NCBI RefSeq assembly: GCF_018417535.1
Contig: NZ_CP070977.1
Span: 1,674,001-1,738,000, forward strand
DNA length: 64,000 nt
From: Burkholderia pyrrocinia
Lineage (GTDB): Bacteria; Pseudomonadota; Gammaproteobacteria; Burkholderiales; Burkholderiaceae
Reading direction: 5' to 3'
Within the stretch, counting starts at the first letter, position 1. Each line of letters begins with the position of its first letter. Position numbers and translations under genes: made by a program. Positions 1-64,000 of the stretch are shown in pieces. Under the pieces are notes generated by a model. It searched no databases, was not told the DNA's origin, and saw nothing but the letters and a program-made list of their open reading frames with translations.

Positions 1-11
1 AGGGGCTCCTC

Positions 12-61
12 ATGACGGTAATGTGACAATCGATGAAACTGGCGTGACAGTAACATGACTG
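12..61 (-). promoter_or_regulatory. Tandem Pho boxes (PhoB operator), facing off the left edge
   Basis: Seen: on the minus strand, CAGTCAT-N4-CTGTCAC (44-61) fits the Pho-box consensus CTGTCAT-N4-CTGTCAC with one strong mismatch. A second, weaker pair, TTGTCAC-N4-CCGTCAT, lies at 12-29, and a poor half-site (GTTTCAT) sits near 33-39 between them. Half-sites recur about every 11 bp, as expected for PhoB dimers in tandem. The orientation points to a gene starting left of base 1. In Burkholderia pstS follows glmM, so this is probably the pst-pho operon promoter; that gene is outside the window. Confidence 0.72.
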
Positions 62-328
62 GTTGAAAGGGAGTAGCGGGGGTGGCGCGGGCGACGCCTG
101 GGCGGCGTCAGAACGGCGATGGCGGCAAAAATTGCCTGCCTGCCGAAGATGGGGTGGACACCCCTTTTTCGGGGTACGCCGGCGGATCGTAGCGCAGCGT
201 CGGCAGCACGGGAAGCCCCTGTCCGCAGCAGGCCAGATATCGGGGGTCGGAGGAAATCCTCGGTCAGACGATACGTTTGTCGACGCGACACTTTATAGGT
301 ATCGCAAACCTTTGCGTCTGACGAAATT
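62..328. other. Intergenic region without a recognised gene
   Basis: This is the stretch between the glmM terminator and the Pho boxes. Open frames cross it on both strands, but none has a convincing ribosome binding site or recognisable protein. It probably holds only the upstream part of the control region for the gene off the left edge. Confidence 0.5.
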
Positions 329-349
329 GCGGCGCCCCGAAGGCGCCGC
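329..349 (-). terminator. Rho-independent terminator after glmM
   Basis: An 8-bp perfect stem (GCGGCGCC 329-336 with GGCGCCGC 342-349) has a 5-nt loop and is followed on the minus strand by AATTTCG. It lies about 65 bp downstream of the glmM stop. The T tract is short, so termination may be partial. Confidence 0.6.
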
Positions 350-413
350 ATGCCGGTTCACCGGAGCGCGGGCGCGCGGGCGGCAGGACGCCGCCCCGCG
401 CCGATATCGTGCG

Positions 414-1769
414 TCAGGTCGTCGCCGCGCGCACCGCGTCGGCGATCGTCTCCGCATGGCGGACCGCATCGGCCGCCTGCTCCGCTTCGACCATCACGCG
501 CAGCACGGGCTCGGTTCCCGATGCGCGGATCAGCACGCGGCCGCTGCCGGCGAGCGCGGCTTCGGCTGCGTCGATCGCCGCGCGAATCGACGCGCTGCCC
601 TTCCAGTCCGCCCCCGGCTTCATCCGCACGTTGATCAACTTCTGCGGAAACAGCGTGACGCCATCGAGCATCTGTGCGAGCGTCCGGCCGCTGCGCTTCA
701 GCGCGGCCAGCACGAGCAGCGCCGACACGATGCCGTCGCCGGTCGAATGCCGGTCGAGCGACAGGATGTGGCCCGAGCCTTCCGCGCCGAGCTGCCAGCC
801 GTGCTCGCGCAACTGCTCGAGCACGTAGCGGTCGCCGACCGCCGCGCGGACGAACTTCACGCCGTCGCGCTGCAGCGCGACTTCGACGGCAAGGTTCGTC
901 ATCAGCGTGCCGACCGCGCCTTCGACCTTGCCATCGGTCGCGATCCGGTCCTTCACGAGCACGTAGAGGAGCTCGTCGCCGTTGTACAACCGCCCGGTCG
1001 CATCGACGACCTGCAGGCGGTCCGCATCGCCGTCGAGCGCAATGCCGAGATCGGCGTGGTTCGCGCGCACCGCGCGCACCAGCGCGTCGGGCGCGGTCGC
1101 GCCGACGCCGTCGTTGATGTTGAAGCCGTTCGGCGCGACGCCGATCGGAATCACGTCCGCGCCGAGTTCGTGGAACACGTGGGGCGCGATCTGGTATGCG
1201 GCACCGTGCGCGCAATCGATCACGAGCTTCAGCCCGCGCAGGTCGAACGCGGCCGGGAACGTGCTCTTGCAGAACTCGATGTAGCGGCCGGCCGCGTCAT
1301 CGAGGCGGCGCGCCTTGCCGAGGCCGTCGGACGACGCGCATTCGAGCGGCTTGTCGAGCCACGCTTCGATCGCGGCTTCGGTGTCGTCGGGCAGCTTGTT
1401 GCCGTCGGCGGAGAAAAACTTGATCCCGTTGTCGTGATACGGGTTGTGCGACGCGCTGATCACGACGCCGGCCGACAGGCGCAGCGCACGCGTCAGGTAC
1501 GCGACGCCCGGCGTCGGCATCGGGCCGGCCAGCATCACGTCGACGCCGGCCGCCGAGAAGCCTGCTTCGAGCGCGGCTTCCAGCATGTAGCCCGACACGC
1601 GCGTGTCCTTGCCGATCAGCACGGTCGGACGCGAGCCTGCCGCGACATCGGCCGAGCTGGCCAGCACCTTGCCGGCCGCGTAGCCGAGGCGCAATACGAA
1701 ATCCGGCGTGATGGGCGCCTCGCCCACCGTGCCGCGAATGCCGTCCGTGCCGAAATATCGACGTCCCAT
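414..1769 (-). CDS. glmM: Phosphoglucosamine mutase
   Basis: Interconverts glucosamine-6-phosphate and glucosamine-1-phosphate, the cytoplasmic step that feeds UDP-GlcNAc for peptidoglycan and LPS. The 451-residue product has the family length, begins [13 protein letters not shown], and carries the phosphoserine loop ISASHNP (active serine about residue 107), a metal-binding DGDADR motif and a C-terminal RASGTEP phosphate-binding motif. The frame stays open upstream to 1829, but the ATG at 1769 follows GGAGGAAG and matches the family N-terminus. folP ends 28 bp upstream on the same strand, so the two are probably co-transcribed. Confidence 0.97.
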
Positions 1770-1797
1770 AGCGAATCTTCCTCCTTCGTCTTCTGAC

Positions 1798-2691
1798 TTA
1801 TCGTTGCCGCGCGGCTTCGCGCACGGCATTCCAGACTTTCAGCGCATCGACCGTCGCCGCGACGTCGTGCACGCGCACGATCGCGGCACCGCGCCCGACC
1901 GCGCACAATGCTGCCGCCACACTCGCCGCGACGCGCTCCATCGGCGGCTTGCCGCCGATCACCACACCGAGCATCGACTTGCGCGACATGCCCGCGAGAA
2001 TCGGATAAGCCCGCCCGTCGGGCCGCGCGGGTGCCGTGTCCGGCAACGCGGCCAGCAGTGCATAGTTGTCGTCGACGACTGCCTTGCCGAACCCGAAGCC
2101 GGGATCCACGCAGATCCGCTCCGGCGCAACGCCCGCGTCGCACAACGCCTGCGCGCGCGCGGCGAGAAACTCGCGCACGTCGGTCACGACGTCGCCGTAG
2201 TCGGGCTCGCCGACCTGCATCGTCTGCGGCTCGCCGAGCATGTGCATCGCGCACAGCCCGCTGTTGCCCTCGCGCACCGCTTCGATCGCGCCCGGCTGGC
2301 GGAACCCCCAGATGTCGTTGATCAGGTCCGCGCCGGCGGCCAGCGCCGCGCGCATCACGGCCGGCTTGTAGGTATCGACCGACAGCGGCACGTTCAGCGG
2401 CCGCAGCGCCTCGACGAGCGGGATCACGCGCGCGAGCTCCTCGTCAAGCGGCACGGGCGGCGCGCCGGGGCGCGTCGATTCGCCGCCGATATCGAGGAGG
2501 TCCGCACCTTCGGCAATCATCCGCTCGGCCTGGCGCAGCGCATCGTCGCGCGCGAGGAAGCGGCCGCCGTCGGAGAACGAATCGGGGGTGGCGTTGAGAA
2601 TGCCCATCACGAGCGGGCGCTCGAACGTCAGTGCAAAGCGGCCGCACTGGAGCGGCGCGGGAATGGACGGGAAAACAGCGGAATCGGACAC
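1798..2691 (-). CDS. folP: Dihydropteroate synthase
   Basis: Condenses p-aminobenzoate with 6-hydroxymethyl-7,8-dihydropterin diphosphate in folate synthesis; it is the sulfonamide target. The family signatures [15 protein letters not shown] and [11 protein letters not shown] are near the N-terminus. The frame is open to 2850, but that extension runs through the ftsH terminator and looks non-coding. The GTG at 2691 ([11 protein letters not shown]) gives 297 residues, the usual Burkholderia length; no strong Shine-Dalgarno is visible, so the start is a judgement. It lies between ftsH and glmM, as in many beta- and gammaproteobacteria. Confidence 0.93.
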
Positions 2692-2714
2692 GAGCGACTG
2701 GCGTGGATGAATGC

Positions 2715-2747
2715 AAAACGGGCCGGTGTGAAGCCACACCAGCCCGT
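2715..2747 (-). terminator. Terminator after ftsH
   Basis: A two-part stem (ACGGGC plus GGTGTG at 2718-2730, paired with CACACC plus GCCCGT at 2735-2747) has an AAGC loop and is followed on the minus strand by TTTT. It lies between the ftsH stop and the folP start, so folP is partly insulated from ftsH. Confidence 0.75.
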
Positions 2748-2767
2748 GAACGGTGCTACAGCGGAGA

Positions 2768-4666
<1,899 letters not shown>

Positions 4667-4832
4667 AGCACCACTCCTTCACTCGTAGACGAGCGCCTAC
4701 ATTTTCCTTGCGGCGCCCCTCGGTCATTCTAATCCAGTCCGACCACCCCCGCCATAAGCATTGACAACCGCCGCGATAGCGCTTCGCTTGTCTGGCAAGG
4801 GCCGGAGCCCGTTTGCGGCACCCCGCTCCGCG

Positions 4833-5495
4833 TCACCGCGGATGCTTCAGATGCCGACCCAAAATGAACGTTTCGGACGATTTGTCGCGGGACGCCTTGG
4901 GCTTGCGCGGCGCGACAGTCTTAAACTGCTGTTTGAATTTCTCGACGATCTGGCTGTAGCCGCTGCCGTGAAAGCATTTCACGAGCAGCGCGCCATCCGG
5001 CTTCAGATGGTTCTGCGCGAATTCGAGCGCCAGATCGCAGAGATGCTCGATGCGCGCCGCGTCCGCCGAGGCCACACCGGAGAGGTTGGGGGCCATGTCA
5101 GAAATAACAAGGTCCACCGGACGACCTTCGAGCACTTCCTCGAGCTGGTGGAGGACTTCGTCCTCGCGGAAATCGCCCTGGATGAAGTGGACGTCGGCGA
5201 TCGGCTCCATCGGCAGCAGGTCGAGCGCGATGATCGTGCCGTCGATGCCGCCTTCGCGCCCGGTGTCGCGCTTCTTGCCCTGCGCGAGCTTGTTGCGGGC
5301 ATACTGGCTCCAGCTGCCCGGCGTCGCGCCGAGATCGACGATCACCTGGCCCGGACGGACCAGCTTGTCCTGCTCGTCGATTTCCTTCAGCTTGTACGCG
5401 GCGCGCGCGCGATAGCCCTCCCGCTGCGCCATTTTGACGTACGGGTCGTTGATGTGGTCGTGCAGCCAGTGCTGGTTAAAACGGTTTTTTGCCAT
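4833..5495 (-). CDS. rlmE: 23S rRNA (uridine-2'-O-)methyltransferase RlmE
   Basis: Methylates the ribose 2'-OH of U2552 in the A loop of 23S rRNA during late 50S assembly, using S-adenosylmethionine. The 220-residue product has the SAM-binding motif [14 protein letters not shown], the DMAPN motif after strand 4, and conserved catalytic positions (Lys near the N-terminus in [12 protein letters not shown], Asp in DMAPN, Lys in LVKCFHG). It is followed on the same strand by ftsH, the classical rrmJ-ftsH heat-shock pairing. No clear Shine-Dalgarno precedes the ATG at 5495. Confidence 0.96.
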
Positions 5496-5688
5496 TCGAG
5501 AGAGAGATTGCTGCCATTTGCTTCGTGAAGCCGCGCTTTTAGCGGATAATACGCGTCTTCTTCGCGCGGCTGCGGCCCCTTTTCAGGCCCAAGCCGCGAT
5601 TTTACGTGGTTTCGGCGCACGGCTGACGCGGTAACTTCCCGCGATCGCTTTTCAGGCCGCGTGCCCTTATTTAGATTTCGACATTTCC

Positions 5689-6216
5689 ATGCCCGCCCTT
5701 TCGCTTTCTCCCGCCGAGCGCTCCGCGCTGCGCTCCCAGGCCCATGCGCTCAAGCCCGTCGTGCTGATCGGGGCCGAAGGGCTGACCGACGCCGTGCTAA
5801 AGGAAATCAAGGTGCACCTCGCCGCGCACCAGTTGATCAAGATTCGCGTGTTCGGCGACGAACGCGACGAACGCGTCGCCATCTATGACGAGATCTGCGA
5901 CCGCCTGAGCGCGGCGCCGATCCAGCACATCGGCAAGCTGCTGGTGATCTGGAAGCCCGAGGCCGCCGCAGCGGCCCCGGCACGCGGCCGTCGTGCCGGC
6001 ACGCTGCCGAGCGCGGCCGAAGCCGCCGACGACAGGAAAGGCCGCGCACCGCGCACCGTCAAGGTCGTCAAGGTGTCGCCGAACGCGAGCCCCGTGCGTC
6101 GCCCGAAGCCGACGAAGGTCGTCGTGCGCGGCAACGAGCGCGTGACGGCAGGAGGCAACGTGAAGCGCGCGAAAAAGCGCCAGGCAAGCACGAAGCGGCC
6201 GTTCCAGGACAAGTAA
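5689..6216 (+). CDS. yhbY: YhbY family CRM-domain RNA-binding protein
   Basis: Residues 1-97 form a CRM domain (LSPAERSALRSQAHALKPVV...LIGAEGLTDAVLKEI), a fold that binds pre-50S ribosomal particles. The core E. coli protein is about 97 residues; here a C-terminal extension of about 75 residues rich in Lys, Arg, Ala and Pro probably adds non-specific RNA contacts. It is divergent from rlmE across 193 bp, so two ribosome-assembly genes share a control region. No good Shine-Dalgarno is seen at the chosen ATG. Confidence 0.9.
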   Translation: MPALSLSPAERSALRSQAHALKPVVLIGAEGLTDAVLKEIKVHLAAHQLIKIRVFGDERDERVAIYDEICDRLSAAPIQHIGKLLVIWKPEAAAAAPARGRRAGTLPSAAEAADDRKGRAPRTVKVVKVSPNASPVRRPKPTKVVVRGNERVTAGGNVKRAKKRQASTKRPFQDK

Positions 6217-6264
6217 ATCGAGTCGCGGCACGGGTCACCCCGTGCCGCGCTGCCTGCGCGGCGC

Positions 6265-6723
6265 TCAGGCGTCGCGCGCCGGCAGACGCCAGATCAGCAT
6301 CAGTCCCAGCACGCTCTCGACGAGATAGAACACGCTCGAGACGCCGTGCAGCATCCCGAAACGACTCGCATACGGCGAGTTCGCGATATCGGTGCCCGCG
6401 TCCATCGCGGCCATTCGCAGCGCGTTCATGAACGGCTGCAGCGCAAAATACCCGACCAGCACGCACATGACCATCGCGGCGACGATCCAGCGCACGCGGC
6501 GATATTCGCTGCTGCCGCGCCGCACCTGCTGGTTCGACAACGCGAGCAGCAGCACGCCGCACACGACACCGAGGATCGCCTCGATACGGAACAGCTGGGC
6601 GGCGACCGAACCGGCCGTCATCCGCTCCAGCGTCTTGAACAGCACGGGCGCGACCGCATACCCGATCGTCAGCAGGCTGCCGACCCACACGGCCGACAGC
6701 AGACGGAACACGCGATGCGGCAT
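6265..6723 (-). CDS. DUF4149 membrane protein
   Basis: A 152-residue protein with about four hydrophobic segments (around residues 7-25, 45-62, 77-97 and 128-147), matching DUF4149/TMEM205-like proteins. Function unknown. The first candidate codon is GTG immediately followed by ATG (6723), and the ATG is taken as the start. It begins 14 bp after the greA stop on the same strand, so it is probably translated from the greA transcript. Confidence 0.8.
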   Translation of the reverse strand: MPHRVFRLLSAVWVGSLLTIGYAVAPVLFKTLERMTAGSVAAQLFRIEAILGVVCGVLLLALSNQQVRRGSSEYRRVRWIVAAMVMCVLVGYFALQPFMNALRMAAMDAGTDIANSPYASRFGMLHGVSSVFYLVESVLGLMLIWRLPARDA

Positions 6724-6737
6724 CACGTCGCCCCGCT

Positions 6738-7214
6738 TCAGATGTAGCTGACCGAGATGATTTCGTATTCGCGCACGCCGCTCGGCGCCTGCACGGCCGC
6801 GACGTCGCCTTCGGACTTGCCGATCAGGGCGCGCGCGATCGGCGAGCTGACCGAGATCAGACCGTGATCGATATCGGCTTCGTCGTCGCCGACGATCTGA
6901 TACTTGACGGTGTCGCCCGACTCGAGATCCTCGAGTTCGACCGTCGACGCGAAGACTACGCGGCCTTCGGCATCGAGCACGGTGGGATCGATGACCTGCG
7001 CGGCCGACAGCTTCGATTCGATTTCCGCGATACGACCCTCGATGAAGCCCTGCTTTTCCTTCGCGGCATCGTATTCGGCGTTTTCGGACAGATCGCCCTG
7101 TGCGCGAGCCTCCGCGATCGCGTTGATCACGGCCGGCCGCTCGACGGACTTGAGGCGCTGCAATTCATCGCGCAGTTGCTCTGCGCCACGCTTTGTCAAC
7201 GGAATGGTGCTCAT
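6738..7214 (-). CDS. greA: Transcription elongation factor GreA
   Basis: Rescues backtracked RNA polymerase by stimulating cleavage of the transcript 3' end. The product has the exact family length, 158 residues. The N-terminal coiled coil (about 1-75) carries the acidic tip with [13 protein letters not shown]; the C-terminal FKBP-like domain includes [15 protein letters not shown] and [14 protein letters not shown]. It is separated from carB by a strong terminator, so it probably has its own promoter. Confidence 0.98.
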
Positions 7215-7242
7215 AAACGGCTCAATCGCTAAAAACGGCTTT

Positions 7243-7302
7243 AAAAAAAATCACCGCGATTAAGCGCGTTTCCGGCGAACCGGAAACACCGCTTAACCGC
7301 GG
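7243..7302 (-). terminator. Terminator after carB
   Basis: A long interrupted hairpin: CCGCG (7254-7258), TAAGCG (7261-7266) and GTTTCCGG (7268-7275) pair with CCGGAAAC (7280-7287), CGCTTA (7290-7295) and the CGCGG of CCGCGG (7297-7302), around a CGAA loop. On the minus strand it is followed by GTGA and then eight T residues. It is the strongest terminator of this part of the window and ends the carA-leuE-carB transcript. Confidence 0.85.
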
Positions 7303-7332
7303 CACGTATTGCTTCAACAGGAAACTGACTGC

Positions 7333-10587
<3,255 letters not shown>

Positions 10588-10636
10588 GGCTTGTGAATTC
10601 AATAAGTAATCGTTGTCGTGGGTCGGCCGGCAGCGC

Positions 10637-11296
10637 TCAGCTCATGGTCGCGAGCGCAAGCTTCACCGAGAAACCGATGAACAGGCCGCCCACGCTGCTC
10701 GCCGCGCCTGCCGCAAGCTTGCGGCGACGGCGGAAGTGCTCGGCGAGCCGCGCGCCCGCGAAGATCAGCGTGCTCAGGTACAGGAAGCTCGCGCACTGCG
10801 CGATCGCCCCGAGCACGACGAACGACAGCGCGGGATGCGGGAATGCCGGGTCGACGAACTGGATGAAGAACGAGATGAAGAACAGGATCGCCTTCGGGTT
10901 CAGCAGGCTCACGATCAGCGCCTTGCGAAACGGTCGCTCGCCGTCGACCGCCTGCGGCGCGTCAGCCGGCGCATTGGCCGGCGCGCGCAGCTTTTGCCAC
11001 GCGCCGCGCAGCATGCCGGTGCCGATGTAGAGCAGATACGCGGCGCCGCCGTACTTGACGACGGAGAACAGCAGCGGATTGGCCTTCAGCAGCGACGCGA
11101 CGCCCGCGGCGGACAGCACCATCAGCACCGTATCGCCGACGAACACGCCGCAGGCCGCGCGATAGCCGGCCTTCACGCCGCGCTGCGCCGCGAGCGACAG
11201 CACGTACATCGAGTTCGGCCCCGGCAGCAGGATGATGAAGATCACGCCGAACACGTAGGTCCAGATATCCGTGATGCCGAGTGCGTGGCCGAACAT
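10637..11296 (-). CDS. leuE: LysE/RhtB family amino-acid exporter (LeuE-like)
   Basis: A 219-residue inner-membrane protein with six predicted membrane segments and the LysE/RhtB hallmark [29 protein letters not shown] near the N-terminus. The family exports amino acids; LeuE of E. coli exports leucine. It sits between carA (38 bp upstream) and carB (50 bp downstream) on the same strand. The substrate is inferred from similarity only. A GGGAG ribosome binding site precedes the ATG. Confidence 0.85.
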
Positions 11297-11333
11297 GATG
11301 CGAATCTCCCGTTCTTCGGTTGCGTCGGTGACG

Positions 11334-12479
11334 TTAAGCGTTGCGCGGCTTCGCCGCGTCCATCAGCGCGGTGAAACGGTCGAACAGATAACCGATGTCG
11401 TGCGGGCCCGGCGACGCTTCCGGGTGACCCTGGAAGCAGAACGCCGGCTTGTCGGTCAGCTCGAAGCCCTGCAGCGTGCCGTCGAACAGCGACACGTGCG
11501 TCACGCGCGCGTTGGCCGGCAGCGAATCCGCGTCGACCGCGAAGCCGTGGTTCTGCGACGTGATCACGACCCGGCCGTCGCCGAGATCCTTCACCGGGTG
11601 GTTCGCGCCGTGGTGGCCCGTCTTCATCTTCAGCGTCTTCGCGCCGACCGCGAGGCCCATGATCTGGTGGCCGAGGCAGATGCCGAAGGTCGGCACGCCG
11701 CGCTCGATGAATTCCTTCGTGGCCGCGATCGCGTAATCGCACGGCTCCGGATCGCCGGGGCCGTTCGACAGGAAGATGCCGTCCGGATTCAGCGCGAGCG
11801 CGTCGGCCGCGCTCGCCTGCGCGGGCAGCACCGTCACGTGGCAGCCGCGTTCCGCGAGCATGCGCAGGATGTTGTACTTGACGCCGAAATCGTACGCGAC
11901 GACGCGGTACTTCGGCGCTTCCTGCATGCCGTAGCCGCCTTCGAGACGCCATTCGGTCTGCTTCCACTCGAACGGCTTGGTGGTCGACACGACCTTCGCG
12001 AGATCCATGCCCGCGAGGCCCGGGAACGAGCGCGCGAGCTCGATCGCCTTCGCCTCGTCGTCCGAACCGGCCAGGATGCAGCCGTTCTGCGCGCCCTTGT
12101 CGCGCAGGATGCGGGTCAGCTTGCGGGTGTCGATGCCGGCGATCGCGACGACGCCTTCGTCGCGCAGGTAATCGCCGAGCGTGCGGTCCATGCGGAAGTT
12201 CGACGCGAGCGTGGGCAGATCACGGATGATCAGGCCGGCGGCATGGACTTTCGTGGCTTCGACGTCTTCGGCGTTGACGCCGACGTTGCCGATATGCGGG
12301 TAGGTGAGCGTAACGATCTGGCGCGCGTAGCTCGGATCAGTCAGGATTTCCTGATAGCCGGTGATCGCGGTATTGAACACGACTTCGCCGATCGTGTGGC
12401 CTTCGGCCCCGATCGAATAACCACGAAAGACCGTGCCGTCGGCGAGTGCAAGCAAGGCGGGAGAAAAAGACGGCAACAC
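11334..12479 (-). CDS. carA: Carbamoyl-phosphate synthase small subunit
   Basis: Glutamine amidotransferase subunit that releases ammonia and channels it to CarB. The class I amidotransferase triad region is visible: [11 protein letters not shown] with the nucleophilic Cys, and a C-terminal [10 protein letters not shown] carrying His and Glu. The GTG at 12479 follows AAGGAG and yields [19 protein letters not shown], the family N-terminus, with 381 residues; a further upstream start would run through the ribosome binding site. Confidence 0.97.
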
Positions 12480-12704
12480 GGGAGGCTCCTTGGGGAACAC
12501 CCTGCTGCCGACCTGTTAACCCTGCCGCGCGAGCGCCGCGCTGCGTAGGCGCGCGTAGTCGCTTGCTGGACGCGGCCTGCGTTGTCGAGACGCGAACCCG
12601 GCGCGTGGCGCACGAGGCTTCGCGGCATCGCCCGGCAGGCGGCGTGCGGCGGATGAACGGGATGAATGAGGTAGGCGCTAGGGTGCGAGGTTGATCAGCA
12701 CAAA
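12480..12704 (-). promoter_or_regulatory. Long carA 5' leader
   Basis: About 220 nt separate the predicted transcription start (near 12705) from the carA GTG. The region contains the AAGGAG site at its end and no recognisable gene. carAB operons are commonly controlled by pyrimidines and arginine, and a leader this long could host such control, but no specific attenuator structure was identified. Confidence 0.4.
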
Positions 12705-12711
12705 CTTTCAA

Positions 12712-12741
12712 ATTATAGCCTGAAAATGGCCCTATCTTCAA
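12712..12741 (-). promoter_or_regulatory. Sigma-70 promoter of carA-leuE-carB
   Basis: On the minus strand TTGAAG (12741-12736) is followed after 18 bp by a perfect TATAAT (12717-12712). The surrounding AT-rich sequence contrasts with the GC-rich genome. It is the only good promoter seen between the MFS gene and carA. Confidence 0.75.
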
Positions 12742-12855
12742 TCGATATGGCCGTCCGATCATGCGCGCGCCGCCACCAGCAGCGCGGTACAACGCACGCG
12801 CAACGTACTGCGGCCCCGTTTCCGCAGCCGCCCTACCCGCCAGCGTACCGCCGGA

Positions 12856-13995
12856 TCAGTGCGCTTGGCCAGCGCCGCGCGCGGGCCATACGTACCAGAC
12901 CGCGCTCGCGAGCTGCAACGCAAGCAGCACGCCCCACGCGGTGAAGTGCGCGGCGGCCGGATAACGGCCGTCGACCGCGGGCCAGCGCGACAGCACCGCA
13001 CCGACGCCGATCTGGAACGCAAAGATCAGCAGGAAGATCACGAGCGTGAGCGTCGTGTTCGCGCGGCCGATCAGATGAGCGGGAAAGTGCCCGGCCATCA
13101 CCGCGTAGGTCAGGATGCCGACGCCGCCGAACATCCCGTATGCGGCCCACAGCACGGCCGGCGGCAACGGCGTGCCCGCGACGATCGCGACCTGCGTCGC
13201 GACGAACAGCGCCATGCCGACGCCGCAGAACGCATAGACGGACACGCCGCGCCGCTCGAGCACGCGTGCCGCGGCGCCGAAGCCGACGCAGCCGGCCATC
13301 ATCGCGAAGCCGAGCACCGACACGAGGCGCGCGGCATGCGGCGCATCGAACCCCGCGACATCGCGCAGGTACGGCCCGACCCACAGCGACTGCATCGCGT
13401 AGAACACGCCCTGCGTGACGACCGAGAACGACGAGATCTTCCAGAACGCACGGCTGCTCAGGATGTGCCACGTGCCCTTGAACTGGCTGACGAGCCCGCC
13501 CTGGTGACGCACCTGCTTCGCTTCGGGCGCGCCCGAGCCGATCGAGACCGCGACGACCACCGTCAGCACCGCGAGGCCGAAACAGATCGCGCGCCAGCTC
13601 GTCCAGCCGAGCAGCCCGGTCAACGGCGAACCGACCACGACGCCGCCGAGGCCGCCGACGGCCATCACGAGGCCGTTGACGAGCGGCAGCCGGCCGACCA
13701 TCATCGTGCCGAGGCTGTGCGCGGCGCCGAACACGGCGGCACCGGCCGCCGCGAACAGCAGCATGCCGGCCGTCACGCGGCGCGGGCCGAAGTGGTCGAG
13801 CATCACGCCGGCCGGGATCTGCGCGCCCGCGAAGCCGAGGAAGTAGAGACTGGTGAGCAGGCCGAGATCGGCGGCCGACAACCCGAGCTCACGCGTGACG
13901 AACGGCGCGAAACCCAGATTGACGCCACGAAACACATACGACACGAAATACCCGATCGAAAACAGCGCGAGCACCCTCACCTGCACCGACGACAT
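12856..13995 (-). CDS. Major facilitator superfamily transporter
   Basis: A 379-residue inner-membrane protein with about 11-12 hydrophobic segments and an MFS loop 2-3 signature (GVMLDHFGPRRV). The N-terminal GYFVSYVFRGVNLGFAPFVTRELGLS resembles the anion/organic-acid or nitrate/cyanate-like MFS groups. The substrate cannot be told. The ATG follows GAGGGGAAG. It lies alone between the mltD terminator and the carA promoter region. Confidence 0.85.
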   Translation of the reverse strand: MSSVQVRVLALFSIGYFVSYVFRGVNLGFAPFVTRELGLSAADLGLLTSLYFLGFAGAQIPAGVMLDHFGPRRVTAGMLLFAAAGAAVFGAAHSLGTMMVGRLPLVNGLVMAVGGLGGVVVGSPLTGLLGWTSWRAICFGLAVLTVVVAVSIGSGAPEAKQVRHQGGLVSQFKGTWHILSSRAFWKISSFSVVTQGVFYAMQSLWVGPYLRDVAGFDAPHAARLVSVLGFAMMAGCVGFGAAARVLERRGVSVYAFCGVGMALFVATQVAIVAGTPLPPAVLWAAYGMFGGVGILTYAVMAGHFPAHLIGRANTTLTLVIFLLIFAFQIGVGAVLSRWPAVDGRYPAAAHFTAWGVLLALQLASAVWYVWPARGAGQAH

Positions 13996-14046
13996 CGCTT
14001 CCCCTCGTTATATGAAGACGTTCGAAGCGGCGCCCCCGCGCCGCGC

Positions 14047-14082
14047 ACAAACGAAAACGCCGTCACCTCGGTGACGGCGTTT
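14047..14082 (-). terminator. Terminator after mltD
   Basis: A 12-bp perfect stem (AAACGCCGTCAC 14055-14066 with GTGACGGCGTTT 14071-14082) has a four-base loop and is followed on the minus strand by T-rich TTTTCGTTTG. It lies about 70 bp after the mltD stop. Confidence 0.85.
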
Positions 14083-14153
14083 CGTCGCAATTGGTCGGAT
14101 GATAGCGCAAGCGCGCGACCCGGATCGGCCGCCCGCTGCGCCCGGCAGCCGCG

Positions 14154-15728
14154 TTACTTCTTCTTGCCCTTATGCGCGGCAGCCTTGGCCGGCGCGGCCT
14201 TCGCGGGTGCAGCCTTCGCCGATTTGGCCGCCGGCTTTGCCGCGCCGCGCTTCGCGCCGTGCGACTTGCCACCTACCGCCAGGCTTGCGCGTTCGATGTG
14301 CGCACCGCCGACCGACGTCGCGATCCGCTCCGGACCGGGTTCCGCCGGCACCGAACGGCCGACCGGCACGTGCAGCACGAGCGCCTGGCCCGGCATCACG
14401 AGATCGCGGTGCGTGCGGTTCCACGCCTTGAGCTGGCCGACCGACACGCCGTAGCGACCGGCGATCGCCGCCATCGACTGCTTGCGGCGCACGCGGATCA
14501 GCATCTTGCGCGTGTCGGGTACGTCCGGCTCCATCGCGAGCGCGCCGTTTTCGGCGACGTCGGCGCTGATGTCCTCGTCGTCGTCATCGCCGCGCGGCAC
14601 GACGATCGTCGAGCCCGGCTTCAGGCGCATGCCGGCCGGAATCTTGTTGATCGACATCAGCGTATCGGCGTCGACGCCGATCTTCTCGGCGATCGCGGCC
14701 GGCCGCGCACGTTCGCTGACCGTGTAGGTGGTCCACGTCGAAAGCTGGCCGCTGTATGACTTCAGGTTCTTCTCGAACGCGGACGCGTTGTCGAACGGCA
14801 GCAGGATCTGCGGCTCGGTCGCGCCGAGGATCACCGGCTTCGAGAACGACGGGTTCAGCGAGCGGAATTCGTCGAGCGACAGGTTCGCGAGCTTCGCGGC
14901 GACCGCGACGTCGATGTCGCGCGACGTCGTGACCGTCACGAAATACGGGTGGTTCGGGATGTCCGGCAGCGTCAGGCCGTACTGCTGCGGGCTCGCGATG
15001 ATGTTCTTCACCGCCTGCAGCTTCGGCACGTAGTTGCGCGTCTCGTTCGGCATCCGCAGGCTCTGGTAGTCGGTCGGCAGGCCGGCCGCCTGGTTGCGCG
15101 CGATCGCGCGCTGCACGTTGCCCTCGCCCCAGTTGTAGGCGGCCAACGCCAGATACCAATCGCCGAACATGTCATGCAGGCGCGACAGGTAGTCGAGCGC
15201 GGCGCTCGTCGACGCGAGCACGTCGCGACGCTCGTCCTGCCACATGTTGCGCTTCAGGTTGTACGTGCGGCCCGTGCCGGGCATGAACTGCCACATGCCG
15301 GCCGCCTTCGCGACCGACAGCGCCTGCGGGTTGAACGCGGACTCGATGAACGGCAGCAGCGCGAGCTCGGTCGGCATGTGACGCGCCTCGAGTTCCTCGA
15401 CGATGTGATACAGGTACTTCTGCGAGCGCTCGGTCATGCGCTGCACGTAATCGGGACGCTGCGTGTACCAGGTCGTCTGCATGTCGACGAGGTCGCTCTG
15501 CAAGTCGGGCATCTGGAAGCCGCGACGGATGCGCCCCCAGAGATCGGAGTCCGCACTGGTCAGGTCGCCGACCGATTGCTTGTCGACGTCGACAGTTTCT
15601 TTGGCGGTGGCTGATTTACGGAGGTAGTTGGACGTCGCCTGCGAATCGGCGGCGTTGTTGGCGACAGGGGCCTGGCTCGCACAAGCGGCGAGCAGCAGGA
15701 CCACCATCGCACTCAATATAAGTCGCAT
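14154..15728 (-). CDS. mltD: Membrane-bound lytic murein transglycosylase D
   Basis: Cleaves the MurNAc-GlcNAc bond of peptidoglycan from the periplasmic side. The 524-residue lipoprotein starts MRLILSAMVVLLLAACAS, a lipobox with Cys16. The SLT domain (about 110-230) shows the catalytic Glu in FIESAFNPQALS and the GMWQFMPGTGR motif. Two LysM-like segments follow (about 340-388 and 412-458), which bind glycan. The last 40 or so residues are a Lys/Ala/Pro-rich, histone H1-like basic tail, an unusual addition. Terminated by the hairpin at 14055-14082. Confidence 0.93.
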   Translation of the reverse strand: MRLILSAMVVLLLAACASQAPVANNAADSQATSNYLRKSATAKETVDVDKQSVGDLTSADSDLWGRIRRGFQMPDLQSDLVDMQTTWYTQRPDYVQRMTERSQKYLYHIVEELEARHMPTELALLPFIESAFNPQALSVAKAAGMWQFMPGTGRTYNLKRNMWQDERRDVLASTSAALDYLSRLHDMFGDWYLALAAYNWGEGNVQRAIARNQAAGLPTDYQSLRMPNETRNYVPKLQAVKNIIASPQQYGLTLPDIPNHPYFVTVTTSRDIDVAVAAKLANLSLDEFRSLNPSFSKPVILGATEPQILLPFDNASAFEKNLKSYSGQLSTWTTYTVSERARPAAIAEKIGVDADTLMSINKIPAGMRLKPGSTIVVPRGDDDDEDISADVAENGALAMEPDVPDTRKMLIRVRRKQSMAAIAGRYGVSVGQLKAWNRTHRDLVMPGQALVLHVPVGRSVPAEPGPERIATSVGGAHIERASLAVGGKSHGAKRGAAKPAAKSAKAAPAKAAPAKAAAHKGKKK

Positions 15729-15879
15729 GAAAATCTCGGCTTCCGACGGCTGGAAATTGCTGGCGATACTACGGAAGTGCGTGCTTCACGTCAATAAAAA
15801 CACCGAAAACTCAGCGAAATCCTACATTTGGAGCAATTTTTACAGATACCGCTTGAGCTTTGGAGTCCTCCGGAAATCA

Positions 15880-16686
15880 TCATCGGAACCGGTTTTTCCA
15901 CTCGCGCATCAGCGTGAACGCCGCCAGACGATCTGGCACCGTTTCGTGAAGCTCGGCTTCGAGCGTCGCATGGATGGCCGCGCTGTCCGCGCGCATGAAA
16001 GGGTTAACGGCACGCTCGTGCGCGATTGTAGTGGGCAGCGTCGGCACGCCGCGCGCGCGCAGCGCCTGCGCGTCGTCGCGCCACGCGGCGAGCGCCGCAT
16101 TGCCGGGCTCGCACGCGAGCGCGAAGCGGATGTTCGACAGCGTGTATTCGTGCGCGCAATGCACGCGCGTGTCGCCCGGCAGCGCCGCGAGCGCGTCGAG
16201 CGACGCGAGCATCTGCGCGGGCGTGCCCTCGAACAGGCGGCCGCAGCCGCACGAGAACAGCGTGTCGCCGCAGAACACGTGCGGCACTGCGGCGCCCTGC
16301 CCGGCCGTCTGGAAATACGCGATGTGGCCGCGCGTATGACCGGGCACGTCGAGCACGTCGAACGCGACGGCCGGCGCGTCGAGCGTCACGCGGTCACCGC
16401 CCGAAAGCGGCCGCGTGACCACGCCGATCGCCTCGGCCGCGGGGCCGTAAACGGTGAGCGGCACATTGGCCGGTTGGCTAATTCGCAGCGCCTCGACACC
16501 GCCGACATGGTCGGCGTGATGGTGCGTGAGTAAAATAGCGGTCAACCGCCAGCCTCGTTCGGCAAGAACCCGGCGCACGGGCGCGGCTTCACCCGGATCG
16601 ACGGCGATCGCATCGCGGCCGTCCGAGACGAGCCAGATATAGTTGTCTTCGAATGCCGGAACCGGCACGTATTCCAGCTCGTTCAT
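15880..16686 (-). CDS. gloB: Hydroxyacylglutathione hydrolase (glyoxalase II)
   Basis: Hydrolyses S-lactoylglutathione to lactate and glutathione, finishing methylglyoxal detoxification. The 268-residue metallo-beta-lactamase-fold protein has the [10 protein letters not shown] zinc motif near residue 55, [10 protein letters not shown], and the later metal-binding HCAHEY. The open frame runs much further upstream, but [18 protein letters not shown] at 16686 is the family N-terminus. It is divergent from a methyltransferase gene with only 18 bp between start codons, so the two promoters must overlap the coding starts. Confidence 0.95.
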
Positions 16687-16704
16687 GGGCGCGCAACCAT
16701 CGTT

Positions 16705-17517
16705 ATGTCCGACCGTCAAATTATAGACTGGCCCGCCTGGACCGACTCGCCTCCCGGCCGCTACGTGCTGGGCTGGGAGCAGGCGCAGCTCGACCGTTTC
16801 GTGTCCGACGTGTTCGGGTTCCACGCGCTGCAGCTCGGCCTGCCGCAGCTCGACGCGCTGCGCGAGAACCGCATGCCGTATCGCGGCCTCGTGCTCGATC
16901 CGGCAAGCGGCGCAAGCGCGCCGTACCAGTATCCGTGGGCGCGCGAAGCGCACGCGCCGGAGCACGCGCCCGCCGATCGCAGCGCGACCTGGTGCGACCT
17001 GCTCGACCTGCCGTTCGAGTCGCAGAGCGTCGACCTGATCGTGATGCCGCACACGCTCGAATTCACGTCCGATCCGCACCGGCTGCTGCGCGAGGCCGAG
17101 CGCGTGCTGATGCCGGAAGGCCGGCTCGTGATCACCGGCTTCAATTCGCTGAGCCTGTGGGGCATGCGGCAATCGTTCGGGCGCATGGCGAACCACCCGT
17201 TCGTGCCGGCCACGCGCGACCAGATCGCGTTCATCCGGCTCAAGGACTGGATCAAGCTGCTAGGCTTCGACCTCGAACGCGGCCGTTTCGGCTGCTACCG
17301 GCCGCCGCTCGTCACCGACAAGTGGCTGGCCCGCTACGGCTTCATGGAAGCCGCGGGCGACCGCTGGTGGCCGATCTTCGGCGCCGTCTACATGGTGACG
17401 GCCGTCAAGCGCGTGCGCGGCATGCGCCTCGTCGGCCAGATCAGGATGAAGAAGCCCGTGCTCGCGCCGGGCCTGACGCCGGCGGCCTCCCCGACTACCC
17501 ATCAAGAACATTCATGA
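16705..17517 (+). CDS. SAM-dependent methyltransferase-like protein (gloB-rnhA neighbour)
   Basis: 270 residues with the C-terminal half of a class I methyltransferase fold ([53 protein letters not shown], written here in overlapping parts of the domain at about 100-155). The expected glycine-rich SAM motif I is replaced by LVLDPASG, as is common in this gloB-linked family. The substrate is unknown. Its stop overlaps the rnhA start (ATGA), so translation of the two is coupled. Confidence 0.78.
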
Positions 17518-17957
17518 CAACCGATACCATCGACATTTATACCGACGGCGCCTGCAAGGGCAACCCCGGCCCCGGCGGCTGGGGCGCACTGATGCGCTAC
17601 GGCGACCGCGAAAAGGAGCTGTTCGGCGGCGAGCCCAACACGACCAACAACCGCATGGAGCTGATGGGCGTGATCGCCGCGCTCGAAGCGCTGAAGCGGC
17701 CGTGCCAGGTGATCGTGCATACCGACTCGCAATACGTGCAGAAAGGCATCAGCGAGTGGATCCACGGCTGGAAGAAGAAAGGCTGGGTCACCGCGGCGAA
17801 GACGCCCGTGAAGAACGCCGACCTGTGGAAGCGGCTCGACGCGCTCGTCGCGCAGCACGAGATCGAGTGGCGCTGGGTCAAGGGCCACGCGGGCCATCCC
17901 GAAAACGAGCGCGCGGACGCGCTCGCGAATCGCGGCGTCGAATCGCTCACGGCCTGA
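17514..17957 (+). CDS. rnhA: Ribonuclease HI
   Basis: Degrades the RNA strand of RNA-DNA hybrids, removing primers and R-loops. At 147 residues it has the full catalytic set: Asp in [17 protein letters not shown], Glu in NRMELMGVI, Asp in VHTDSQYV and the last Asp in [11 protein letters not shown]. The ATG at 17514 overlaps the stop of the preceding methyltransferase gene by the usual ATGA. The basic handle region ([18 protein letters not shown]) is present. Confidence 0.97.
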
Positions 17958-17995
17958 ACACCGGCCGCTCCCCCGTTTCCTTTGCTTTTCCCGAC

Positions 17996-18730
17996 ATGCG
18001 CCAGATCATTCTCGATACCGAAACCACCGGCCTGAACGCCCGCACGGGCGACCGCCTGATCGAAATCGGCTGCGTCGAGCTGCTGAACCGGCGGCTCACC
18101 GGCAACAACCTGCACTTCTACGTGAACCCCGAGCGCGACAGCGATCCGGGCGCACTGGCGGTGCACGGCCTCACGACCGAATTCCTCAGCGACAAGCCGA
18201 AATTCGCGGAAGTCGCCAGCCAGATCCTCGACTTCGTGAAGGACGCCGAGCTGATCATCCACAACGCGCCGTTCGACCTTGGCTTCCTCGACGCCGAATT
18301 CGCGCGGCTCGGCCTGACGCCGTTCACCGAACATTGCGGCGGCGTGATCGACACGCTCGTACAGGCCAAGCAGATGTTCCCCGGCAAGCGCAACTCGCTC
18401 GACGCGCTGTGCGACCGCTTCGGGATCAGCAACGCGCACCGCACGCTGCACGGCGCACTGCTCGACTCCGAACTGCTCGCCGAGGTGTATCTCGCGATGA
18501 CGCGCGGCCAGGACAGCCTCGTGATCGACATGCTCGACGATGCAGGCGCCGACGGCGGCGCGGCGAACGGCCAGCGCGTGTCGCTCGCCGCGCTCGACCT
18601 GGCCGTGGTGGCCGCGAGCGACGACGAACTCGCCGCGCACCAGACGCAACTCGACGAGCTCGACAAGTCGGTCAAGGGCACGTGCGTGTGGCGCAAGTCA
18701 GCCGACGCGGACGCCGCCAAAACGGCCTGA
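17996..18730 (+). CDS. dnaQ: DNA polymerase III epsilon subunit
   Basis: 3'-5' proofreading exonuclease of the replicative polymerase. The DEDDh motifs are seen: ExoI LDTETTGL, ExoII HNAPFDLGFLD and ExoIII with HGALLDSELLAEVYLA. The 244-residue protein has a C-terminal segment after about residue 180 that would contact the alpha subunit. The ATG at 17996 matches the family start; the frame is open further upstream inside rnhA. It follows rnhA by 38 bp; in E. coli the same two genes are divergent neighbours. Confidence 0.96.
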   Translation: MRQIILDTETTGLNARTGDRLIEIGCVELLNRRLTGNNLHFYVNPERDSDPGALAVHGLTTEFLSDKPKFAEVASQILDFVKDAELIIHNAPFDLGFLDAEFARLGLTPFTEHCGGVIDTLVQAKQMFPGKRNSLDALCDRFGISNAHRTLHGALLDSELLAEVYLAMTRGQDSLVIDMLDDAGADGGAANGQRVSLAALDLAVVAASDDELAAHQTQLDELDKSVKGTCVWRKSADADAAKTA

Positions 18731-18759
18731 CGTACGCACGGCACGCGCCGCGGCCGCGC

Positions 18760-19630
<871 letters not shown>

Positions 19631-21115
19631 ATGACCTTGACCGCAACACACGTCAGCCCGACCGCTGCCTCTTCCTCCACTTCATCCGGCGAGGCTCCGC
19701 TCGCCGCGGACGACATCACCGTCGTCGACCAGAGCCTGCTCAAACGCGCCGTCAGCGCAATGGCCATCGGCAATGCGATGGAATGGTTCGACTTCGGCGT
19801 GTACAGCTATATCGCCGTCACGCTCGGCAAGGTGTTCTTCCCGTCCAGCAGCCCGTCCGCGCAGTTGCTCGCGACCTTCGGCACGTTCGCGGCCGCGTTC
19901 CTCGTGCGTCCGCTCGGCGGCATGGTGTTCGGCCCGCTCGGCGACCGCATCGGCCGCCAGCGCGTGCTCGCCGCGACGATGATCATGATGGCCGTCGGCA
20001 CCTTCGCGATCGGCCTGATTCCCAGCTACGCGTCGATCGGCATCATGGCGCCCGTACTGCTGCTCGTCGCGCGCCTCGTGCAGGGCTTCTCGACCGGCGG
20101 CGAATACGGCGGCGCCGCCACCTTCATCGCCGAATTCTCGACCGACAAGCGCCGCGGCTTCATGGGCAGCTTCCTCGAGTTCGGCACGCTGATCGGCTAT
20201 GTGATGGGTGCGGGCGTCGTCGCGCTGCTGACCGCGTCGCTGTCGCAGGAAGCGCTGCTGTCGTGGGGCTGGCGTGTGCCGTTCCTGATCGCCGGCCCGC
20301 TCGGCCTGATCGGTCTCTACATCCGGATGAAGCTCGAGGAAACGCCCGCGTTCAAGCGCCAGGCCGAAGAGCGCGAAGCGCAGGACAAGGCCGTGCCGAA
20401 GGCGCGCTTCCGCGACACGCTGATGCGCAACTGGCGTGCGCTGCTGCTGTGCGTCGGCCTCGTGCTGATCTTCAACGTGACCGACTACATGGTGCTGTCG
20501 TACCTGCCGAGCTTCATGTCGTCGACGCTGCACTTCGACGAATCGCACAGCCTCGTGCTCGTGCTGATCGTGATGGTGCTGATGATGCCGATGACGCTCG
20601 CGGCCGGCCGCCTGTCCGACAGGATCGGCCGCAAGCCGGTGATGCTCGCCGGCTGCGTCGGGCTGCTCGTGCTGTCGATCCCGTCGATGATGCTGATCCA
20701 TGCGGGCACCACGGCGTCGGTGTTCGGCGGCCTGCTGATCCTCGGCGTGCTGCTGTCGTGCTTCACCGGCGTGATGCCGTCGGCGCTGCCGGCGCTGTTC
20801 CCGACCGAGATCCGCTACGGCGCGCTCGCGATCGGCTTCAACGTGTCGGTATCGCTGTTCGGCGGCACGACGCCGCTGGTGACCGCGTGGCTCGTCGACG
20901 TGACGCACAACCTGATGATGCCCGCGTACTACATGATGGGCGCCGCCGTGATCGGCATCGTGTCGGTCGTCGCGCTCGCGGAAACCGCGCGCCAGCCGCT
21001 CAAGGGCTCGCCGCCGGCCGTCGCGACGCGCCGCGAAGCGCACCAGCTCGCGCGCCAGATGCGCGAGGACGACGACTCGGAGATCTACGGCGTCGTGTCG
21101 CCCGCACGCGCCTGA
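19631..21115 (+). CDS. proP: ProP-like proline/glycine betaine:proton symporter (MHS family)
   Basis: A 494-residue inner-membrane symporter of the metabolite:H+ symporter group of the MFS, with 12 membrane segments. Hallmarks are AIGNAMEWFDFGVYSYIAVT near residue 50, RPLGGMVFGPLGDRIGRQR, and FSTGGEYGGAATF. The similarity pattern is that of ProP, which imports proline and betaine under osmotic stress. The short C-terminus (REAHQLARQMREDDDSEIYG) lacks an obvious long coiled coil, so osmosensing may differ from E. coli. AAAGGAG lies just before the ATG. The leader is unusually long. Confidence 0.88.
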   Translation: MTLTATHVSPTAASSSTSSGEAPLAADDITVVDQSLLKRAVSAMAIGNAMEWFDFGVYSYIAVTLGKVFFPSSSPSAQLLATFGTFAAAFLVRPLGGMVFGPLGDRIGRQRVLAATMIMMAVGTFAIGLIPSYASIGIMAPVLLLVARLVQGFSTGGEYGGAATFIAEFSTDKRRGFMGSFLEFGTLIGYVMGAGVVALLTASLSQEALLSWGWRVPFLIAGPLGLIGLYIRMKLEETPAFKRQAEEREAQDKAVPKARFRDTLMRNWRALLLCVGLVLIFNVTDYMVLSYLPSFMSSTLHFDESHSLVLVLIVMVLMMPMTLAAGRLSDRIGRKPVMLAGCVGLLVLSIPSMMLIHAGTTASVFGGLLILGVLLSCFTGVMPSALPALFPTEIRYGALAIGFNVSVSLFGGTTPLVTAWLVDVTHNLMMPAYYMMGAAVIGIVSVVALAETARQPLKGSPPAVATRREAHQLARQMREDDDSEIYGVVSPARA

Positions 21116-21127
21116 GCGTCGCCCATG

Positions 21128-21152
21128 AAAAAGCCCCGGCCGAAGCCGGGGC
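21128..21152 (-). terminator. Terminator of the small minus-strand ORF
   Basis: An 8-bp stem GCCCCGGC (21133-21140)/GCCGGGGC (21145-21152) with a CGAA loop is followed on the minus strand by TTTTTC. It lies about 70 bp downstream of the 65-residue ORF that ends at 21224 and supports transcription of that ORF. Confidence 0.65.
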
Positions 21153-21169
21153 CAGATCGAACCCGATCC

Positions 21170-21202
21170 GCCCGACCGGCTTGCGCCGGCCGGGCTTTTT
21201 TT
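21170..21202 (+). terminator. Terminator after proP
   Basis: An 11-position stem with one mismatch (GCCCGACCGGC 21170-21180 with GCCGGCCGGGC 21185-21195) is followed by seven T residues (21196-21202). It lies 55 bp after the proP stop. Confidence 0.85.
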
Positions 21203-21223
21203 ATCCTTCAGCCGCGACCACCC

Positions 21224-21421
21224 TCACGCTTGCGCTTCGCAGTGACGGCAGAACAACAGCGCACGCGACCGCGACACCGCCGCCTGCGCACCGCGTGCCG
21301 CGACGATCAGCCCGATCTGGCCGAGATTGAAATCGCGCTCGACCATCAACTGCGTCAGCGCGGCAAGCGGCAACACGACGGACGGGTGGTACAGGCTCGA
21401 TTCGATCAGGGCTTTCATCAT
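21224..21421 (-). CDS. Small conserved-looking protein of unknown function
   Basis: A 65-residue ORF (MMKALIESSLYHPSVVLPL..., ending in FCRHCEAQA). GGAG lies 3 or 6 nt ahead of two consecutive ATGs (21421 and 21418); the second has the better spacing. An N-terminal apolar stretch is followed by a predicted helix and a C-terminal Cys-x-x-Cys pair (CRHC). A terminator with a T5 tract lies just downstream on the same strand. I do not recognise a family; the signal that it is real comes from the ribosome binding site and the terminator. Confidence 0.6.
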   Translation of the reverse strand: MMKALIESSLYHPSVVLPLAALTQLMVERDFNLGQIGLIVAARGAQAAVSRSRALLFCRHCEAQA

Positions 21422-21510
21422 CGGCTCCATCTGGCAATGCGTGATTCGATGGAGTGGATTCTAGGGACCGGCCGCTTCCGGATAAACAGCGCGAATGCGA
21501 AGTCACTTGT

Positions 21511-21534
21511 CAGCCGCCGAGAACAATCGGCGGC
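21511..21534 (-). terminator. Possible terminator after the glutathione transferase gene
   Basis: A perfect 8-bp stem (GCCGCCGA/TCGGCGGC) with a 6-nt loop lies about 70 bp downstream of the GST stop. There is no T tract on the minus strand, so it is only a candidate. Confidence 0.35.
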
Positions 21535-21603
21535 GGTTTGCCGGGCGGGGCTGAGCAGGCGGCAGGCAACGGCGCGGGGCAGCCTCGTGCCCCGCCGCCT
21601 GCC

Positions 21604-22233
21604 CTAAACGAGCGGCGTTTCGACGAAAGCCGGCAGCGCTTCCGCGCGCGCCGAATGCGCGGCAAGCGCCGGATAGCGGGCCGGATCGATCCGCGCGAGC
21701 GCCGGGTAATCGGCCGCCATGAACTGCGTGAAGCGCCACGCCACCGCGACCGTCACGTCGGACTGCAGCAGGCGCGCGCCGCCGAACCAGCCGTTCGCGG
21801 CCGCGACAAGCGGCTCCAGTTCGCCGTACGCACCCTCGAGCTGGCACAGCACGCGCTCGAGCCACGGCGCGTGCTGCTTGTCGGACGGGCGCAGCGCCTG
21901 CTCGTAGATGACCTGCACGGTCTTCTCGGCGGCCGCCAGCGCGAAACCGACCGGCACGAGCACGCGCAGCCGCGCATCGGCGGCGTCGGGCAGCAGGCGC
22001 CGCTCCGGCGCGACCAGGTGATCGAGATAGTCGACGATCAGTGACGAATCGATCAGCGTCGCGCCGTCGTCGGTCGCGAGCGTCGGCGCCTTGACGACCG
22101 GGTTGACCGTCCTGAACTGCTCGAAATGACGGAACACCGAGATCGACTCGTGTTCGAACGGCAGGTCGAGCAGCTTCGCCGAAATGGCGACACGGCGCAC
22201 GAACGGGGAATCCAGCATGCCGATCAGCTTCAT
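21604..22233 (-). CDS. Glutathione S-transferase family protein
   Basis: 209 residues: an N-terminal thioredoxin-fold domain (about 1-80; MKLIGMLDSPFVRRVAISAKLLDLPFEH then VKAPTL and the SSLIVDYLD glutathione-binding segment) and an all-helical C-terminal domain (about 85-209). The N-terminal Ser9-Pro10 region is the likely catalytic centre. The frame is open well upstream, but the ATG at 22233 follows GGAG and matches the family. Substrate unknown. Divergent from the PHB depolymerase gene. Confidence 0.9.
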   Translation of the reverse strand: MKLIGMLDSPFVRRVAISAKLLDLPFEHESISVFRHFEQFRTVNPVVKAPTLATDDGATLIDSSLIVDYLDHLVAPERRLLPDAADARLRVLVPVGFALAAAEKTVQVIYEQALRPSDKQHAPWLERVLCQLEGAYGELEPLVAAANGWFGGARLLQSDVTVAVAWRFTQFMAADYPALARIDPARYPALAAHSARAEALPAFVETPLV

Positions 22234-22410
22234 CGCAAACGCTCCGCTTGAGGGGAATGGGACCGACGACTGTAGCAGCGTCGCGCGTCGTCGCCTAGCG
22301 TGCCCGCGCGCGTCCGCTTGAAACGCATCAGCCGGCAGCACGCCAGCCCCCCGCTGCCCGGCCATTTGACCATAATGCAGTTTCACGCCCCTTCCTCCCC
22401 AAGGTTCGCC

Positions 22411-23634
22411 ATGTGGTATGCCCTCGTCGAGCAGCAGCGGCAATGGATGCGCGCCTGGCGCGAGGCGACGCGGCACGCGTTCGATGCGTGGCCTGCGGCG
22501 ACGCTGCCGCACGCCGCGTCGTCGTGCTACGACGACCTGTTCGAGCCGCTGCTCGGGCGCCCGGCCGGGCCGCCGCGCTTCGACATCGGGCGGTCCGCCA
22601 TCGGCGAGCGGGTCGTCGCGCACACGCCGTTCTGCGACCTGCGGCGCTTCACGCGCGCCGATGCGCAGCGTACGGTGCTGCTATGCGCGCCGCTCGCCGG
22701 GCACGCGGCCGTGATGATGCGGGAAACCGTCGAGACGCTGCTCGCCGACGGCGACGTGTGCGTGACCGACTGGCGCAATGCGCGCGACGTGCCGCTCGCG
22801 TCGGGCCGCTTCGGGCTCGACGAATATGTCGCGACGCTCGACGGCTTCGTCGACGGGCTCGCGCACGACGATCGGCCGCTGCACGTCGTTGCCGTGTGCC
22901 AGGCAACCGTGCCGGCACTCGGCGCGCTCGCGCTGCGCGCCGCGCGCGGCCTCGCGCCGCCCGCGAGCGTCACGCTGATCGGCGGCCCGCTCGACGCGCG
23001 CCTGAATCCGAGCGCGCTCGGCACCGCCGCAGCCACCCGCTCGCTCGGCTGGTGTCGCCGCCATCTGATCGACATCGTGCCGCCCGGCTTCGCGGGGTAC
23101 GGCCGCCAGGTGTTCCCGACCTATCTCCAGCAGGGCGAGATCGCGCTAATGTACCCGCAGCGCTTCCTGTCGCTGATCGAGGCGTACGCGCTGGCCGCGT
23201 CGCGCTTCGACATGGCCGCGCTCGCCGGTGCGCGGCGCGCGCTGCTCGAATACACGGCGCTGCTCGACATGCCGGCCGAATATTTCCTCGACACGGTCGA
23301 CATCGTGTTCCAGCGCATGTGCCTCGCGAACGGCACGTGGAGCGTAGGCGGCCGGCGCGTCGAGCCGGCCGCGCTGCGCGGCGTCACGCTGCTGACCGTC
23401 GAAGGCGGACGCGACGCGGTCACGGGCGCCGGCCAGACGCATGCGGCACTCGACATGTGCAGCGGCCTCATGGCCGACGAGCGCCATCGCGTCGATATCG
23501 ACGATTGCGATCACTACGGGCTGTTTACGGGTGCACGCTGGCACGGCGATGTCCATCCGATGCTGCAGCGCGTATTCGCGCTGGCCGAGGCCGGCCGCCC
23601 GCGCACGCGCTCGCGCCGGATCAGGCGGACGTGA
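22411..23634 (+). CDS. phaZ: Intracellular polyhydroxyalkanoate depolymerase
   Basis: Mobilises stored polyhydroxybutyrate granules. The 407-residue alpha/beta-hydrolase starts MWYALVEQQRQWM, as in the intracellular depolymerase family. The nucleophile elbow reads VVAVCQATVPAL, with Cys163 in place of the usual Ser, the feature known from the Ralstonia intracellular enzyme. A late DHYGLFTG segment would supply the catalytic His. No signal peptide. Its last 14 bases overlap the 3' end of the convergent phosphoribosyltransferase gene. Confidence 0.88.
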   Translation: MWYALVEQQRQWMRAWREATRHAFDAWPAATLPHAASSCYDDLFEPLLGRPAGPPRFDIGRSAIGERVVAHTPFCDLRRFTRADAQRTVLLCAPLAGHAAVMMRETVETLLADGDVCVTDWRNARDVPLASGRFGLDEYVATLDGFVDGLAHDDRPLHVVAVCQATVPALGALALRAARGLAPPASVTLIGGPLDARLNPSALGTAAATRSLGWCRRHLIDIVPPGFAGYGRQVFPTYLQQGEIALMYPQRFLSLIEAYALAASRFDMAALAGARRALLEYTALLDMPAEYFLDTVDIVFQRMCLANGTWSVGGRRVEPAALRGVTLLTVEGGRDAVTGAGQTHAALDMCSGLMADERHRVDIDDCDHYGLFTGARWHGDVHPMLQRVFALAEAGRPRTRSRRIRRT

Positions 23635-24286
23635 TGCCGCGTTGCGTGCGGGCCGCGTCGAGCAGCTCGCGCACCTCGTCGTCGCTGGTCTGCTCGAAGC
23701 GCGCGTAGAACTGGCTGATCCCGAAGAACGATAGCGGCTGCGACACTGTGACGAACGCGTCGGCCAGGTCGTCGAACGCATCCCGCGCGCCCGCCGGCGC
23801 GACCGGCGCAGCCGCCACGATCCGCGCGGGATGGCGCTCGCGCAGCGCCTGCAGCGCGACGCGCATCGACGCGCCGGTCGCGATGCCGTCGTCGACGACG
23901 ATCGCGATGCGCCCGTCGACCGGCAGCGGCGGCGCGGCGCCGCGATACAGCACATCGCGGCGATGCAACTCGGCCGTCTCGCGCACGATCACGTCGGCGA
24001 GCTGCGCGGCTGTCACGCCCATCGAGCGGATCACCGAACGCTGCAGATGCATTGCGCCGCCGGTCGCGATCGCGCCCATCGCGAGCTCGGGATCGTTCGG
24101 CACGCCGAGCTTGCGCACGACCAGCACGTCGAGCGGCGCGCGCAGCGCGCAGGCGACCGGATACGCGACGGGCACGCCGCCGCGCGGCAACGCGAGCACG
24201 ACGACATCGCTACGCCCCGCGTAGTCGCTCAGCGCGCCGGCCAACTGGCGGCCCGCATCGGCGCGATCGGCAAAACACTCGGTCAC
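23621..24286 (-). CDS. Phosphoribosyltransferase family protein
   Basis: 221 residues with a type I PRTase fold: VVVLALPRGGVPVAYPVA near the N-terminus and the PRPP-binding loop IVVDDGIATGASM near residue 130. It resembles the predicted phosphoribosyltransferases often found with stress genes, with no known base specificity. The start is GTG at 24286, preceded by AGGGAG. Convergent with and overlapping phaZ by 14 bp. Confidence 0.85.
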   Translation of the reverse strand: MTECFADRADAGRQLAGALSDYAGRSDVVVLALPRGGVPVAYPVACALRAPLDVLVVRKLGVPNDPELAMGAIATGGAMHLQRSVIRSMGVTAAQLADVIVRETAELHRRDVLYRGAAPPLPVDGRIAIVVDDGIATGASMRVALQALRERHPARIVAAAPVAPAGARDAFDDLADAFVTVSQPLSFFGISQFYARFEQTSDDEVRELLDAARTQRGITSA

Positions 24287-24410
24287 GATCGGCTCCCTGC
24301 CGTTGCGCCGGATGCGCGAAACCCGCGCCGGCGCCTGTCAACGAGCATGGTTCATCGGCAGCGCCGATGCAAGCAGGGTCACACCGGCGCGCGCGGCGCG
24401 GAAGGAAGGG

Positions 24411-24920
24411 TCAGAGGCCGCTGGCCTGCCGGTACAGCCGCCAGAACGACTGCGCGTAGGATTGTGCGAGCTCGGGCGCGCGCTGGAACACGTTCACCGT
24501 CTCCGCATGCGCGGCCGCACCGTCGGACAGCGTCGTCAGCGCGACGCTGTCGTCGACGATCACGAAGCGCGGCGCGGGATCGCCGTGCCGCGCATCGATC
24601 GCCACATCGATGCCCGCGGATTTCAGATAGCCAGCGCCGCTGGTCTTGCCCGCACGCGGCGAGCGCACGAGCACGACGCGTACCTCGATCCCGCGCGCAT
24701 GGGCCGCGCGCAGCGCGCTCGCGACCGCGGGCGGCACATGCGTATAGCCGGCCAGCAGCACGCGACGCTGCGCCTGTTCGATCAGGTCGACGGTCGCATC
24801 GGCCGCCGCGTTGTCATACGAAAAGTACGTGCCGACCGATGCGGCGTCGGACGGAATCTGGCTGGCGTGGGCGCTCGCCGCGCAGCAAAGCGCGGCGAGA
24901 AGGAAGGCGGCTGGTCTCAT
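24411..24920 (-). CDS. Secreted PLD-fold (Nuc-like) protein with degenerate HKD motif
   Basis: 169 residues from ATG 24920 (another ATG at 24932). A signal peptide (MRPAAFLLAALCCAASAHA) precedes a single phospholipase-D-like domain of the short bacterial endonuclease type: YFSYDNAAADATVDLIEQAQ, VLLAGYTHVPPAVASAL, then the catalytic region. The family HxKxxxxD motif reads here as A-P-R-F-V-I-V-D: the His is Ala and the Lys is Arg. Catalysis by the usual mechanism is therefore unlikely. No clear Shine-Dalgarno. It may be an inactive paralogue or a binding protein. Confidence 0.7.
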   Translation of the reverse strand: MRPAAFLLAALCCAASAHASQIPSDAASVGTYFSYDNAAADATVDLIEQAQRRVLLAGYTHVPPAVASALRAAHARGIEVRVVLVRSPRAGKTSGAGYLKSAGIDVAIDARHGDPAPRFVIVDDSVALTTLSDGAAAHAETVNVFQRAPELAQSYAQSFWRLYRQASGL

Positions 24921-25049
24921 GGCGGGCGCCATTGTAGCGACGCCAATTCGCGTGGCAAGCGCCGGCTGCGACGCTGCTGCGCCGGCGCAACACACAGTGC
25001 GCAGCCGCTGCCCGGCGGGTATGTTTCAGGCCGGTTTTCGGGCCGCCGG

Positions 25050-25982
25050 TCAGCCGGCCGCGACGCGCGCGAGCCAACTCGTCACGCCGTCGACGGAACG
25101 GAAATCCGCGAGGCTGCGCGCCGGCAGCGCGGGATACGCGCCGCCTGCCATCTCGGCCAGCGCGCGCCCGGGGCCGAGCTCGAGAAACGCGGTCGCGCCG
25201 GCCTCCACGCACGCGGCAAGACAGGCCGCCCACTCGACCGGCTCCGCGATCTGCCGCGCGAGCTCGTCGAGGCCCGCGCCGAGGTCGAGCACCGATGCGC
25301 CGTCGATGCCCGAAAACAGCCGCGTGCCGGGCAGCGGCCGGCGCACGCGCACCGCGGCAAGCGACGCGCGAAACGCCGGCACGGCCGCTGCGAGCCGGTG
25401 CGTGTGAGATGCGATCCGCACGCACACGGGCGCGACGCGCACCGCACCGGCGCGCGCGGCGGCGTCGGCCACCGCATCGACATCGGCCTGCCGCCCCGCG
25501 ACCACGAACGCGTCGCCGGGGTTCGCAATCGCGATCGCCGCGTCGCGGCCGTCGCACAACTGCGCAAGCTGTGCGCGCGTCAGGCCGCGCACGAACGCCA
25601 TCCTTTCGTCGCCGCCGCTCGCCGCATCCATCGCGCGCGCGCGTGCGTCGGCCAGGTCGAGCGCGTCGTGCGGATCGATCATCCCCGCGACGCTCCACGA
25701 CGCGACCTCGCCGACGCTGTAGCCCGCGACGCAACGCCGGAGCGGCCACACCGCGTCGAGCAGCGCGGCCGCCGCGAGCGCCTGGGCCGTGCAGAGGATC
25801 TGCGCGGCACGGTTCTCGCGCAGCGCGTCCGGTCCCGCCTGCCGGACCCATGCGCGCGGATCGTCGCCGAGGAGCCGACCTGCGTGCGCGAACAGCGCAT
25901 CGGCCTGCGGCGCCGCGCCCGTCAGGTCGAACATGTCGGCGCGCTGCGCGCCTTGTCCCGAACAGAGGATCGCCAGCGTCAT
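25050..25982 (-). CDS. mdcH: Malonate decarboxylase epsilon subunit (malonyl-CoA:ACP transacylase)
   Basis: Loads malonyl groups from malonyl-CoA onto the decarboxylase acyl-carrier protein, priming the enzyme. The 310 residues have the acyltransferase signatures GQGAQ (9-13), GYSVGEVASW with the nucleophilic Ser near residue 94, and SHTHRLAAA. The ATG overlaps the mdcB stop (ATGA). It is the last gene of the mdc operon. Confidence 0.93.
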   Translation of the reverse strand: MTLAILCSGQGAQRADMFDLTGAAPQADALFAHAGRLLGDDPRAWVRQAGPDALRENRAAQILCTAQALAAAALLDAVWPLRRCVAGYSVGEVASWSVAGMIDPHDALDLADARARAMDAASGGDERMAFVRGLTRAQLAQLCDGRDAAIAIANPGDAFVVAGRQADVDAVADAAARAGAVRVAPVCVRIASHTHRLAAAVPAFRASLAAVRVRRPLPGTRLFSGIDGASVLDLGAGLDELARQIAEPVEWAACLAACVEAGATAFLELGPGRALAEMAGGAYPALPARSLADFRSVDGVTSWLARVAAG

Positions 25983-26845
25983 CGCGCGTCCCCGTCGGCT
26001 TCGAGCGCATCGACGAATACGCTCATCGCGAGCAGGTCAGCCGCGCCGCCCGGGCTCAGCCGGCGCGCAACGAACGCACGATGCGCGGCCACCGCACGCG
26101 GCCGCCAGTCGCGCGCGCGCACGCCGCCGCGTGCGACGAACGCGCGTGCGGTCGCCCGCGCGAAATCGAGGCCGGCCTGCCCGCCCCGGTGCAGCAGGTT
26201 CGTATCGTCGAGCGCGGCAATCAGCGCGAAGCACGCAGCGACGCGCGCGGCTTCCGGGTCGTCGGGCAGATCGCGCTTCGCGCGGCGCAGCGCGGGTAGC
26301 CCGATCGCGTACACGGTCGTGAAACCGTCGGCCGCCTCGCGACGCGCGCCGCCGACACCGTAGCGGCGGCTCGCGCGCTCGCCGTGGCTGTCCGGCAAGC
26401 GCGGGCCGCCGAGGATATCGGCGCCCCAGCGGCGGGAGACGAACGCGCCGAGCGTCATCCCGCCCGCCGCTCCATCGGGCATCGCGCGCCGGCCGGCGGC
26501 CGCGCACAGCAGCCCGAGCCCGAAGATCGCGCCGCGATGCGTATTGACGCCGCCGGTCGCGGCGAGCATCGCGTGCTCGGCACGCAGGCCGATCTTGCGC
26601 AGCACGGCCATGTCCGCGTCGCGCGCGCCCGCATCGGCGAGTTCGGCGAAGTACGGCCGCAACACGGCGGCGCTGCGCGCGAACGTCGCGGCATCCATGT
26701 CCGCATGACTGCCGGTGTCCACGTGGCTGACAAGCCCCGGCTTCGGATAGGTGTCGATCTCGAGCACGAGGCTGCGCTCGGCCAGCTCGGCGATACGCTC
26801 GGCAGCGGACGGCGCCGGTACGCGGCAGGCAGCCCATGCGCTCAT
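25979..26845 (-). CDS. mdcB: Triphosphoribosyl-dephospho-CoA synthase
   Basis: Makes 2'-(5''-triphosphoribosyl)-3'-dephospho-CoA, the precursor of the carrier protein's prosthetic group, from dephospho-CoA and ATP. At 288 residues it shows the CitG/MdcB pattern: LVLEIDTYPKPGLVSHVDTG, GVNTHRGAIFGLGLL and LDDTNLLHRGG. It overlaps mdcG and mdcH by 4 bp at each end, indicating tight translational coupling. Confidence 0.93.
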   Translation of the reverse strand: MSAWAACRVPAPSAAERIAELAERSLVLEIDTYPKPGLVSHVDTGSHADMDAATFARSAAVLRPYFAELADAGARDADMAVLRKIGLRAEHAMLAATGGVNTHRGAIFGLGLLCAAAGRRAMPDGAAGGMTLGAFVSRRWGADILGGPRLPDSHGERASRRYGVGGARREAADGFTTVYAIGLPALRRAKRDLPDDPEAARVAACFALIAALDDTNLLHRGGQAGLDFARATARAFVARGGVRARDWRPRAVAAHRAFVARRLSPGGAADLLAMSVFVDALEADGDAR

Positions 26846-27510
26846 CGCGCGTCTCCGGTGAATGCGCTGGCAGGCATCAGTTCGACGGCGATCGCGGTCT
26901 TGACCGCGACTTCGGGCAGCCGCGCCTGCAGTTCGCGCCAGTTGACGCCCGCGCCGTCGTCGCGCAGCAGTTCGCCGTCGATGCGCATCGGCGCGCGCGC
27001 GTCGATCGCCGCGAGGCCGTCGAGCAGCGATGCGAGCGACGCGGCGTCCGGCAGCGGAAACACGATGTCGAGATCGGACGACGGACCCAGGTATCGCTCG
27101 CCCGTCAGCGCCTGCCACGCGAGGCTGCCGAACACGCGGCCCTGCACACCGCAGCGCGCGCCGAGCGCATCGAGCTCGCGCAACGGCGCGTGCCATGCGT
27201 CGGGCGCGGCGGCGAGCACGTCGGCCAGCGCGGGCAGCGGGCCGACCGTCGCGAGCGCGTCGGCGGCAACGTTCAGCGCGATGCGCCGCTTGCCCGCGGC
27301 AGGCGGCAGCGGCAGGCCGAGCGGCACGCGGCCGGCAGCGGCCTCGTCGGGCGACGCGCGGCGCACGATCAGCGGCCAGCCGCGTTCGGCCCATGCGCGC
27401 ACGAGCGGATCGGCCGCGAGCGCGGGATCGCGCGCGAATGCCGCGCCCCACCCGGCCGTCGTCAGCGTGACGAGCGTGTGGCGGCGCAGCGGCAGCTCAG
27501 CGTGCGGCAC
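26842..27510 (-). CDS. mdcG: Malonate decarboxylase holo-ACP synthase (phosphoribosyl-dephospho-CoA transferase)
   Basis: Transfers the phosphoribosyl-dephospho-CoA group to the serine of MdcC. The 222-residue protein has the nucleotidyltransferase-like GSLAWQALTGERYLGPSSDLDIVF segment with paired Asp residues. The start is GTG at 27510, 14 bp inside the end of mdcE. Length and position in the operon agree with the MdcG family. Confidence 0.9.
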   Translation of the reverse strand: MPHAELPLRRHTLVTLTTAGWGAAFARDPALAADPLVRAWAERGWPLIVRRASPDEAAAGRVPLGLPLPPAAGKRRIALNVAADALATVGPLPALADVLAAAPDAWHAPLRELDALGARCGVQGRVFGSLAWQALTGERYLGPSSDLDIVFPLPDAASLASLLDGLAAIDARAPMRIDGELLRDDGAGVNWRELQARLPEVAVKTAIAVELMPASAFTGDAR

Positions 27511-28204
27511 GCGCGAGTGCCTCGACGCGGCGCGCGACGTCGGTCGCGACCGGCCGGCCGCGCGCCGCGCGCCGGTCGATGCGGTCGGCCGGCTTGCCGA
27601 GCCATTCGCCGACCTGCGCGTCGAGCGCGCGGGCCGGATCGAGCACGGCGTCGACGGCGCCCATCTTCACGAGATTGTCGAGCCCGGGCGCGAACACAGG
27701 CGTCGAGCGCGCCATCTCCTTCAGCACGTCAATCGGCAGCTTGGTCACGCGCGACATCGACGGCAGGTCCATCACCTCCGGCTCGGCGCCCGGCACCGCG
27801 AGCAGCGTGCGCGTCGCGAGCGCAGTCGCGATGAATGCGCCCGCGGCCGTGTGACCGTACAGCACGCCGATCGTCCGGTGCCCGGCAAGATCCGCGTGCA
27901 TCAGGCACTTCGCGAGATGCGACAGCCCTTCGTTCAGGCCGAGCAGTTCGTCGCGCTTGCTCATCCGCTGGCTGTCGCTGTCGACGAGCACGAGGATCGG
28001 CGTGTCGCCGCCGCGCGCGATCGTGTCGAGCACACGCGACGCGAGCGTCAGTGCCTCGTCGATGCCGAACGGCAAACGGTCGGCGACGCCGATCACGTCG
28101 ACGCGCGTGCCGGCCAGTTCCGCGTGGCCCGTCAACAGGCCGCCGGTGCGCGCGATCGAATGGCCTTTCGGAAACAGCGAGTTCAGGACTTCATCGAGCG
28201 TCAT
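27497..28204 (-). CDS. mdcE: Malonate decarboxylase gamma subunit
   Basis: With MdcD it forms the carboxyl-transferase-like decarboxylase that releases CO2 from malonyl-S-ACP. 235 residues, carboxyltransferase (crotonase-like) fold, with VLVDSDSQRMSKRDELLGL and IGVLYGHTAAGAFIATALAT forming the oxyanion region. GGGAGG precedes the ATG. It is separated from mdcD by an unusual 91-bp gap, whereas most genes of this operon overlap or nearly so. Confidence 0.92.
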   Translation of the reverse strand: MTLDEVLNSLFPKGHSIARTGGLLTGHAELAGTRVDVIGVADRLPFGIDEALTLASRVLDTIARGGDTPILVLVDSDSQRMSKRDELLGLNEGLSHLAKCLMHADLAGHRTIGVLYGHTAAGAFIATALATRTLLAVPGAEPEVMDLPSMSRVTKLPIDVLKEMARSTPVFAPGLDNLVKMGAVDAVLDPARALDAQVGEWLGKPADRIDRRAARGRPVATDVARRVEALARAAR

Positions 28205-28295
28205 GCTGCCTCCCGCCGGGCCGCCTCAAGGGCCGCCCCAAGGAAGGCAGCCGCCCCCTCGGCAGGCAGCGAACGAAGTGAGCGTGGGGTTCGTT
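28205..28295. repeat. GC-rich non-coding spacer inside the mdc operon, possible Burkholderia intergenic repeat
   Basis: A 91-bp spacer between mdcD and mdcE with segments such as GGGCCGCC repeated (near 28216 and 28229) and GAACGAAGTGAGCGTGGGG. The style resembles intergenic repeats that recur in Burkholderiales operons, recalled rather than searched. It may be an mRNA processing or stabilising element. Confidence 0.35.
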
Positions 28296-29219
28296 TCATT
28301 TCGGCTCCTGTAACTGGTCGGCGAGCTTGGAGAACGCATCGTCGGGCATCCCGGGAATCGCTTCCGGCGTGCTCGCACCGAGCGTTCGCCACACGTCGAG
28401 CGCATCCTTGCATGCGCCGAACCGCTCGACACGCGCCTCGAGGCGCGCCTGTTCGGCACGCAGCATCGCCTCATCAAACTTCGGCGCGCAGCCGATCAAG
28501 TCGAGCGCCGCCGCGCGGAACGCGTCCGGCGTATCGGCAACATAGCGGTCCGCGCCGCCGATCAGCCGCCGATGCTTGCCGCCCATCGTGCGCCAGATCA
28601 GCGCGCGGTCCTTCGCGTCGAATTCCTCGACGCCGCGATTGGTCTCGATCACTTCGGGGCCCGACACGCTGATGCGCCCCTGCTCCGACACCGCGAGCGC
28701 CGAACAGCACGCGGCGAGCAACCCGCCGCCGCCGTAGCAGCCCGCGCGCCCGCCGATCAGCCCGATCACCGGCACGCCGGCCGCGCGCGCGTCGACGAGC
28801 GCGCGCATGATCTCGGCGATCGCCAGCTCGCCCGCGTTCGCTTCCTGCAGCCGCACGCCGCCCGTATCGAACAGGATCAGCACCGGCTTGCCCACTTCGC
28901 GCGCGGCGCGCAGCAACCCGGTGAGCTTCGCGCCGTGCACTTCGCCGAACGCGCCGCCCATGAAGCGGCCTTCCTGCGCGGCGACGAACACCGGCCGGCC
29001 ATCGAGCCGGCCGTGGCCGACCACCATCCCGTCGTCGAACTGCTGCGGCAGGTCGAACAGCGGCAGGTGCGGGCTCGTCACGCGTTCGGCCGGCCCGAGG
29101 AATTCGCCGAAACTGCCCGCGTCGAGCAGCCCGTCGATGCGCTGCCGCGCCGACGCTTCGTACCAGCTCGCGCCGTTCGCGACGAACGCGGGCGCGTCGT
29201 GGATCACGTCGGTCATCAT
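28296..29219 (-). CDS. mdcD: Malonate decarboxylase beta subunit
   Basis: Acyl-carrier-protein-linked malonyl decarboxylase subunit, 307 residues with the carboxyltransferase fold. Visible: GRLDGRPVFVAAQEGRFMGGAFGEVHG, PVLILFDTGGVRLQEANAGE and GCYGGGGLLAACCSALAVSE. The start is in an ATGATG doublet; the first ATG (29219) overlaps the mdcC stop. Operon order mdcA-C-D-E is the standard one. Confidence 0.93.
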   Translation of the reverse strand: MMTDVIHDAPAFVANGASWYEASARQRIDGLLDAGSFGEFLGPAERVTSPHLPLFDLPQQFDDGMVVGHGRLDGRPVFVAAQEGRFMGGAFGEVHGAKLTGLLRAAREVGKPVLILFDTGGVRLQEANAGELAIAEIMRALVDARAAGVPVIGLIGGRAGCYGGGGLLAACCSALAVSEQGRISVSGPEVIETNRGVEEFDAKDRALIWRTMGGKHRRLIGGADRYVADTPDAFRAAALDLIGCAPKFDEAMLRAEQARLEARVERFGACKDALDVWRTLGASTPEAIPGMPDDAFSKLADQLQEPK

Positions 29220-29530
29220 GCGTCTCCCTCGATCGCGCGCACGGCCTGCGCGAGCCGCAGCGACACCATGTCGGGCCGCGCACCGCCGTCGTTGATCGAC
29301 AGTTTCAGGCCGCCCGGCGTGCGCCGCTCGACGAAATCCGAGACGACGGCCTGCCACACCGCGCCGAAACCGACCGCCGCGGTGCGGATGTCGATTTCGC
29401 ATTCATTGCCCGGCAACACGCGCTCGACGAGCACTTCGAGATTGCCCGACGCGACCACGCCGACGAGCGCCGCGGCCAGCTCGCCCTTCGCGCGCTCGCG
29501 CGCGGTGAAGCGATAGTTCAACTGTTCCAT
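29216..29530 (-). CDS. mdcC: Malonate decarboxylase acyl-carrier protein (delta subunit)
   Basis: A 104-residue carrier protein that holds the acetyl/malonyl group on a phosphoribosyl-dephospho-CoA arm. The attachment Ser is probably Ser28 in VVASGNLEVLVE. The ATG at 29530 (MEQLNYRF) is chosen over upstream codons because it matches the family N-terminus and lies 10 bp after the mdcA stop. The stop overlaps the mdcD start. Confidence 0.92.
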   Translation of the reverse strand: MEQLNYRFTARERAKGELAAALVGVVASGNLEVLVERVLPGNECEIDIRTAAVGFGAVWQAVVSDFVERRTPGGLKLSINDGGARPDMVSLRLAQAVRAIEGDA

Positions 29531-29540
29531 GCCCTCATCC

Positions 29541-31187
29541 TCACCAGTTGCGGAACCGGGCCGGCGGCGCATAGAGCCCGCCCGACCAGTGCACGAGATC
29601 CTTGATCGAGCGTGCGGCGAGCCAGCGGCGGTCGGCGTCGAGCGGATCGATGCCGAGATCCTCCGGGCGGCGGATCACGCCGCGCGCGCGCAGCCGCTCG
29701 ACCATCTTCCGGTCGCGGCCGCGGCCGACGTCCGTATAGCCGGCGACACCGCGGATCGCGTGCTCGCGCTCGTCCTTGTCGCGGCACATCAGCAGGTTCG
29801 CGATCCCTTCCTCGGTGACGATGTGCGTGACGTCGTCGCCGTAGACCATGATCGGCGCAAGGTCGAGCTGCAGCTTGTCGGCGAGCTTCAGCGCATCGAG
29901 CTTCTCGACGAACATCGGCGCGTTCTTGTCGCCGAACGTCTCGCCGATCTGCACGACCAGCTTGCGGCCGCGCCGCAGTGCCGCCGGCGTGTCGGGGTCG
30001 GCTTGCGCGCCGGCCTTCAGCCACGGCTCGCTCGGATGGCGCCGCCCGCGTGCATCGCTGCCCATGTTCGGCGCGCCGCCGAAGCCGGCGATCCGCTCGG
30101 CCGTGACCGTCGACGAATGGCCGGACAAATCGATCTGCAGTGTCGAACCGATGAACATGTCGCACGCATAGAGGCCGGCCGTCTGGCAGAACGCGCGGTT
30201 CGAGCGCAGCGACCCGTCGGGGCCCGTGAACCACACGTCGGAACGCGCGCGGATGTAGTCGTCCATCCCGACCTCGGAGCCGAAGCAATGGATCTGCTCG
30301 ACCCAGCCCGACTCGATCGCCGGAATCAGCGTGGGGTGCGGATTGAGCGCCCAGTGCGTGCAGACCTTGCCCTTCAGCCCGAGCTTCTCGCCGTAGGTCG
30401 GCAGCAGCAGCTCGATCGCGGCCGTGTTGAAGCCGATCCCGTGGTTCAGGCGCTTGATGCCGTACGGTTCGTAGATGCCCTTGAGCGCGAGCATCGCGGT
30501 AAGGATCTGCGTTTCGGTGATCGCGGCCGGATCGCGCGTGAACAGCGGCTCGACGTAGAACGGCCGGCCGGCCTCGACGACGAAATGCACGCGGTCGCCG
30601 GGGATGTCGACCCGCGGCACCTTGTCGACGATGCGGTCGACCTGCGCGATCACGATGCCGTCCTTGAACGCGGTGGCCTCGACGACGGTCGGCGTGTCCT
30701 CGGTGTTCGGGCCCGTGTACAGGTTGCCGTCGCGGTCGGCACTGACCGCCGCGATCAGCGCGACGTGCGGCGTGAGGTCGATGAAGTAGCGCGCGAACAG
30801 TTCGAGATAGGTGTGCACCGCGCCGAGCGCGATCTTGCCGCCGAACAGCAGCTTCGCGATCCGCTGCGACTGAGGGCCCGAATACGCGAAGTCGAGACGC
30901 TTCGCGATGCCGCGCTCGAACACGTCCAGATGCTCGGGCAGCACGACGCCCGACTGCACCATGTGCAGGTCGTGCACCTTCGCGCTGTCGACGTCGGCGA
31001 GCGCCGTCGCGAGCAGGTCGGCCTGCTTCTGGTTGTCGCCTTCCAGGCAGACGCGGTCGCCGGGCCGCAGCACCGCTTCGAGCAACGCGACGGTATCGCG
31101 CGCGTCGACCCGCTTGCCCTGCGCGTAAGCCGCGCCGGCCGCGAGGCGTGCATCGCGCGCCTGCCGCGCGTGATTCCATCCCGTCAT
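29541..31187 (-). CDS. mdcA: Malonate decarboxylase alpha subunit (acetyl-S-ACP:malonate ACP transferase)
   Basis: Swaps the acetyl group on the carrier protein for free malonate, making malonyl-S-ACP and acetate. 548 residues, the family length, with GDRVCLEGDNQKQADLLA near residue 45, a CoA-transferase-like fold and a C-terminal RRWLAARSIKDLVHWSGGLY. GGGAGAAC precedes the ATG. First of the decarboxylase subunit genes; 107 bp after madM. Confidence 0.95.
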   Translation of the reverse strand: MTGWNHARQARDARLAAGAAYAQGKRVDARDTVALLEAVLRPGDRVCLEGDNQKQADLLATALADVDSAKVHDLHMVQSGVVLPEHLDVFERGIAKRLDFAYSGPQSQRIAKLLFGGKIALGAVHTYLELFARYFIDLTPHVALIAAVSADRDGNLYTGPNTEDTPTVVEATAFKDGIVIAQVDRIVDKVPRVDIPGDRVHFVVEAGRPFYVEPLFTRDPAAITETQILTAMLALKGIYEPYGIKRLNHGIGFNTAAIELLLPTYGEKLGLKGKVCTHWALNPHPTLIPAIESGWVEQIHCFGSEVGMDDYIRARSDVWFTGPDGSLRSNRAFCQTAGLYACDMFIGSTLQIDLSGHSSTVTAERIAGFGGAPNMGSDARGRRHPSEPWLKAGAQADPDTPAALRRGRKLVVQIGETFGDKNAPMFVEKLDALKLADKLQLDLAPIMVYGDDVTHIVTEEGIANLLMCRDKDEREHAIRGVAGYTDVGRGRDRKMVERLRARGVIRRPEDLGIDPLDADRRWLAARSIKDLVHWSGGLYAPPARFRNW

Positions 31188-31294
31188 GAACAGTTCTCCC
31201 GCTTCGATGATTCAGCGGCATTCTAAGCCTGGCGCCGCCGCCGATTGATGATGTTGACGAATGCGACTCAGAGGACGCCGCGATGGATGCGACC

Positions 31295-32062
31295 CTAGCC
31301 GCCGACCAGCGCGCGCGTCGTGAAGAACAGCACCGACGGGCCCAGCAGGCAGCCGACGCCCGTATGAAACGTCGCGACCAGCGCACCGTACGGGACGAGC
31401 CGGCGGTCGGTCGCGGCAAGCCCCGCGCTCACGCCGCTGACGGTGCCCGCGAGGCCGCCGAAGATCATCGCGGAACGCGGCGTCTTCAGGCCCATGAAGT
31501 TGGCCGCGACCGGCGTGCCGACCATCACGATGATCGCCTTCACGAGCCCCGTCGCGATGCTGAGCGCGATCACGTCGGAGCTCGCGCCGATCGCCGCGCC
31601 CGTGACGGGCCCGACGATGTAGGTGACGGCGCCCGCGCCGATCGTCGTCATGCTGACCGCGTCGGTGTAGCCGAACGCGCGCGCGATGCACGCGCCGACG
31701 ATGAACGGCAGCACGGTGCCGAGCAGCAGCGACACGACGCCGACGAGCCCGGCCTTGCGCGCCTCGGTCGGCTGCACTTCGAACGCGGTCGCGACGATCG
31801 CGAAATCGCGCAGCATCGCGCCGCCCATCAGGCCGACGCCCGCGAACAGCGGCACGTCGGCGATCCCCTTCTCGCCGCCGGTGAACGCACCGCCGACATA
31901 CGCGAGCGCGAGACCGATCACGATCGCGATCGCGGAGCCGTGCACGCGGCCGAACGTGAGCTTGCGCGACGCGATCGACGACAGCCACATGATCAGGCCG
32001 ACCAGCGCGAACGACGCGACGAGCCCGTTGTGGGCGACGACTTTTTCGAGCATCTGCAGCAT
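31295..32062 (-). CDS. madM: Malonate transporter subunit MadM
   Basis: The larger of the two membrane components of the MadLM malonate:cation symporter. 255 residues with about seven to nine hydrophobic segments, including AIAIVIGLALAYVGGAFTGGEKG and VTYIVGPVTGAAIGASSDVIAL. The ATG follows GGAGG. It begins 11 bp after the madL stop, so the two are coupled. In this operon the transporter genes come first. Confidence 0.92.
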   Translation of the reverse strand: MLQMLEKVVAHNGLVASFALVGLIMWLSSIASRKLTFGRVHGSAIAIVIGLALAYVGGAFTGGEKGIADVPLFAGVGLMGGAMLRDFAIVATAFEVQPTEARKAGLVGVVSLLLGTVLPFIVGACIARAFGYTDAVSMTTIGAGAVTYIVGPVTGAAIGASSDVIALSIATGLVKAIIVMVGTPVAANFMGLKTPRSAMIFGGLAGTVSGVSAGLAATDRRLVPYGALVATFHTGVGCLLGPSVLFFTTRALVGG

Positions 32063-32073
32063 GGCGGCCTCCT

Positions 32074-32469
32074 TCACTGTTCTTCGAATTGCGGCACGCC
32101 CGCGAAGGCCGTGTCGTCGCGCCCCATGCGCACGAGTACCGCGATGCAGCATGCGCAGATCGCGACCGCGCCGACGGCGGCCAGCAGCGCGACCGGGCCG
32201 CCCTTCAGCGCGGCGACGACGTTCTGGTTCGCGGCCATCGCGACGACGACCGGGATGTACATCGCGCCCCAGAAACCGACGCCGGCCTCGGTCTCCTTCG
32301 GCAACCAGCCGCGCCGGTGCAGCCACAGGCGCAGGCAGATCAGCAGCAGCATCGCGATGCCGACGCCGCCGACGTTGGTCTTCACGCCGATTGCCGTGCC
32401 CAGCAGGTCGCCGAGGAACAGTCCGGCCAGGTGGCAGAACGCCAGCAGCGCGGTTCCGTAGATGATCAT
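32074..32469 (-). CDS. madL: Malonate transporter subunit MadL
   Basis: The smaller component of the malonate symporter: 131 residues, four hydrophobic segments (MIIYGTALLAFCHLAGLFLG, then GGVGIAMLLLICLRLWL and two more). The ATG at 32469 follows GGAG and matches the family; the frame is open further upstream in control DNA. First gene of the malonate operon, divergent from the LysR regulator. Confidence 0.92.
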   Translation of the reverse strand: MIIYGTALLAFCHLAGLFLGDLLGTAIGVKTNVGGVGIAMLLLICLRLWLHRRGWLPKETEAGVGFWGAMYIPVVVAMAANQNVVAALKGGPVALLAAVGAVAICACCIAVLVRMGRDDTAFAGVPQFEEQ

Positions 32470-32795
32470 GAGTCGTCTCCAGTCTCTTCGTGACGGGCGC
32501 CGGACGCATGCAGGAGCCGGGCCGGCACGCCGATCCCGTGCGCGGACTGTCTCCTGCGGCGGTGCGCCGCGGCCCGGCGGCCCGTCGTGCGGGCGCGTTC
32601 TCGGGCGGTCGATGGGATGATGCGGTTTCGGGCCGGACGCCGGATGCCGTAGACTGACCGATGCAGCCGCCGGCGCGACGCGGGCTACGCGTCCGGTGCG
32701 CCCCGTTGCGGGCCGCACCGGGGCGTGATCCGATACTAGCGCCGCAATATCCGGCCATTTATGAAGTTGTCGAAACCGATTCAGTGGATTTAGCA
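32470..32795. promoter_or_regulatory. Divergent control region of madL and the LysR gene
   Basis: 326 bp, expected to hold the malonate operon promoter and the LysR operator. A nearly perfect inverted repeat lies at 32693-32721 (CCGGTGCG...CGCACCGG, with an inner CCCG/CGGG and a single mismatch). The AT-rich DNA close to the regulator start (32750-32790) is the likely promoter/operator patch. No exact -35/-10 pair could be fixed. Confidence 0.5.
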
Positions 32796-33644
32796 ATGCG
32801 TCCGTTACCGCCCGAGTTGCTGCGCAGTTTCGTCGCCGTCGCCCAGTCCGGCAGCTTCACCGCCGCGTCCGAGCGCGTGAGCCTGTCGCAGTCGACCGTC
32901 AGCCAGCACATCCGCCGCCTCGAGGAGTTGCTCGACCGGCCGCTCTTCGAGCGCGACACGCGCAACGTGCACCTGTCGCAGCACGGCGACGCGCTGTTCC
33001 GCTACGCGGTGCGCATCCTCGAACTGATGGACGAAGCCGTCACGTCGGTGTGCGGGCCGCCGCTGTCGGGCAAGGTGCGGCTCGCGATGTCGGAGGATTT
33101 CGCGTCGACGCACCTGACGTCCGCGCTCGCGAGCTTCGTACAGCGCAATCCGGATGTCGAGCTCGCGATTTCGACCGGGCTGTCGGGCGACCTGTTCGAC
33201 GCGCTCGACGAAGGCCGGCACGATCTCGTGTTCGCGAAGCGCATCGCGGGCAGCCGGCGCGGCCGCGTGATCCGCAGCGAGCCGCTGTACTGGTGCACCG
33301 GCCCCGATTCGCGGATCACCGGCCACGAGGCCGTGCTGCCGCTCGCACTGCATCCGGAGCCGAGCGTGTCACGGCGCCGCGTGCTCGAAACGCTCGACGC
33401 GATCGGCCGGCCTTACCGGATCGCGGTGGTGAGCAGCAGCATCGCGGTACTGCGCGCGGCCGCGAGCGCGGGGCTCGGCGTCAGCGCGTTCGCCGGCTAC
33501 GTGATTCCGGCCGGGCTCGCGCGGCTCGACGCGGGGCTGCCCGAGCTCGGCGAACTCGAATACGTGATCGACCGGCCGGCGGCCGCGTCGCGCTCGACGC
33601 TCGCGCTCGAAGCCACGCTGATCACGGCGGCGGCGGAGTTGTAA
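32796..33644 (+). CDS. mdcR: LysR-type regulator of malonate utilisation
   Basis: 282 residues: winged helix-turn-helix at about 3-62 (LLRSFVAVAQSGSFTAASERVSLSQSTVSQHIRRLEELL) and an effector-binding domain from about 88. Divergent from madL, so it most likely activates the operon in response to malonate, as MdcR does in relatives. The ATG at 32796 was chosen from the conserved N-terminus (MRPLPPELLRSF); no strong Shine-Dalgarno is present. Confidence 0.87.
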   Translation: MRPLPPELLRSFVAVAQSGSFTAASERVSLSQSTVSQHIRRLEELLDRPLFERDTRNVHLSQHGDALFRYAVRILELMDEAVTSVCGPPLSGKVRLAMSEDFASTHLTSALASFVQRNPDVELAISTGLSGDLFDALDEGRHDLVFAKRIAGSRRGRVIRSEPLYWCTGPDSRITGHEAVLPLALHPEPSVSRRRVLETLDAIGRPYRIAVVSSSIAVLRAAASAGLGVSAFAGYVIPAGLARLDAGLPELGELEYVIDRPAAASRSTLALEATLITAAAEL

Positions 33645-33819
33645 CAGCAACAGGCGCGACTGCGGGCGACACGCACGCGCCGCCGCGCCCGCAACTGACG
33701 GTTTTGCCCGGAACGCGTCATCGTCTGCGCAGCACCCGCTCGCGACAATGGGCCCCATCGGAACGCACGGCAAGTCGCCGCGCGCATCCGGTGTCCCGTC
33801 CCCTTGATCGGAGCGCACC

Positions 33820-34098
33820 ATGAACGTCTTGCGATTCACCGTCGCGACCACAGCCGCCGCCCTGCTGTCCCCCGCCTTTGCCCAGACCGGTGCCGCGGCG
33901 CCCGAACAGGGCCTGACACGCGCGGAAGTCATCGCCCAGCTCAAGCAGGCTTATCTCGACGGCGAACTGCCGACGAACGACGGCAACTACCCGCCGAGCG
34001 CCGCGACGCGCGCGCGCAACCGCGAACTCGTGCAGGCCGCGAGCCCCTCGTGGCTTGCCCAGACGCCGCAGGCACCGCAGACGGCAACGCAGCAGTAA
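33820..34098 (+). CDS. DUF4148 small secreted protein
   Basis: 92 residues with a signal peptide (MNVLRFTVATTAAALLSPAFAQ) and a short mature part of the DUF4148 type (GLTRAEVIAQLKQAYLDGELPTNDGNYPPS). These proteins are abundant in Burkholderia and their function is unknown. GGAG precedes the ATG. Convergent with the next gene 38 bp downstream. Confidence 0.85.
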   Translation: MNVLRFTVATTAAALLSPAFAQTGAAAPEQGLTRAEVIAQLKQAYLDGELPTNDGNYPPSAATRARNRELVQAASPSWLAQTPQAPQTATQQ

Positions 34099-34136
34099 CC
34101 GATCGCGGCCCGGCCGATCGCGGCGCTGCGACGCGG

Positions 34137-35054
34137 TCAGGGCAGAAAGCTGCGGCGCCGCGCGTCGATCAGCTCGACGAGCAGCCGGTCGCGCTCGGCC
34201 GCCAGTTCCTGCATCGAACGCTCGCCCTGGATCGCGCGCAGTTCGTCGTTCAGCTTGCGGTCGACGTCCGGATCGAACGAAGGCGTGCCAAGGTCGTCCC
34301 ACCAGCTCGTGATCGGCCCCGACAGGTGTTCGAGGAAGTGCGCGATCCCGCCCGCGCCGCCGCCGAGGTGATAGGTCAGGCACTGCCCCATCAGCCCCCA
34401 GCGCAGGCCCGGGCCCCATGCGACGGCCTTGTCCGCGTCGGCCACGCTCACGACGCCTTCGCCGACGAGGTGATACACCTCGCGAAACAGCGCGGCCGCG
34501 AGCCGGTTCGCGACGTGGCCGGTCATCTCCTTGTTGAGGACGATCGTCTGCTTGCCGAGCGCGTCGTAGAAATCCTTCACGCGCGCGATCACGTCCCGGC
34601 CGGTGGCGTCGCCGCCGACCAGTTCGACGAGCGGAATCAGGTGCGGCGGATTGAACGGATGCGCGATCAGGCAGCGCTCCGGATGCTTCGCGCACGCGGT
34701 CTGGATGTCGGACATCTTCAGGCCCGATGAACTCGACGCGATCGGCACGTGCGCGGGCAGCACGTCGTCCATCTGCCGGTACAGCGCGCGCTTCAGGTCG
34801 AGCCGTTCCGGGCCGTTCTCCTGCACGAAATCGACGCCGTCGAGCGCGCGCACGAGATCGGCGTCGAACGACAGCCGCGCGGAAAGTTCGGCGGCCCGGT
34901 CGCCGAGAAACGCGGCCAGCGCGTCGCGCAGCCGCGCGTCGGCTTGCGGCGCCGGATCGGTCGCGACGACGTCGAAGCCCTGCGCCAGATAGAAAGCTGC
35001 CCAGCTCGCGCCGATCACGCCGGCGCCGACGATCGCGATGCGTCGAATGTTCAT
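34137..35054 (-). CDS. 3-hydroxyacyl-CoA dehydrogenase family oxidoreductase (lambda-crystallin / carnitine dehydrogenase-like)
   Basis: 305 residues with an N-terminal Rossmann fold (IAIVGAGVIGASWAAFYLAQG, residues 6-26), a SSSSGLKMSDIQ and HPFNPPHLIPLVELVGG segment, and the catalytic-region His-Asn pair of the 3HCDH family. The lack of a hydratase domain and the overall length point to lambda-crystallin (L-gulonate dehydrogenase) or L-carnitine dehydrogenase relatives. The substrate is not determined; no helpful neighbours. Confidence 0.82.
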   Translation of the reverse strand: MNIRRIAIVGAGVIGASWAAFYLAQGFDVVATDPAPQADARLRDALAAFLGDRAAELSARLSFDADLVRALDGVDFVQENGPERLDLKRALYRQMDDVLPAHVPIASSSSGLKMSDIQTACAKHPERCLIAHPFNPPHLIPLVELVGGDATGRDVIARVKDFYDALGKQTIVLNKEMTGHVANRLAAALFREVYHLVGEGVVSVADADKAVAWGPGLRWGLMGQCLTYHLGGGAGGIAHFLEHLSGPITSWWDDLGTPSFDPDVDRKLNDELRAIQGERSMQELAAERDRLLVELIDARRRSFLP

Positions 35055-35145
35055 GGTTGTCCCGTGTCGTTGGTCTGCGGATGGATCGCGGCGATTGTCG
35101 CATCGAATCGCACGGGCACGCGTTGACGCAAGTTGCAGGTTCCCT

Positions 35146-35173
35146 CTTGAAATGCGCTGCGGCGGCCACTAAT
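35146..35173 (+). promoter_or_regulatory. Sigma-32-like heat-shock promoter of the hsp20 pair
   Basis: CTTGAAA (35146-35152) matches the sigma-32 -35 element; after 13 bp, CCACTAAT (35166-35173) resembles the -10 element CCCCATNT imperfectly. It lies 128 bp ahead of the first hsp20 gene. Confidence 0.5.
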
Positions 35174-35184
35174 TACGCGTTGCC

Positions 35185-35295
35185 GGGCAGTGCTCCATGC
35201 AACGCACTGCCCCCGTTTCGACCCAGTGGAGCCACCCGTCGCGCCCGCCGCAGGCGTCGCGCCGTCACGTCTCCCGCGTTCCCTGTTCCGGAGGA
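35185..35295 (+). promoter_or_regulatory. Structured 5' leader of the hsp20 genes, possible RNA thermometer
   Basis: A 9-bp perfect stem, GGGCAGTGC (35185-35193)/GCACTGCCC (35204-35212), begins the predicted leader. Near its end TCTCC (35270-35274) can pair with the ribosome-binding GGAGG (35290-35294). Sequestering the Shine-Dalgarno is how ROSE-type thermometers control hsp20 genes in other bacteria. The pairing is short, so this is a candidate only. Confidence 0.4.
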
Positions 35296-35300
35296 TCAAC

Positions 35301-35741
35301 ATGAGCGGTATCCATAACGGCCACGACCTGTTCGACGAATTCGCCCGCGTGCAGCGGCAGGTCGCGAACCTGTTCGGCGAACTCCCGTCCGGCATCCGCG
35401 CGGTACGGCCGGGCGCGTTTCCCGCGCTCAATGTCGGCGCCACGGACGATGCGATCGAGATCGTCGCATTCGCGCCCGGCATGGCCGCGGCCGACTTCGA
35501 CGTATCGATCGACAAGGACCTGCTGACGATCAGCGGCGAGCGCAAACCGGCACCGCGCGGCGAAGGCGACGACGTACGCACGTATGCGCAGGAGCGCTTT
35601 CACGGCACGTTCCGACGCGTCGTCGAACTGCCGCAGAATGCGGACGCCGACAACGTCAGCGCGCGTTACGAAAACGGCTGCCTGCTGATTCGCGTCGGCC
35701 GGCGCGAAACGTCGAAGCCGCGTGCGATCACCGTTCAGTAA
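35301..35741 (+). CDS. Hsp20 family small heat-shock protein (first of a pair)
   Basis: 146 residues with an alpha-crystallin domain (about 48-135; ALNVGATDDAIEIVAFAPGM, ERKPAPRGEGDD, FRRVVELPQNADADNVSARYENGCLLIRV read in order) and the G-x-L motif near the end. An ATP-independent holdase that keeps unfolded proteins soluble. GGAGG lies 6 nt ahead of the ATG. It is followed after 16 bp by a second hsp20 gene. Confidence 0.93.
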   Translation: MSGIHNGHDLFDEFARVQRQVANLFGELPSGIRAVRPGAFPALNVGATDDAIEIVAFAPGMAAADFDVSIDKDLLTISGERKPAPRGEGDDVRTYAQERFHGTFRRVVELPQNADADNVSARYENGCLLIRVGRRETSKPRAITVQ

Positions 35742-35757
35742 TATTCAGGATACCGAC

Positions 35758-36168
35758 ATGAATACGAACCCGACCGTGGCCGAACGCCACACCGCCACTG
35801 CTCACCCGGCCGCAGCCGACGCCGCGCGCCGGCCCGCGATCACGCCGGCCGTCGACATCGTCGAGAACCATCTCGGCGTCACGCTGCGGGCCGACCTGCC
35901 CGGCGTGCCGCGCGAGAACCTCGACGTGAGGGTGCACGACAACACGCTGACGATCGAAGCCGATACGCAGATCGACATCCCGGCCGATCTGCGCGTGCGG
36001 CACGCCGAAGTCCGCGCGCCGCGCTATGCGCGCACGTTCGTGCTGAGCCCCGATCTCGACACGTCGAGGATCGACGCGAACCTGCGCGACGGCGTGCTGA
36101 CGCTGACGATTCCGCGCCGCGAAGAAACGCGCCCGCGCCGCATCGACGTGACAGCCGGCAACGCGTAA
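35758..36168 (+). CDS. Hsp20 family small heat-shock protein (second of a pair)
   Basis: 136 residues with an alpha-crystallin domain at about 28-130 (PAVDIVENHLGVTLRADLPGV, ARTFVLSPDLDTSRIDANLRDGVLTLTIPRR). AGGA precedes the ATG at 35758. It is only distantly similar to the first Hsp20, so the two probably form mixed oligomers or divide tasks, as in IbpA/IbpB-type pairs. Co-transcribed with it. Confidence 0.93.
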   Translation: MNTNPTVAERHTATAHPAAADAARRPAITPAVDIVENHLGVTLRADLPGVPRENLDVRVHDNTLTIEADTQIDIPADLRVRHAEVRAPRYARTFVLSPDLDTSRIDANLRDGVLTLTIPRREETRPRRIDVTAGNA

Positions 36169-36228
36169 GCGTTGGCGCGCCGAGGCGCGACATGTTGCGA
36201 CGCGCATGCGTGGGCGCCGTATCCGGAT

Positions 36229-36528
36229 TCAATCGAAATCGAACAGGTCGAACATCGATTTGCGGCGGCGCTGGCCGTCGTGCCGGTGACGGTCGTCGTG
36301 CGAGCGATTGTCGCGCCCCCAGTTGTCGCGATCGCGCGGCGCGTGGGCGTCGCGCGAAACAGGCGGCTCGTCGCGCCGCGCCGGCGCATCGCCGCTCTCG
36401 CGTGCGATCAGCTTGTCGAGTTCGCCGCGATCGAGCCACACGCCGCGGCACGTCGGACAGTAGTCGATCTCGATCGACTGGCGCTCGGCCATCAGCAGGT
36501 CGGGCGTCTTGCAGACAGGACATTTCAT
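36229..36528 (-). CDS. Zinc-ribbon protein (zf-TFIIB family)
   Basis: 99 residues. The N-terminus MKCPVCKTPDLLMAERQSIE followed by IDYCPTCRGVWLDRGELDKLI gives two CxxC pairs, the zf-TFIIB signature. The rest (about 58-95) is a highly charged Arg/Asp/His-rich tail ending in MFDLFDFD. Function unknown; a nucleic-acid or protein-binding adaptor role is plausible. AAAGGAG precedes the ATG at 36528. It lies downstream of terC on the same strand. Confidence 0.83.
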   Translation of the reverse strand: MKCPVCKTPDLLMAERQSIEIDYCPTCRGVWLDRGELDKLIARESGDAPARRDEPPVSRDAHAPRDRDNWGRDNRSHDDRHRHDGQRRRKSMFDLFDFD

Positions 36529-36619
36529 CGCGTTTCTCCTTTCCGTGCGAATTCCTGACGAATTCCGTATGAAGGCGCGCGAGCCGGCCGTCGCAGCGGC
36601 CGGCATCGCACGCGGTGGC

Positions 36620-37375
36620 TCAGTGGCCTTCCACCCGTGCCGCGCGCTTCGCCTTCGCGCGCCGCGCCAGCATGTTCATGCCCTCGACGAAAGCCGAGAA
36701 CGCCATCGCCGCGTAGATGTAACCCTTCGGCACGTGCGAACCGAAGCCTTCGGCGATCAGCGTCATGCCGATCACGACCAGGAACGACAGCGCGAGCATC
36801 ACGATGGTCGGGTTGCGGTCGATGAAGCGTGCGAGCGGCTGCGCAGCGAACAGCATCACGGTCACGGCGACGATCACCGCGACGAACATGATCGGGATGT
36901 GTTCGGTCATGCCGATCGCGGTCACGATGCTGTCGATCGAGAACACGATGTCGAGCATCACGATCTGGCCGATCGCGGCCCACACCGTCAGGCCGGCCGC
37001 GCCGCCGGAGCCGCCCGAGCCGTCACCGTCGTGCGACACGTGGTGATGGATCTCGGTGGTCGCCTTCCATACGAGGAACAGGCCGCCCGACAGCAGGATC
37101 ATGTCGCGCCACGAGAACGCGTGGTCGAAGATCGTGAACACGGGTTCGGTGAGGCTCGCGATCCACGCGACGCTGCCGAGCAGCGCAAGGCGCATCACCA
37201 GTGCGAGCGCGATGCCGAGACGCTGCGTGCGCGCACGCTGCGCTTCGGGCAGCTTGTTGCTGAGGATCGAGATGAAGATCAGGTTGTCGATGCCGAGCAC
37301 GACTTCCATCACGACGAGCGTCAGGAGCGCAGCCCAGACGGCGGGGTCGACGGCAAGCGTCAGCAGGTAGTCCAT
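36620..37375 (-). CDS. TerC family integral membrane protein
   Basis: 251 residues with seven or eight membrane segments and the TerC motifs [20 protein letters not shown] near residue 25 and the second acidic motif [20 protein letters not shown] near residue 160. Members affect metal ion homeostasis, especially manganese, and tellurite resistance; which applies here is not known. A His/Gly-rich cytoplasmic loop ([16 protein letters not shown]) could bind metal. Divergent from an NhaR-like regulator 108 bp away. Confidence 0.9.
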
Positions 37376-37483
37376 GAAATGGGCCGATACGAAAGTGGAA
37401 AGCCCGATGATATTCCGCCCCGGACTTCGGAAAAATCAGAGAGAATCTGACTTTAGGTTCGGTTTTCACGAAGTTTCGATCCG

Positions 37484-38377
37484 ATGCTCAATTTTCGACA
37501 TCTGTACTATTTCTGGGTCGTCGTGAAGGAAGGCGGCTTCGCGCGCGCGGCCGGGCGGCTCGACATGGCCGTGCAGACGATCAGCGCGCAGGTGCGCGAG
37601 CTCGAGAAATCGCTCGGGCACCAATTGTTGCGCCCGGTCGGGCGCGGCGTCGCGATGACCGACGCGGGCCAAGCCGCGTATGCGCGCGCCGAGGTCATCT
37701 TCGAGATGGGGCGGCTGATTCCCGACGAAGTGCGCGCGGCGGCCAGCCAGCCGACCGTGCGGCTCGCGGTCGGCCTCGCGGACGGCATCTCGAAGCTCGC
37801 CGCGCATGCGATCCTCGCGCCGGTCCTCGACACGCCCACGCTGCGGCTGCTGTGCCACGAGGGCGAGCACGATGCGCTGCTCGCGGAACTCGCGCTGCAT
37901 CATCTCGATCTCGTGCTGGCTGGCCAGGGCGCGCCGTCGGGGTCGAACCTGCGCGTGACGAGCGAGCGGCTCGTCGCATCGCCGGTCGACTGGTACGGGC
38001 CCGCGGCACTCGTCACGCCGGCCGCGCGGCAACGCTTTCCGCAATGCTTGGCCGACCTGCCCGTGCTGCTGCCGACCGCGCATTCGGCGCTGCGCGCGCG
38101 CCTCGACCGGTGGCTGGAAGGCGAACGGATCGTGCCGCGGGTAGCCGGGGAATTCGAGGACAGCGCGCTGATGGCCGTGTTCGCGGCGCGCGGCCTCGGC
38201 GTGTTCCCGCTGAGCGAGCTCGGCGCGAACGACGCGTCGCTGCTGGGCGGCCTCAGGCGGCTCGGGCGCGCGGGCGACGTGACCGAGGAGATCCACGCGA
38301 TCCGCTCGCGGCGCGGCGAACATCATCCGCTGACGTCGCAATTGCTGGCTTGCGCGCGGCCGTCGCCGGCCGGCTAG
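37484..38377 (+). CDS. NhaR-like LysR family regulator
   Basis: 297 residues. The N-terminus MLNFRHLYYFWVVVKEGGFARAAGRL...QTISAQVRELEKSLG and the effector domain resemble NhaR, the sodium-responsive LysR activator of nhaA in E. coli. Here the divergent neighbour is a TerC-type protein rather than an Na+/H+ antiporter, so it may control that gene instead. The effector is unknown. Confidence 0.85.
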   Translation: MLNFRHLYYFWVVVKEGGFARAAGRLDMAVQTISAQVRELEKSLGHQLLRPVGRGVAMTDAGQAAYARAEVIFEMGRLIPDEVRAAASQPTVRLAVGLADGISKLAAHAILAPVLDTPTLRLLCHEGEHDALLAELALHHLDLVLAGQGAPSGSNLRVTSERLVASPVDWYGPAALVTPAARQRFPQCLADLPVLLPTAHSALRARLDRWLEGERIVPRVAGEFEDSALMAVFAARGLGVFPLSELGANDASLLGGLRRLGRAGDVTEEIHAIRSRRGEHHPLTSQLLACARPSPAG

Positions 38378-38604
38378 CGCCGGTTCGCGATCGTGCTCGC
38401 CGGCAACGGCTCGCCGAAACCGTCATGGGCGGAAACAGCCCCTGAAGCGAACGCGACATCAAACGAAACTATAATGACGCCCCGGCCATCCGAGATTGCC
38501 ACGCGCCCGTTACCGGCCCCGCCCTTGCGCGACGGCCGCCATCCGGTTGCCGCGCGACGCGCGCAACCCGGCGCGGCATCTTGCCGAGCCTTCTGAAAGA
38601 CGCC

Positions 38605-39711
38605 ATGCACAACCGATTTCGCCTGTTTTCCGTTTCGTGCGCGCTCACGGCCGCGGCCGTGCTGGCGGCGTGCTCGTCGCCGCCCAAGCCGATCTACCAG
38701 CAGGAACAGTTCGACGCGACGAGCAGCCCGTATGCGCATACGTTCCACTCGAAATCCGACGCGGCCTGCGAGGCCGCGCGGCGCGCGCTGTTGAGCCAGG
38801 GTTATGTGGTGTCGTCGTCGCGCAACGACGCGGTCGACGGCAGCAAGAATTTCCAGCCGAACAACGACATGCACGTCGTGATCGAGTTTCACGTCGTGTG
38901 CGCGGATGCGAACGCGGACGGTTCGTCGAGCATCGCGTACGTGAACGCGGTGCAGGATCGCTACACGCTGAAGAAGTCGAATACGTCGGCCAGCGTCGGC
39001 CTCAGCGTGTTCGGTTCGCTGTCGCTGCCGATCGGGTCGAGCGACGATGCGCTCGTCAAGACCGCGAGCGAGACGATTCCCGCCGGCGTGTTCTACGAGC
39101 GCTTCTTCAATCTCGTCGACCATTTCCTGAAGATCGACCCGGCCCGCCGCGACCGCGCCACCGTCAAGGCCGCCGAGAAGGAAGCCGTCACGCCGCTGCC
39201 CGAACCCGCGCCGACGCCGCAGGGCGAACCGATGAAGATGACGACGCCGGTCGTGCCGACGCCGCCCGCGGCGCCGGTGCCGCTTTCGGTGCCGGGTGTC
39301 GCGCCCGGGTCGGGCGCGAACGCCGTGCCGGCCGCGGCGTCGGCCGTTGTCGCGCCGGCTGCGATGCGTGCTGCCGCGCCGGTGGCGGCGTCTGGTTCGG
39401 TGGCTGGTTCGGTGCATGCACCTGCGTCGGCTTCCGGTTTGGCGCCCGCACCGACTTCGGCTCCTGCACCAATGGCCCCGTCTACCCCCGCTTCCAGCCC
39501 GGCGGCATCGACGCCCGCCGTGTCGGCACCGGCCGCTGCAACGCCGGCATCGGCCGTGCCGGCGCCGGCGTCCGCAACATCCGCCCCCGCATCGGCATCC
39601 GCGCCGTCGAGCGGATCGCCTGCTTCGGCGGACAAAACGCCCGCCCCCGCCGCTGCGAACCCTGTCGCGTCATCCGCGCCGTCCGGCGCGAGCGCACCGG
39701 CCGCGAACTGA
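38605..39711 (+). CDS. DUF2242 lipoprotein with Ala/Pro/Ser-rich tail
   Basis: 368 residues. A lipoprotein signal ends in LAACSS (Cys24). The folded part, about 35-195, is DUF2242 (AHTFHSKSDAACEAARRALLSQGYVVSSSRNDAVDGSKNFQP read across the domain). From about residue 200 on it is an extended, low-complexity Ala/Pro/Ser/Val region with many AP and PA repeats, probably spanning periplasm or wall. Function unknown. The ATG at 38605 follows GAAAGAC. Confidence 0.82.
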   Translation: MHNRFRLFSVSCALTAAAVLAACSSPPKPIYQQEQFDATSSPYAHTFHSKSDAACEAARRALLSQGYVVSSSRNDAVDGSKNFQPNNDMHVVIEFHVVCADANADGSSSIAYVNAVQDRYTLKKSNTSASVGLSVFGSLSLPIGSSDDALVKTASETIPAGVFYERFFNLVDHFLKIDPARRDRATVKAAEKEAVTPLPEPAPTPQGEPMKMTTPVVPTPPAAPVPLSVPGVAPGSGANAVPAAASAVVAPAAMRAAAPVAASGSVAGSVHAPASASGLAPAPTSAPAPMAPSTPASSPAASTPAVSAPAAATPASAVPAPASATSAPASASAPSSGSPASADKTPAPAAANPVASSAPSGASAPAAN

Positions 39712-39746
39712 CCGGCCGTCCAACTGGCCGTCCAACCGGCCGGCCG
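39711..39746 (+). repeat. Tandem 12-bp repeat just after the DUF2242 lipoprotein gene
   Basis: ACCGGCCGTCCA, ACTGGCCGTCCA, ACCGGCCGGCCG: two and three-quarters copies of a 12-bp unit starting on the last base of the stop codon. Multiples of three suggest a past in-frame extension of the Ala/Pro-rich tail now lying beyond the stop. Confidence 0.45.
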
Positions 39747-39979
39747 TATCGTCGCGCCCGGCCGCATCCGGCGCAGCGCGACGATACGCCCCCTTCCCCT
39801 TCATCCCCCGCGGAGATTTCCGCGCGTCCGGCTGCCTGCCGGCTGCCTTTCCGCCATTGAGATAACGGGAACGTGACGTCGACGCTTCACTGCAAGCCAC
39901 GCGCAGCCGATGCCCGCGGTCGCCAAAATCGACGATCGTCCTTCCGTCAGCCGACCAACCCGCGTGCCGGCTCCCGCGC

Positions 39980-40900
39980 TTACCGCAACGTCGCGCGCAG
40001 CGTCTGCAGATACTCGACCGTCGCCGTCACGCCGCCGCAGACGATCACCGCGATGTCCGATGCCGCCGTCAGCACCGGCACCGGCCGCTCGAGCGCGGCC
40101 AGCGCAGCGCCGCATGCGGGCTCGACGACGATCCGATGCTCGTCGAGGAACCGCAGCGACGCGGCCACCGCGTCCGCATCGGACACGACGACGGGATGGA
40201 TCTCGTGCCGCGTCGCCCATTCGACCGCCGCGTCGCACGGCCGCTTCGCGCCGAGCGTCGTCGCGATGCTCGTGATCGCCGGCAATTCGACCGGGCGCCC
40301 CTGCGCGACCGAGCGCGCATAGCAGTCGGCGCCTTCCGTTTCAGCCGCGACGACCGGCACGTCATGCCAGCCGTTGCGCGCCAGCCCTTCGAGCACGCCG
40401 CACAGCAGCCCGCCGCCGCCGACCGCGAGCACGACCGCGTCGGGCTTCGGGCCGACGGCCGCCATCTCGTCGATCATCGTCGCGTGGCCCTGCCACAGCA
40501 CGCGGTCGTCGAACGGATGCACGAACGCGTCGTGCTCGCCGAGGGCCGACTGCGCGAACGCGTTCGCGTCGGCCCAGCTCGCGCCGTGCACGACCAGCTC
40601 CGCGCCCTCGACGCGGATCAGCTCGCGCGCGCGGGCCGACGCGCTTTCCGGCACGACGACGAGCACCGGCACGCCGAGTTCGCGGCCGCAGTACGCGACC
40701 GCGATGCCCGCGTTGCCACCGGACGACGACACGAACCGCCGCGCGCCGGCCGCGTGCCGCGCTTCGCAGACGGCGCCGATGCCGCGCAGCTTGAACGAGC
40801 CCGACGGCTGCAGCGCGTCGAGCTTCAGCCGGATGGTCCTGCCGAGCCGGCGGGACGCGATTTGCGAGCGGATATAAGGGGTCGGGATATGAAGCGGCAT
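39980..40900 (-). CDS. PLP-dependent serine/threonine dehydratase-like enzyme
   Basis: 306 residues from ATG 40900; a GTG at 40912 is an alternative. The fold type II PLP signature SGSFKLRG holds the Schiff-base Lys (about residue 37), SSSGGNAGIAVAYCGRELGVPV follows, and a glycine-rich AVGGGGLLCGVLEGL near 160 binds the phosphate. It lacks a C-terminal ACT-like domain, so resembles L-serine dehydratase or catabolic threonine dehydratase. The reaction is inferred; D-amino-acid or racemase activity cannot be excluded. Divergent from a LysR gene. Confidence 0.83.
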   Translation of the reverse strand: MPLHIPTPYIRSQIASRRLGRTIRLKLDALQPSGSFKLRGIGAVCEARHAAGARRFVSSSGGNAGIAVAYCGRELGVPVLVVVPESASARARELIRVEGAELVVHGASWADANAFAQSALGEHDAFVHPFDDRVLWQGHATMIDEMAAVGPKPDAVVLAVGGGGLLCGVLEGLARNGWHDVPVVAAETEGADCYARSVAQGRPVELPAITSIATTLGAKRPCDAAVEWATRHEIHPVVVSDADAVAASLRFLDEHRIVVEPACGAALAALERPVPVLTAASDIAVIVCGGVTATVEYLQTLRATLR

Positions 40901-41057
40901 GGGGCGGGACACGATCAGAACGGAGGGAACGCACGCGACTCACGAACGAGTGCGGCAACGACGGTCATCGTACGGCACGCGCGTCATGCTTTCCAATACC
41001 AATCAATGACGTTTGCTATGCTTCACAGGCATATCCACCCACCGGAACGGGCTCCGC

Positions 41058-41969
41058 ATGCGCCAGATCGAACTGCGTCACCTGCGTTACTTCGTAGCCG
41101 TCGCGCAAGCCGGCAGCGTGATGGCCGGCGCTCGCGCGGCCGGTATCGTCCAGCCCGCGCTGTCGCGGCAGATCCGCGAACTCGAGGACGCGATCGGCAC
41201 GCCGCTGCTGATCCGCCGCGCCACGGGCGTCACGCTCACGGCGGCCGGCGCGAGCTTCCTGCAGGATGCGACCGGCCTGCTCGCGACGCTGCAGGACAGC
41301 CGCGAACGCGCGTTGCGCAGCGCGGCCGGCCAGCTCGGCGAACTGCGGCTCGGCGCACTGCCGAACTGCCTGCCGCTGCCGGTCGTCGCGAACGTCCTCA
41401 AGGCGTTTCGCGATGCGTGCCCGGACGTGAAGCTGTCGATCGCGCCGATGCTGTCGGCCGAACAGGCGAGCGCGCTGGTGCGCGGCCAGCTCGACGCCGG
41501 GATCATGGCGTGGCGTCGCGACGAGGCGCCGCACCTGTCGGGCGTGCGGCTGCTGAGCGACCGCTTCGTGCTCGCGATGCCCGCGCCGCCGGGCGGACGC
41601 TTCAGCGCGCCGCGCACGCTGGCCGACGTCGCGAACGAGCCGTTCGTCTGGTTCGACGCGCACCGCTCCGCCGCGCACCACCGGTTCCTGATGGCGCAGT
41701 GCCAGCAGGCCGGCTTCACGCCGCGCATCGCGCAGGTCGGCAGCGACATCCCGACGCTGATCGGCCTCGTCGCGGCCGGGATGGGCTGTGCGTTCGTGCC
41801 GGAAAGCGCGTCGCCGACCTGCCCGCGCACGGTCCGGCTCGTCGCGCTCGACGAGCTCGCGAGCCGCTTCGACATCGAGTTCGTGTTCGACGGCGCGGCA
41901 GCGGTGCCGTCGCCCGTCGTCGCGCGGTTTCTCGCGGCCGTGCGCGAGGCGGCCGGCGAACCGGATTGA
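41058..41969 (+). CDS. LysR family regulator (divergent from the dehydratase gene)
   Basis: 303 residues with a winged helix-turn-helix (about 3-62; ELRHLRYFVAVAQAGSVMAGARAAGIVQPALSRQIRELE in parts) and an effector-binding domain. The ATG at 41058 is preferred to upstream codons because MRQIELRHLRYF is the common family start. The 157 bp between its start and the dehydratase start would contain both promoters. The effector is unknown; control of the dehydratase gene is inferred. Confidence 0.86.
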   Translation: MRQIELRHLRYFVAVAQAGSVMAGARAAGIVQPALSRQIRELEDAIGTPLLIRRATGVTLTAAGASFLQDATGLLATLQDSRERALRSAAGQLGELRLGALPNCLPLPVVANVLKAFRDACPDVKLSIAPMLSAEQASALVRGQLDAGIMAWRRDEAPHLSGVRLLSDRFVLAMPAPPGGRFSAPRTLADVANEPFVWFDAHRSAAHHRFLMAQCQQAGFTPRIAQVGSDIPTLIGLVAAGMGCAFVPESASPTCPRTVRLVALDELASRFDIEFVFDGAAAVPSPVVARFLAAVREAAGEPD

Positions 41970-42221
41970 CCGGACGCCGTGCGCGGCAAGCGCTCGCGCG
42001 ACGCAATGCGTGCCGCCGGCTCACGAACGGATTCCGGCCTCCGTCAAATCGACGTTTCCGCCGTTTCAGCCATTGCAACGCGCTAAACAGCGGCATCGCG
42101 TCCGCAAATAATCTTCAAGGCGGATGACAGCGGACGCCCGGCGCCTGCATTTTTAAATTGAAACCAAAAACGGCCGTTTAACGCCCGTTCGAATCGTCAT
42201 GTGCCGAAATATACTTCGCGC

Positions 42222-42297
42222 GCATCCAACCCTCGTGCCAAAGAGAGGATGCGTTTCCGCCCCGGTCACGGTCCCCCTGTGACCGGGGCTTTTTTTG
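42222..42297 (+). ncRNA. Candidate small RNA, about 76 nt
   Basis: A good -10 (TATACT, 42210-42215) without a strong -35 (TTCGAA at 42188) would start transcription near 42222. The transcript would form a 7-bp stem CGCATCC (42221-42227)/GGATGCG (42247-42253) and a strong terminator (42259-42296). No ORF of useful size fits, and the nearest genes are 250 bp upstream and 415 bp downstream. Alternatively the hairpin is a distant terminator for the LysR gene. Family not recognised. Confidence 0.5.
42259..42296 (+). terminator. Very strong rho-independent terminator in the gene-poor gap
   Basis: An 11-bp perfect stem (GCCCCGGTCAC 42259-42269 with GTGACCGGGGC 42279-42289) with a 9-nt loop, then seven T residues (42290-42296). 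It lies 290 bp after the LysR stop. Confidence 0.88.
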
Positions 42298-42590
42298 CCT
42301 GCGCGCCGCGCCGGCAACGGGTTTCAGGCCGCGACGCGATGCCCGCGCCGGGTTGCAGCCGGCGCATCAGCGACCCGGCCACGCGCCGCTGTGCAGTCGC
42401 CGGCCGACTCCCGGATCGCCGCGCGAGGCGACCGTCAATCCGCCGCGAACCATCGCTGGATCACGATCCCCCAACCGGAAGCCGCCCCCTGCTTGTTACG
42501 AAAACCTTTCGAATCGGGCGCGATCGTTCAGTCGCCCCGCCGGCGCGCCGCCCGCGGGCCTCGCAAGCACGCCGGACGCGCCCCGCATTG

Positions 42591-42614
42591 TTGACATGAA
42601 ATCAAGATAATTTC
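42591..42614 (+). promoter_or_regulatory. Promoter/operator candidate ahead of the MFS exporter
   Basis: A perfect TTGACA (42591-42596) is followed by an AT-rich stretch with the inverted repeat GAAAT (42598-42602)/ATTTC (42610-42614) and a GATAAT (42606-42611). The -35 and -10 spacing is not standard. It probably marks the promoter and a regulator site. Confidence 0.4.
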
Positions 42615-42712
42615 GTCTGCATGCGGCTTTTTCCGCAAAAGTAATGCGGGCACACTTCGCCCTGTTCTCAACGGCCCCGTGCTGTTGTCCGTCGATTACA
42701 GGAGCCCATCGC

Positions 42713-43918
42713 GTGACCACTACGACTTCTTCCCCTTCCCGCCCGGGCGGCGGCGCCGCGCTGCCGCTGCTGGCGCTCGCCGCCGGTGCGTTCGGCATCG
42801 GCACGACCGAGTTCTCGCCGATGGGCCTGCTGCCCGTGATCGCCGACGGCGTGCACGTGTCGATCCCGCAGGCCGGCATGCTGATCAGCGCCTATGCGAT
42901 CGGCGTGATGGTCGGCGCGCCGCTGATGACGCTGCTGCTCGCGCGCTGGTCGCGCCGCTCGGCGCTGATCGCGCTGATGTCGATCTTCACGATCGGCAAC
43001 CTGCTGTCGGCGGTCGCGCCGGGCTACACGACGCTGCTGCTCGCCCGCCTCGTGACGAGCCTCAACCACGGCGCGTTCTTCGGGCTCGGCTCGGTGGTCG
43101 CGGCCAGCCTCGTGCCGCGCGACAAGCAGGCCAGCGCGGTCGCGACGATGTTCATGGGTCTCACGATCGCGAACGTCGGCGGCGTGCCGGCCGCGACCTG
43201 GCTCGGCCAGATCATCGGCTGGCGCATGTCGTTCGCGTCGACCGCGGGCCTCGGCCTGATCGCGATCGCCGGCCTGTTCGCCGCGCTGCCGAAGGGCGAA
43301 GCCGGCAAGATGCCCGACCTGCGCGCCGAACTCTCGGTGCTGACGCGCCCTGTCGTGCTCGGTGCGCTCGGGACGACGGTGCTCGGCGCCGGTGCGATGT
43401 TCACGCTCTACACGTATGTCGCGCCGACGCTCGAACACCTGACCGGCGCAACGCCCGGCTTCGTGACCGCGATGCTGGTGCTGATCGGCGTCGGCTTCTC
43501 GATCGGCAACATCGCGGGCGGCCGCCTGGCCGACCGCTCGCTCGACGGCACGCTGGTCGGCTTCCTGCTGCTGCTGATCGCGACGATGGCCGCGTTCCCG
43601 CTGCTCGCCGGCACGCATGCCGGCGCCGCCGTCACGTTGCTCGTGTGGGGTATCGCCACGTTCGCGGTCGTGCCGCCGCTGCAGATGCGCGTGATGCGCG
43701 CGGCGCACGAAGCACCGGGCCTCGCGTCGGCCGTCAACATCGGCGCGTTCAACCTCGGCAACGCGGTCGGCGCGGCCGCCGGCGGCGCGGCGATCTCGGC
43801 CGGCTTCGGCTACGCGGCGGTGCCGCTCGTCGGCGGGCTGATCGCCGCGGCCGGACTCGTGCTCGTCATGCTGCAGATGGCGCAGCGCCGCCGTGCACCG
43901 GCCGCCGCGAATTCGTAA
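42713..43918 (+). CDS. MFS exporter of the sugar-efflux/AraJ (DHA1) type
   Basis: 401 residues with 12 membrane segments. The opening ALAAGAFGIGTTEFSPMGLLPVIAD is typical of the DHA1 AraJ/SotB/YdhP group. The GTG at 42713 follows AGGAG at 8 nt. Substrate unknown; arabinose, IPTG or drug efflux is reported in relatives. Preceded by an AT-rich promoter/operator region and standing alone. Confidence 0.88.
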   Translation: MTTTTSSPSRPGGGAALPLLALAAGAFGIGTTEFSPMGLLPVIADGVHVSIPQAGMLISAYAIGVMVGAPLMTLLLARWSRRSALIALMSIFTIGNLLSAVAPGYTTLLLARLVTSLNHGAFFGLGSVVAASLVPRDKQASAVATMFMGLTIANVGGVPAATWLGQIIGWRMSFASTAGLGLIAIAGLFAALPKGEAGKMPDLRAELSVLTRPVVLGALGTTVLGAGAMFTLYTYVAPTLEHLTGATPGFVTAMLVLIGVGFSIGNIAGGRLADRSLDGTLVGFLLLLIATMAAFPLLAGTHAGAAVTLLVWGIATFAVVPPLQMRVMRAAHEAPGLASAVNIGAFNLGNAVGAAAGGAAISAGFGYAAVPLVGGLIAAAGLVLVMLQMAQRRRAPAAANS

Positions 43919-43987
43919 GCGCCACCCATCCGGTGTCGGGACCCGGCGCAGGCGGGCGGCGCACGCGATCCGGCCCCGCTGTATCAG

Positions 43988-45010
43988 TCAGCGCGCGGCG
44001 GCGAACCCGCCGAAGAACGCACGCGCGTTCGCGTCGAGGCTTTCGAGGTGATAACCGCCCTCCTGCACGATCACCGTCGGCAACCCGAGCGCGCCGATCG
44101 CGCCGCCGAGCCGCCCGAAGCCGGCGGTCGTAACGGCGACCTGCGATTGCGGATCATCCTTGTAGATGTCGAAGCCGAGCGCGAGCACGAGCGCATCGGG
44201 CTGGAACCGCGCGAGCGCGCGCAGCGCGTCGTCCAGCCGTTCGAAGAACGCCGATTCCGGCGCGCCATGCGGCATCGGCAGGTTGAGGTTGAAGCCGTCG
44301 CCCGCCCCCGCGCCCGTCTCTTCCTCGTAGCCCGCGACGACCGGATAGAAGTTGGTCGGATCGCCGTGGATCGACACGTACATCACATCGTCGCGGCCGT
44401 AGAAGATCTCCTGCACGCCCTGCCCGTGATGCATGTCGGTATCGAGGATCGCGACCCGGCGATAGCGGCCGAGCAGCGACTGCGCGGCGATCGCCGCATT
44501 GTTCAGGTAGCAGAAGCCGCCGGCCGCGTCGCGGCGCGCGTGATGGCCCGGCGGCCGGCACAGCGCGTAGGCTTCGCGCGCGCCGCCGTTGACGTCGGCC
44601 GCGGCCGCGAGCGCGCCCTGCGCGGACCAGTACGCGGCGCGCCACGTGTTCGCGCCGACCGGGCAACTGCCGTCGGCGAGGTAGCGCGCGGCTTTCGCGA
44701 GCACGCCGCGCAGCGGGTTCGGCTCGCGCACGAACACGTTCGACATCACTTCGTCGCCCCAGTCGTCGGGCATCTGCTTCCAGTCGCGGTGCGCGTCCTC
44801 GAGAAAGCGCAGGTAGTTCATGTCATGCACGGCCGCGATCGGCGCGGTGCCGCGGTCGGCCGGCTCGCGCACGTCGAAATCGAGCGAGCGCACGGCCGCG
44901 ACGAGCCGCGCCGCGCGCTCGGGCACTTCCTGCGGTTCACGCATCTGCCCGCGCGACAGGTAGCTGCGCGGATGGTGCAGCAATTGTTCGGGATGGAAAT
45001 AGGTTTTCAT
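43988..45010 (-). CDS. aphA: Acetylpolyamine amidohydrolase / histone deacetylase family
   Basis: Zinc-dependent deacetylase of 340 residues, the length of bacterial acetylpolyamine amidohydrolases. Catalytic signatures: ALCRPPGHHARRDAAGGFCYLNNAA (His-His pair), ILDTDMHHGQGVQEIFYG (metal Asp and His), and LVLALGFDIYKDDP with the second metal Asp. It would remove acetyl from N-acetylated polyamines or related amides. Last of a probable three-gene operon after the M20 amidohydrolase gene (25 bp). Confidence 0.86.
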   Translation of the reverse strand: MKTYFHPEQLLHHPRSYLSRGQMREPQEVPERAARLVAAVRSLDFDVREPADRGTAPIAAVHDMNYLRFLEDAHRDWKQMPDDWGDEVMSNVFVREPNPLRGVLAKAARYLADGSCPVGANTWRAAYWSAQGALAAAADVNGGAREAYALCRPPGHHARRDAAGGFCYLNNAAIAAQSLLGRYRRVAILDTDMHHGQGVQEIFYGRDDVMYVSIHGDPTNFYPVVAGYEEETGAGAGDGFNLNLPMPHGAPESAFFERLDDALRALARFQPDALVLALGFDIYKDDPQSQVAVTTAGFGRLGGAIGALGLPTVIVQEGGYHLESLDANARAFFGGFAAAR

Positions 45011-45035
45011 CGTTCGTCCTCGTCGGTTCGCCGCG

Positions 45036-46307
45036 TCATGCGCCCTGCGCGGTGGTTGCCGCTTCGACGCGCGCCACGATGCCGGCGCGCGCCAGCACCG
45101 CATGGAGCAGCACGTTCGTGCCGCACGTCACGTCGTCGGGCAGCGCATCCTCGGCTTCGTTGTGCGACAGGCCGTCGACGCACGGGATGAACACCATCGC
45201 GGTCGGGATGCGGCGCGCGAGCAGGATCGCATCGTGGCCGGCGCCGCTGACGATCCGCTCGTTCGTGTAGCCGAACGCGGCCGCCGCCTGTGCGACCAGC
45301 TCGACGCAGTCGCGATCGAACGGCGTCGCCGGGCTGCGCCAGCACGTGTCGATCGCGACCTGCACGCCACGCGCGGCGGCGACGCGCGCGCACGCATCGC
45401 GCAGGTCGCGCTCCATCGCATCGACTTCGGCATCGTCGTGGTGGCGCAGGTCGACCGTGAACGTCACGTCGCCGGCGATGGTATTGCGCGACGCGTTGCG
45501 GATCCCGACCTGCCCGATCGTCGCGAGCCCGCGCGGCGCGTAGCCGGCGACGATCCGTTCGAGCTCGAGCGCGATCTGCGCGCTCGCGAAATACGCGTCC
45601 TTGCGATACGGCATCGGCGTCGTGCCCGCGTGCGCGGCGACGCCCGTCACCGTCACATCGAGCCAGCGGATCGCCTGCCCGCCCGTGACGATGCCGATCG
45701 TCGTGCCGTTCGCCTCGAGCACGGGCCCCTGCTCGATATGCGCTTCGAAATACGCATCGACCGCGCCGCCCGCCACGCGCGTACCGCGATAGCCGCATGC
45801 GTCGAGTGCCGCGCCGAGCGTGACGCCGTCGGCGTCCTGCCTGGCGAGCGCGTCGGCGAGCGGCAACGCGCCCGTGAACACGGCCGACCCGAGCATCGCC
45901 GGCGCGAAGCGCGCGCCTTCCTCATTGGTCCACGACACGATCTCCAGCGGCTTGTCGGTCGCGATGCCCGCGTCGTTCAGCGTGCGTACGAGTTCAAGCG
46001 CGGCGAGCACGCCGTACACGCCGTCGAAGCGGCCGCCTTCGGGCTGCGTATCGAGATGGCTGCCGATCAGCACCGGCGCGGCCCGCGCATCGGTGCCGTC
46101 GCGCCGTGCAAACAGGTTGCCGGCTTCATCGACACTCACCGTCATCCCCGCGTCGCGGCACCATTGTGCGAACAGGTCGCGCCCGCGCCGGTCGTCGTCG
46201 GTGAGCGCGAGGCGCCGCACGCCGCCGCGCGGCGTCGCGCCGACGCGCGCCATGTCGGCCAAGCTCTGCCACAGACGCGCGCCGTCGATTTCCAACAGGT
46301 CTTTCAT
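45036..46307 (-). CDS. M20 family N-carbamoyl-L-amino acid hydrolase / allantoate amidohydrolase-like
   Basis: 423 residues. Di-metal peptidase fold with GSHLDTQPEGGRFDGVYGVLAAL (metal His and Asp), EIVSWTNEEGARF (catalytic and metal Glu), FEAHIEQGPVLEANG and GAGHDAILLARRIPTAMVFIP. The family cleaves N-carbamoyl or ureido groups from amino acids; exact substrate unknown. GGAG precedes the ATG at 46307. It lies between an MHS transporter and an acetylpolyamine deacetylase gene. Confidence 0.87.
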   Translation of the reverse strand: MKDLLEIDGARLWQSLADMARVGATPRGGVRRLALTDDDRRGRDLFAQWCRDAGMTVSVDEAGNLFARRDGTDARAAPVLIGSHLDTQPEGGRFDGVYGVLAALELVRTLNDAGIATDKPLEIVSWTNEEGARFAPAMLGSAVFTGALPLADALARQDADGVTLGAALDACGYRGTRVAGGAVDAYFEAHIEQGPVLEANGTTIGIVTGGQAIRWLDVTVTGVAAHAGTTPMPYRKDAYFASAQIALELERIVAGYAPRGLATIGQVGIRNASRNTIAGDVTFTVDLRHHDDAEVDAMERDLRDACARVAAARGVQVAIDTCWRSPATPFDRDCVELVAQAAAAFGYTNERIVSGAGHDAILLARRIPTAMVFIPCVDGLSHNEAEDALPDDVTCGTNVLLHAVLARAGIVARVEAATTAQGA

Positions 46308-46338
46308 GTGCACTCCAGATGAATTCGTTCGTCGAGGT

Positions 46339-47649
46339 TCAATGCGAGCCGAGCGCTTCTGCAGCGGCCGGCTGGGCCGCCCGGCGTGCGTCGAGCGCGA
46401 CGATGCAGAGCAGCGAGATGCCCGCGAGACACGAGTAGAACACCGCGAGCGGCCACCATTGGCCCGTGAAGCGATGCGCGAGCCACGTGCCGACGAGCGG
46501 CGTCAAGCCGCCCGCGATCGCGCCGCAGATTTGATAAGCGAGCGAGATCGCCGAATAACGCACGTGCGCGGGAAACACGTCGCTCACGAAGCCCGCGATC
46601 ACCGAATAGAAACCAGCCATGCACACGACCGCGAGCGCGATGCCCGCGACGAGCGACGCGGACGTGCCGCCCTGCACGAGCATGAACATCGGATACGGCG
46701 ACAGCATCGCGAGCAGCGCCGCGAGCTTCAGGAAGCGCGCGCCGCCGATCCGCTCGGCGATCCATGCGGCGATCGGCTGCGCGACGAACTGGATGATCGC
46801 GACCGCGAACAGGCTGTCGAGGATCAGCGAACGCGATACGCCGACGTACTGCGTGGTGTACGCGATCATGAACGTGTTGGTGAAATAGACGCCCGCGATC
46901 CCGATCGTATTCGCGCCGATGCAGAGGGCCACGAGCCCCGACGCGGAACGGAACACTTCGGCGACCGGCAGCTTCACCGTGCGGTTCGCTTCCTTCACGC
47001 GCGCGAATTCCGGCGACTCGTTCACGCCGAGCCGGATCAGGATGCCGACCACGAGCAGCACCGCGCTCGCGAGAAACGGCAGGCGCCAGCCCCACGCGAG
47101 GAAGTCGGCCTTGTCCATCGACGTGACCGCGCGGAACGCGATCAGCGACAAGATCAGCCCGGCCGGGCTGCCGAGCTGCGCGAACGACGCGAAGAACGTG
47201 CGGCGCCCCTGCGGCGCGTGCTCGCCCGCCATCAGCACCGCGCCGCCCCATTCGCCGCCGACCGCGATCCCCTGCACGACGCGCAGCACGACGAGCAGCA
47301 CCGGCGCGAGCATGCCGACCTTCGAGTAATCGGGCAGCAGGCCGACACAGACAGTCGCGACGCCCATCATCATCAGCGTCGTCATCAGCGCCTTCTTGCG
47401 GCCGATACGATCGCCGAGATGGCCGAAGATGACACCGCCGAGCGGCCGCGCGAAGAAGCCGACCGCGAACGTCGCGAACGACGCCATCGTGCTGACGAAC
47501 GAGTCGTGCGACGGGAAATAGAGTTCGCCGAACACGAGCGCGGCGGCGGTCGCGTAGATGTAGAAGTCGTACCACTCGATCATCGTGCCGATGAACGCGG
47601 CCGTAGCGGCGCGTCCCGGCTGGCGGGCGGAAGGAAGGGACTGGGTCAT
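46339..47649 (-). CDS. MHS family metabolite transporter
   Basis: 436-residue MFS symporter with 12 membrane segments and the group motif FIGTMIEWYDFYIYATAAALVFGELYFP. First gene of the operon with the M20 hydrolase and the acetylpolyamine amidohydrolase, hence the probable importer of their substrate. The ATG at 47649 was preferred over the open frame upstream. Divergent from a LysR gene. Confidence 0.88.
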   Translation of the reverse strand: MTQSLPSARQPGRAATAAFIGTMIEWYDFYIYATAAALVFGELYFPSHDSFVSTMASFATFAVGFFARPLGGVIFGHLGDRIGRKKALMTTLMMMGVATVCVGLLPDYSKVGMLAPVLLVVLRVVQGIAVGGEWGGAVLMAGEHAPQGRRTFFASFAQLGSPAGLILSLIAFRAVTSMDKADFLAWGWRLPFLASAVLLVVGILIRLGVNESPEFARVKEANRTVKLPVAEVFRSASGLVALCIGANTIGIAGVYFTNTFMIAYTTQYVGVSRSLILDSLFAVAIIQFVAQPIAAWIAERIGGARFLKLAALLAMLSPYPMFMLVQGGTSASLVAGIALAVVCMAGFYSVIAGFVSDVFPAHVRYSAISLAYQICGAIAGGLTPLVGTWLAHRFTGQWWPLAVFYSCLAGISLLCIVALDARRAAQPAAAEALGSH

Positions 47650-47842
47650 GCGGGCTCCTGACGCGCGCCGCGTTGCAGGGCGACACGCAATATCGTGGTG
47701 ACGGCCGTCTGTCGCGGCCTCGCGCCGCACGCTGCGGCACCGCTCCTTTATCGGCGACCGCAAATCATTAGTCAAATCTCAAGTTATTATTCGCCATATA
47801 AATTTAACTAATGCCCACCCCGACGCCTCGCCCGGAGACCCG
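47650..47842. promoter_or_regulatory. AT-rich divergent control region of the MHS transporter and LysR gene
   Basis: AT-rich DNA in 47760-47812 stands out from the genome average. It contains ATTAGT and ACTAAT as widely spaced inverted half-sites, plausible LysR contacts. Exact promoter elements could not be fixed. Confidence 0.4.
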
Positions 47843-48799
47843 ATGCGCCCCGACCTCGCCCCGTTCCTGAACGACCGTCTCGACTGGAACCTGCTGCGTA
47901 CCTACCTGGTGATCATCCAGGAGCGCAGCGTGAGCCGCGCGGCCGCGCGCCTGCACGTGACGCAGCCGGCCGTGAGCCAGGCATTGCGGCGGCTCGAGGA
48001 CACCCTCGAACGCCGGCTGATCGAGCGGCGCGGCGCGCACTTCGCACCCACGCCGGCCGGCGAAGCCGTGTACCGGATCGCGAGCGACATCTACGGCGGC
48101 ATCTCGCGCCTCGAAACGGAAATCGACGACAGCACGGCCGACCTCACCGGTTCGATCCGGTTGCTGACGGTGAGCCGCATCGAATCGCCTGTCTACGACG
48201 AATTCCTCGCGGAGTTTCATCGCGCGTATCCGCGCATCGACCTGCAGATCGAGGTGATGCGCTCGTCGGACATCCTGTCGTCGCTGCTGCAGAAGACGGC
48301 CACGGCCGGGCTCGGCCTGTGCCGCACGCCGCACGACAAGCTGGAGATGCGCTGCTTCCTGCGCCAGCGCTATGCGATCTACTGCGGCCGCCATCACCGG
48401 CTGTTCGGGCAGACGCAACTGCGGATGGACGATCTGCTCGCGGAGAATTTCGTGTCGTTCACGAGCGACCAGATCGGCGACAGCCTGTCGCCGCTCACCG
48501 TGTTCCGCGACCAGAAGGGCTTCACGGGGCGCATCGTCGCGTCGTCGCCGAGCCTCGAGGAAGTGCGGCGGCTGATCTTCGCGGGCTACGGGATCGGTTG
48601 CCTGCCCGAGCACATCGTGCGCGACGACATCGCGCAGCAGCGGCTGTGGCGGCTGCCGCCCGACGACGGGCTCGTCGACGTCGACGTGTTCCTGCTGTGG
48701 CATCGCGACCGCAAGATGAACGCGGCCGAGCACGCGTTTCTCGACGCGATGGAGCGCTGCATGCAGCGCTATTCGCTGGCGGAACGGCTGGGGAAGTAA
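47843..48799 (+). CDS. LysR family regulator (divergent from the MHS transporter operon)
   Basis: 318 residues, wHTH at about 15-72 (LRTYLVIIQERSVSRAAARLHVTQPAVSQALRRLEDTLE in parts) followed by a co-inducer domain. GGAG precedes the ATG. By position it controls the transporter-amidohydrolase-deacetylase operon; the inducer would be its substrate. Converges with the porin gene. Confidence 0.87.
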   Translation: MRPDLAPFLNDRLDWNLLRTYLVIIQERSVSRAAARLHVTQPAVSQALRRLEDTLERRLIERRGAHFAPTPAGEAVYRIASDIYGGISRLETEIDDSTADLTGSIRLLTVSRIESPVYDEFLAEFHRAYPRIDLQIEVMRSSDILSSLLQKTATAGLGLCRTPHDKLEMRCFLRQRYAIYCGRHHRLFGQTQLRMDDLLAENFVSFTSDQIGDSLSPLTVFRDQKGFTGRIVASSPSLEEVRRLIFAGYGIGCLPEHIVRDDIAQQRLWRLPPDDGLVDVDVFLLWHRDRKMNAAEHAFLDAMERCMQRYSLAERLGK

Positions 48800-48809
48800 C
48801 GGCGCGAAC

Positions 48810-48833
48810 GCGCCCGGAGAAAGCGCCGGGCGC
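48810..48833. terminator. Hairpin between the convergent LysR and porin genes
   Basis: Stem GCGCCCGG (48810-48817) with CCGGGCGC (48826-48833), 8-nt loop, between two converging genes. No T tract, so it may act weakly in both directions. Confidence 0.4.
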
Positions 48834-48857
48834 ATGCGGCCCGGCGCGTCGACAACG

Positions 48858-49928
48858 TCAGAAGCGATGCACGATGCCGAGCTGCACGCCGCGCGCATTC
48901 GCGCCCGGATACGCGAGCGGCAGGCCGGGATTCGCCGCGCCGGCGAGCGTGTAGCCGGCCTGGTTGCGGTTGCGCAGGTACGACAGCGCACCGTAGAAGC
49001 TCGTGCGCTTCGACAGGTCGTACTCGTACATCAGCCCGAGCTGGTCCGCGTTGTTGCCCTGCGACGACTGGTCGTGCAGATACGCGTAACCGAGCGCGAC
49101 ATAGTTCGCCGGGTTGAACTGGTATTTGACCGACAGCCCGTACACGCGCGAATCGATCCCGAAGTCGGCCCACTTCACCGCGGAGAAACCGCCGTACACG
49201 GTGGCCTTGCCGATCGCGTACGATGCACCGGCCATGATCGTGCGATCGGTCGTGGTCGCCGTCGCGTTCTTCAGCCACTGGCCCGCGACGAACGCCGCGA
49301 ACGGCCCGTGTTCGTAGGTCAGGTCGAACTGCTGGCTGGAGCCTGCCGAGCGCACGCCGCCCGCATCGCCGAACCCGAAGTACAGCCCGCCCTGGAAACC
49401 GGCGATCTCCGGGCTCTGGTACGACAGCGTATTGCTCGTGCGGAACGCGAACACGGTCAGGTTGTCCATGCCGGACGCCTGCGTGACGCCGCCGAACGCA
49501 TCCTGCCCGCCCTGGTCGTTGAACAGCGGCGAATTCTGCCGGCCCGCGCGCACCTTGCCCCACTGCCCCGCGATGCCGACCCATGCCTGCCGGTTGAACA
49601 TGCTGCCCGAACTCGCCAGCGAGCCGTCGTTCGGGTTGAAACCGTTTTCCAGCGCGAACTCGATTTTCTGCCCGCCGCCGATATCCTCGCCGCCCTTCAG
49701 CCCGAACCGGCTGCCCCACTGCCCGCCCGAGCCGATCGCCGCCGTATAGCCGTTGCCCGTATTCACGTACTGCGCGAATTCGTCGATCACGCCGTACAGC
49801 GTGACGCCGTCCTGCGCGAGCGCAGCCCCCGACCCGGCGAGGCACGCGGCCGCCACCGTCATGCGAAGACCGGCGTGCACCGGCCGTACCCGGGAATCGC
49901 TGCCGCGGGCGTTCAGTTGTTTAGTCAT
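48858..49928 (-). CDS. Burkholderia-type outer-membrane porin
   Basis: 356 residues. Signal peptide ending in AALAQ, mature start DGVTLYGVIDEFAQYVNTGNG, and a terminal Phe (GIVHRF) as in trimeric beta-barrel porins. The start ATG at 49928 gives a long charged pre-segment before the hydrophobic signal; an in-frame ATG at codon 23 (MTVAAACLAG) may be the true one, neither having a good Shine-Dalgarno. Loop 3 will decide selectivity. It follows the NCS1 permease gene, so an outer-to-inner membrane uptake path is possible. Confidence 0.9.
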   Translation of the reverse strand: MTKQLNARGSDSRVRPVHAGLRMTVAAACLAGSGAALAQDGVTLYGVIDEFAQYVNTGNGYTAAIGSGGQWGSRFGLKGGEDIGGGQKIEFALENGFNPNDGSLASSGSMFNRQAWVGIAGQWGKVRAGRQNSPLFNDQGGQDAFGGVTQASGMDNLTVFAFRTSNTLSYQSPEIAGFQGGLYFGFGDAGGVRSAGSSQQFDLTYEHGPFAAFVAGQWLKNATATTTDRTIMAGASYAIGKATVYGGFSAVKWADFGIDSRVYGLSVKYQFNPANYVALGYAYLHDQSSQGNNADQLGLMYEYDLSKRTSFYGALSYLRNRNQAGYTLAGAANPGLPLAYPGANARGVQLGIVHRF

Positions 49929-50089
49929 ACTATTCAATGGCAAGAGAATGAAACGACGCCGGGCGCAGCGGTCACGCCGCACCGGCATCGCGGGAAAGGG
50001 GATGTGCAGGAGCGCCCGGCGCAGGCAGCGCCCGGCTCGACGCAAAGCTCAGGCCGGCAACCGGCCGGCCCGATGCGCGAGACGCGCCG

Positions 50090-51520
50090 TCAGTGGTGAA
50101 CTTCGCCGCGTTCGAGCGGCAGGATCAGGCGCTCGGGGATGCTGCGCCGCGACGCGCGCGCGCAGATGTAATACAGCACGGCCGGCACGATCAGGCCGAG
50201 GATCCACGAGATGTCGGTGCCGCCGAGCGCGTCGACGAGAGGACCGGTGTAGATGTGCGTCGACATGAACGGCAACTGCACCAGGATGCCGACCACGTAG
50301 ATCGTGATCGCCATCACGTTCCAGCGACCGTAGCGGCCATCCGGATCGGACAGAGCCGGCACGTCGTAGCGCGAGCGCGTGAAGCAGTAGTAGTCGACCA
50401 GGTTGATCGCGCTCCACGGCGTGAAGAACGCGAGCAGGAACAGGATGAACGCGGTGAATTCCTTCAGGAACGAATGGCGGCCCGCGAGCGCGATCAGCGT
50501 CGACACGCAGATCATCCCGAAGATGTACACGAGGCGGCTCTTCGACGACACGGCACCCTTGCCGCGAAAACCGCTGACGATCGTCGCCATCGACATGAAG
50601 CTGCCGTACGCGTTGAGTGCCGTCACCGTCACCTTGCCGAACGCGATGCTGAAGTACAGCAACGCGGCCACGGCGCCCGTCGAACCGAGGCCGACGATAT
50701 ACGCCACTTCATGGTGCGCGAACTGGCTGCCGGCCAGCGCGGCCGCGAACACGCCGAACACCATCGCCGCCTGCGCGCCGATCACCGAGCCCAGGCCGAC
50801 CGCGAGAAACGTCGCGACCGACGACGTCGAGCGCGGCAGGTAGCGCGAATAGTCGGCGACGTACGGGCCGAACGCGATCTGCCACGACGCGGACAGCGAC
50901 ATCGACAGCAGGAAGCTCGCGAGCGAGAAATGCTTGTTCGCGAGCAGCGCGCCGACGTCGTGGTTCGCGAACAGTTGCGAGAACATGTAGACGAACGCGA
51001 CGATGCCGACCACGCTCGCGATCCGGCCGACGAAGTGGATCGCGCGATAGCCGAACACGGTCAGCACGACGATCACGGCGGCGAACAGCAGGATGCCGGC
51101 CGCGTCGTCGACGTGCAGCAGTTGCGCGACGGCCTGCCCGGCCAGCACCGAGCCGCTTGCGGAAAAGCCGATATACATCAGGCACACGAGCACGATCGGG
51201 ATCATCGCGCCATACACGCCGAACTGCACGCGGCTCGAGATCATCTGCGGCAGCCCGAGCTGCGGCCCTTGCGCGCCGTGCAGCGCCATCACCGCGCCGC
51301 CGACGAGCTGGCCGAGCAGCAGCGCGACCAGCGACCAGAACACGTCGCCGCCGAGCACGACCGCGAGCGCGCCCGTGACGATGGCCGTGATCTGCATGTT
51401 CGCCGACAGCCACAGCGTGAACTGGCTCAGCAGGCCGCCGTGGCGCTCGGCGTCGGGAATGAAGTCGATCGAGCGTACCTCGATCAGGCCGCCGGCTTTT
51501 CCACTGGGATTCGTTGACAC
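50090..51520 (-). CDS. NCS1 family permease (purine/cytosine-type)
   Basis: 476 residues with 12 membrane segments. NCS1 features: VRSIDFIPDAERHG at the N-terminus, FSASGSVLAGQAV, and ISWILGLIVPAVLYYI near the C-terminus. The family imports nucleobases, hydantoins, allantoin and thiamine; substrate not determined. The GTG at 51520 follows GGAG; the longer open frame is non-coding. A palindromic site (51701-51712) lies in the promoter region. Confidence 0.88.
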   Translation of the reverse strand: MSTNPSGKAGGLIEVRSIDFIPDAERHGGLLSQFTLWLSANMQITAIVTGALAVVLGGDVFWSLVALLLGQLVGGAVMALHGAQGPQLGLPQMISSRVQFGVYGAMIPIVLVCLMYIGFSASGSVLAGQAVAQLLHVDDAAGILLFAAVIVVLTVFGYRAIHFVGRIASVVGIVAFVYMFSQLFANHDVGALLANKHFSLASFLLSMSLSASWQIAFGPYVADYSRYLPRSTSSVATFLAVGLGSVIGAQAAMVFGVFAAALAGSQFAHHEVAYIVGLGSTGAVAALLYFSIAFGKVTVTALNAYGSFMSMATIVSGFRGKGAVSSKSRLVYIFGMICVSTLIALAGRHSFLKEFTAFILFLLAFFTPWSAINLVDYYCFTRSRYDVPALSDPDGRYGRWNVMAITIYVVGILVQLPFMSTHIYTGPLVDALGGTDISWILGLIVPAVLYYICARASRRSIPERLILPLERGEVHH

Positions 51521-51823
51521 GGGGAAATCTCCAAAATACTCAGGACCGCAAATGGTTTGAACAAGACAGGAATCTGCGAGCCGCCCTTTCGGCTCTTCGG
51601 GTGCGGGGCGCCGTGGATCGCCGGCATGCGCCACGCACGCACGGTTTGCACGCTGGCGCGCAAGCGGCACGACGTGTGCCGACATTGCCAGCGGATGATC
51701 TTGTATATACAACTTGCGAGATATCGGTGATTACCCGGAATCGGCCAATTTTCGAAACTGTCCGAATAATCGGGACGCGTCCGACCGGTTTTGCCGCCGG
51801 TCAAGCGTTGGAAAAATGAAAGG
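51521..51823. promoter_or_regulatory. Upstream region of the NCS1 permease
   Basis: 303 bp holding the promoter and the palindrome described separately. A short stem ACCGG...CCGGT near 51783-51800 lies close to the end of the SRAP gene. No other gene is seen. Confidence 0.4.
51700..51713. promoter_or_regulatory. HutC/GntR-like operator, TTGTATATACAA
   Basis: A perfect 12-bp palindrome, TTGTATATACAA (51701-51712), containing TGTA-N2-TACA, the form recognised by HutC-type GntR repressors. It lies 180 bp ahead of the NCS1 permease GTG. No GntR gene is in the window, so the regulator acts in trans. Confidence 0.55.
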
Positions 51824-52501
51824 TCAGGCGCTGGCGGGCGGTGCCTGATCGGGCGCGGCCGTCATGGCGCCGGCGGGGAGCAGGTTCAGCATGCGCCGCG
51901 CGGCTTCGATGTCGCGCGCGTGCAGCCATTCGTCGTAATCGTCGCGGCGCAGGATCACGACGCCCCGCTTCTCGTCGCCGGGCCGATGCATGCGCGCGAA
52001 CACCGGATGATCGTCGGCGTTCACGGTGAGCATCGCCATGCCGATGCGTTCGCGGCCTTCGTCGCCTTCGTAGCGCCGCCAGATGCCGGCGACGCAATAC
52101 GGTTGCCAGCCGTCGACGCCGATCCGGTGCCAGACGTTGCGGCCGGTCTCGTAACACGGCTCGAAGATCCAGCACGCCGGAATCAGGCAGCGCTGGCCGT
52201 TGCGCCAAGCATTACCGTAGAGCCGCGACGAGCCGACCGTTTCCGCGCGCGCGTTCACCGTATCGAGCTTCTTGCTTTTGCGGCCGTGCTCGTCGACCCG
52301 CTCGGGCTGCATGAATTTCGGCCAGAAGCCGAACACGGCCGCAACGACCGCAAGGCCGTCGCTGTCGGCGCGCGCGATCGGCGCCGCGTAGTCGGGATAC
52401 ACGTCGGGTGCCCACGGGGCACGGCGGTACAGATCGCCGATGCCGATCTTCAGCTCGCTGATGCCCGGGTCTTCACCGGGGGCGCGGTAGTGGGTGCACA
52501 C
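51824..52501 (-). CDS. SRAP (YedK/HMCES) family abasic-site protein
   Basis: 225 residues beginning MCTHYRAPGED; Cys2 is the invariant residue that forms a covalent crosslink to abasic sites in single-stranded DNA. The motifs LDTVNARAETVGSS and MLTVNADDHPVFARMHRPG, holding the catalytic Asn, Glu and His, are in place. No SOS (LexA) box was recognised upstream. It acts as a shield of abasic sites at forks. Confidence 0.9.
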   Translation of the reverse strand: MCTHYRAPGEDPGISELKIGIGDLYRRAPWAPDVYPDYAAPIARADSDGLAVVAAVFGFWPKFMQPERVDEHGRKSKKLDTVNARAETVGSSRLYGNAWRNGQRCLIPACWIFEPCYETGRNVWHRIGVDGWQPYCVAGIWRRYEGDEGRERIGMAMLTVNADDHPVFARMHRPGDEKRGVVILRRDDYDEWLHARDIEAARRMLNLLPAGAMTAAPDQAPPASA

Positions 52502-52630
52502 GGTTCTGCGGACGATGGAAGCAATGTCTCCATCGTAGGTCAGCGCGCGTGTCGCGATCGCGCTATTACTTTGTATGACGAAACAGTTTTACGAATCGCC
52601 GATGCGCCGGGATCCGGCCGGTGCATCCCG

Positions 52631-53095
52631 TCATGCGCGCGGCCCGATCCGCAGCGTCAGGATTTCGTCGCCGGCGTCGTCGAGCTTTCCGGTCGGTATC
52701 CAGCCGAGATGGCGGTAGAAACCATACGAACGCGACGCGGGATCGGTCGAGCAGCCGAGAAAAAGCAACGTGAAGCCGTTCGCCGCGAAATCGTCGATCA
52801 CATGCCGCAGCAGCCGCTTGCCGATCCCCGCCCCCTCGTGCTCGGGCAGGATCGCGAGCACGACGATCTCGCCCGAAGCGGTGTCGCCGAAGCAGTAGCC
52901 GACCATGCGGCCGTTCGCGCAGCAGACGTGACCGGAGAACAGGCCGTCGCGTATCCCGTCGCCCCAGCTTTCGGCGGTGATGCCCAATTCGCGCAGTTGC
53001 GCTTCGGTGAACACGTTCTCGCGGGTCTTGCCGCGCAGTGCGATGCATGCGGCCGCGTCGTCGGGAACGGCCTTGCGCCAGGTGATGTCAGCCAT
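52631..53095 (-). CDS. GNAT family acetyltransferase
   Basis: 154 residues with the GNAT core: VVLAILPEHEGAGIGKRLL, where Q/R-x-x-G-x-G/A binds acetyl-CoA, and FYRHLGWIPTG near the end. The substrate is not known. The ATG at 53095 lies 8 bp inside the end of the ureohydrolase gene, so the two are translated together, suggesting acetylation of an amine made or used in that pathway. Confidence 0.85.
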   Translation of the reverse strand: MADITWRKAVPDDAAACIALRGKTRENVFTEAQLRELGITAESWGDGIRDGLFSGHVCCANGRMVGYCFGDTASGEIVVLAILPEHEGAGIGKRLLRHVIDDFAANGFTLLFLGCSTDPASRSYGFYRHLGWIPTGKLDDAGDEILTLRIGPRA

Positions 53096-54056
53096 CGATC
53101 GAATCTTCCTTTTTTTGCCGCCGGCGCGATGCATACAGGCAGATCAGTTCCAGCGCGATCGTCGCGCCGGCCAGCGACGTGATTTCCGCATGATCGTACG
53201 GCGGCGACACTTCGACCACATCCATGCCGACCAGGTTGATGCCTTCCAGGTGACGCAGGATCTCGAACGCCTGATGGCTCGACAGCCCGCCCGAGACCGG
53301 CGTGCCGGTGCCCGGCGCGAACGCCGGATCGAGACAGTCGATGTCGAACGTCAGGTACACGGGATGATCGCCGACGCGTTCGCGAATGCGCGCGGCAACC
53401 GCGGCAGGCGTCGACGCATGCACGCGGCGCGCATCCTGGATGTCGAATCCCATCGGCGCGTCGTTGGTCGTCCGGATGCCGATCTGCGCCGACCGTTCGG
53501 GCACGACCCACCCTTCCCGCGCCGCGTGGTAGAACATCGTCCCGTGATCGATGCGCTTCGCGTCGCGGTCGGGCCACGTGTCGGTATGCGCGTCGAAATG
53601 CACGAGCGACAGCGGCCCGTGCACCTTCGCATGCGCCTTGAGCAGCGGATACGTGATGAAGTGATCGCCGCCGAGCGTCAGCATCGCGCAGCCGCGCGCG
53701 AGGATCGCATCGGCATGACGCTCGATCGCGCCCGGCACCGATTCCGGTTGCCCGAGATCGAACGCGCAATCGCCATAGTCGACCGCGGCCAGCACGTCGA
53801 ACGGATCGAATGCCCACGGCCACGGGCGCTCCCACGCGATGCCCGTCGACGCGATCCGCAACCCGCGCGGGCCGAAGCGCGTGCCCGGCCGGTGCGATGC
53901 GGCGGCATCGAACGGCACACCGGTGATCGCGAGGTCGACGCCGTCGAGGTCGCGGCTGAAACGCCGGCGCATGAAGCTCGTCGCGCCCGCGAAGGTCGGT
54001 TCGGCCTGCGTGCCGTAGAGGCTGTCGCGCGTGAACGCGAGATCGTTGTGGCTCAT
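53088..54056 (-). CDS. speB: Agmatinase-like ureohydrolase (arginase family)
   Basis: 322 residues with the binuclear manganese motifs of the arginase family: LTLGGDHFITYPLL, LVHFDAHTDTWPD and LTFDIDCLDPAFAPGTGTP. Closest in overall pattern to agmatinase or guanidinobutyrase; which guanidino substrate is hydrolysed to urea cannot be told. The ATG at 54056 is the family start, the frame being open to 54167. Overlaps a GNAT gene; divergent from a LysR gene. Confidence 0.87.
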   Translation of the reverse strand: MSHNDLAFTRDSLYGTQAEPTFAGATSFMRRRFSRDLDGVDLAITGVPFDAAASHRPGTRFGPRGLRIASTGIAWERPWPWAFDPFDVLAAVDYGDCAFDLGQPESVPGAIERHADAILARGCAMLTLGGDHFITYPLLKAHAKVHGPLSLVHFDAHTDTWPDRDAKRIDHGTMFYHAAREGWVVPERSAQIGIRTTNDAPMGFDIQDARRVHASTPAAVAARIRERVGDHPVYLTFDIDCLDPAFAPGTGTPVSGGLSSHQAFEILRHLEGINLVGMDVVEVSPPYDHAEITSLAGATIALELICLYASRRRQKKEDSIDG

Positions 54057-54185
54057 CGTCGGATTCCTGTCTGAAGGGGGACACGGCCGCGCGGCTGGCG
54101 ACCTCGGGCCCGATTCTGCCGTCACGGCATCCAACGAAAAATATGAACTAACATAAGCCGACTTCACGAAACGCGATGTATCGCC

Positions 54186-55103
54186 ATGCTGACCCGACTG
54201 AGAGACATGGATTTGCAGTTGCTGCGTCTATTCCTGACGATCGTCGAAAGCGGCGGCTTCAGCGCCGCGCAGGGCACGCTCGGGATGGCGCCTTCGACGA
54301 TCAGCACGCAGATGGCCAAGCTCGAGACGCGACTCGGGTTCCGGCTGTGCGACCGCGGCAAAAGCGGGTTCCGGCTGACGCCGAAGGGCGAACGCGTGCT
54401 GCAGTCGACGCGGCGGCTCCTGCAGGCGATGGACGTGTTCACGCGCGATACGCAGCACGTAGCGGGCACGTTGCTCGGCGAGCTGCGCATCGGCCTGTCC
54501 GAGCGGCTCGCGCCGGACATCGTCGAATCGATCGCGGCGGCCGTCGGCCGCTTTCGCGAACAGGCGCCGGACGTGCTGATCGAGATGGTCGCGATACCGC
54601 CCGACGAGCTGGAGCGCAGGTTGCTGAAAGGCGAACTGCAGCTCGCGATCGGCTACTTTTCCGGCCACCAGGCCGGCCTGCACTACGCGCCGCTATTCGT
54701 CGAACACCAGTCGCTGCATTGCGGCGCCCGCCATCCGCTGTTTGCGAAAAGGACCGTATCGGTCAACGACATCGCGCGCGCGAGCAACGTCGCGCGGCTC
54801 TACAAGACGAACACGTCGGGCGCGGCGCGGCGCAACGCGCAGCCGACCGCGTTCTCGGAAAACGTCGATGCCGACGTGATCTTCATCCTGTCCGGCGCGC
54901 ATGTCGGCTTCCTGCCCGACCACGTCGCGGCGCCGTGGGTCGCTGCCGGGAAGATGCGCAGGCTGCTCGCGAGCAAGCTGAGCCACACGGTCGAATTCCA
55001 GCTCGCGACGCCGAGGAACTGCGACCGCAGCGAAGCGCTGGATGCATTCACGGCGGCGCTCGCCGAACAGTTCGGCGGGCTCGACGGTTTCGCGGGCCCA
55101 TAG
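54186..55103 (+). CDS. LysR family regulator (divergent from the ureohydrolase gene)
   Basis: 305 residues; an ATG at 54207 (MDLQLLRLFLTIVES) is an equally good start. Standard wHTH and effector domain. Its position, 129 bp from speB in the opposite direction, suggests it activates the ureohydrolase-acetyltransferase pair in response to the guanidino compound. Convergent with the next gene. Confidence 0.86.
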   Translation: MLTRLRDMDLQLLRLFLTIVESGGFSAAQGTLGMAPSTISTQMAKLETRLGFRLCDRGKSGFRLTPKGERVLQSTRRLLQAMDVFTRDTQHVAGTLLGELRIGLSERLAPDIVESIAAAVGRFREQAPDVLIEMVAIPPDELERRLLKGELQLAIGYFSGHQAGLHYAPLFVEHQSLHCGARHPLFAKRTVSVNDIARASNVARLYKTNTSGAARRNAQPTAFSENVDADVIFILSGAHVGFLPDHVAAPWVAAGKMRRLLASKLSHTVEFQLATPRNCDRSEALDAFTAALAEQFGGLDGFAGP

Positions 55104-55151
55104 CCGATGCGTGCCGCGCGGCGGCACCGACGGTTCGCCGCGCGCGCCGCT

Positions 55152-55781
55152 TCAGACGAGCCGATCCGATGCGACGACCTGCACGCCCGGCCGCGCATCG
55201 ATCGCGGCGTCGACCAGTGCGCGCGCAATCCGTGACGCAGGATTCACGCGCCACTTCGCCGGCAACACGGGTTGGGCGGCGTTCAACGCAAGCACCAGCA
55301 ACCGCTCGCCGAGCCTGAATTCGTCGCGGCTGCCGCCGATCAGGCCCGGCCGCACATAAGTGAGCGACGCGAACCCGACGCCGGCGAGCGCCTGCTCGAC
55401 CTCGCCCTTGACGCGGTTGTAGAAGATGCGCGACGCCGGATCCGCGCCGAGCGCCGAATTCAGGACGTAGGCCGGCGTGCCGTGCCGGTGCGCGAGCCGC
55501 GCGACCGCGAGCGGATAGTCATGATCGACGCGCCGGAATGCCGCCTGCGAGCCGGCGGTCCGCATCGTGGTGCCGAGCGTGCAGATCACCGCATCGGCCT
55601 GCCACCAGTCGGCCGTGCCGGGCAGATGATCGAAGTCGACCTCCAGTGCGCGCATCTTCGGATGCGGCGACAACGGCCGGCGCGCGAGGACGACCACGTG
55701 ATCGACCCGCGCATCGGCAAGCGCGACTTCGAGGACGTGGCGTCCGACGAGTCCGGTCGCGCCGACGAGCAGCAGTTTCAT
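55152..55781 (-). CDS. NAD(P)-binding atypical SDR protein
   Basis: 209 residues, one Rossmann domain with LLLVGATGLVGRHVLEVAL at the N-terminus. The later segments AVICTLGTTMRTAGSQAAFRRVDHDY and YVLNSALGADPASRIFYNRVKGEVE resemble the HTATIP2/YwnB-like atypical short-chain group, with Y-x-x-x-K (YNRVK) near residue 123. Cofactor binding is likely; reaction not known. Confidence 0.83.
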   Translation of the reverse strand: MKLLLVGATGLVGRHVLEVALADARVDHVVVLARRPLSPHPKMRALEVDFDHLPGTADWWQADAVICTLGTTMRTAGSQAAFRRVDHDYPLAVARLAHRHGTPAYVLNSALGADPASRIFYNRVKGEVEQALAGVGFASLTYVRPGLIGGSRDEFRLGERLLVLALNAAQPVLPAKWRVNPASRIARALVDAAIDARPGVQVVASDRLV

Positions 55782-56013
55782 GTCCGGTTCTTCCGTGTGG
55801 AGCCTGCGTTGGCGGGCCGGGAGCGGCCCGGTTTCCGGCTATCGACATGATGGTCGGCCAACGTGGCGCCGACAACCTTCCTGCATCTCGAAAAATTACA
55901 GACCGCACTCGTTAGCTGTCTCGAATCGGTCGCGTCATGCGGCGCCGATGCAGTAACCGGAACGCCGCCGATACGCGCGTTGCGCACCGGCGGCTCCGTT
56001 TGACGGTCACGCG

Positions 56014-57405
56014 TCAAACATGCAACGCGTGCCCCAACGCACGCAATGCCGCTTCCTGCAGCGCTTCACCCAGCGTCGGATGCGCGTGGATCGTGCCGCC
56101 GATGTCTTCCAGCCGCGCGCCCATCTCCAGCGACTGCGAGAACGCCGCGGCCAGCTCCGACACGCCGCGCCCAACCGCCTGCCAGCCGACGATCAGGTGG
56201 TTGTCGCGCCGCGCGACGACGCGCACGAAGCCGTCGGTTGCCTGCAGCGTCATCGCGCGCCCGTTCGCCGCGAACGGGAACGACGCGCTCAGACAATCGA
56301 CGCCGGCCGCGCGTGCGTCGTCCGGCGACCAGCCGGCCGTCACGATCTCGGGATCGGTGAAACATACGGCCGGGATCGACGCGGGCATGAACTTGCGGCG
56401 CCGGCCGGCGATCAGCTCGGCCACCATTTCGCCCTGCGCCATCGCGCGATGCGCGAGCATCGGCTCGCCGGCGACGTCGCCGATCGCCCAGACGTTGCGC
56501 ATCGACGTCCGGCATTCGTCGTCGATCCGCAGCGCACGGTCGTTGCGATCGAGCAGCAGCGTTTCGAGCCCGAAGCCGTCGACCCGCGGTCGGCGGCCGA
56601 CCGCGACCAGCACGCAATCGGCCGGCAGCGTCCGTTCCGCGCCATCGGCCGCCTGCACGCGCACTGCGCCGTGCTCCGCGAGCCCGAGCACCTTGTGGCC
56701 GAGCCACAGCCCGACGCCGAGCCGCGCGAGCGAGTCGGCGACCGGCCTCGCGAGTTCGGCATCGTACGCGGGCAACACGCGCTCCGCCGCTTCGACGATG
56801 CTGACCTCGACGCCGAGCTTGCGATAGACGATCCCGAGCTCGAGCCCGATATACCCGGCCCCCACGACGACCAGCCGTTTCGGCAACGTCGTGGGCGACA
56901 GCGCCTCGGTGGACGACACGACATGCCCGCCGAACGGCATCGACGGCAGCTCGACCGGTTCGGAACCGGTCGCGAGCAACAGGTGTTCGCAACCGATATG
57001 CACCGCGTGGCCGCCGGCGACGACTTCGACGGTCTTGCCGTCGATCACGCGCGCGTCGCCGTGCAGCACGCGCACGCCGTTCTTCTTGAGCAGCGCGCCG
57101 ACGCCGCGCGTCAGCCGGTCGACAATGCCGTCCTTCCACGCGACGCTTTGCGCGATGTCGATCTCGGGTGTGCGCACGCGAATCCCGAGCGCCGCTTCGC
57201 CGGCCTGGCCGCAGGCCTGTTCGAATGCGTCGGCCACGTGGATCAGCGCCTTCGACGGAATGCAGCCGATATTCAGGCAGGTGCCGCCGAGCCGGTCGCG
57301 CTCGACCAGCACGGTCGGAATGCCGAGCTGGCCGGCGCGGATCGCGGCGACGTAGCCGCCCGGGCCGCCGCCGATCACGAGCAGCGTGGTGTGTTCGTTT
57401 TTCAT
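56014..57405 (-). CDS. lpdV: Dihydrolipoamide dehydrogenase (E3) of the branched-chain complex
   Basis: 463 residues. FAD-binding [21 protein letters not shown], the redox disulfide in [13 protein letters not shown] (residues 41-53), NAD-binding [13 protein letters not shown] and the C-terminal catalytic [13 protein letters not shown]. Reoxidises the lipoyl arm of E2 and makes NADH. Start ATG 57405 directly follows the E2 gene. Last of the bkd operon. Confidence 0.95.
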
Positions 57406-57410
57406 CGCGC

Positions 57411-58745
57411 TCACTCCACGAACAGCAATGCCGGGCGCTCGAGCACCCCGCGCACGGCCTGGATGAATTCGGCCGCGTCCGCGCCGTCGACGACGCGATG
57501 GTCGAACGACGACGACAGGTTCATCATCTTGCGCGCGACGACCGCGCCATCGCGGATCATCGGCCGCTCGACGATCCGGTTCACGCCGACGATGCCGACC
57601 TCGGGATGATTGATGACCGGCGTCGACACGATGCCGCCGAGCGCACCGAGGCTCGAGATCGTGATCGTCGAACCGCTCAACTCGTCGCGCTGCGCGCGGT
57701 TCGCGCGCACCGCATCGGCGAGCCGCGCGATTTCGGCGGAGATCGACCACACGTCGCGCGCCTCCGCATGACGCAGCACGGGCACCGTGAGGCCGCTGTC
57801 GGTCTGCGTCGCGACACCCATGTGCACCGCGCCGTAGCGCGTGACGACGCCCGCTTCGTCGTCGAAGCGCGCGTTGATCTGCGGGAAGTCGCGCAACGCG
57901 ATCACCATCGCGCGGATCAGCAGCGGCAGCGGCGTGAGCCGGCCGCGCGCATCGCCGTAGCGGCGGTTCAGGTCCGCGCGCAACGATTCGAGTTCGGTGA
58001 CGTCGATTTCCTCGACGTAGCTGAAGTGCGGAATGCGGCGCTTCGCTTCCTGCATCTTGCGCGCGATCGCGCGCCGCAGGCCGATCACCGGCACTTCGGT
58101 TTCGTCGTTGCGTTCGTCGTAGCCGTGCGCTTGCGACCCACGCGCCGCGCCGCTGCCCGTGCGCGCATACGCATCGAGATCCGCATGCATGATCCGCCCG
58201 GCTTCGCCCGTGCCGCGCACATAGCGCAGCTCGATGCCCATGTCCCACGCGCGCTGACGCACGGCCGGCGACGCGAGCGGCCGTTCGCCCGGCGCGAGCG
58301 CGGCGCGCGGCTGCGCCGCATGTTCCGCACGACGCGGCTCCGCGGGCGCGCGGCTCGCCGCATGACCCGGCGTCGTAGAAGCCGCAGGCGCTGCAGCCGG
58401 CACATCGGCCACCGGCGCTGGCTTTGCCGCCACCGCCGTCTGAACCGGCGCCGCTTCCGCCTTCGCGTCGCGCGCCGGCGCACCCGCCTTCAGGTTGCCG
58501 TCGCCTTCGACCTCGAGACGAATCAGCTCGCTGCCGACCGCCATCATCTCGCCGATCCGGCCGCCGAGTTCCAGCACCTTGCCCGACACCGGCGACGGAA
58601 TCTCGACCGCCGCCTTGTCGGTCATCACGTCGGCGAGCGGCTGGTCTTCCTTGATCGTCTGTCCGACTTCCACATGCCAGGCCACCAGCTCGACCTCGGC
58701 GATCCCTTCGCCGATATCCGGCATCTTGATGACATGAATCCCCAT
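57411..58745 (-). CDS. bkdB: Dihydrolipoyl acyltransferase (E2) of the branched-chain 2-oxo acid dehydrogenase
   Basis: 444 residues: one N-terminal lipoyl domain (lipoyl Lys44 in [12 protein letters not shown]), an Ala/Pro-rich linker, a peripheral-subunit binding domain (about 150-185; [28 protein letters not shown]), and the catalytic domain with [15 protein letters not shown]. Transfers the branched acyl group to CoA. Its start is 1 bp after the E1 beta stop. Confidence 0.95.
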
Positions 58746-58746
58746 C

Positions 58747-59787
58747 TCACGCCTCCATCACGCGTCGCAACGCTTCGCCGACCCGGGCCGGGCCCGGAAA
58801 GTACGCCCATTCCTGCGCATGCGGATACGGCGTATCCCAGCCCGTCGTGCGCTCGATCGGCGCCTCGAGGTGGTAGAAGCAATGTTCCTGAACCAGCGAC
58901 ACCAGTTCCGCGCCATAACCGCAGGTGCGCGTTGCCTCGTGCACGACGACGCAGCGGCCGGTCTTGCGCACCGACGCGACGATCGTGTCGAGGTCGAGCG
59001 GCCACAGCGTGCGCAGGTCGATCACTTCCGCGTCGATGCCCGTCTCCTCGGCCGCGGCGAGCGACACGTGCACCGTCGTGCCGTACGTCAGCACCGTCAC
59101 GTCGCTGCCGGGCCGCACCACGGCGGCCGTATCGAGCGGCACCGTGTAGTAGCCCTCGGGCACGGCGCTCGCCGGATGCTTGAGCCACGACGTGACGGGC
59201 CGTTCGTGATGGCCGTCGAACGGCCCGTTGTACAGCCGTTTCGGTTCGAGGAAGATCACCGGGTCGTCGTTCTCGATCGACGCGATCAGCAGCCCTTTCG
59301 CGTCGTACGGATTCGACGGCATCACCGTGCGCAGCCCGCACACCTGCGTGAACATCGCCTCCGGGCTCTGGCTGTGCGTCTGGCCGCCGTAGATGCCGCC
59401 GCCGCACGGCATCCGGATCGTCAGCGGCGCGGTGAACTGGCCGGCCGAGCGATAGCGCAGCCGCGCGCCTTCCGACACGATCTGGTCGGAGGCCGGGTAG
59501 AAATAGTCGGCGAACTGGATCTCGCACACCGGGCGCAGCCCGTACGCGCCCATCCCCACCGCCGCGCCGACGATCCCGCCTTCCGAGATCGGCGCATCGA
59601 ACACGCGCGACTTGCCGTATTTGTTCTGCAGTCCTTCGGTACAGCGGAACACGCCGCCGAAATAGCCGACGTCCTGCCCGAACACGACCACGTCGCTGTC
59701 GCGCCCGAGCATCACGTCCATCGCGGAGCGCAGCGCCTGGATCATCGTCATCGGCTGTGTCGCCGTGCCTGCATCGTCTTGTGCCAT
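58747..59787 (-). CDS. bkdA2: Branched-chain 2-oxo acid dehydrogenase E1 beta subunit
   Basis: 346 residues of the transketolase pyrimidine and C-terminal domains: MDVMLGRDSDVVVFGQDVGYFGGVFR, RVFDAPISEGGIVGAAVGMGAYG and the later RCVVVHEATRTCGYGAELV. With E1 alpha it makes the thiamine diphosphate-dependent decarboxylase. ATG 59787 is 2 bp from the E1 alpha stop; the open frame upstream is not coding. Confidence 0.95.
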   Translation of the reverse strand: MAQDDAGTATQPMTMIQALRSAMDVMLGRDSDVVVFGQDVGYFGGVFRCTEGLQNKYGKSRVFDAPISEGGIVGAAVGMGAYGLRPVCEIQFADYFYPASDQIVSEGARLRYRSAGQFTAPLTIRMPCGGGIYGGQTHSQSPEAMFTQVCGLRTVMPSNPYDAKGLLIASIENDDPVIFLEPKRLYNGPFDGHHERPVTSWLKHPASAVPEGYYTVPLDTAAVVRPGSDVTVLTYGTTVHVSLAAAEETGIDAEVIDLRTLWPLDLDTIVASVRKTGRCVVVHEATRTCGYGAELVSLVQEHCFYHLEAPIERTTGWDTPYPHAQEWAYFPGPARVGEALRRVMEA

Positions 59788-59789
59788 GA

Positions 59790-61340
<1,551 letters not shown>

Positions 61341-61380
61341 AAAACAAAAAACCCCGCAAAATCTCGGATTTTTGCGGGGT
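61341..61380 (-). terminator. Terminator of the tRNA-Leu gene
   Basis: Stem ACCCCGCAAAA (61351-61361) with TTTTGCGGGGT (61370-61380) and a short loop, followed on the minus strand by TTTTTGTTTT (61350-61341). It lies 33 bp downstream of the CCA end. Confidence 0.9.
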
Positions 61381-61412
61381 CTCTGTGCCTCTGACCGCAT
61401 CGGACAATCATG

Positions 61413-61747
61413 TGGTGCCGGGGACCGGACTTGAACCGGCAAGCCAATTAAGGCGGCGGATTTTCGTCACACTGCTTCTTTCGAAGCCGGCATCGCGTGG
61501 GCGATGCCGTTCGTGCGCTGGACTATGCCTTCACCGTCGCGCGCGGGCGTAACCGCTGCCCGTGCGCCTTAGGCGCCCCCCGTCTAGTCTCTACACCTTC
61601 CTCGCGGGTGCCGCGAGGCTTGGCTCGGCGTTGCCTCGATGCGCGCATCAGGGGTTTCGCCGAATTTGAAGGGTTCTGCACCGACCGTTTCCGGCCGGGC
61701 ACTCAATCGTTTAAGTCCGCTATGTTTACCAATTTCATCACCCCGGC
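61413..61747 (-). tRNA. tRNA-Leu(UAA), interrupted by a group I intron
   Basis: Exons at 61713-61747 (35 nt) and 61413-61464 (52 nt) join to an 87-nt tRNA with encoded CCA. Acceptor GCCGGGG (61747-61741) pairs perfectly with CCCCGGC (61423-61417); D stem ATG/CAT; anticodon stem GCGGA/TCCGC with loop C-U-U-A-A-A-A, anticodon UAA; a class II variable arm (GCC TTAATT GGC); T loop TTCAAGT. Anticodon, loop and arm all mark leucine. The intron splits the anticodon after its first base, the same site as in cyanobacterial and plastid trnL(UAA). Only if the intron is spliced is the tRNA functional. Confidence 0.95.
61465..61712 (-). ncRNA. Group I (IC3-type) self-splicing intron in tRNA-Leu(UAA)
   Basis: 248 nt, no ORF. 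P1 is a 6-bp helix, exon ACUU (61716-61713) plus AA pairing with UUGAGU (61706-61701) around ACGA, with the required U-G wobble at the 5' splice site. P2 (61698-61681) is 7 bp with a GAAA loop. P7 pairs GACUA (61589-61585) with UAGUC (61525-61521). P9 hairpins follow: a 9-bp one (61509-61488) and GCTTC-GAAA-GAAGC (61487-61474). The intron ends in G (61465). Core blocks at 61669-61653, 61635-61618, 61600-61580 and 61535-61518 match, from memory, the Azoarcus tRNA-Ile ribozyme. Confidence 0.93.
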
Positions 61748-61762
61748 AAGAGGGCGGAGCGC

Positions 61763-61768
61763 ATTCTA
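61763..61768 (-). promoter_or_regulatory. -10 element of the tRNA-Leu gene
   Basis: TAGAAT on the minus strand (61768-61763), 15 nt before the first tRNA base. A TTGCAG lies 14 bp upstream, shorter spacing than usual. It allows independent transcription of the tRNA. Confidence 0.55.
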
Positions 61769-61869
61769 CCATCGGTCCGGCCCTGCAACGCGGTTACCCG
61801 GCGATCGCGTCGACGGTCCATGACGCAAGCCGCACGCGCAACGCTATCCCGTCGTGCCGCACGACACGC

Positions 61870-63054
61870 TCAGTCGCCGCGACGATACAGCGTCACGACG
61901 CACGCGCCGCCCAGCCCGATGTTGTGCTGCAACGCCACGCGCGCGCCGTCGACCTGTCTTGCCCCCGCATCGCCGCGCAGTTGCCAGACCAGTTCCGCAC
62001 ATTGCGCGAGCCCGGTCGCGCCGAGCGGATGGCCTTTCGACAGCAGGCCGCCCGACGGATTGGTGACGACCTTGCCGCCATACGTATTGGCGCGGTCGCG
62101 GACAAACTTTTCCGCGCCGCCTTCCGGGCACAGCCCGAGCGCCTCATAGCTGATCAGTTCGTTGCTCGTGAAGCAGTCGTGCAGTTCGACGACGTCGAGC
62201 TCGTCCGGGCCGATGCCCGCCGACTCGTATACCTGCCGGGCCGCCGCCGCGGACATGTCGTAGCCGACCATCCGGATCATCGACGCGGGCGCGAAACTGC
62301 TCGGGTAATCGGTGGTCATCGCCTGCGCGGCGATATAGACGGACCGCGCATGACCGTGACGTTTCGCGAACTCGTCCGAACAGAGCACCGCGCAACCGGC
62401 ACCACAGGTCGGCGGACAGCACTGGAACCGGGTGAGCGGATCGAATACCGCGTCCGAGTTCATCACTTGCGCCAGATCCACCGGCTCGCGAAACAGCGCG
62501 TACGGATTGCGGGCGGCGTGCTCCCGCGCCTTCACCGAAATCATCCCGAACGTTTCCCGCCGGGCACCGTAGCGTTCGATGTATTCCCGCCCCGCGCCGC
62601 CGAACATCCGCACCGCGAGCGGCGCGGATGTCTCGCCCTGCACCGCGTCGGCGACCTGCAGATGCCGTTCGAGCGGCGACGCGCGATCGTCGAACTTCGT
62701 CGTGAGCGCGCCCCGTTCCATCTGCTCGAAACCGAGCGCCAGCACGCACTCGGCCGCGCCGCTCTCGATCGCCTGCCGGGCGAGCCAAAGCGCTGTCGAG
62801 CCCGTGGAGCAGTTGTTGTTGACGTTGATGACAGGCACGCCCGTCATGCCGATCTCGTAGACGGCGCGCTGTCCGCACGTGGAATCGCCATAGACATAGC
62901 CCGCGTAGACCTGCTCGATCGCGTCGTACGCGATGCCGGCGTCGCCGAGCGCGATCCGCGCGGCTTCGGTTGCCATCCGGTGATACTGCGGGCTCGCGCC
63001 CGGCTTCGTGAACGGGATCATCCCGACACCGATCACGTTGACTCGACGGCTCAT
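61870..63054 (-). CDS. Thiolase-like protein (SCP2/lipid-transfer type)
   Basis: 394 residues. Thiolase fold with the nucleophilic Cys in VNNNCSTGSTALWLA near residue 82, the later VELHDCFTSNELISYE and SKGHPLGATGLAQCAEL, and GGACVVTLYR at the end. It belongs to the SCP2-thiolase/lipid-transfer group rather than the classical acetyltransferases. The substrate is unknown; fatty acid or sterol-like acyl-CoA is typical. GAAGGAG precedes the ATG. It follows the outer-membrane gene by 19 bp. Confidence 0.86.
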   Translation of the reverse strand: MSRRVNVIGVGMIPFTKPGASPQYHRMATEAARIALGDAGIAYDAIEQVYAGYVYGDSTCGQRAVYEIGMTGVPVINVNNNCSTGSTALWLARQAIESGAAECVLALGFEQMERGALTTKFDDRASPLERHLQVADAVQGETSAPLAVRMFGGAGREYIERYGARRETFGMISVKAREHAARNPYALFREPVDLAQVMNSDAVFDPLTRFQCCPPTCGAGCAVLCSDEFAKRHGHARSVYIAAQAMTTDYPSSFAPASMIRMVGYDMSAAAARQVYESAGIGPDELDVVELHDCFTSNELISYEALGLCPEGGAEKFVRDRANTYGGKVVTNPSGGLLSKGHPLGATGLAQCAELVWQLRGDAGARQVDGARVALQHNIGLGGACVVTLYRRGD

Positions 63055-63073
63055 GCTGTGCTCCTTCGTGGAT

Positions 63074-63949
63074 TCAGAAGATCTTCATCACGCGCAACTG
63101 GACGCTGTAGCTGTTCTTGAAGCCGCCGTCGCCCGACAGCGCCTTGCCGAGCATCCCCGACACCTGCCAGGTCGGCGTCAGCATGTGGCTGGCGAACAGC
63201 CGCAACTGGTTCGAACTCGTCTTCTGGCCAGTATAGGCGTCGTCGACGTACTGCTTGCCGCCGAAGGTTCCGGCATAGCCGAACGACACCGACGTGGCCG
63301 GCGCGAACTGGTAGCGCAGGTAGGTTTGCAGCTCGACGGACGGCCGCACCGAGATGCGGTGCCCCGCGTCGTCGTGCCCCGGCTGGGCTGCCACGTCCAG
63401 CGCGGCGTCGAGGAACAGGTTGCGCCCCAGCCCCTGGATCACGCCGAGTTGCGGCGTGAACACCACGGTGCCGGCACCGGCGCCGACCCGGCCGTAATCG
63501 TATTTCCCGGTCGGCACGGAGAAGTACGCGGTCAAACCGACGACCGTGCCGTACTGCGGATCGGGGCGGTTCACGAAGAACGCGGTCACGCCGAACGTGA
63601 GGTCGCCGAGCCCGTTGTTGGTCGGCAGCGGACTTCCGCCAACCTTGACGTCGGTCAGCTTCGCGAACGGCAGGAATGCCTGGAACGCCACCGGCATCCC
63701 GCCGATCTGCGTGTAGTGCAGCACCCGAGCAATGCCGACGGCCTGGTCAAGACTCGAATCCGGCACCTTGCCGCCCCCGTCGAGCCGGAAGTCGCTGCTC
63801 GGCGTATAGCCGAGATAGCCGAGCGCAAGCGTCGTGCCGGGAGGCACGATCGTGTAGTCCCCCGGGTAGATGTCGATCGCCGACGCCGAGGTCGAGATGG
63901 CCAGCAGGGCGCCCGCCATCGCGGCAGGCCGCATCAGTTTTTCCTTCAT
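63074..63949 (-). CDS. Outer-membrane transporter-like protein (phenol MetA-pathway family)
   Basis: 291 residues, signal peptide (MKEKLMRPAAMAGALLAISTSASA), then a barrel-like pattern of alternating strands with GTTLALGYLGYTPSSDFR and AYFSVPTGKYDYGRVGAGAGT, matching the Phenol_MetA_deg family. Members appear in operons for hydrophobic compound breakdown. AAGGACGGAG precedes the ATG at 63949. Probably an uptake channel for the compound processed by the thiolase downstream. Confidence 0.82.
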   Translation of the reverse strand: MKEKLMRPAAMAGALLAISTSASAIDIYPGDYTIVPPGTTLALGYLGYTPSSDFRLDGGGKVPDSSLDQAVGIARVLHYTQIGGMPVAFQAFLPFAKLTDVKVGGSPLPTNNGLGDLTFGVTAFFVNRPDPQYGTVVGLTAYFSVPTGKYDYGRVGAGAGTVVFTPQLGVIQGLGRNLFLDAALDVAAQPGHDDAGHRISVRPSVELQTYLRYQFAPATSVSFGYAGTFGGKQYVDDAYTGQKTSSNQLRLFASHMLTPTWQVSGMLGKALSGDGGFKNSYSVQLRVMKIF

Positions 63950-64000
63950 GTCTCCGTCCTTTTATTCAGTACACCTATTATTCATGCACGAGAAGAACGA

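What the first reader, a model, noticed from the sequence alone, without database searches (positions are those of the whole stretch)
61413..61747. tRNA-Leu(UAA) gene split by a group I intron at the anticodon
The minus strand folds as a complete tRNA-Leu(UAA) only after removing 248 nt from inside the anticodon. The intron has a P1 helix with U-G at the splice site, P2 with a GAAA loop, P7 pairing and a terminal G. In cyanobacteria and plastids the same tRNA is interrupted at the same position by a related intron. I am not sure how widely this is recorded for Burkholderia.
Basis: partly seen in the sequence, partly recalled or inferred. Interest (0 to 1): 0.88.

Follow-up and report, generated by a model that had tools for sequence, protein, structure and literature searches.

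The report
Self-splicing intron in Burkholderia leucine tRNA
The only tRNA found in this genome for the rare leucine codon UUA is encoded with a 248-base, probably self-splicing intron in its anticodon, a known kind of intron that every genome held for this genus carries, and relatives of the intron ride on mobile elements that cut tRNA genes at that very spot.

Summary
Confirmed. Window 61413-61747 (minus strand) is tRNA-Leu(UAA) with a 248-nt group I intron between U34 and A35. ARAGORN finds exactly this when introns are allowed and nothing otherwise. Rfam's group I model matches below its cut-off (38 of 50 bits), so automatic annotation can miss it. On 52 relatives 97.2% of the proposed pair cells hold, against 32-43% in slid controls, with double changes in P7, P3 and P9. 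The gene matches over its full length in 65 of 65 genomes held for the genus, and no other tRNA-Leu(UAA) was found in this genome, so it must splice if UUA is to be read. The intron tree mostly follows the hosts. The kind is known from cyanobacteria, plastids and some gammaproteobacteria; ten searches of an open-access library listed no report for tRNA-Leu in Burkholderia. A new lead lies outside the window: related introns sit in replacement tRNA-Leu(CAA), tRNA-Leu(UAA) and tRNA-Thr(UGU) genes of integrated elements, beside halves of a host tRNA cut in the anticodon loop. The intron may hide the integrase's target while keeping the tRNA usable. Splicing was not tested.

The parts
61413..61747 (-). 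tRNA-Leu(UAA) gene with intron (335 nt, CCA encoded)
   Evidence: ARAGORN with introns allowed: tRNA-Leu(taa), 248-nt intron starting at position 36; full-length match in 65 of 65 genus genomes
61713..61747 (-). 5' exon, 35 nt, ends CUU (C32 U33 U34)
   Evidence: intronless relatives read straight through CTTAAAA at this point (L340 and L345)
61465..61712 (-). group I intron, 248 nt, ends in G (61465); no minus-strand open reading frame of 80 aa or more inside it
   Evidence: RF00028 38 bits, E 3.8e-8; pair counts; ORF list
61413..61464 (-). 3' exon, 52 nt, starts AAAA (A35...) and ends in encoded CCA
61701..61716 (-). P1: exon ACUU 61716-61713 with intron GAGU 61704-61701; U.G at the 5' splice site
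   Evidence: splice-site pair UG in 45 and CG in 7 of 52 sequences; outermost of the four pairs not formed in 20 of 52
61681..61698 (-). P2, 7 pairs, GAAA loop
   Evidence: all 7 pairs have changes on both sides, 89.8% of cells paired
61576..61673 (-). P3: CCCUUC 61673-61668 with GGGGGG 61581-61576
   Evidence: 100% of cells paired; one pair occurs as UG, GC, CG and UA
61624..61664 (-). P4 (61664-61658 with 61630-61624) and P5 (61654-61646 with 61641-61634); no P5abc extension
   Evidence: 95.9% and 98.4% of cells paired
61596..61623 (-). P6/P6a
   Evidence: four pairs counted; P6a in the fold
61521..61589 (-). P7: GACUA 61589-61585 with UAGUC 61525-61521; holds the G-C pair that binds guanosine in known group I introns (recalled)
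   Evidence: 100% of cells paired; CG to GC and UA to CG in 13 sequences; G-C pair in 52 of 52
61539..61567 (-). P8, enlarged here
   Evidence: two pairs counted, 96.2% of cells paired
61468..61517 (-). P9 stem (61517-61513 with 61472-61468), with hairpins P9a 61509-61488 and P9b 61487-61474 (GAAA loop)
   Evidence: GU to CG in 13 sequences in P9; double changes in P9a and P9b
61763..61771 (-). probable extended -10 promoter TGGTAGAAT just upstream of the tRNA
   Evidence: the same motif in all 39 genus loci printed, although the DNA further upstream differs; the consensus scan found no full sigma-70 site
61347..61384 (-). terminator-like hairpin with T run after the tRNA
   Evidence: 1 found, 0.8 expected in shuffles, so weak as a count; 15-pair stem

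Best explanation
It is a real, resident group I intron of the tRNA type (IC3-like) in the only tRNA-Leu(UAA) gene found. The gene is probably transcribed as a single unit from its own promoter. The pre-tRNA folds so that P1 presents U34 paired to G. Guanosine bound in P7 attacks after U34, and the freed U34 then attacks after the terminal G. This joins CUU to AAAA and gives the 7-nt anticodon loop CUUAAAA of an 87-nt tRNA. Shown by sequence: gene, boundaries, fold, conservation, and that no other UAA reader was found. Inferred: the chemistry, promoter use, and that splicing needs no protein. In Burkholderia and close genera the intron seems to be inherited mainly vertically; its patchy presence in one related genus is most simply read as loss.
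For: Boundaries and anticodon. Rfam match. Covariation: 97.2% of 3740 cells paired against 31.7-43.2% for slid versions; 39 of 72 pairs with changes on both sides; 0 of 500 shuffles reached any of the five measures. Genus: 65 of 65. No other UAA tRNA in this genome. Upstream DNA differs among species while TGGTAGAAT stays. Family, hand tally of the genomes listed: full-length intron match in 61 of 61 g1, 11 of 11 g25, 8 of 8 g8, 3 of 3 g13, 3 of 3 g18; in g20, 32 of 59 with the intron and 27 of 59 with a contiguous intronless gene. Tree: Burkholderia, Trinickia, most Paraburkholderia and the Mycetohabitans/Vallotia rows group by host.
Against: RF00028 is under its gathering score. P1 is only four pairs and its outermost pair is lost in 20 of 52 sequences. 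No promoter consensus in the scan. No transcript or splicing data. Tree: the bootstrap had not settled, 25 of 77 inner branches are drawn open, and the program warned of long branches. The family searches scored only two candidates per genome and left 74 and 37 genomes without a match unlisted. The pair structure was drawn on one of the aligned sequences, which favours it over the slid controls.
Confidence: 0.95

Rival explanations
1. A decaying, non-splicing insertion: the gene is dead and UUA is read some other way or hardly at all.
For: UUA is very rare: 4 of 15,092 codons in 41 heuristic ORFs of the window, 28 of 76,856 codons in 223 heuristic ORFs of 17 sampled 20-kb stretches.
Against: 26 of those 223 ORFs still hold a UUA (the ORFs are not curated genes); exons and core helices are kept with compensatory changes among 52 relatives; full-length match in 65 of 65 genomes.
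Confidence: 0.03
2. A mobile, recently arrived group I intron spreading by homing or reverse splicing into many genomes.
For: Related introns do move: the tRNA-Leu(CAA) introns form one clade over several families, and element-borne copies exist. Patchiness in g20 (32 with, 27 without) could be loss or gain and was not resolved.
Against: In the window's part of the tree the rows mostly group by host genus, the intron is in every genome held for the genus, and at 248 nt it has no room for an endonuclease gene.
Confidence: 0.07
3. The split tRNA acts as a switch: splicing efficiency limits UUA reading, so that rare UUA genes are held back (as with the bldA tRNA of Streptomyces, recalled).
For: Only UAA reader found, rare codon, splicing needs guanosine (known for group I introns).
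Against: No data on regulation; a rare UUA in a high-GC genome is expected anyway; relatives without the intron show that it is not needed for the tRNA's job.
Confidence: 0.08

Closest known systems
[quoted passage not shown]
   Same: Same tRNA, same anticodon, comparable sizes: Anabaena 5' exon 34, intron 250, 3' exon 45; Bryopsis 35/206/51 (PMC2729099, passages); here 35/248/52. U.G at the splice site and a terminal G there are recalled, not seen in a call.
   Different: Host is a betaproteobacterium. No cyanobacterial sequence was aligned here, so descent from one common insertion was not tested.
tRNA-Leu(UAA) introns of Thiomargarita and Beggiatoa (Gammaproteobacteria)
   Same: tRNA-Leu-TAA missing from annotation because a putative group I intron interrupts it (PMC4853749, passages).
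   Different: That paper says it did not determine the structure or type of the tRNA introns; no sequence compared here.
tRNA-Ile2(CAU) introns of Acidovorax and Burkholderia (and of Azoarcus, recalled)
   Same: Group I intron in a tRNA of Betaproteobacteria (PMC8450103, passages).
   Different: Different tRNA. The passages seen do not speak of tRNA-Leu.
Element-borne tRNA-Leu(CAA), tRNA-Leu(UAA) and tRNA-Thr(UGU) introns met here
   Same: Same kind of core in the same part of the anticodon loop, terminal G.
   Different: Carried on integrated elements beside host tRNA halves; the CAA type has C-G instead of U.G at the splice site.

Membership tests
Group I intron | P3-P7 pseudoknotted core with P4-P6 domain | tested here: met
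   P3 and P7 100%, P4 95.9%, P5 98.4% of cells paired, with double changes in each
Group I intron | U before the intron paired to G in P1 | tested here: met
   UG in 45 of 52, CG in 7 (the 7 CAA genes of that alignment). PMC11915505 (passages) states the U rule and reports 15 tmRNA sequences with C
Group I intron | terminal G | tested here: met
   G at 61465; invariant as G283 among 52 sequences
Group I intron | match to the curated model RF00028 | tested here: inconclusive
   38 bits against a gathering score of 50, E 3.8e-8 in a 601-base search; of 8 related loci searched at E up to 0.01, 5 match at 31.8-41.9 bits and 3 (L124, L171, L201) do not
Group I intron | guanosine-dependent self-splicing | not testable with these tools
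   needs RNA work
Subgroup IC3 (tRNA type) | no P5abc, compact core, tRNA anticodon site | tested here: met
   P5 is a simple hairpin; absence of P5a-d in IC3 from PMC11835236 (passages). The subgroup call otherwise rests on recall
tRNA-Leu(UAA) intron lineage of cyanobacteria/plastids | insertion between U34 and A35 | tested here: inconclusive
   met for this gene; for the cyanobacterial and plastid genes only exon lengths were read, which fit. [quoted passage not shown]
tRNA-Leu(UAA) intron lineage of cyanobacteria/plastids | common ancestry of the intron | not tested
   no cyanobacterial sequence was put in the tree

The most novel reading that the evidence does not exclude
Anticodon-loop group I introns are shields against site-specific integrases. 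The intron splits the short anticodon-loop core (CTTAAAA here, CTCAAAA in tRNA-Leu(CAA)) in which such integrases cross over, and removes itself from the RNA, so the tRNA works while the target is gone. Mobile elements that break the host tRNA carry an intron-shielded replacement; Burkholderia keeps the shield on its own essential tRNA-Leu(UAA).
Probability: 0.3. Interest if true: 0.88.

Novelty: new member of a known kind. Interest (0 to 1): 0.5.

Why it matters
An essential tRNA of a whole genus seems to be made only through an intron that standard searches drop, so those genomes can look as if they lacked tRNA-Leu(UAA). More widely, the related element-borne copies suggest a use for anticodon-loop group I introns, which are usually taken for near-neutral passengers. 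An intron that hides a DNA target and deletes itself from the RNA would explain why these introns sit where integrases cut, and the idea can be tested with plasmids in laboratory E. coli.

Tried and rejected
Rfam at gathering score on the window: no hit at all; ARAGORN default: none. These misses are due to thresholds and settings, not absence. A homing endonuclease in the intron: no room. Own-genome RF00028 search at E up to 10: only this intron. Phage collection: no match to the gene. Plasmid collection: 33 records match the L130 tRNA-Leu(CAA) gene; 9 cover at least 80% of it, all Mycetohabitans at 68.6-69.5% identity. The two whose record lengths equal contigs of G108 and G156 are the UAA genes at those places. 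The PLSDB gene table holds no RNA genes, so its 'none' says nothing about annotation. A first motif search for integrases in a script printed nothing; Pfam found them.

Alignment A1 used 52 of 118 distinct sequences; the tree 82 rows. Candidates scored per genome were capped at 11 and 2.

Against the shield idea: among 109 distinct intron genes in held loci a host half upstream was found for 5; counting only those with at least 250 bp to look at, 4 of 14 CAA and 1 of 60 UAA (G157, found, is outside this count because L130 holds too little flank). For the UAA type only a 5' half was seen, in G170; no matching 3' half came up. G172 has a 5' part of an intronless tRNA-Leu(UAA), no 3' half found, and the intact tRNA-Leu(UAA) 80 bp on has no intron and keeps ACTTAAAATC, so a shield is not obligatory. 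The relic at G000:C1:1742559-1742630 lies upstream of the gene, which does not fit a simple 3'-end integration; unexplained.

Papers: none of the ten searches listed a paper that I could recognise as reporting a tRNA-Leu(UAA) intron in Burkholderia or intron-bearing replacement tRNAs on elements. I looked at passages of nine papers, no whole text, and most subscription journals are not held. A report of such an intron in a deep-subsurface gammaproteobacterium (J. Bacteriol. 2002) is recalled, not seen (not held).

Full report
What is there. On the minus strand, 61747 to 61413, lies a tRNA-Leu gene with its CCA encoded, cut after the third base of the anticodon loop by 248 nt. ARAGORN sees nothing by default and, with introns allowed, reports tRNA-Leu(taa) with a 248-nt intron starting at position 36; the joined exons fold as an ordinary 87-nt class II tRNA. 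Because the intron starts with AAA and the 3' exon with AAAA, the cut could be slid by up to three bases on sequence alone; U.G in P1 and a terminal G fix it at U34/A35.

It is a group I intron. Rfam's RF00028 matches at 38 bits, E 3.8e-8, below its gathering score of 50; at gathering threshold the window shows no hit. The helices P1 to P9 were written by hand and counted on an alignment of 52 relatives, 45 of them UAA and 7 CAA genes: 97.2% of 3740 cells form standard pairs, against 31.7 to 43.2% when the 3' partners are slid by one to three columns; 39 of 72 pairs have a change on both sides, and 0 of 500 shuffles reached the observed values. P7 changes CG to GC and UA to CG in 13 sequences, P9 GU to CG in 13, and one P3 pair runs through UG, GC, CG and UA. 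The G-C pair of P7 that binds guanosine in known group I introns (recalled) is kept in 52 of 52. The structure was drawn on one of these sequences, so the slid control flatters it, but the double changes do not depend on that. There is no P5abc, as in IC3 introns (PMC11835236, passages).

It must splice for UUA to be read. In the window's genome (8.54 Mb, 3 contigs) the whole gene matches once, plus a relic; the joined exons match nowhere contiguously but, at 79%, in the tRNA-Leu(CAA) gene. RF00005 gives 66 tRNA hits; ARAGORN on the 61 loci that hold them finds Leu CAA x1, CAG x3, GAG x2, UAG x1 and no UAA (the totals there are inflated by overlapping loci). UUA is rare but used: 28 of 76,856 codons, in 26 of 223 heuristic ORFs of 17 sampled stretches. 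The gene looks like a single unit: TGGTAGAAT stands just upstream in all 39 genus loci printed, while the DNA beyond it differs between species. The consensus scan found no full promoter, and its one terminator-like hairpin is no more than shuffles give as a count.

Distribution. All 65 genomes held for the genus match over the full 335 nt, at 82 to 100% identity. In 398 family genomes, by hand tally of those listed (two candidates scored per genome), some genera have it in every listed genome, the listed g10 genomes show a contiguous intronless gene, and g20 is mixed, 32 with and 27 without. The intron tree mostly groups by host genus in the window's part, so vertical descent with losses is the simplest reading; bootstrap values there are rough.

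An offshoot: the same kind of intron on mobile elements. In 16 of 82 tree rows the intron sits in tRNA-Leu(CAA), between C34 and A35; these form one clade (98/86) inside a UAA group and span Alcaligenaceae, Comamonadaceae, Burkholderiaceae, Sphaerotilaceae and Lysobacterales, though the program warned of long branches among them. Their splice-site pair is C-G in place of U.G in the 7 counted. About 49.5 kb lie between, with a tyrosine integrase (PF00589) next to the right end and a complete intron-bearing tRNA-Leu(CAA), starting at 20691, inside the left end. The same left end, 186 to 188 bp before the intron gene, is present in Burkholderia sp. 4M9327F10 (L143/L324), Acidovorax soli (L201/L326), Bordetella ansorpii (L322) and a Lysobacterales MAG (L164). 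3' halves beside integrases of the same domain make-up are in L323, L325, L327 and L330. In L322/L323 both ends are on one contig, about 67 kb apart; for L324/L325 and L326/L327 they are on different contigs. The stretch common to left and right ends is CTCAAAA, the whole anticodon loop, and the intron of the replacement lies inside it.

G170 shows a similar start for tRNA-Leu(UAA): a host 5' half, then an intron-bearing tRNA-Leu(taa), then trbI and a CagX-type conjugation gene; no 3' half was found. G033 shows it for tRNA-Thr(UGU): host 5' half at C1:419523-419583, 3' half at C1:454892-454942, and an intron-bearing tRNA-Thr(tgt) just inside the right end; G344 has the same gene with part of a host 3' half. 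ARAGORN puts the tRNA-Thr intron one base further on than the U.G rule, which gives U34/G35.

What this may mean. An element that splits an essential tRNA must bring a substitute; a bare substitute would offer the element's own integrase a fresh target. An intron in the core removes the target from the DNA and itself from the RNA. By the same reasoning the resident intron of Burkholderia would guard tRNA-Leu(UAA). Bare tRNA-Leu(UAA) genes in the family seem to be cut too: G170, and G172, where a 5' part running through the anticodon stem-loop is followed 80 bp on by a different, intronless tRNA-Leu(UAA). But in neither was the 3' half found, and the substitute in G172 carries no intron and keeps the core, which speaks against the idea. 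A host half upstream was found for 5 of 109 distinct intron genes in held loci, or 4 of 14 CAA and 1 of 60 UAA among those with at least 250 bp of flank. I therefore hold the shield reading at 0.3 for the window's gene.

Against what is known. [quoted passage not shown] passages) and is recorded for Thiomargarita and Beggiatoa (PMC4853749, passages). tRNA-Ile2 introns are recorded for Burkholderia and Acidovorax (PMC8450103, passages). Ten searches of the held library listed nothing that I could recognise on tRNA-Leu(UAA) introns in Burkholderia or on intron-bearing replacement tRNAs. The finding is a new, genus-wide member of a known kind; the element arrangement is the part that would surprise.

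Noticed in passing
G157:C62:20465-70093 (L302-L304, L130); L322/L323; L324/L325; L326/L327; L164: Integrated elements with tyrosine integrase that split the host tRNA-Leu(CAA) in its anticodon loop (common stretch CTCAAAA) and carry a full replacement tRNA-Leu(CAA) interrupted by a group I intron inside that stretch. For L164 only the left end was seen.
   Followed up: partly
G033:C1:419523-454942 (L335, L353, L355); L135/L336 in G344: A 35-kb stretch splits the host tRNA-Thr(UGU); an intron-bearing tRNA-Thr(UGU) lies inside its right end. G344 holds the same intron-bearing gene.
   Followed up: partly
G170:C10:144030-144543 (L333): Host tRNA-Leu(UAA) 5' half, its D-arm 186 bp before an intron-bearing tRNA-Leu(UAA), followed by trbI- and CagX-like conjugation genes.
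   Followed up: partly
G172:C3:32873-33083 (L342): 5' part of an intronless tRNA-Leu(UAA), through the anticodon stem-loop, with a different intronless tRNA-Leu(UAA) 80 bp downstream.
   Followed up: partly
G000:C1:1742559-1742630 (L002:1501-1572), 6.8 kb beyond the window's tRNA: Relic with 26 nt of the intron's 3' end, unchanged, plus a degenerate 3' exon (62 of 72 letters alike), same strand and upstream of the intact gene. The DNA between, which by eye codes for a TetR-SDR-ligase-thiolase set, is matched directly upstream of the tRNA in only 2 of 31 other loci printed (L014, L064).
   Followed up: partly
upstream of the tRNA in L005-L033, L064: The DNA upstream of the tRNA differs among Burkholderia species in at least three ways, with the similarity to the window starting about 23-36 nt before the tRNA.
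   Followed up: partly
tRNA-Leu(CAA) introns, e.g. L164, L170, L201: The 5' splice-site pair is C-G where group I introns normally have U.G; in all 7 CAA sequences counted.
   Followed up: partly
L150, L163; H5 and H6: In Ca. Vallotia and Mycetohabitans the intron-bearing tRNA-Leu(UAA) is on a plasmid or megaplasmid record.
   Followed up: no
Bradyrhizobium plasmid records (H13-H17, H19-H22): Part of the CAA intron gene (query 156-335 or 157-292) matches at 69-71%, perhaps another tRNA intron on these plasmids.
   Followed up: no
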